Notes under the pieces: generated by a model
Told to the model about the DNA's origin: nothing
The model's input: only the letters and a program-made list of their open reading frames with translations
The model's database searches: none
Made by a program: the position numbers and the translations under genes
From: a virus
Reading direction: 5' to 3' (one strand)
IMG/VR virus record: IMGVR_UViG_3300023294_000099
Coordinates: 1 to 23,884 of that record
Length of the DNA stretch: 23,884 nucleotides
Part shown: positions 1 to 23,884 of the stretch, piece after piece
Numbering within the stretch: the first letter of the stretch is position 1
Layout: each line of letters begins with the position of its first letter

Positions 1-19
1 AGTAATTACTCACTCACAC

Positions 20-55
20 AACTAAACTCTTAGTTATATAACTAAAGACTTAGTT
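20..55. repeat. Tandem palindromic sites AACTAA-N4-TTAGTT
   Basis: Two adjacent copies of the same short palindrome, AACTAA-actc-TTAGTT (20-35) and AACTAA-agac-TTAGTT (40-55), are separated by four bases. Together they also form a larger imperfect palindrome centred between 37 and 38, with 14 of 18 positions paired. Two phased palindromes suggest a dimeric DNA-binding protein or an origin-type element. There is no run of T on either side, so a terminator is less likely. No gene overlaps it. Confidence 0.5.
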
Positions 56-136
56 CACACTAATAACTTACTAACAATCAATAAGTTATCAATTAAATAT
101 AATCAATGTTCCTTCGGAATAGAGATTAAGTATTCT

Positions 137-277
137 TTAATAAAACAGCTCAAAAAGCCTAAATAAAGTGTTTACTATTACATAAACCCACAATAAGATT
201 ACTGTAAGCTTATTATCTTTTTTAAAAGATGCAATAAAAGCTGCTAATACAATAATAAATAGTATAAATGCTACCAT
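137..277 (-). CDS. Small two-helix membrane protein, 46 aa
   Basis: A 46-codon ORF begins with ATG at 277 and ends with TAA at 139-137. The first 18 residues (MVAFILFIIVLAAFIASF) are a clean transmembrane segment, a short polar turn KKDNK follows (19-23), and residues 24-39 (LTVILLWVYVIVNTLF) form a second one, giving a hairpin in the inner membrane with a short charged turn. The start is preceded by AACATT directly before ATG, as for the 143-aa gene at 1121 on the same strand. It lies downstream of that gene on the same strand and may share its transcript. Function is not recognisable; small membrane proteins of this kind include superinfection-exclusion and lysis-accessory proteins, but that is only a possibility. 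The hydrophobic pattern makes it unlikely to be a chance ORF. Confidence 0.6.
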   Translation of the reverse strand: MVAFILFIIVLAAFIASFKKDNKLTVILLWVYVIVNTLFRLFELFY

Positions 278-289
278 AATGTTAATTGT

Positions 290-382
290 TTAAATGTTAA
301 TAAATGTATTTAATAAAGCACAAAGAGAATAGTGATTGTTACACAGGATTTCTCTCGTTAACACTAAACTCAATGTGCTCAT
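290..382 (-). CDS. Possible small ORF, 30 aa, unknown
   Basis: An open frame of 30 codons starts with ATG at 382 and ends with TAA at 292-290, 12 nt before the start of the 46-aa membrane ORF. It reads MSTLSLVLTREIL at the N-terminus and has two cysteines and no charged segment of note. Its position between two likely small genes on the same strand is the main support. Composition is not distinctive and the DNA under it also holds a 6-bp inverted repeat (324-329 with 350-355), so it may be noncoding. Confidence 0.25.
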   Translation of the reverse strand: MSTLSLVLTREILCNNHYSLCALLNTFINI

Positions 383-454
383 TATAATAAGCTGTTATAA
401 GCCTACCATATTAAGTAAGCTATAATACAGTAATCATTATTACTACTCCCTAAG

Positions 455-526
455 GAGCTTATAGCCTACTAATTACCACTTACTATGTAGTAAGCTAATA
501 ATCAATGTTTTCAGCTCTATAAGCTC
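455..526. repeat. 10-bp inverted repeat enclosing a second palindrome
   Basis: GAGCTTATAG at 455-464 is the exact reverse complement of CTATAAGCTC at 517-526. Between them is the near-perfect palindrome CTTACTATGTAGTAAG (479-494; seven paired bases each side of a TG centre). Just upstream are CTCC-CTAA-GGAG (446-457) and GTAAT-CATT-ATTAC (430-443). The right arm lies inside the 25-aa membrane ORF. The group could fold as RNA in the leftward transcript, or act as DNA sites such as operators or an origin. Confidence 0.5.
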
Positions 527-572
527 TTAATAAGATAAATACAATCAATACTATCAATGTTGGTATTACCAT
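495..572 (-). CDS. Tiny single-pass membrane peptide, 25 aa
   Basis: A 25-codon ORF runs from ATG at 572 to TAG at 497-495. Residues 2-15 (VIPTLIVLIVFILL) are a compact hydrophobic helix, followed by RAYRAENIDY, a positively charged then acidic tail. That arrangement is typical of a single-span peptide with the C-terminus in the cytoplasm. It follows the 143-aa gene by about 120 nt on the same strand; a 12-codon ORF (MMSFFGLIVTFK, starting near 641) lies between them. The function is unknown. The length is too short for statistical certainty, but the hydrophobicity and clean start and stop argue that it is real. Confidence 0.5.
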   Translation of the reverse strand: MVIPTLIVLIVFILLRAYRAENIDY

Positions 573-689
573 GATTAAATGTTTTAATGTATTAATGTTA
601 AACTATTTAAAGGTAACAATTAAACCAAAGAACGACATCATCTCAATCAAGAGACAATGTGGTTCAATAGTTCAATGTTAACTTAGTGA

Positions 690-1121
690 TTAGTCACGTG
701 ACTCCTCAAGTTCAGCTTCAACAGTAGCTACTGAAGCCCAAGGGTCTGCACCAAAGTCACTAGATTCATTACGAAAGCCAACACCTTGAAGATGTGACAT
801 TACCATAAATACTGGTTGACCTTTAGTAAGATAAACAGTAGAGTTGTAGCTGCTACCAGTAGTCATACGAACCTCACCATCCTTAGACATGTAGTTACCA
901 GCATGAACTCTAGCGTTACTTGTAACAACTTCATCAGAAGCATTTACATACTCCATGATAGCAATATGATAATCACTACCAGTAGATTTAGACTTGTATG
1001 TCTTTGGTGCTCCATCAAGCATGTTGAAAGCAATAAGCTTTGCAGTAAATGGAGCTTCAATTGTGTCTGGACGCACGTTTCCGTTAGCATCCAATGATTC
1101 GATAAATTTGAATTTTGGCAT
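690..1121 (-). CDS. 143-aa protein, possibly an ssDNA-binding OB-fold protein
   Basis: The ORF starts at ATG 1121 with AACATT immediately before it and ends at TAA (692-690). The protein alternates short beta-like strands (FTAKLIAFNM, HIAIMEYVN, STVYLTKG, PVFMVMSHL) with glycine- and serine-rich turns, and ends in an acidic tail (VEAELEESRD). Small size, a beta-rich core and an acidic C-terminus are what one sees in bacteriophage single-strand DNA-binding proteins, where the tail recruits replication partners. I do not see an unambiguous SSB signature, so this is a fold-level guess. It is the first gene of the leftward arm, diverging from the rightward gene set, and its mRNA leader contains a nested hairpin (1153-1212). 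A replication role would fit its position opposite the packaging and head genes. It could equally be a virion or unknown early protein. Confidence 0.4.
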   Translation of the reverse strand: MPKFKFIESLDANGNVRPDTIEAPFTAKLIAFNMLDGAPKTYKSKSTGSDYHIAIMEYVNASDEVVTSNARVHAGNYMSKDGEVRMTTGSSYNSTVYLTKGQPVFMVMSHLQGVGFRNESSDFGADPWASVATVEAELEESRD

Positions 1122-1152
1122 AATGTTGTGTATTTAGATTAAGTATAAAGGC

Positions 1153-1212
1153 ATACGGGTCTTTCCCTGCCAATAGTTAGCCCTGGGAGTTGTGATGGGA
1201 TACCTGTCGTAT
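1153..1212 (-). promoter_or_regulatory. Structured 5' leader upstream of the 143-aa gene
   Basis: Read on the minus strand, this GC-richer patch folds into nested helices. ATACG (1212-1208) pairs with CGTAT (1157-1153); GGT (1204-1202) pairs with ACC (1160-1158) with a three-base bulge; TCCC (1200-1197) pairs with GGGA (1167-1164); and an inner hairpin GCTAA-CTA-TTGGC (1181-1169) has one U:G pair. The wobble becomes a C:A mismatch on the other strand, favouring a leftward RNA. The fold ends about 31 nt before the ATG at 1121, the usual place for translational autoregulation or a riboswitch-like element. No known riboswitch class is recognised and no clear promoter for it is visible. Confidence 0.45.
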
Positions 1213-1410
1213 ATATCTACACAATCAATTTTTTATAATAAATAATTTAAAAAAATAATTTTTACCTAACTCTCATTATAAAGTACAAATACCACTTGTT
1301 ATGCTCACTATATTAAGTGTTATCTGCTATTTCTTATTAAGAATCATTCTAAATAAGGATTATTTTGTTAATGATATGTTAATTAATTAGGAATACCACT
1401 TTTAATGTTG

Positions 1411-1418
1411 TATATTTG
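1411..1418 (+). promoter_or_regulatory. Possible -7 element for the structured RNA
   Basis: TATATTTG fits the Bacteroidota -7 consensus TAnnTTTG and lies about 40 nt before the outermost helix of the structured region that starts near 1456. No TTG or TTTG is found 19-21 nt upstream, so only half of a promoter is present. A second match, TACCTTTG at 1469-1476, lies inside the folded region, with CTG at the -33 position. Which of them, if either, is used cannot be told from sequence. Confidence 0.25.
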
Positions 1419-1454
1419 CACTGTAGTTGACTCTATTGTTGCACACTGCACTTA

Positions 1455-1870
1455 TTTTGAGAGGTTAATACCTTTGGTTTGTAAGTATACAGGTGTAAAT
1501 AGGTTAAACTTGATGATATAAGAGGTGCAGTCAGTACTCAGAACACCAGAGTAAGTTAAGTGGTTAAAACCTGACAAGTACGATAACCCTAGTAATAGGC
1601 AACCTACCTCAAAGTTCTCAAATCAATTACATTTTCTGAATAGTAGTAATCCTAGCGTAAGCTTTCTTGGGTTTAAACCTACTATTCTTTTAATTAGACT
1701 CAATTAAAGAAGTAGTACTTAAAACTTATATATTATAAGTGAGAAGTGAGCTGTGTTTAAGCTATAAGTCTATAGTATATAGGAATTACCCTGTATATAA
1801 TACAACTTTAGAAGAATATTACCCACTATCTGTTACAATACGTAATATTAAGTATAATTCCTACTAGGTT
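1455..1870 (+). ncRNA. Candidate large structured noncoding RNA
   Basis: About 415 bases with no convincing gene but dense nested inverted repeats. A closing helix TTTGAG+AGGTT (1456-1466) pairs with AACCT+CTCAAA (1601-1605 and 1608-1613), 11 bp with a two-base bulge. Inside it are AGGTT/AACCT (1501-1505 with 1568-1572), AACTT/AAGTT (1507-1511 with 1553-1557), a possible pseudoknot (1524-1553) and CCTA-GTAA-TAGG with a GNRA loop (1588-1599). Next come GAATAGTAG/CTACTATTC (1638-1646 with 1679-1687, extended by AATCC/GGGTT), TTTAATT/AATTAAA (1689-1708), ACTTATA/TATAAGT (1724-1740), TAGGAATTA/TAATTCCTA (1780-1788 with 1855-1863) and, nested in that, AATATTAC/GTAATATT (1815-1822 with 1842-1849). 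U:G pairs such as 1650:1671 favour the plus strand. The 3' end would abut the promoter at 1893. Not all of these helices can form at once. No match to tRNA, tmRNA or RNase P RNA is recognised. Confidence 0.45.
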
Positions 1871-1892
1871 AATAAAATAAATGACTAATTTC

Positions 1893-1923
1893 TTTGTGGT
1901 CTCGGTTATTTTACGTACCTTTG
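1893..1923 (+). promoter_or_regulatory. Bacteroidota promoter, probably leaderless
   Basis: TTTG (1893-1896), a 19-nt spacer and TACCTTTG (1916-1923) match the TTTG-N19-21-TAnnTTTG consensus exactly. The ATG of the next gene starts at 1928, four bases after the -7 element, which is where transcription would normally begin. The mRNA is therefore expected to start at or next to the A of the start codon. Confidence 0.8.
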
Positions 1924-1927
1924 ATGT

Positions 1928-2098
1928 ATGAAAGAAAAAGATAACAAATGTACATGTAATGACCCATCTACTTTTACGATGGATAAGCATGATGAAGCGT
2001 ATATGCATAAATGCCCTCATTGTATAAGTTTAATATGGGAAGCTGCTAAACCTACTTTAAAAGGTGTTAAAGGCAGTATTATAATGTGTGGATCTTGA
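1928..2098 (+). CDS. Small zinc-ribbon-like protein, 56 aa
   Basis: ATG at 1928 to TGA at 2096-2098. It carries C8-x-C10, C29-P-H-C32 and C54, with nearby histidines H21, H27 and H31, a pattern fitting a small zinc-binding fold (two cysteine pairs or knuckles separated by about 18 residues). The start sits directly behind a full consensus promoter, so this is the first gene of the rightward operon and probably expressed from a leaderless message. Small Cys-knuckle proteins in phages are often host-takeover or nucleic-acid-binding factors; which applies here is unknown. An ORF of 64 codons on the opposite strand (1826-2020) overlaps it but lacks these features. Confidence 0.65.
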   Translation: MKEKDNKCTCNDPSTFTMDKHDEAYMHKCPHCISLIWEAAKPTLKGVKGSIIMCGS

Positions 2099-2146
2099 TA
2101 ATAAAGAAAAGTATACTTGGGATTTAATGGGTGTTAAAAAAAAGTA

Positions 2147-2449
2147 ATGAAAGAAATATATGAATATAAAGTGCATACGAATGTATTTGAAAGAAATAGT
2201 GCATACCTTGACTTAATATTCTTAGGTACTACATTGTGTAGTGATTATGCTGATGGTATTAAAGACTCTGAGTTTTTATATAGGAATTATACTGTTAGTA
2301 TGTCATCAGAAGATGCTGATATGTTTGAAACTGATATGTTTGAGCATAAAGGAGGATTAGCTACGATGAGTTATGATTACTTAGCTGTAGATGATTATAG
2401 AGTATACATGGTGGTAAATGGTGTGGTATTAGCAATAGAAATAATATGA
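2147..2449 (+). CDS. Hypothetical protein, 100 aa
   Basis: ATG-initiated ORF ending in TGA that overlaps the next start by four bases (ATGA), a sign of translational coupling. It is a soluble, acidic protein with mixed strands and loops (KVHTNVFERNSAYLDLIFLG near the N-terminus; DYRVYMVVNGVVLAIEII as a hydrophobic beta-like C-terminal strand). A short internal repeat, DMFE-TDMFE, is seen at about residues 58-66. No family is recognised. It belongs to the run of small accessory genes behind the promoter at 1893. Confidence 0.65.
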   Translation: MKEIYEYKVHTNVFERNSAYLDLIFLGTTLCSDYADGIKDSEFLYRNYTVSMSSEDADMFETDMFEHKGGLATMSYDYLAVDDYRVYMVVNGVVLAIEII

Positions 2450-2646
2450 AAGATAAAACTAAAGATGGTGATTTAATAACTACTACGGATGCTGAAGGAC
2501 GTACTTGGAGTTGGGTGTATAGTGATTGTGCTTACTTCAGCAATACACAACAGAATATTCAAGAAGAATCGTTTAGATTCGGTATATTAGATATGAGTAA
2601 TGGAGAATTTACATTGATAGATGATAAAGATGAAAGAAAAAGATAA
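2446..2646 (+). CDS. Hypothetical protein, 66 aa
   Basis: This ORF starts within the stop of the preceding gene (ATGA) and ends in TAA; its 3' end overlaps the next small ORF (start 2630) in another frame. It is polar, with a TWSWVYSDCAYF stretch around residues 20-31 and a charged C-terminus (DDKDERKR). No motif or family is recognised. Tight coupling on both sides is the main reason to regard it as a real gene. Confidence 0.6.
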   Translation: MKDKTKDGDLITTTDAEGRTWSWVYSDCAYFSNTQQNIQEESFRFGILDMSNGEFTLIDDKDERKR

Positions 2647-2734
2647 ACAAAGTCTTATAGAAAGATTAATTCCTTTACAGCAAACTTATGATTATTATAT
2701 GAGAGCTATATTTGATAAAATAAATAAGAAATGA
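2630..2734 (+). CDS. Small hypothetical protein, 34 aa
   Basis: A 34-codon ORF (N-terminus MKEKDKQSLIERLIPLQQ) begins 17 nt before the stop of the previous gene and ends in a TGA overlapping the next start (ATGA at 2731-2734). It looks like a single amphipathic helix with a lysine-rich end. Its start MKEKDK resembles that of the 56-aa zinc protein (MKEKDNK). The short length makes function unreadable, but coupled overlaps at both ends and the otherwise gapless gene chain support it. Confidence 0.5.
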   Translation: MKEKDKQSLIERLIPLQQTYDYYMRAIFDKINKK

Positions 2735-2946
2735 AACAACAAATTGAAGAAAATGCTAAATACGATAAGATAGGAGAAAACTCTTCTTTACCTACAGAAG
2801 AAGAGTTTTTAAAGTTTTTAGAAGATATGGTTAATAAATCTACTGATGACATCGTCTTTGGAAATGCAATGAAATCAATATACGAAAACAGACCAGAGGT
2901 AATTAAAGATATAGATGAATGGGAAAAGGAGTTAAAAAAGAAATAG
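2731..2946 (+). CDS. Hypothetical acidic helical protein, 71 aa
   Basis: ATG overlaps the preceding TGA, stop is TAG. The product is highly charged and predicted helical throughout (EEEFLKFLEDMVNKSTDDI at about 23-41; IDEWEKELKKK at the C-terminus). No known motif. The last 28 bases overlap the 59-aa ORF that starts at 2919 in a different frame. An antisense ORF over the same interval is a shadow caused by the A-rich coding strand. Confidence 0.6.
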   Translation: MKQQIEENAKYDKIGENSSLPTEEEFLKFLEDMVNKSTDDIVFGNAMKSIYENRPEVIKDIDEWEKELKKK

Positions 2947-3098
2947 AAGATCATGAAGCGTTTGAGATTATAAGTACTACAGACAGAGAGCAGTTTGATA
3001 GCTTCTTAGATGATTTAACTAGTAACCAAGAATATCCTGATGAGATGGAAATATTTACTAGTGATATAGGATGGCATAAAATAAAAGATTATAGATGA
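2919..3098 (+). CDS. Hypothetical protein, 59 aa, overlapping both neighbours
   Basis: A 59-codon ORF starts at ATG 2919 inside the end of the previous gene and ends in TGA at 3096-3098, overlapping the next ATG (3095) by four bases. The product begins MGKGVKKEIEDHEAF and continues with an acidic stretch (TDREQFDSFLDDL, about 22-34) and IGWHKIKDYR at the end. It fills what would otherwise be a 150-nt hole in a gapless gene run, and the ATGA junction is the same device used by its neighbours, so I regard it as real. No family recognised. Confidence 0.6.
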   Translation: MGKGVKKEIEDHEAFEIISTTDREQFDSFLDDLTSNQEYPDEMEIFTSDIGWHKIKDYR

Positions 3099-3313
3099 AT
3101 AAGTTAGAAGTTAAAGAGTTTCTTAAAGTAAAATTAAACGAAGGGTATATAACTCATCCAATGCTGTTAGAGCTTTATAAAGATGATGAAATTATTCTAG
3201 ATGACATGCTAAATATGATGTATAGTATTCCTAAAAGAAGAGAACATGTTATATTTTGTAGCAGTGAATTAGGTAAAAAAATAAATGATATGCTTTTAAA
3301 AGATTATAAATGA
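3095..3313 (+). CDS. Hypothetical helical protein, 72 aa
   Basis: Starts on the ATGA shared with the previous gene and ends on an ATGA shared with the next (3310). The N-terminal half (LEVKEFLKVKLNEGYITHPM) and middle (LLELYKDDEIILDDMLNMMY) read as two amphipathic helices, reminiscent of small helical-bundle regulators, but no helix-turn-helix is obvious. Two cysteine-adjacent serines (FCSSELG) add nothing diagnostic. Function unknown. Confidence 0.6.
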   Translation: MNKLEVKEFLKVKLNEGYITHPMLLELYKDDEIILDDMLNMMYSIPKRREHVIFCSSELGKKINDMLLKDYK

Positions 3314-3528
3314 GTGATAAATTGATTATATATTGCAATATGCATAATGAACCCGAAAATAATTGTACTAAGTGTGCAACACATATTAAAGAATTAGAAA
3401 TACTATCTTGGGGTAAACAACCTATTAAAAAAGATAACGTAAAATTACTTAAAATAAAAGCTAGAAGAAATGGTTTTAATTGGGGTTATGCACAAAAGTT
3501 ATGGGAAGATAGTTTTAAAAATAAATAA
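3310..3528 (+). CDS. Small protein with a Cys/His zinc-finger-like motif, 72 aa
   Basis: Coupled to the gene before by ATGA, and its TAA is followed without a gap by the next ATG (3529). Residues 8-22 contain YCNMHNEPENNCTKC, that is C9, H12, C19 and C22, a spacing compatible with a small zinc knuckle. The C-terminal half is basic (KLLKIKARRNGFNWGYAQKLW) and could contact nucleic acid. A zinc-dependent nucleic-acid or protein-binding role is plausible but inferred only from this motif. Confidence 0.6.
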   Translation: MSDKLIIYCNMHNEPENNCTKCATHIKELEILSWGKQPIKKDNVKLLKIKARRNGFNWGYAQKLWEDSFKNK

Positions 3529-3864
3529 ATGAAAGAAAAAAAATATACATACCCTAGAGTAGACTTTGAAAGACAAATGATAGAACCTGATGGTGAAACA
3601 CCTGTAATACAGATGATATTTACAAGTATTGTTATTGATAGGTTTGGTGAAGAGGAGGTAGTACAGCTTATAAGCTTCTATCCTTATGTAGGTAAAAGAG
3701 ATGGTGAGTGTGAAATGGATAGTGCAGATGTATTCCATCAGATGTGTAGAGAGGCTTACTTTGCTGATGATGAAGAGGATGATACCGCACATGATACCGC
3801 ACATGACGATAAGTCTTTAAATGAAGGTAATATAACGTTTAATAAAGATGATGAGAGATGGTAG
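3529..3864 (+). CDS. Hypothetical acidic protein, 111 aa
   Basis: Starts directly after the previous stop. The first 60 residues look beta-rich (VIQMIFTSIVIDRF, VVQLISFYPYVG) and the last 40 are strongly acidic and probably disordered (ADDEEDDTAHDTAHDD). The acidic tail contains an exact 12-nt tandem duplication (3781-3792 and 3793-3804) giving DTAH twice. It ends WTAG within the sequence ATGGTAG, sharing seven bases with the next gene's start. No family recognised. Confidence 0.6.
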   Translation: MKEKKYTYPRVDFERQMIEPDGETPVIQMIFTSIVIDRFGEEEVVQLISFYPYVGKRDGECEMDSADVFHQMCREAYFADDEEDDTAHDTAHDDKSLNEGNITFNKDDERW

Positions 3865-4523
3865 ATTTTAATAAAACACCGTATTTGTATAGAGTAACAC
3901 TAGATGCTGAAAAATCAAGTTCTGACAGTAAAACAGGACATTGCTATTTTGTACTTGACGGAAAAACTAAATTAATTCCTTATGATCAATTTGAATTTTA
4001 TTCTAGGGAACAACTTACTAAGGAAGAGGTGATAAAGAAGTGTGAAGGCAGTCATATAATTAGAGTATCTGGAAATTTTAGACCTATAGATCTTAAGTAT
4101 TATACACCTAGTTTAAAAGAGTTCCATAGTGGATTTAAATATGAATACTTTGCAGAAGATAATAATGAATGGTCTAAAGAAGTATTTTACTTAAATAAAT
4201 CTCATATAGACCTAGTCAAGTACGTTGAAGCAGATAAGCTTCCTAAAGTACGCTGTAAACTCCTTGATAAAATTGATATAGAGGATTTAGGTTTTACGTG
4301 TATGGGAGGATATGATATAGATACTGTTACAAGATTGTTTAAAATGTTAAACAATAAAGGTTATTGGGTACATTTGGGAGTATTATTTTTATCTGATAGA
4401 GCAGTTGTAGAAGTTAAATCTTCTGTAGAAGAAAATTCTATAGAAACTTTATTGGTGCATTCTATTACTATTAAAAACAAGTCAGAATTAGTTAAATTAC
4501 TAAAACAATTAGGAACAAAATAA
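3858..4523 (+). CDS. Phage protein with YYTP-EFH-GF domain, 221 aa
   Basis: The protein has two parts. Residues 1-78 are a unique beta-rich segment. Residues 80-219 repeat, with the same order of landmarks, the product of the gene at 6499: KYYTPSLKEFHSGFKYE (80-96), RCKLLDKIDIEDLGF (132-146) and IKNKSELVKLLKQLG (205-219). I recall this arrangement as a widespread hypothetical family in Bacteroidota phages, with no assigned function. The start codon lies in the overlap ATGGTAG with the previous gene. The end of the gene carries an inverted repeat around the stop (4508-4515 with 4529-4536), and a new promoter follows, so this is probably the last gene of the first transcription unit. Confidence 0.65.
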   Translation: MVDFNKTPYLYRVTLDAEKSSSDSKTGHCYFVLDGKTKLIPYDQFEFYSREQLTKEEVIKKCEGSHIIRVSGNFRPIDLKYYTPSLKEFHSGFKYEYFAEDNNEWSKEVFYLNKSHIDLVKYVEADKLPKVRCKLLDKIDIEDLGFTCMGGYDIDTVTRLFKMLNNKGYWVHLGVLFLSDRAVVEVKSSVEENSIETLLVHSITIKNKSELVKLLKQLGTK

Positions 4524-4562
4524 AGAAATTCCTAATATTTAATATTAAGGTAGTAGGAATTA
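4508..4562 (+). promoter_or_regulatory. Competing AGGAA/TTCCT inverted repeats ahead of a promoter
   Basis: ATTAGGAA (4508-4515) is complementary to TTCCTAAT (4529-4536), forming a hairpin around the stop codon. The middle arm AATTCCTA (4527-4534) is also complementary to TAGGAATT (4554-4561). The two hairpins exclude each other. The third arm lies where the -33 box of the promoter at 4577 should be. There is no T-run, so a simple terminator is unlikely. The full word TAGGAATTA (4554-4562) also occurs at 1780-1788, with its complement at 1855-1863, ahead of the 1893 promoter. A repressor or activator site shared by both promoters would explain this. Confidence 0.45.
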
Positions 4563-4576
4563 CTTGTTACCTGACA

Positions 4577-4584
4577 TACCTTTG
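4577..4584 (+). promoter_or_regulatory. Bacteroidota -7 promoter element TACCTTTG
   Basis: Same -7 octamer as the promoter at 1916. The -33 region holds TAGGAATT instead of TTTG, which suggests dependence on an activator or control by the inverted repeat there. Transcription would start near 4589, eight bases before ATG 4597. This rules against the longer TTG-initiated reading from 4564, whose first codons would lie inside the promoter. Confidence 0.6.
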
Positions 4585-4596
4585 TACAAGCAAACA

Positions 4597-4989
4597 ATGA
4601 AGAAAGAGTTTAATTTAAAGGGAGACAAGAGAGCATTTTTTAAGTTGTACATTCAATTGTTGTCAATACAGAATCCTATAAGCACATTAAGAAAACAAGA
4701 TAGGGACGTATTAGCAACAGTTATGTACAACCATGCTGTTATTGCCAGTGAGTATAAAGATGCTGACAACCCAAAGAAATGGAGAGCATTGTTCTCATAT
4801 GAGAATAGATTAAAGATGATTGATGAATGTAATATGGCTGAAGCAGGATTTGCTAACTGCCTTACATCATTAAGGAAGAATAAACTACTTGATGCTGACA
4901 ATAGATTACACACAGTATTAAGAGTGTACCCTGATAAAGCTAATAGTGTAGTGTTTAATATTAATTTAAAAGAAGAGACAGGTGAGTAA
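4597..4989 (+). CDS. Winged-helix-like DNA-binding protein, 130 aa
   Basis: The frame is open from a TTG at 4564, but ATG 4597 is chosen because the promoter element 4577-4584 would lie inside the longer version. The product starts MKKEFNLKGDKRAFFKLYIQ. A helix-rich N-terminal part with LRKQDRDVLATVMY (about 31-44) is followed by LKMIDECNMAEAGFANCLTSL (residues in pieces, about 76-96) and RKNKLLDADNRLHTVLRVYP, the helix-turn-helix plus wing pattern of a small winged-helix domain. This layout is common in Bacteroidota phage proteins near the start of the packaging region. A transcriptional or replication-control role is likely but inferred. Having its own promoter and operator-like repeats suggests autoregulation. 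It overlaps the next ORF by eight bases. Confidence 0.6.
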   Translation: MKKEFNLKGDKRAFFKLYIQLLSIQNPISTLRKQDRDVLATVMYNHAVIASEYKDADNPKKWRALFSYENRLKMIDECNMAEAGFANCLTSLRKNKLLDADNRLHTVLRVYPDKANSVVFNINLKEETGE

Positions 4990-5215
4990 AGAAGAGAGAA
5001 TGGTAGGTAATACTACTAGGATGGTTGATAAATGTATACAAGATTTATTTACTACAGGAACTTGTATTTGTAGAGATAATATAGATGTTAAAAAGGCTCA
5101 TTATGAAGTATATAAAAAAGTAGACACCAGACTAAAAACTGAGCATTATAGTACGTGGCGTACTACCATAACAGATCACAAAACTTGGACTATTTCATTA
5201 TCTAAAGATGATTGA
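4982..5215 (+). CDS. Hypothetical protein, 77 aa, GTG start
   Basis: Read from GTG 4982, overlapping the previous stop by eight bases (N-terminus MSKEERMVGNTTR); ATG 5000 is an alternative start that would give a 71-residue product. The protein is polar with a cysteine pair (TGTCICRDN, about 26-34) and a tryptophan-rich end (YSTWRTTITDHKTWTISL, about 56-73). It ends TGA in a frame overlapping the next ATG (5208). No family recognised. Confidence 0.55.
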   Translation: MSKEERMVGNTTRMVDKCIQDLFTTGTCICRDNIDVKKAHYEVYKKVDTRLKTEHYSTWRTTITDHKTWTISLSKDD

Positions 5216-5450
5216 TGATAACAAACTTGAGATTATCCGTAAAGTAGCTAAAGAGCATGGTATATCACCTACAGTATTAGCAAGAGCATGGACGAATCAG
5301 TTTAAAGTTGTTAAAGAAGAGATGCAGAAAGCAGAGAAAGGCAACTATGAATCATTCCCTGTAATATATCTAAGAAGGTTAGGTAAGTTTGTACCAAGCA
5401 AAGGAATGATTACACATATGACTAAGAATAGTAAAAGACATGAAAAGTAA
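5208..5450 (+). CDS. Possible HU/IHF-like DNA-bending protein, 80 aa
   Basis: Residues 6-20 (KLEIIRKVAKEHGIS), 21-42 (a second helix ending KVVKEEMQKAEKG) and 48-64 (FPVIYLRRLGKFVPSKG) follow the HU/IHF plan: two N-terminal helices, then a strand ending in the Gly-x-Phe turn that begins the DNA-binding arm. HU-type proteins are about 90 residues; this one is shorter and lacks the proline-tipped arm in recognisable form, so any DNA contact must differ. crAss-like phages do carry IHF-like proteins in this part of the genome, from general knowledge. A structural, non-DNA-bending role is the alternative. It overlaps both neighbouring genes. Confidence 0.45.
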   Translation: MIDDNKLEIIRKVAKEHGISPTVLARAWTNQFKVVKEEMQKAEKGNYESFPVIYLRRLGKFVPSKGMITHMTKNSKRHEK

Positions 5451-5679
5451 AGATGAAAAAATTAAACAAATTAAAGATATTGCTAGTGGTTGGAAGAATT
5501 ATGTCATTAGGAATCCTACTACAGAAGCTGAATCCTTACGTAGAACAGCTATATGTGTGGAATGTCCTCTTTTAAAGAATGATGGTATTACTAGATGTGA
5601 AGTATGTAATTGCCCTACAGCTATGATGACTAGAAGTGAGAATAAAGAATGTGAACATCCAGAAGGAAGTAAATGGTAG
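5440..5679 (+). CDS. Zinc-ribbon phage protein, 79 aa
   Basis: Cysteines C39, C42, C53, C56, C58 and C71 form two CxxC pairs (ICVECP and CEVCNCP) plus a C-terminal C-x-HPEGSKW, the pattern I know from a common small phage zinc protein ending CP..KW. The N-terminal 35 residues are an amphipathic basic helix. The fold should bind one or two zinc ions and probably contacts nucleic acid or a protein partner; the exact role is unknown. Its stop lies in ATGGTAG, shared with the next gene's start, the same seven-base overlap as at 3858. Confidence 0.65.
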   Translation: MKSKDEKIKQIKDIASGWKNYVIRNPTTEAESLRRTAICVECPLLKNDGITRCEVCNCPTAMMTRSENKECEHPEGSKW

Positions 5680-5939
5680 AAGAAAAAGAATTTATTGATT
5701 TAGAAGGAGTTGATGATATTATAATAGCTGGTTATGCAGAAAATATTACAAATATAAGAGATGAACTTGGAGAGATAAAAGGTAAAATATTTAATATGCT
5801 TCATCCGAGTAATGCTCCATTACCCACACAAAGAGAGTTTTGGATATTAGAGAAAATAAATAGAACATTAAGATCTGCTGAAACAGAACTTGAAGAAACA
5901 TATTTTAATATGCATTACAGATGGAAAATAAAGAAATAA
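5673..5939 (+). CDS. Hypothetical helical protein, 88 aa
   Basis: The N-terminus MVEEKEFIDLEGVDD is acidic; two helices follow (ITNIRDELGEIKGKIFNMLH, about 26-45, and FWILEKINRTLRSAETELEE, about 56-75), ending in a basic YRWKIKK. The heptad-like leucine spacing could form a coiled-coil hairpin. No family is recognised. It shares seven bases with the zinc-ribbon gene before it and is followed by a 26-nt gap holding only a 10-codon ORF. Confidence 0.6.
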   Translation: MVEEKEFIDLEGVDDIIIAGYAENITNIRDELGEIKGKIFNMLHPSNAPLPTQREFWILEKINRTLRSAETELEETYFNMHYRWKIKK

Positions 5940-5965
5940 AAGAAGAAAATTAAAGAAATTATGAA

Positions 5966-6157
5966 ATGAGCAGTGTTAAGAGGTTTGTATTGAATGTGTT
6001 TACAAATGGTGAGTTAGATGATGTAGTAGTAGGATTAGAAGAAATTAATGAATACGTTACATCAACAATGCAATACCCAGTAGTAGAAGATAAACAAGAT
6101 GAGTTAGTAGATCTTTATGAGAATGAAAGTGAATTAGAAGAATTTATAGATGAGTGA
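5966..6157 (+). CDS. Hypothetical acidic protein, 63 aa
   Basis: A short ORF beginning MSSVKRFVLNVFTNGELDD with a beta-like N-terminus and a strongly acidic C-terminal half (EDKQDELVDLYENESELEE). It has no cysteines or recognisable motif. The TGA stop overlaps the next gene's ATG by eight bases, and there is no room for a separate promoter, so it should be cotranscribed with its neighbours. Confidence 0.55.
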   Translation: MSSVKRFVLNVFTNGELDDVVVGLEEINEYVTSTMQYPVVEDKQDELVDLYENESELEEFIDE

Positions 6158-6512
6158 AAAGGAAGTATTTACACAGGAAGAGTCATTGAAGAAGACTCCT
6201 AGTGGTATTGAGTACAGTGAGCATAAGTTTGTACGTAATGATGGAGAAGAAGTAAATGTACGTTTTATACGAAGCATGAAACCAAGTAGATTGACTGAGG
6301 ATAATGAAACTTTTGAAGAGTTTAAGATTCGTAGAGCTATGGTTAAGAAAGCTTTAAAGGAAAAGAAAGGTGGTAGATTATTGTGGAATCCGTATCCATT
6401 TGGTAAAGGTACTAAGGGATTGAGCTTTAATGATAAGAATGTAGAGGTAATGGATGCTGTAATAAAACAGTCTCAAAAGAAACAAGAAGAAACTGTAGAT
6501 GCAGGAGAATAA
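6150..6512 (+). CDS. Hypothetical basic protein, 120 aa
   Basis: Starts inside the end of the previous gene. The middle contains a lysine- and arginine-rich helical stretch (FKIRRAMVKKALKEKKGGR, about 52-70) followed by LLWNPYPFGKGTKGLSF, a Gly/Pro/aromatic segment. The charge suggests nucleic-acid or virion-core binding, but no family is recognised. The stop overlaps the start of the 6499 gene by 14 bases. Confidence 0.6.
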   Translation: MSEKEVFTQEESLKKTPSGIEYSEHKFVRNDGEEVNVRFIRSMKPSRLTEDNETFEEFKIRRAMVKKALKEKKGGRLLWNPYPFGKGTKGLSFNDKNVEVMDAVIKQSQKKQEETVDAGE

Positions 6513-6987
6513 ATACTATACACCTACTTTAGAGGAGTTTCATGTTGGGTTTGAATACGAAATAGATTTTCATCCTAAAAGAGATGTTGATAATATAGAC
6601 GAACTCAATGGTATATTCGATACTAAATTAGTGAAAACAGGTAAGTTTGAGAAGAAAGTATTCGATAGTACTACTACTGCTGACCCTCGTGATTTTACTA
6701 ATAAATACTGGAATTTTAAATATTTAGTACGTAATGATTTAATAAGAGTTAAACACCTTACAAAAGAAGATATTGAAAGTTTAGGGTTTAAACCCGATTA
6801 CGATAAAGCTTGGGGAGAACGTATGTGCTTTGAAAATGATTATTGTGCTTTAACTTACCAAGAAGAAAATAATATTTTACAGGTAGTAACTAGAAAAGAT
6901 TACATTTATAAAGGGCTTATCAAAAATAAAAGTGAGTTGCAAAAATTAATGCAACAATTAAATATAAACATAAAAAAAGAAGTATAA
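6499..6987 (+). CDS. Phage protein with YYTP-EFH-GF domain, 162 aa
   Basis: Paralogue of the C-terminal two thirds of the 3858 product. The matched landmarks are KYYTPTLEEFHVGFEYE (5-21), IRVKHLTKEDIESLGF (82-97) and LIKNKSELQKLMQQLNI (140-156). Between the first and second it has a longer insertion rich in charged residues, and it lacks the 78-residue N-terminal extension. This is the form I recall as widespread in Bacteroidota phages, without known function. Having two copies 2 kb apart in one genome suggests duplication followed by divergence rather than redundancy. It ends TAATG, sharing one base with the next start. Confidence 0.65.
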   Translation: MQENKYYTPTLEEFHVGFEYEIDFHPKRDVDNIDELNGIFDTKLVKTGKFEKKVFDSTTTADPRDFTNKYWNFKYLVRNDLIRVKHLTKEDIESLGFKPDYDKAWGERMCFENDYCALTYQEENNILQVVTRKDYIYKGLIKNKSELQKLMQQLNINIKKEV

Positions 6988-7550
6988 TGGGTAAGATTTT
7001 AGGGGCAAACGGAGAAACATTAAGTGAGATTAAAATAGATAAAGAAGTATTGAAGGGTAATAAGACTATTGATGCGAAAGTAATTGATGCACATATAGCA
7101 GAATTAGATGCTAAACAGGCTGTAATTAATGCTAGACCATTATTGAAATCTGAGGATATGAAGATTACACCAAGTGGTAGTATGATTATTGCTAGAGGAT
7201 TTCTTAAACCTAAAGAAAAAAGTACAGTAATTAGTCTTGATAAGAAAGATTCTATTGTGCCATGTTTTGAACTTATGAGAGTAGGTCCTAATGTGAATGC
7301 TGCTAGAGACGGTATGTGGGCTACAATTAAAGAACGCTCTGCTGAAACAGTAATTAAATCTACAATGCCTTTTCAAGGAGAACTGTTTTACTTCTTTCAA
7401 GAGGTTGATATTATGTATTTTTATGATGAACAACCAGACCTAGATGATGTGTTAGCTAGTGGAACTACTATTGTAAGAGATCTTACAGAGTATGTTAAGA
7501 TTGATAAAATGAGTAAGCTTAAAGCTAAAGTAACTGAAGTAGATAGTTAA
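6987..7550 (+). CDS. Possible GroES-like co-chaperonin, 187 aa
   Basis: Residues about 55-152 resemble the layout of a GroES fold: a first strand (SGSMIIARGFLKPKEKS, about 64-80), FELMRVGPNVN (about 94-104; compare the V-AVGPG strand of GroES) and, at the end, ELFYFFQEVDIMYFYDE (about 131-147; compare the final ..E-DI-A strand). The N-terminal 55 residues and the C-terminal 40 are extra. A phage co-chaperonin acting with host GroEL in capsid folding would fit a gene just ahead of the head module. The mobile loop is not clearly identifiable, so this may be only a similar beta barrel. A structure prediction would decide. Confidence 0.4.
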   Translation: MGKILGANGETLSEIKIDKEVLKGNKTIDAKVIDAHIAELDAKQAVINARPLLKSEDMKITPSGSMIIARGFLKPKEKSTVISLDKKDSIVPCFELMRVGPNVNAARDGMWATIKERSAETVIKSTMPFQGELFYFFQEVDIMYFYDEQPDLDDVLASGTTIVRDLTEYVKIDKMSKLKAKVTEVDS

Positions 7551-7877
7551 ATGAAGGTATACCCAGAGTACGATAGTTTGTTTTATAATAGCTCCAAAGG
7601 AGAAACCCACTGGTACAGTATAATGTGTGATGTAAGGGTTCTAAGAGATGGTAAATACTACTTATTTCTTGTAAGAGTAGATACAGAGTCTAATGGTAAG
7701 AAAAGAAATACAGTAGAAAAGAACTTTGCTTCTTTTATAAAAGCTGTACATGACGTAGTTTGTTTTGGTGACCCTACTGTAGAGATCAATTTGGGTAATG
7801 GTATTAAAAGAGGTATTAAATTAGACCCAGACCAAACAAGTGAGGTGGATAGACTTAAAGCAATAAAAGAAGCATGA
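7551..7877 (+). CDS. Hypothetical protein, 108 aa
   Basis: Begins immediately after the previous stop and ends in TGA overlapping the next ATG (7874). The N-terminal half is beta-rich (THWYSIMCDVRVL, YYLFLVRVDTES), the rest mixed, with a charged C-terminus. Aromatic content is high (several W and Y within the first 45 residues). It might be a small beta-sandwich protein associated with the neighbouring gene, but nothing diagnostic is seen. Confidence 0.6.
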   Translation: MKVYPEYDSLFYNSSKGETHWYSIMCDVRVLRDGKYYLFLVRVDTESNGKKRNTVEKNFASFIKAVHDVVCFGDPTVEINLGNGIKRGIKLDPDQTSEVDRLKAIKEA

Positions 7878-8104
7878 AAATTACAATACCTTTAGAAGGT
7901 GATATGAGTTTAAAATCTAGTACTGAAGGTTGGTATCAAGTAGAAGTTGAAACTGCTAAAAAGTATGATATTGATTTAAAAGATTATAAATTGATGAATG
8001 TAACACATGGTATGGCAGAAAGAGGTAAGAATCCCAAACATAATATGAAGTTTGTAGATGCTTATTCTTTAGATTTAGCCGAAATATTTTATCAACAAAA
8101 ATGA
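7874..8104 (+). CDS. Hypothetical protein, 76 aa
   Basis: Starts and ends on ATGA overlaps (7874-7877 and 8101-8104), strongly implying coupled translation with both neighbours. The product opens MKITIPLEGDMSLKSS and ends SLDLAEIFYQQK; it is mixed in charge, with no cysteine and no membrane segment. It lies just upstream of genes for packaging, where small adaptor proteins are common, but no function can be assigned. Confidence 0.6.
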   Translation: MKITIPLEGDMSLKSSTEGWYQVEVETAKKYDIDLKDYKLMNVTHGMAERGKNPKHNMKFVDAYSLDLAEIFYQQK

Positions 8105-8664
8105 AATATCTTTTTGAAGTAGATAAGCAAGGTCGTATTGAATTTGCTCCACAAGTATTAGCTATTAAGGAGTTTAAAGCTTTGTGGAAAAATAGATTAC
8201 CTAATGTAGAGTTAGCTGTTGATGAGATGTCTTTGATATTCTTTTTAGTAGATGTTAGATCTCCTTATATACAACATGAAGAAGAGGGTAGAGTAGTTGA
8301 GATATTATTGGATATTATGCCTCACAACTCTAAATGGAAACCTGATAAATTTGTATTAGCTGCTATGGAAAAGTACAAAGCAATGAGTAGAACTCCTTCT
8401 ATGAACTCATTAGAAAGTGCTCTTAAAGCTCAAAAAAAACTAGATAAATTATTAGATAACATTAATCTTGAGGAAAGAGATTTTAAAAGTAATAAACCCA
8501 TACATGACCCGAAGAAAATTCAGATGATGTTAAAAGATATGCCTAATCTTATTAAAGCCTTACAAGCCACACAAAGACTTGTTATGACTGAGATGGATGA
8601 GGATTTAGAATTACAAGCAGGTAGAGAAAAAGCTGAATTTGAAGATGAAGAAACAAACCTCTGA
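8101..8664 (+). CDS. Helical protein next to TerL, possible small terminase partner, 187 aa
   Basis: The N-terminus MKYLFEVDKQGRIEFAP is followed by helices (IKEFKALWKNRL, MSLIFFLVDVRSPY, DKFVLAAMEKYKAM) and an extended helical segment (SLESALKAQKKLDKLLDN, about 103-120) that could oligomerise. I recall similar proteins directly before the large terminase in Bacteroidota phages. Location and helical, oligomer-like character fit a small terminase, which recognises phage DNA and hands it to TerL, but no helix-turn-helix is evident. The coding ends overlap TerL by about 20 bases. An alternative is a virion-internal protein. Confidence 0.45.
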   Translation: MKYLFEVDKQGRIEFAPQVLAIKEFKALWKNRLPNVELAVDEMSLIFFLVDVRSPYIQHEEEGRVVEILLDIMPHNSKWKPDKFVLAAMEKYKAMSRTPSMNSLESALKAQKKLDKLLDNINLEERDFKSNKPIHDPKKIQMMLKDMPNLIKALQATQRLVMTEMDEDLELQAGREKAEFEDEETNL

Positions 8665-10978
8665 GATACCCTTCTTAGATTTACTATCTTTTGATAGTAT
8701 GATGAAGATTAATTCCATTGAGGATGATAATGTTCGTGCTGAAGTTTTAGAAGCTGTACGTGATATACCTTTTTTGTTTAATCAAACTAAGAAGAATAGA
8801 AGACGTTTAAGCGACTATAAGAGGTGGGATGAACCATACAGCTATGATGAACGAGAAGAGACTTCTGATGGTAGGATAGATGTTAATATAACTGATCCTC
8901 ACGTATTGGTTGATATGGATTACTTTAGAGAAAGAGCACTATACTTTCAGAAGCATGGTGTATATACTCATATAACTCCCAATAGGTATCAAGGTAGTAG
9001 GTATATGCGTTTCTGGAGAGAAGAACAAATTCGTTGTAGAGATGGTTATACAAGAGAGTCTGATGGTGAGTGGATTACTGGGTATCATTATTGGTATTTA
9101 AATTATAGTCCTATACAAATTACTGAGGACATTAAAACAAAAGAACAAAAGAAAGTTAAAAGTGTTACGAAGATGCGTAAAGCAGATCGTAAGAGAGATT
9201 TTCCACGCACATGGGATAGTGATTATTTGTGGTTTCATTACATTGAAAAAGCAGAGCAGAATGGTCATCATGTAGTTAACTTAAAAAGTCGTGGTAGAGG
9301 TTATAGTTATAAAGGAGGTTCTAGTTTAACACGTAATTATTACCATTACAAAGGTAGTAATTCAGTAGCTATTGCTTCTTCAGGAGATTATTTATTAGGT
9401 GATGGTATACTCAACAAAGCTTGGGATATACTTAACTTTATTGATAATAATACTCCGTGGCGTAAATCAAGAGATTACGAAGATAGAAAAGACCATAAGA
9501 AAGCATCTTATAAAGACCCTAAAACTAAAACAGAAAGAGGTATATTATCTGAAATTATTGGTGTAACTACTGGTGGTGATCCTGAAAGAGCAAGGGGTAA
9601 ACGTGCTAAGTTAGTATTATTTGAAGAGTCAGGTAAGTTTCCACACTTTAAAACTACATTAGGTATTGCTAGACCTTCTGTAGAGCAAGGAAATAGTGTA
9701 TTTGGTGTAATTGTAGCTTGGGGTACTGGTGGGACCGCTGGAGCTGATTTTGATGGTATTAAGGAAGCATTTTATAGTCCATCTACGTTTAATATGTTAG
9801 GTATTCCTAATGTATTTGATAAAAAAGTAGCTAAAGGTGCTCAATGTGGTTATTACTGCCCTGAATATATGAGTAGAGAGGGTTGCTATGACACTAATGG
9901 TAATTCAGATGTAATAGCCGCACTTATAGAAACATTTGCAGGTAGAGAAGTTATTAAGAAAAGTTCTAAAGATCCTAACGCACTTACACAAGAAAAAGCC
10001 GATAGGTCTATTACACCGCAGGAGGCATGTATGCGTAAAGAAGGTTCTTTATTTAATGTAGCAGACCTTACAATACATCTTTCAGACGTAGAAACTAGCC
10101 CTAAACAATACACCGATGCTACTTGGAAAGTAAAACTTACAGTAGAATCTGGTAAGATTGCATGGAAGTTAAGTGATAATTATCCTGTAAGACAATATCC
10201 TATAATTGAAAACAAAGGACTTGAGGGTTGTGTAGAAATATTTGAACATCCTATTGAAAGAGATGGAGGAGTACAATCTAATATTTATGTATGTGGAGTT
10301 GACCCTTACGATGATGATATTGCAGGTGGTCCTTCGTTAGGTTGTATACTGGTTACTAACAGATTAACTAGACGTATTGTAGCTGAATATACGGGTAGAC
10401 CAAATACAGCAGAAGAATTTTACGAAGTATGTTATCGTCTTGCTAAGTATTATAATGCAAGAATTAACTACGAGAATAACAAGAAAGGTATGTTTCAATA
10501 CTTTGATAGAATACAAGCTACTTATATGTTATGTGATACTCCAGGAATCTTACGGGATATGGAGATTACTAAAAAGATAGGGTTTGGTAATACTGCTAAA
10601 GGAACTACTGCGACTAAATCAGTAAATAATTGGGGTAATAGTTTAATACGTTCATATCTTATGGAAGCAGCTTATGCTAAAGAAGAAGGTGAACGTAATT
10701 ATAGAACTATAGTATCTCCAGGAATGTTAAAAGAATTAATTGCATACGATCCTGAAATAGGAAACTACGATAGGATTGCTGCGTTAAGAATGGTATTAAT
10801 ATATATGGCAGACTTAGAAAAGTTTGGTGTAACAGACCTTGATGACCATAGTAAAAATAATAGTAAAAAAACAATAGATCCTTTCTTTTTAAGAACAAGA
10901 AAGTCATTAAACGATAGATTTGTAAGCTCTGGATCTGAGCATAACCATAAAAGACCAATAAGACAAAGACGAACATGA
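8645..10978 (+). CDS. terL: Terminase large subunit, DNA-packaging ATPase/nuclease, 777 aa
   Basis: The motor that pumps DNA into the procapsid and cuts it. ATG 8645 is preferred to the upstream TTG 8639. Numbering from the ATG, the ATPase part has a P-loop-like segment NLKSRGRGYSYKGGS (212-226; candidate lysine 223), a Walker B LVLFEE (323-328) where Glu replaces the usual Asp, and a WGTGG coupling motif (359-363). The nuclease part has CGVDP (D553), NYENN (E610) and YDRIAALR (D709), the acidic triad of RNase H-like terminase nucleases. The length exceeds T4 gp17 (610), mainly through an N-terminal extension and an insertion between domains containing several cysteines. It overlaps the portal gene by ATGA, as packaging partners often do. 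The identification is firm, the family position less so. Confidence 0.9.
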   Translation: MKKQTSEIPFLDLLSFDSMMKINSIEDDNVRAEVLEAVRDIPFLFNQTKKNRRRLSDYKRWDEPYSYDEREETSDGRIDVNITDPHVLVDMDYFRERALYFQKHGVYTHITPNRYQGSRYMRFWREEQIRCRDGYTRESDGEWITGYHYWYLNYSPIQITEDIKTKEQKKVKSVTKMRKADRKRDFPRTWDSDYLWFHYIEKAEQNGHHVVNLKSRGRGYSYKGGSSLTRNYYHYKGSNSVAIASSGDYLLGDGILNKAWDILNFIDNNTPWRKSRDYEDRKDHKKASYKDPKTKTERGILSEIIGVTTGGDPERARGKRAKLVLFEESGKFPHFKTTLGIARPSVEQGNSVFGVIVAWGTGGTAGADFDGIKEAFYSPSTFNMLGIPNVFDKKVAKGAQCGYYCPEYMSREGCYDTNGNSDVIAALIETFAGREVIKKSSKDPNALTQEKADRSITPQEACMRKEGSLFNVADLTIHLSDVETSPKQYTDATWKVKLTVESGKIAWKLSDNYPVRQYPIIENKGLEGCVEIFEHPIERDGGVQSNIYVCGVDPYDDDIAGGPSLGCILVTNRLTRRIVAEYTGRPNTAEEFYEVCYRLAKYYNARINYENNKKGMFQYFDRIQATYMLCDTPGILRDMEITKKIGFGNTAKGTTATKSVNNWGNSLIRSYLMEAAYAKEEGERNYRTIVSPGMLKELIAYDPEIGNYDRIAALRMVLIYMADLEKFGVTDLDDHSKNNSKKTIDPFFLRTRKSLNDRFVSSGSEHNHKRPIRQRRT

Positions 10979-13374
10979 GTTTAACAGCAGGAACATTCCC
11001 TTCACAAAAGAAGAATGAAAAACAAAAAAATCAAAAGTGGGCAGAAGAATGTGTAAAGTCTGCTTGTGATGATGGTATTTATAGTAACGCATTTAATTCC
11101 GACTATAAAGCTATACGTACCAACATGGATTTGTACAACAATACGTTGGACATTAATGACATGATGGAAATGTGTGATCCTTATGGGATTGCAGGTGACG
11201 ACATGCCTTTTAAACCACAACATTATCCGATTGCAAACAGTAAAATTAATCTTCTTGTGGGAGAAGAAATGAAAAAACGCTTTGATTGGAAAGTTAAAGT
11301 AATTAATGATGATGCTGTTTCAGAAAAAGAAAAAGCTATTACGGAAATGATACGTAAGCAGCTTATGGAAATAGTAACTTCTGGTTTATCTGAAGAAGAA
11401 GTTGCTAGAAAACTTAAAGAATTTGATAGTTATTTGAAGTTTGAGTATCAAGACATAAGAGAACGTAAAGCAACTCACTTACTTAATCATATGATTGAGA
11501 AAGAGAACATGAAGTATAAGTGGAATATGGGGTTCTTAGATGGGCTTGTAGGTGGTAGAGAAGTATATGCACTTGATATTGTAGGTGGTGACCCTAGAGT
11601 ACGTAAATGTAATCCTGCCAATGTAGTAGTTGTACGTAAAGGATATTCTCCAGACATTACTGAAGCCGATAGAATTATTGAATGGGGATATCATTCTAAA
11701 GGTTCTGTAATTGATATGTATTTTGATGACCTTAAAGATAAAGAGGTTACGGAGATTGAAAACATGGGTCAAATAGATTCTTACAGTGATGATGGAGATA
11801 TTGCTCAAGGTAAAGAACCTCACTTAATGGCTGGTACATTTAGTATGGCTACTGATACAAACGGTAAAATGGTAGCTTCTGATATGGTAGATAGCAATAA
11901 ATTATTGAGGTTTGTAGATGATGATGGTTCTGTACTTGTAACTAGAGTAGTGTGGAGGTCTTACCGTAAGATTGGTAAATGTAAATATTATGAAAGAACT
12001 ACAGGTGATGAGCTTTATAAGTGGGTTGATGAGTTTTATATTGCTAATGTACAAAAAGGAGAACTAATAGAAAAGTATATTTGGGCAACTGATTGGTGGG
12101 AAGGTACACGCATTGGAGAAAATATTTATTGCAAAATGCGACCATTTCCAGTAAAAGCTTATGGGATGTCAAATCCTACAGGTACATTATGTCCTTATGT
12201 TGGTGGTGATTATACGGTGGATGGAGAACCAACAACATCTCTTATGGGTAGATTAAAACAGTATGCTTACTATTATAATTTTATGATGCATAAGCAATGG
12301 GAAACTATTATTAAACATAAAGGTACTATTGGTTATTTAGATTTGGCTATGATTCCTGAAGGTATGGAGATTGAGGATGTATTGTATTATGCAGATAGAA
12401 TGGGATGGTTACCTATTGATAGTTTTAAAGAAGGTCAAAAAGGACAAGCTACTGGTAGATTAGCAGGTAATCTTAACGCTAACAGAAGCCCTATGAATTT
12501 TGATATGGGTAATTACCTACAGCAAAACATGATGGTACTTAACTTCTTAAAAGAAGAAATGGGTAATATCTCTGGTGTTTCAAGACAACGAGAAGGTACT
12601 ATTAGTTCTTCTGAGTTAGTTGGTAATACTGAAAGAGCAGTTACACAATCATCTCACGTTACAGAGATGTATTTTCACTTTCATGATAGAATTAAAGTAT
12701 CTGTAATGAAAGCTATGCTTGAGGTTGCTAAACATGCTTATAAAGGACGCACAATTACTGTACAATATATTTTAGATGATATGTCACAAGTAATGTCAGA
12801 AATTGATGGCGATGAGTTTAGAGAAATAGATCATGGTATTTCAATTAGTAATAATCCTGATTACGCTAAGATTTATCAATCAATGCAGCAACTAGCTCAA
12901 GCAGGTTTACAGAATGATAAAATAAACTTTAGTCAAGTATTAGATATTCTAACAGACCCAAGTATTAGTTCTGTAAGACGTAAAATTGAAAGTGCTGAAC
13001 AACAGAAAGTCCAACGTGATAGTGAAGCACAACAACGTCAAAGTGATGATATAGCTAAACAAGGTGAAGTAGCTAAACAAATTGAAGAGATGAAAATTCA
13101 AACTGCTAAAGACATGGAATTGTTTAAAGGACAGCAAGCAGCTTTTTTAGAGCAAGTTAGAACAGATGGTAATATTGACCTTGCTAAAGTTAATGGATTA
13201 ATTCAACAAGCATTAAAAGATACTACTTCTGGAGACATGACAGATAAGCTAAATAATGATATTGAAAAGTTAGGTATTGCAAACGAACATGAATCAAAAG
13301 AAAATAATAAAAAGTTAGAAGTAGAAGAAAAAAAGATAGAAGCGAGTAAAAATAAAACACCGAAAAGTGCATAA
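10975..13374 (+). CDS. Portal protein, 799 aa
   Basis: Dodecameric portal at the capsid vertex through which DNA enters and leaves, and the docking site for TerL and the tail connector. The segment HYPIANSKINLLVGEEMKKRF (about 82-102, quoted in part) matches what I recall of crAss-like portal proteins, as does the length near 800. A long helical C-terminus (about 675-799) is rich in Q, K and E (QQKVQRDSEAQQRQSDDI, KLEVEEKKIEASKNK) and probably forms a coiled-coil barrel or crown reaching into the capsid. It is coupled to terL by ATGA and followed after 67 nt by a promoter and the scaffold-like gene. No frameshift or truncation is seen. Confidence 0.85.
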   Translation: MSLTAGTFPSQKKNEKQKNQKWAEECVKSACDDGIYSNAFNSDYKAIRTNMDLYNNTLDINDMMEMCDPYGIAGDDMPFKPQHYPIANSKINLLVGEEMKKRFDWKVKVINDDAVSEKEKAITEMIRKQLMEIVTSGLSEEEVARKLKEFDSYLKFEYQDIRERKATHLLNHMIEKENMKYKWNMGFLDGLVGGREVYALDIVGGDPRVRKCNPANVVVVRKGYSPDITEADRIIEWGYHSKGSVIDMYFDDLKDKEVTEIENMGQIDSYSDDGDIAQGKEPHLMAGTFSMATDTNGKMVASDMVDSNKLLRFVDDDGSVLVTRVVWRSYRKIGKCKYYERTTGDELYKWVDEFYIANVQKGELIEKYIWATDWWEGTRIGENIYCKMRPFPVKAYGMSNPTGTLCPYVGGDYTVDGEPTTSLMGRLKQYAYYYNFMMHKQWETIIKHKGTIGYLDLAMIPEGMEIEDVLYYADRMGWLPIDSFKEGQKGQATGRLAGNLNANRSPMNFDMGNYLQQNMMVLNFLKEEMGNISGVSRQREGTISSSELVGNTERAVTQSSHVTEMYFHFHDRIKVSVMKAMLEVAKHAYKGRTITVQYILDDMSQVMSEIDGDEFREIDHGISISNNPDYAKIYQSMQQLAQAGLQNDKINFSQVLDILTDPSISSVRRKIESAEQQKVQRDSEAQQRQSDDIAKQGEVAKQIEEMKIQTAKDMELFKGQQAAFLEQVRTDGNIDLAKVNGLIQQALKDTTSGDMTDKLNNDIEKLGIANEHESKENNKKLEVEEKKIEASKNKTPKSA

Positions 13375-13402
13375 GAGAGTTATTGTTTGTTGTGAAAAAC
13401 AC

Positions 13403-13433
13403 TTGACAAACGATGTTAAATGAGTTAATTTTG
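13403..13433 (+). promoter_or_regulatory. Bacteroidota promoter for the scaffold-capsid block
   Basis: TTG (13403-13405), a 20-nt spacer and TAATTTTG (13426-13433) match the consensus. It lies in the only noncoding gap between portal and scaffold genes. The ATG at 13442 begins eight bases after the -7 element, so the leader would be only about four bases or absent. A dedicated promoter here would raise capsid and scaffold levels above those of portal and terminase, which are needed in small numbers. Confidence 0.8.
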
Positions 13434-13441
13434 TATATTAG

Positions 13442-14656
13442 ATGAGCGAAGTAATAGAAGAGATAGATGATTTTGAATTTTCAATAGATGGTATTGAAGA
13501 ATCTACCGATACATTTGATGTAGATTTTGAAGGTGCTGATGTTGAAGTAAAAGATACAACTATAGAGCCTACTGTTAATACAGTAGAAGATAAAAAAACA
13601 AAAGTACCTACACCAAACGCAGAAGACGTTTTTGATGTAGATGAATTAGGTAATAGTTTAGTTGAAGGTAACAAAGAAGGTTCAACTAAAGGAAGTGACG
13701 ATACTCCGTCCACCGATGATAAAGGGTTCTCTTCTTCTGATGGAGTTTACTCCAGGTTTGCCTCTGCCCTTTATCAGGACGGTATTTTAGAAGGTCTTAC
13801 AGAAGAAGACATTAAGAACGTTAAAAATGGTAATGAATTTGCTGCTCTTATTAGTAAAACTATTAAGAATAATGAATACTCAGATCTAAATGATCAAGGT
13901 AGGCAATTCTTAGAAGCTGTTAGAGCTGGTGTACCTATTGAGACTATGGCTAAGATTCATAACACAGAAATGCAATTAAATAATCTTAGTGATGAATCTT
14001 TTATAGAGTCTGATGATGACGATGATGATTCTACAGAATCTAAACGTAACATACGAGAACAATTAATTACTAATGACTTACGGTCAAGAGGAATTAAAGA
14101 AAGTACTGTCTCACGTATGGTAGCTGCTTCTTTTAAAGAAGGTGCTGATGAAGAAGATGCAAGAAATGCTATTGAAAACCTTAGAGAAACAATTAAAACT
14201 AGTAAAGCAAGTAAGGTTGAATCAGCTAATGCAGAAAGAACACAAATGCAAGAAAGCAGAAATGCACTTGTAGACAGAATCATTAAAGGTGAAGAAATTA
14301 TTCCAGGTATCAAAGTGCCTGAGAGTATGCGAAGTGAAATAGCAAAAGCTATGACAGAACCTACTGGTAGAGATGCTAATGGTAGATTAACAAACTTTGT
14401 AGGTGACAAGAGATCTGAAAATTCAGAGCTATTTGACACACGATTGAATTATTATATCAAACTAGGTCTTTTTAATGAAAAGCCTGACTTGTCTATTTTT
14501 GGTAAACAAAAAGCAAGCAGTGCTTTACAGCAGTTAGAAAAAGAAATTGGTAATGATATGATATATGAGGGAGGACGAGGTGCTTCTCTAAAAGGTGTTG
14601 CCGAGAGAGAAAAGGAAGCTAAGATGCTTTCATATCTTGACAACATGGAATTTTAA
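13442..14656 (+). CDS. Acidic scaffold-like protein, 404 aa
   Basis: Lies between portal and capsid, the usual place for the scaffold that guides procapsid assembly. The N-terminal 100 residues are highly acidic and low in complexity (EVIEEIDDFEFSIDGIEES at 4-22; many T, D and S). An acidic run DDDDDD occurs near residue 192. From about 195 to 370 the protein is helical and charged (NIREQLITNDLRSRGIKES; ARNAIENLRETIKTSKASK), and it ends with a short helical LSYLDNMEF. Acidic start, helical body and no cysteine are typical of scaffolds that bind the capsid by a short C-terminal helix. The role is inferred from position and composition; it could also be an internal virion protein. Confidence 0.65.
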   Translation: MSEVIEEIDDFEFSIDGIEESTDTFDVDFEGADVEVKDTTIEPTVNTVEDKKTKVPTPNAEDVFDVDELGNSLVEGNKEGSTKGSDDTPSTDDKGFSSSDGVYSRFASALYQDGILEGLTEEDIKNVKNGNEFAALISKTIKNNEYSDLNDQGRQFLEAVRAGVPIETMAKIHNTEMQLNNLSDESFIESDDDDDDSTESKRNIREQLITNDLRSRGIKESTVSRMVAASFKEGADEEDARNAIENLRETIKTSKASKVESANAERTQMQESRNALVDRIIKGEEIIPGIKVPESMRSEIAKAMTEPTGRDANGRLTNFVGDKRSENSELFDTRLNYYIKLGLFNEKPDLSIFGKQKASSALQQLEKEIGNDMIYEGGRGASLKGVAEREKEAKMLSYLDNMEF

Positions 14657-14698
14657 TTTTTAATTTAATAACAGTAATTTAAACACGTAAACAAACAG

Positions 14699-16201
14699 AT
14701 GCCACAATTTTCAACATTTCAAATGACAGATGCTCAACATTGGTCTGGTCTAACGACTGCAAACCACTTGTATAGTATCTATCAGGGAAAACCACAGAAG
14801 GCTAGTGATATCATGCGTAGGATTCATACTACAAACTATGGAACCGATCTTGATGCACAATTGTCAAAATATAAAACTAAAGTTCTTGACACTGATGACG
14901 ACTTCACATGGGAGTTGATTGGAAGTGGTAAGAAAAATCTACCATTGATTGAAGCTCGATTGATTCCGAATGGTAATGCTGTAGCAGTAGGAGATGAGCC
15001 AGGAGTTCAAGTAACTTCTTTTTATCTATTGTTCGCAGAGAACATTTTTACAGCAGAGCATATTATCGTAGGTCATAAAAACGAATTGTATTCATTGCAA
15101 ATTCAAGATGATCCGACAATGGATGGTACTAACTGGTTGTATGAGGTAAAACTTATTACAGGAGATCCAGACTTGTTTGTTCCAGTAGAGGAGCTTGCAC
15201 AGAATACACGATGGAGTAGAGAATGGTCACTTGTTACAAGTACATTGAATACTCGTGGTGGTGGAATTAGTTACACTTCTCCATTTGCTATGAGAAACTC
15301 TTTTTCAATGATTCGTATGGAGGATACAGTTCCTGGAAACATGCAATCACGACCATTTGCTACTAAGTTTAAAGTAAAAGGTAATGACGGTAAATTGATG
15401 GATTTCACAACTTGGATTAATTACCGAGATTATGAATTTGATCGTCAGTATCGTCTTGAAAAGAATCGTCTATTAATGTTTGCACGTTCTAACAGAGGAA
15501 CTAACGGTGAATATTACAATAAATCTAACGAAGGTTACGTTAAGAAGCAAGGAGCTGGTATTCGTCAGCAAATGGAAGCTTCTGGTGTAGAAGTATACAG
15601 TGATTTCTCTATTGAGTGGTTGCTAAGTGTATTAATGGATTTGTCTGAAGGAAAACTTCCTACTGATGATCGTCATTTTGTAGCACGAACAGGTGAGCGT
15701 GGAGCTGTACAGTTTCACTTAGCACTTGAAAATCATGCGCAATTGTTCGTACCATTGTTTGATGATACTCGTATGTTTAAATCTAGCGGAAACGGTGGGA
15801 TGAAAGGTGTTTCTATGGCTTATGGTTATGGAGGACAATTCTTAGAATATATGGGACCAAATGGAGTTAAGTTCTCAATTGAGGTTGATTCTATGTATGA
15901 TGATAGAGAACGTAATAAAATTCTTCATCCAGATGGAGGTGTTGCTGAATCTTATCGTTATGATATTATGGATATTGGTACAACCAATGGAGAGCCTAAC
16001 ATTCAAAAGATGACTGTTAAAGGTGAAGAGAATATTTGGGGGTATATGACTGGTATGAGAGATCCGTTCTCACCTGAAGGTAAAATGACTGTAATGAGTC
16101 ACAAAACTGATGGGTATTACATCACTAAAGCATGTACAGTAGGGGCAGCAGTTTATGATCCGTCAAGAACTAAGTCACTCATTCCAAACATTCTTTGGTA
16201 A
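14699..16201 (+). CDS. Major capsid protein, 500 aa
   Basis: Forms the icosahedral shell. It follows the scaffold-like gene and has the length expected for crAss-like capsid proteins (about 490-510). No Asp/Glu-rich tail or signal sequence is present. Features that fit an HK97-type fold are a helical N-terminal arm (QKASDIMRRIHTTNYGTDL, about 33-51), a long helix-plus-strand middle with FSIEWLLSVLMDLSEGKLP (about 303-321) and glycine-rich beta segments (SSGNGGMKGVSMAYGYGGQ, about 361-379). Codon choice differs slightly from the neighbours, with more C- and G-ending codons at the start, typical of a very highly expressed gene. Assignment is from position, size and recollection of the family, not a search. 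Confidence 0.75.
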   Translation: MPQFSTFQMTDAQHWSGLTTANHLYSIYQGKPQKASDIMRRIHTTNYGTDLDAQLSKYKTKVLDTDDDFTWELIGSGKKNLPLIEARLIPNGNAVAVGDEPGVQVTSFYLLFAENIFTAEHIIVGHKNELYSLQIQDDPTMDGTNWLYEVKLITGDPDLFVPVEELAQNTRWSREWSLVTSTLNTRGGGISYTSPFAMRNSFSMIRMEDTVPGNMQSRPFATKFKVKGNDGKLMDFTTWINYRDYEFDRQYRLEKNRLLMFARSNRGTNGEYYNKSNEGYVKKQGAGIRQQMEASGVEVYSDFSIEWLLSVLMDLSEGKLPTDDRHFVARTGERGAVQFHLALENHAQLFVPLFDDTRMFKSSGNGGMKGVSMAYGYGGQFLEYMGPNGVKFSIEVDSMYDDRERNKILHPDGGVAESYRYDIMDIGTTNGEPNIQKMTVKGEENIWGYMTGMRDPFSPEGKMTVMSHKTDGYYITKACTVGAAVYDPSRTKSLIPNILW

Positions 16202-16240
16202 TAATAAGTAGTAAATAATTTTTAGAAGAAGATTAAAAAG

Positions 16241-17149
16241 ATGGCAAAAGAAAGTAATAATGGTAATGTAGCAGAAGTAGCCCCTCAAAAGGCTGCTTTT
16301 GCACTACCAAATAAAAAAGTAAAATTAGTACCAGTAATTAAAAAAGGATGGTTACCATCTGGACACGCTGCTGAGTTTTTGTTTCAAAATGCAATGAATA
16401 CAATTACTTTACCTAGAAGTTCACGTACAGGAGCTTATATTAATCCTTTTACAAGCGAAGAACAATCTTGTATTGAAAATCATCCACAATTATCGTTTTC
16501 AGAAGGGGATCTTTCTGTACATAAAACAACTAATAATTATTGGAAAACTAAAAAAGGTATTGGTGGATTCAAACCTATTAAATTAGGTAAAGATGAAATT
16601 ACATTAGATTTAAGTGATCCTATGGATTATATTACACGATCTGTATTGCTGGCTAATAAAGATTTAGTAGCACCAGATGCACGTTCTGCAAGAGGTAAAG
16701 CTTCTTATAAATATATGATTGTAGACCTTGAATATGAAGATGAGAAATTAGCTAACGAAGCAACTCTTGCTGGAGATGCTTATGGTGAGTTTAATAAGAT
16801 TCGTGAAGATAAAGATAGCTTGAGTAATGTATTGTTTCTTTTGAAAAACGTAAGAGTTTCACCAAGTTCTAAACTAGAATGGCTTGTAGGTGAAGTAGGT
16901 AAAATTGTTCAAAAATCTCCTAAACGATTCCTAGATATTGTTAAGGATGAAGATATGCAAATTAAATTACTTATTGGACAAGGTATTGCAGCTAATGCAA
17001 TTTTAAGAGATGGTACAATTTATCGTACTGCTGGAGGTGACTTGATGGGTAAAGATAACGATCAAGCTGTAGCCTTTATAAAGAACGATAGTAACAGTGA
17101 TTTGGTTTCTGTAATTAGACATCAAGTCGATAAAGCAAATAATAAATAA
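16241..17149 (+). CDS. Virion protein downstream of capsid, 302 aa
   Basis: Starts after a 40-nt A-rich leader without Shine-Dalgarno. The first 30 residues are a flexible Ala/Asn/Lys-rich segment, followed by NKKVKLVPVIKKGWLPSGHA (25-44) and mixed alpha/beta sequence (EITLDLSDPMDYITRSVLLA, about 124-143; helix-rich after 220). Directly after the capsid gene one expects a decoration, head-completion or cargo protein. The long helical stretch with SSKLEWLVGEVGKIVQKSPK fits a compact soluble protein. No family is recognised; virion localisation is inferred from context. It ends TAATG, sharing a base with the next gene. Confidence 0.5.
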   Translation: MAKESNNGNVAEVAPQKAAFALPNKKVKLVPVIKKGWLPSGHAAEFLFQNAMNTITLPRSSRTGAYINPFTSEEQSCIENHPQLSFSEGDLSVHKTTNNYWKTKKGIGGFKPIKLGKDEITLDLSDPMDYITRSVLLANKDLVAPDARSARGKASYKYMIVDLEYEDEKLANEATLAGDAYGEFNKIREDKDSLSNVLFLLKNVRVSPSSKLEWLVGEVGKIVQKSPKRFLDIVKDEDMQIKLLIGQGIAANAILRDGTIYRTAGGDLMGKDNDQAVAFIKNDSNSDLVSVIRHQVDKANNK

Positions 17150-17874
17150 TGACAAACGCTGAGATTTTAGATTATATGTTGGTACGTTATGATGTAATTT
17201 CATCATCAGGTGCTCCAGGGTATGAAGACTCAGATCTTTCATTGCTTTTCAACAAGGCTCAAAAAGTATTTGTAAAGTCATTAGTTAATGAAGATGCAAA
17301 TCCTGCTAAAAAAGGAGCTGAAGAAACTGAAAAACGAAGTAAAGATTTAGTTGAATTAAAAGATCACAGCGTTATATCAACATTTACAACTGGGGATCAC
17401 GGTGCAGTTTCATATTTTGTGGAACTACCCGTGGACTTTTGGTTGACATTAAAAGAAGAATGTAGTATAACTTATAATAATATCTGTAACGTATCTGTAA
17501 CGGAACGTGTACCAGTTAAACCTATTAAAGAAGATTACTACAATGCTAATATTAAGAATCCCTATAAGAAACCATATAGTGAACAACTTTGGAGACTTGA
17601 TAGAGAACGTACAAATACTACGAATGCACTAAGTGCTACTAATTTAAAACGACATGAACTTATAGTATTTAACGGAGCAACTCCTATTAACTATAGAGTG
17701 TCTTATTATAGAAGACCTAAACAGGTTGATTTAACAAACATAAATGATTATTGTGAACTTGACCCTATGAATCATGAAAAAATAGCTGATATAGCTGTTG
17801 AACTTATGATGCAAACAACGGGGAGACCTGAGTTTCAAACAAAGTCATTTGAAAATAAACAAATAATAGAATAA
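17149..17874 (+). CDS. Head-to-tail connector (ring) protein, 241 aa
   Basis: The N-terminus MTNAEILDYMLVRYDVISS begins a helical bundle, the middle is beta-rich, and the C-terminal region YCELDPMNHEKIADIAVELM (about 205-224) carries the LDP..H..I...AVEL signature that I know from proteins sitting under the portal in crAss-like and other Bacteroidota phages. This corresponds to an adaptor or stabilisation ring joining portal to tail. The gene's place, two genes after the capsid gene, agrees. It shares one base with both neighbours (TAATG). The alternative is a different tail-completion protein with the same helix. Confidence 0.6.
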   Translation: MTNAEILDYMLVRYDVISSSGAPGYEDSDLSLLFNKAQKVFVKSLVNEDANPAKKGAEETEKRSKDLVELKDHSVISTFTTGDHGAVSYFVELPVDFWLTLKEECSITYNNICNVSVTERVPVKPIKEDYYNANIKNPYKKPYSEQLWRLDRERTNTTNALSATNLKRHELIVFNGATPINYRVSYYRRPKQVDLTNINDYCELDPMNHEKIADIAVELMMQTTGRPEFQTKSFENKQIIE

Positions 17875-18776
17875 TGGGTAAAACAGCAAATAAAGTAACA
17901 AGTACAAATTTTAAACCTTCTGAGGGTGATGGACGTTTTCAAGTTTACTCTAAGCAGTTTAATGATCTTGTAGATGTAGTTAATGAAATCGAACCTACTG
18001 ATGGTAATCTTGTAGCTAAAACATTGACTACAACAGGAATAAACACAGAGTCGGTAGAGCTTCTTGAAGCATATGCAGGGGGAGGTCAAGCAAACGCTAC
18101 TCAAATTACAAAAAGAATTGCTGTTATTACTGATGTGGCTACAGAAGGAGATAGTGTAATCCTTCCCGTAGGTATTATGGGGCAAACTATTTTGTTATTG
18201 AATGTAGATGCAAAAAAAGCATACGTTTACCCTGCTATAGGTGAGTCTATAAATTACAAAGACGAAAACATCCCTATAGAATTAAATAGCTCAACTCCTG
18301 TTGAGTTGTTTTACGGAGGACAATGGGTAATTAAAATTGGCAGTCAAATAGTAAGAAAAAGTAATGATGTTTCTGAAGTAACTGTTGAAATACCTATTAC
18401 TAAAGCTGATATTTTAGCTATGAATGGTAGCGAACTTTCTATTGTGGATACTCTTAATGGGGAATCTTTAGACTTTGTTTCAGCAGTGTTAATTTACGAC
18501 AGAGACACAGCTAGTTATGGTGGAGGTGGAGATGTTACTATTAGGTATGCTGGAGGTGCTGCTGTATCAACAACTATTTCAGCAGCAAATTCTTTTGGTG
18601 CTTCGGGAGACAAAGTTTTTAGTTTTAATAAATTAAACGCAGCAGGAGGTTATACAATGCCTGTAAATACAGATCTTGTAATTACCAACGCTTCAGGAGC
18701 ATTTACTGACCCAGGAACAGCAGCAGGTGTAGGTAGACTACATTTAACATACAGAATACACAATACAGAATTATAA
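17874..18776 (+). CDS. Virion/tail structural protein, 300 aa
   Basis: The N-terminal segment DGRFQVYSKQFNDLVDVVNE (about 18-37) with a following DGNLVAKTL resembles the attachment region of phage fibre or spike proteins. The rest is Gly-, Ala-, Thr- and Ser-rich with repeated beta strands (TASYGGGGDVTIRYAGGAA; SAANSFGASGDKVFSF), typical of a trimeric or beta-sandwich virion protein. It ends with GRLHLTYRIHNTEL. It is followed by a hairpin terminator (18804-18826). Which part of the virion it belongs to (head fibre, tail or collar) cannot be told. Confidence 0.5.
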   Translation: MGKTANKVTSTNFKPSEGDGRFQVYSKQFNDLVDVVNEIEPTDGNLVAKTLTTTGINTESVELLEAYAGGGQANATQITKRIAVITDVATEGDSVILPVGIMGQTILLLNVDAKKAYVYPAIGESINYKDENIPIELNSSTPVELFYGGQWVIKIGSQIVRKSNDVSEVTVEIPITKADILAMNGSELSIVDTLNGESLDFVSAVLIYDRDTASYGGGGDVTIRYAGGAAVSTTISAANSFGASGDKVFSFNKLNAAGGYTMPVNTDLVITNASGAFTDPGTAAGVGRLHLTYRIHNTEL

Positions 18777-18803
18777 TAATTAACAAATCCTAAAAGTTTA
18801 GGT

Positions 18804-18826
18804 CGGTAGTAATATCGTATTTTTTT
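18804..18826 (+). terminator. Intrinsic terminator with GTAA loop
   Basis: CGGTA (18804-18808), GTAA loop, TATCG (18813-18817) and then a T-rich tract (18818-18826). A second small palindrome CCTAAA-AG-TTTAGG precedes it at 18789-18802. The stem is short with one G:T pair, so partial read-through into the next gene is likely; no new promoter was found between it and the next start. Confidence 0.6.
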
Positions 18827-18846
18827 AAACTAAAAACAAAAACAAA

Positions 18847-20172
18847 ATGAGCGCACCAAGTGCAATTAATAACTCCCAACAAATCATTGTTGGAGGAACA
18901 CCTTCGGGAACACTAACAGCAGGAAGTATAAATTCTGCTGCTTTTAAAGCGTCTACAAACGTTGGGGAGATTGGTATTTTTGATAAACATGGAGTAAGAC
19001 TTACAGAAGCTCTTGCTGCAACAGCTACGGAATTTGTAGTAGCAGTAAGTCGTGGAGCAAATCTTCCTCCTATTCAATCAGATGTAATTGTTAAATCAAG
19101 TATGTCTAATGTAGCACGTAAAGTATTTGCAGCAGCAACTGAACAAGTAGAGACTGTAGGTTACAACGGAACTTCGGGTTCTATTGCTGATATTGCTACA
19201 TATGCAGGAGAACTTTATACAGATAGAATTATCTTTCAAATGTTCCAATCAGGTTCTGATGATGAGCGTATTAAACGAGGAGATTTTCAATCTTTAGCTA
19301 CATCTACACAATCAGAAATTACTTTAGGAATGGTACAATCTCTTATTCGTAACTTCGATAGAGAAGTAAGTAATTCAGCAGGTCAAAAACCAGTTGTATT
19401 TAAAGCAATTTGTAATGAGGCTGTTGCATCGGCTAACTGTATGGATAGTGATTTAACTATTACTAAAGGTTCTAATTTAGTGTCTGCTTCTGGTGGAGAC
19501 TATAACGGAGGTACTTTAGTTGTAGTAGGAGATTTTCTTAGAATCGCAGCTACAGATATTACAAACATCTTAACTGATGATGTATATAAAGTAATTGCTG
19601 TTTCAGGAGATAACTTAACACTAGATAGAAAAGTACAGATTGCTTCTGGTACTCGATCTAACACAGATGAAACCCAAGTAATTACTGCTGCTCAAGGAGC
19701 TGCTGCTGATTGGGGATATGTTAAGACTGCTACTGTACTTGATTACCGAGTTGGTAAATCTAAGTATAAGAAAGTACGTTTTGAATCTCAATTAAGTTCT
19801 TCTTTTGGTTCTACACCTGTAGTAGCTACAGCAGTTGCTTTTGAAGGTAACGGTACTATTACTAAGGTACAAGAACTTGAAAACTTCCTTAATGGATTTT
19901 CAGGAGAGCAATACAGAATGGGTCAACCATACTTGTTTGATAGTACTGATAATGTATTATCTAGTGCTGCTGTTGCAGGTGGAGGGTATGATATTATTAC
20001 TCTTAATCACGAGCATGTACTTACTGGATTTGGCAAAACTGTTTCTAAAAAACAACTACTTTTAGCAGTTCCAGTTACAACACCAGATTACGCAACTGCT
20101 ACTGGTGTTACGCAACTTACTGATGTATTAGAGGTTTTGGCAGGATTTTCTGCTGGAGTTTTAGCACTGTAA
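18847..20172 (+). CDS. Probable abundant virion protein (tail tube or sheath-like), 441 aa
   Basis: The product is Ala-, Thr-, Ser- and Gly-rich with many beta segments (SGTLTAGSINSAAFKAS; NVARKVFAAATEQVETVGYN; TITKVQELENFLNGFSGEQY), a composition seen in self-assembling tail-tube or decoration proteins. GEIGIFDKHGVRLTEAL near the N-terminus is followed by FVVAVSRGA, possibly a beta-hairpin. The gene has an A-rich leader, is isolated between terminators at 18804 and 20187, and so can be produced from a discrete short mRNA at high level, which suits a multi-copy structural protein. Function is inferred from these facts; the family is not recognised. Confidence 0.5.
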   Translation: MSAPSAINNSQQIIVGGTPSGTLTAGSINSAAFKASTNVGEIGIFDKHGVRLTEALAATATEFVVAVSRGANLPPIQSDVIVKSSMSNVARKVFAAATEQVETVGYNGTSGSIADIATYAGELYTDRIIFQMFQSGSDDERIKRGDFQSLATSTQSEITLGMVQSLIRNFDREVSNSAGQKPVVFKAICNEAVASANCMDSDLTITKGSNLVSASGGDYNGGTLVVVGDFLRIAATDITNILTDDVYKVIAVSGDNLTLDRKVQIASGTRSNTDETQVITAAQGAAADWGYVKTATVLDYRVGKSKYKKVRFESQLSSSFGSTPVVATAVAFEGNGTITKVQELENFLNGFSGEQYRMGQPYLFDSTDNVLSSAAVAGGGYDIITLNHEHVLTGFGKTVSKKQLLLAVPVTTPDYATATGVTQLTDVLEVLAGFSAGVLAL

Positions 20173-20186
20173 TTAATAATTAAATT

Positions 20187-20230
20187 GGGAATACAGACAC
20201 TCGAAAGGGTGTTCTGTATATCCCTTTTTT
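20187..20230 (+). terminator. Strong intrinsic terminator with GAAA loop
   Basis: GGGA-ATACAGA-CACTC-GAAA-GGGTG-(T)-TCTGTAT-(A)-TCCC followed by six T. The hairpin has about 16 base pairs with a GNRA tetraloop and two single-base bulges. It is the best terminator in the window and closes the transcript of the 441-aa protein 15 nt after its stop codon. Confidence 0.9.
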
Positions 20231-20247
20231 AATGTAAAAAACTTTAA

Positions 20248-20805
20248 ATGGCTTTAATACCAACAATCAAAGTATGTTCTAAAAGTGGCTGCTCTAAAGT
20301 AACTATAACAGATACTACTGGAGCTTATAATGCTAGTACTAATCCTAATGGATGGGGTACTGATACTATAGATGCAGATGATACTGGATTTGCAGCTACT
20401 ATTGCTATTACAAGCGGTGGGACTACTACTACAACAGATGTAGCTTCTCAAGTACCTTCTGTAGTAACTGGTAATTTTACTTATGCTGATATACCTGTAG
20501 CTTTAACAGATGGTTGGGTTACTATAGTATATACTGTAGGAACTACAGCAGTAGCAGCTACTTCAATAACTAAAAAAATATTTGTTTACTGTGCAATTAA
20601 ATGTTGTGTAGAAACTAAAATGGCTTCGATGAAGGGTTTAGATCCTTGTAAAGATGCAGGTGAATTACTAAAGTATTTTCACATGTATAACTTATACAAA
20701 ACAATGATATTTGAAGCCAACGGATGTAATTCAACAGAAGCATCTGCAACACTATTAAGATTACAAAAACTGTGTAATATTAATGCTGATTGTGGTTGTT
20801 CTTAA
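20248..20805 (+). CDS. Cys-rich tail-associated protein, 185 aa
   Basis: The N-terminal two thirds are Thr- and Ala-rich beta sequence (about 15-105; GWVTIVYTVGTTAVAATS at 89-106). The C-terminal third is a cysteine-rich helical region: C115, C119, C120, C134, C160, C176, C182 and C184, plus C10 and C15 at the start. A segment like YCAIKCCVETKMASMKG (114-130) is, from memory, shared by proteins in tail regions of Bacteroidota phages. Ten cysteines in 185 residues could bind zinc or other metals, or form disulfides after release. Its position after the strong terminator, before the collagen-like protein, suggests a tail or adhesin component. Confidence 0.5.
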   Translation: MALIPTIKVCSKSGCSKVTITDTTGAYNASTNPNGWGTDTIDADDTGFAATIAITSGGTTTTTDVASQVPSVVTGNFTYADIPVALTDGWVTIVYTVGTTAVAATSITKKIFVYCAIKCCVETKMASMKGLDPCKDAGELLKYFHMYNLYKTMIFEANGCNSTEASATLLRLQKLCNINADCGCS

Positions 20806-20826
20806 TATATATAAAAATAAATAACA

Positions 20827-21462
20827 ATGGCGTGTGAAGACGGTTGCTTTGATGAAAGCATAGAATTACAAACTGGTTTAACAGGAGCTAATGGTACTAA
20901 TGGTACTAATGGTACTAATGGTGATGATGGTGATGATGGTGATGATGGTACTGCTGTATTAGATGTAGATCATGACTACGCTACAATGACTACTAGTGAC
21001 CCTGGATATACAGGTGTTAAAACAACCCCCATTTATGTTAATACAGTAAATACTATTGACGATATTATTCGTATGGAAATAGATATTATTGGTGACCCTG
21101 TTGCTGATGTGGCATACGGTATAAAAGTAGAATTTGATAATGAAATAATGTTTAACTTTGATAACTTAATACAAGGTGGTGGAAATAATGCACTGTCTTT
21201 AGTTATTGATCTTATTGTTACTGATACTAATGCTGAAATAACTCCTTATGTAAATTACAAAACAAAAAAATCTTTTGGTAGGAGTACACAGTCATTATTA
21301 GAATTTAACACTGGTTTTAACTTTAATAGTTATATTGCTGCTAATACTGCTGCCATAGTTCTTAATAGTGGGACTAAAAACATTATAACTTATTTAAAAG
21401 CAAGTGGTGGTAATAGCGTATCAGTAACTTCTTATAAAGTATTTAAACTTCTTAGAGCATAA
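20827..21462 (+). CDS. Fibre-like protein with short collagen repeat, 211 aa
   Basis: Begins MACEDGCFDESIELQTG with a Cys pair (C3, C7). Residues 20-41 are a Gly-x-y run of about seven triplets (GANG, then GTN three times and GDD three times), encoded by exact 9-base repeats (20893-20919 and 20920-20946). The remainder is a beta-rich domain (IIRMEIDIIGDPVADVAYGI; LSLVIDLIVTDTNAEI) that probably forms the head of a trimeric fibre. Collagen-like stretches trimerise phage fibres. The repeat length is likely to vary between relatives by slippage. Receptor binding is plausible but unproven. Confidence 0.55.
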   Translation: MACEDGCFDESIELQTGLTGANGTNGTNGTNGDDGDDGDDGTAVLDVDHDYATMTTSDPGYTGVKTTPIYVNTVNTIDDIIRMEIDIIGDPVADVAYGIKVEFDNEIMFNFDNLIQGGGNNALSLVIDLIVTDTNAEITPYVNYKTKKSFGRSTQSLLEFNTGFNFNSYIAANTAAIVLNSGTKNIITYLKASGGNSVSVTSYKVFKLLRA

Positions 21463-21463
21463 A

Positions 21464-22648
21464 ATGGGATCAATAAAACAAAAAAATATAGGAGAAATAG
21501 TACTTACTACTGGAAGTACAGTAAACATTGATTCAGGAGATGTTACTGCATTTCCTTTCATGGTAGCTGATTCTTATGTAATGTATCGAGTAACGGGTAC
21601 TAAAACACTTAGTGTTGCTGATTTTGTAATTACAATTTCAGGTTCATCAGGACCAAGTAAAAATACACAAATAGATATACTTTGGGAAGCAGTTGCAACT
21701 CCAGGTTCTAATGATGTAATTATAGCAGGAGCAACAATACCACAATCACTTGTAGGTAAAAACTTTATTGTTAGATGTACATATAATGGAGAAGCTTGGG
21801 TAGTAGTTATTTTAGCAGATTGGGAAGCTACATTAATTATTGATGCTGCTAGACTTAGTAATGATGCAGTTACTACAGACAAAATGATTGATAATGCAGT
21901 TACACTTGCTAAAATGGCAGGTTTAGCAAAAGGTCTTATTATCATAGGAGATGCGAGTGGAGATCCTTCTACATTAAATTTAGCAACAGATGGTAAGCTT
22001 TTAATAGGTGATACAACTAATGGAGCAGCTACTTATGTGCTCTCTGGTGACGTAACTATGAATAAAGGAGGTGTAGTAGCTATTGGAGCTGTTAAGGTCT
22101 TAGATGCTATGATTAATGATGTAGATGCTTCTAAGCTTACTGGTAGTATAGCAGAAGCTAGATTAGCTGCTAATTCAATAGCAAATACTAAACTTACACA
22201 AATTACTAAAATAGATTCTAAATACTCTGCTACAGCTACTACAGCAATTACTACTGAAGAAGTTCTTTGGACTAAAGCATTAGGAGCAGCCTTATTAAGT
22301 GCAGATGGTATGGGTGTTAAAATTGAAGCTTTTGGTACATGTGCAGCAACAGCTAATAATAAAACTATTAAATTAAAAGTAGACGGTAATGTTGTTGTAA
22401 ATAACGGAACAACTACAGCACCCAACGGTAAAAATTGGCAAGCTGAATTAATAGTATTACGTTCAGGAGCAACATCTTCAGTATCTAAAGGTAGTATTTC
22501 ATTTGATGGTGTAGCTGATGAAGTTGATACTTCTAAAGCAAGTATTACTTGGGCAAATGATATTAGTGTTTCTATAACTGGACAAAACGGTACTGCTGCT
22601 GCAAATGATATTATATTAGAACTAGTTGTACTTACCATCATTAAATAA
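21464..22648 (+). CDS. Tail fibre or receptor-binding-like protein, 394 aa
   Basis: Residues 131-155 contain the repeat SNDAVTTDKMIDNAVTLAKM, a pattern typical of phage tail-fibre shafts, followed by VLSGDVTMNKGGVVAIGAV (193-211), again fibre-like. The N-terminal 110 residues are beta-rich, with IVRCTYNGEAWVVV at 102-115. The C-terminal domain (about 255-394) is a beta sandwich in style (NKTIKLKVDGNVVVNNG, 299-315; ASITWANDISVSITGQ, 359-374) that could bind carbohydrate. It starts right after the preceding stop with a short gap, and precedes the holin. The fibre role is well supported by motif, its receptor unknown. Confidence 0.65.
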   Translation: MGSIKQKNIGEIVLTTGSTVNIDSGDVTAFPFMVADSYVMYRVTGTKTLSVADFVITISGSSGPSKNTQIDILWEAVATPGSNDVIIAGATIPQSLVGKNFIVRCTYNGEAWVVVILADWEATLIIDAARLSNDAVTTDKMIDNAVTLAKMAGLAKGLIIIGDASGDPSTLNLATDGKLLIGDTTNGAATYVLSGDVTMNKGGVVAIGAVKVLDAMINDVDASKLTGSIAEARLAANSIANTKLTQITKIDSKYSATATTAITTEEVLWTKALGAALLSADGMGVKIEAFGTCAATANNKTIKLKVDGNVVVNNGTTTAPNGKNWQAELIVLRSGATSSVSKGSISFDGVADEVDTSKASITWANDISVSITGQNGTAAANDIILELVVLTIIK

Positions 22649-22653
22649 TACTA

Positions 22654-23097
22654 ATGATAATACCAACTTCAATAAGCTCAATTAAAGCATTTTCAACTAA
22701 CGCATTGATAGGAACTGGTATACCATTTTTAATAGCTTTTTTTACACCTATTACTGCATTATTATTGGGTGTAGGTTTTTTTACATTAGTAGATACATTT
22801 ACTGGTATGTGGGCTGCTAAAAAACGTGGTGAAAAAATACACTCTCGTGCTATGGGGCGTACAGTAACTAAAATGTTATTTTATTCGTTAGCTATAATAT
22901 TAGCACATGGCTTAGAAGTAATATTTATGCCGTGGTTGGCAGTAACAAGTGTAGTTGCTGGTTACATAGCATTAGTAGAATTTAGGTCTAATATGGAAAA
23001 TATAGGATATATTACAGGTATAGATATTTGGAATTACTTACTTAATAAATTCGATGCGTTCAAACCCAAACAAATCCCCAAAAACGACCGTGAATAA
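22654..23097 (+). CDS. Phage holin, holin-4 type, 147 aa
   Basis: Forms holes in the inner membrane to time lysis. After a short N-terminus come hydrophobic segments at about 17-37 and 38-52, the conserved signature VDTFTGMWAAKKRGEKIHS (46-64; D47, T50-G51, S64), further hydrophobic segments at about 73-90 and 93-108, then VEFRSNMENIGYITG (108-122) with Glu109 and a hydrophilic basic tail. This is the pattern of the Phage_holin_4 (toxin secretion/phage lysis holin) family and its length is normal for it. No endolysin gene is seen in the window. Its 3' end overlaps the 44-aa Cys-rich ORF in another frame. Confidence 0.85.
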   Translation: MIIPTSISSIKAFSTNALIGTGIPFLIAFFTPITALLLGVGFFTLVDTFTGMWAAKKRGEKIHSRAMGRTVTKMLFYSLAIILAHGLEVIFMPWLAVTSVVAGYIALVEFRSNMENIGYITGIDIWNYLLNKFDAFKPKQIPKNDRE

Positions 23098-23188
23098 TTG
23101 GTGTCCTTATTCACCAAAAAGATGTACATGTCAAAATGAACAATCATGCCCAAACAAGCAAACACAATCTAAAAAACTTAGTAAATAA
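23054..23188 (+). CDS. Small Cys-rich protein overlapping the holin, 44 aa
   Basis: ATG 23054 lies within the end of the holin gene in another frame; the TAA at 23186-23188 shares its last base with the next ATG. The product has C17, C24, C26 and C32 within WCPYSPKRCTCQNEQSC and a lysine-rich tail (KQTQSKKLSK). Four ordered cysteines and tight coupling make chance unlikely, since about 90 bases would otherwise be noncoding in this compact region. It may bind zinc or form disulfides. A lysis-accessory or DNA-binding role is possible; nothing is known. Confidence 0.6.
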   Translation: MRSNPNKSPKTTVNNWCPYSPKRCTCQNEQSCPNKQTQSKKLSK

Positions 23189-23853
23189 TGCCATCTACTA
23201 AAATTCAAAAATATGCTAATAATAAAATTTGTTGTATTGCAACTAATGTTCATAAATCAGATAAAAAACTGAAATATGGGCTTGAAGAAGCAGCATGTCA
23301 AATTAATAAAGATACAATAGCTAATATATTTTTAGAAACTTTAATGTGTAATCCTGTAGCTTCTGATAGTCTGTGGTATACAGCTACAATATCTACAAAA
23401 TGGGTTGATAAAAGTTCTCCTGCTTATACTTATGGAACAGATACCACATCAATTAATAACGGTTCTATTACTAGTTTTGACAACAATAAAGTTCTTATGT
23501 TTAATGTAAATGGAATATTTAATAGGGCAGATAACGATATTGCAAATGTAGAAATTTCAAAAGCTATTGTTGCAGAATTTAATGCACAAAACGCAGACGA
23601 TATATTTTTAACTTATGTTTATAATACCACAACAGATTTATATGATTTTACGTTTGTTTGGAATGAATCATGGGGTAATGATACTAATGTGCCAAATATT
23701 TTAAGTATAGGAGGAATGTTTAATAGTCTATTTGATACTACTGGTACTGTTAGAGCTATAACCGTTACAACAGTAAAAACAGATAATTGCTTAACTGAAG
23801 TACAACTTTGTGATTTAAAATCATGGGTAGATAACTACTGTAAAAGTTGCTAA
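23188..23853 (+). CDS. Cys-rich virion-like protein, 221 aa
   Basis: Cysteines C15-C16, C37, C54, C201, C208, C218 and C221 lie at the two ends, with a long beta-rich, Asn- and Thr-rich middle (FTFVWNESWGND, NDADD-like loops, TSINNGSITSFDNNK). The N-terminal KICCIAT and the C-terminal Cys cluster recall the CC and Cys-rich ends of the 20248 protein, suggesting a shared end module. The style fits a tail or adhesin protein, and its position after the holin is common for late extra tail components. No family assigned. It ends TAATG, sharing one base with the next start. Confidence 0.5.
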   Translation: MPSTKIQKYANNKICCIATNVHKSDKKLKYGLEEAACQINKDTIANIFLETLMCNPVASDSLWYTATISTKWVDKSSPAYTYGTDTTSINNGSITSFDNNKVLMFNVNGIFNRADNDIANVEISKAIVAEFNAQNADDIFLTYVYNTTTDLYDFTFVWNESWGNDTNVPNILSIGGMFNSLFDTTGTVRAITVTTVKTDNCLTEVQLCDLKSWVDNYCKSC

Positions 23854-23884
23854 TGATAAAAATAAAAATAGATAGACATTACGA
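23853..23884 (+). CDS. Start of a further gene, cut by the window end
   Basis: ATG at 23853 shares one base with the preceding TAA and reads MIKIKIDRHY to the last base of the window. The coupled start is the same as at other junctions here, so it is probably a true gene, but too little is present to say more. Confidence 0.4.
   Translation, partial: MIKIKIDRHY

Follow-up and report, generated by a model that had tools for sequence, protein, structure and literature searches.

The window analysed here is a virus record of 23,884 bases, a fragment of an uncultured crAss-like phage. Among its proteins, the terminase, the portal and the major head protein have matches in PHROGs, a tail ring protein is recognised by Pfam, and its crAss001 auxiliary capsid protein matches Pfam slightly under the cut-off; since the terminase is also ~35–37% identical to those of gut crAss-like phages, the sequence matches identify the window as part of a distant, uncultured crAss-like phage, whose host is presumably a Bacteroidota. 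The site of interest is an 806-base gap between a minus-strand gene (690–1121) and a run of plus-strand genes from 1928, and no gene was found within it (1122–1927), in agreement with a preliminary description that had proposed a large multi-helix RNA in a gene-free region of ~415 nt. The divergent minus-strand gene is not the same across lineages, and its assignment as SSB-like was rejected, having no Pfam or PHROGs support. The leader of this gene (1150–1262, minus strand) consists of a GC-rich, hairpin-prone stretch (1150–1222) adjoining an AT-rich tract (1223–1262), and similar layouts precede unrelated minus-strand genes in sister phages.

Relatives were collected by a terminase search of IMG/VR, giving 51 loci, one of which, L038 (IMG/VR 3300004941_000001; terminase 85% identical to that of the window), covers the same gap. 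L038 2395–2659 aligns with window 1422–1696 at 83% identity; by columns, identity is 83% over 1423–1630 (L038 2396–2595) and 71% over 1631–1692, against 43% over 1263–1402, 35% over 1693–1850 and 35–55% for the flanking spacers overall, with nine homologous genes at 58–87% and most neighbours at 58–79%. By sequence comparison, the RNA region is a conserved island within a fast-changing spacer, and the stretch 1700–1870 is not conserved. Protein searches with the flanking genes returned no further relatives containing the region, no similar DNA was found in annotated phages, three pattern scans of viral contigs returned L038 and, beyond it, chance matches that fell almost entirely within coding sequence, and a pattern scan of genome contigs returned no match. 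A covariance model of the window RNA (R1) matched the window and L038, the only two sequences that carry it. Elsewhere in the window, positions 497–572 (minus strand), where no other gene is listed nearby, probably encode a tiny membrane protein of ~25 aa (MVIPTLIVLIVFILLRAYRAENIDY), with a similar counterpart in L038 when compared by eye.

Covariation and conserved structure

A structure of 62 core pairs was folded from L038 alone and then tested on the window, where 60 pairs were kept and 2 broke; 8 pairs had changed on both sides yet still paired, and none had changed on one side, which supplies the covarying pairs that the preliminary description had proposed to seek in relatives. Under a null in which substitutions were permuted among like bases (20,000 trials), the mean was 0.88 double changes and no trial reached 8 (P < 5e-5). 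The reverse test, with the window folded alone and tested on L038, gave 7 double changes against 0.53 expected, and in a control with partners slid by 1–3 columns all covariation was lost on both sides. The consensus structure has 59 pairs, every one standard in both sequences, with its 8 compensatory pairs spread over helices P2, P3, P4, P5 and P6. Its elements, all on the plus strand, are:

1423–1630 (+): conserved core, 208 nt, 59 consensus pairs, 83% identity to L038, 8 compensatory pairs
1423–1430 with 1623–1630 (+): P1 closing helix, invariant in both sequences
1432–1503 (+): P2/P3 arm, apical hairpin 1460–1475, pair probability 0.97 or higher in the window and in L038; compensatory pairs 1432/1503, 1452/1484 and 1453/1483
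1510–1621 (+): P4 (1510–1512/1619–1621, 1515–1516/1616–1617, 1522–1527/1605–1610), enclosing P5 and P6; compensatory pairs 1510/1621 and 1522/1610
1530–1534/1571–1575 (+): P5, compensatory pair 1533/1572; pair probability of the region 1530–1575 is 0.3 in the window and 0.6 in L038
1535–1539/1549–1553 (+): P5a hairpin, within P5
1554–1570 (+): conserved unpaired stretch, within P5
1588–1599 (+): P6, GNRA tetraloop hairpin, compensatory pairs 1589/1598 and 1590/1597

P6 had been picked out earlier as a GNRA-capped stem and is borne out by its two compensatory pairs, the stem changing from CCUA/UAGG in the window to CUC/GAG in L038 and the loop from GUAA to GAAA, still GNRA. Several conserved pairs are G-U, and the pair 1432/1503 changes from U-G to A-U, which fixes the plus strand, as the preliminary description had favoured. 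No ATG, GTG or TTG frame of at least 50 aa lies in the RNA region, and indels relative to L038 are of 1–2 nt; protein coding is therefore excluded, and the conserved reading frame that would have spoken against an RNA is not present. We hold with high confidence that 1423–1630 is a real conserved structured RNA.

Folding energy separates the region from shuffled sequences weakly (overall z −1.2 to −1.4): for 1440–1880 the plus strand gave z −1.19 (12 shuffles in 100 did as well), the minus strand gave z +0.14, and the core (1423–1631) gave z −1.23. Counts of inverted repeats or hairpins alone are therefore no evidence, and the more than ten inverted repeats first described, though present, are as a set little above chance. 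The 11-bp repeat among these, 1456–1466/1601–1613, is absent from the predicted fold of either sequence; of its 11 pairs, two cannot form in L038, and its arms are taken up by P3 on one side and by the 3′ strand of P4 on the other. The helices 1780–1788/1855–1863 and 1815–1822/1842–1849 fall outside the conserved RNA, 1693–1850 being 35% identical. The length of ~415 nt likewise shrinks to 208 nt of conserved RNA, or ~270 nt including the 3′ domain, and both the closing helix and a promoter, which the first reading had missed, lie upstream of its start at 1455, which places the ends of the RNA near 1423 and near 1692. If the inverted repeats of this AT-rich spacer were due to chance and no functional RNA existed, the folding scores would be accounted for, and most of 1700–1870 is explained in this way; for 1423–1630 the explanation is refuted by the 8 compensatory pairs (0.9 expected) and the strong conservation of the core, and we regard it as extremely improbable.

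Promoters, RNA ends and the RNAs of sister lineages

The following features flank the core, the promoter type being the one known from Bacteroidota:

1411–1418 (+): Bacteroidota-type promoter −7 box TATATTTG, a TAnnTTTG match, expected start ~1423
1631–1692 (+): 3′ domain, 71% identical to L038, folding z −3.1 in the window
1638–1646/1679–1687 (+): terminator-like stem followed by TTTT, outer stem broken in L038
1655–1662 (+): GUAA hairpin, invariant in the window and L038
1670–1679 (+): palindrome GGTTTAAACC, invariant in the window and L038
1916–1923 (+): second promoter box TACCTTTG with a TTG −33 element, before the plus-strand operon, L038 counterpart at 2824

At the place aligned with the first box, L038 (2384) has a TACCTTTG box with a TTG −33 element; no well-spaced TTG −33 element was found for the window box. 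Since the boxes stand at the same place in both sequences, the expected 5′ end, 5 nt downstream of the window box, coincides with that of P1. The 3′ end probably lies near 1692 and is uncertain because the terminator-like stem, which had been described as a 9-bp inverted repeat and is present in the window, has lost 5 of its 9 pairs in L038 and is lineage-specific at best, so that read-through into the operon is possible. A motif, TAATTCCTACTA, occurs at 1854–1866 and, in inverted orientation, at 4551–4563 (minus strand), upstream of TACCTTTG boxes at 1916 and 4577, with a hairpin at 4526–4563 near the second copy; its interpretation as an operator was dropped, L038 having no clear copy.

In more distant relatives (L008–L028, L032–L041), the same divergent gap is occupied by a promoter and by an RNA of another kind, ~200–230 nt long:

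L016 7107–7330, L020 883–1110, L022 907–1135, L032 1469–1663, L041 6868–7072 and others: sister group A/B RNA at the divergent site

The core of this RNA reads CUUCAGGU...CCUGUUGG.UCAG, and its 3′ hairpin is terminator-like; RNAalifold gave 57 pairs, 13 with compensatory changes; no Rfam match was found. L026 and L032 are among the members in which, as read from the sequences, a TAnnTTTG box stands between the RNA and the first gene, and the group A RNA has at its 3′ end a conserved terminator-like hairpin, a short way from that gene. A covariance model (R2) built from 12 members matched L032, L040 and L041 at E ~1e-9 or better and, at E up to 5, gave no match to L038 or the window, and R1 gave no match in the sister lineages. 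Homology of the two RNAs was rejected after HMMs and CMs had been run both ways, the models detecting none. The sister RNA is like the window RNA in its divergent site, its order of promoter, RNA and hairpin, its covariation and its absence from Rfam, and differs from it in sequence and fold. The divergent site thus appears to hold an RNA gene in several lineages, the RNAs differing. A bolder suggestion, which we advance tentatively and consider rather doubtful, is that the divergent promoter region of crAss-like phages may be permanently reserved for an RNA of the infection period whose job is shared but whose place has been taken by unrelated folds in different lineages; the RNA of the window and that of group A/B might then be two of its occupants.

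Other RNAs were noted in passing. In other phages, apparently of Bacteroidota, an RNA of ~70 nt combines an H-type pseudoknot, whose stems covary, with the same CUUCAGGU...CCUGUUGG.UCAG hairpin as in the sister RNA, placed after the pseudoknot (66 of 66 cells pair, three pairs covary, no Rfam match):

L061 2725–2790 (−), L062 3855–3920, L068 938–1003, L074 3915–3983 (−), L076 6574–6642 (−), L077 9274–9342 (−): ~70-nt pseudoknot RNA

A Hatchet ribozyme match above the gathering score lies in a crAss-like phage contig (L027 4711–4913, minus strand), and DUF805b RNA motif matches lie in crAss-like contigs (L016/L017 2379–2413; L033 41–75, minus strand).

Proposed role

We give about even chances to the window RNA being a lineage-specific, separately transcribed, standalone non-coding RNA that acts in trans; its transcription, its ends, its independence from the operon and its mode of action are inferred. 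Transcription would start at ~1423 from the host-type promoter at 1411–1418, and the 5′ end would be sealed at once in P1; the chain would then fold into the long P2/P3 arm and the branched P4-P5-P6 arm, and the transcript would end near 1692, after the small GNRA hairpin, with the downstream operon driven by its own promoter (1916). Its action during infection may be that of a stably folded scaffold or decoy to which a protein of the phage or of the host binds. Antisense targets of the three conserved unpaired stretches, sought in part of the phage genome, were no better than those of shuffles, and this result, together with the sealed 5′ end, the RNA's own promoter and the separate promoter of the operon, favours a folded RNA acting through protein. 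The trans-acting reading is also supported by the sister lineages, which have a promoter, a covarying RNA and a terminator-like hairpin at the site; against it stand the two carriers only, the unremarkable folding energy and the window promoter without a well-spaced −33 element.

The RNA lies directly upstream of a long plus-strand operon and in the same direction, its 3′ stem and TTTT are terminator-like in the window, and the group A hairpin stands near the first gene, all of which would suit a cis-acting leader (an attenuator, riboswitch or put/nut-like antiterminator) in which transcription from 1411 would continue into the operon, the passage of polymerase through the 3′ hairpin being controlled by the structured leader. 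However, a second promoter box precedes the first gene in both the window and L038, the 230 nt between the RNA and the operon are not conserved (35%), and the terminator-like stem is broken in L038; we consider a cis-acting leader possible, on balance unlikely. Less probable still is a replication-linked RNA or origin element, by which the strand switch would hold an origin and the transcript would prime or regulate replication. The sign of the GC skew flips at the site, L038 retains the AT-rich tract 1223–1262 and sister lineages have one of the same kind, but the skew tracks the orientation of the genes, no iterons were found among the repeats, the compensatory G-U pairs act on RNA and not on duplex DNA, and no helicase-loader or initiator gene was identified in the window. 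The covariation-supported RNA of the window and the second family at the same place in sister lineages are defined targets for RNA-seq, knock-out and pull-down, and crAss-like phages include cultured gut members.

Comparison with known RNAs

An Rfam search, as had been proposed at the outset, returned no family by strict or permissive criteria: Rfam 15 gave no gathering match in the window, a permissive scan of 1130–1960 gave chance matches only, and the scan of L038 was likewise without a match. Neither ARAGORN nor Rfam matched a tRNA or tmRNA. With the covariation, these negative searches uphold the initial proposal of a new structured phage RNA that is not a tRNA or tmRNA, and both it and the sister RNA are families missing from Rfam. 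In the open-access literature searched, we found neither a matching RNA nor any account of crAss-like phages having a conserved structured RNA gene. Structured phage RNAs are a known kind, and in fold and sequence the window RNA fits no family that was searched.

GOLLD and ROOL, named in the preliminary description, are several hundred nucleotides long. The window RNA shares with them its place between phage genes and its nature as a structured non-coding RNA with several helices and GNRA loops, and unlike them is ~270 nt long (208 nt conserved), has no Rfam match and has no nearby tRNA genes; nothing links it to either. The formation of a homo-oligomeric RNA complex is a trait of GOLLD and ROOL (PMC12286853). 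Packaging in crAss-like phages is not known to involve an RNA. The phi29 pRNA is a phage RNA of a few hundred nucleotides or less with a junction fold and its own promoter; the window RNA and its L038 counterpart differ from it in having no match to the Rfam pRNA model, and the window RNA resembles it as a short phage RNA with a junction fold and a putative promoter of its own.
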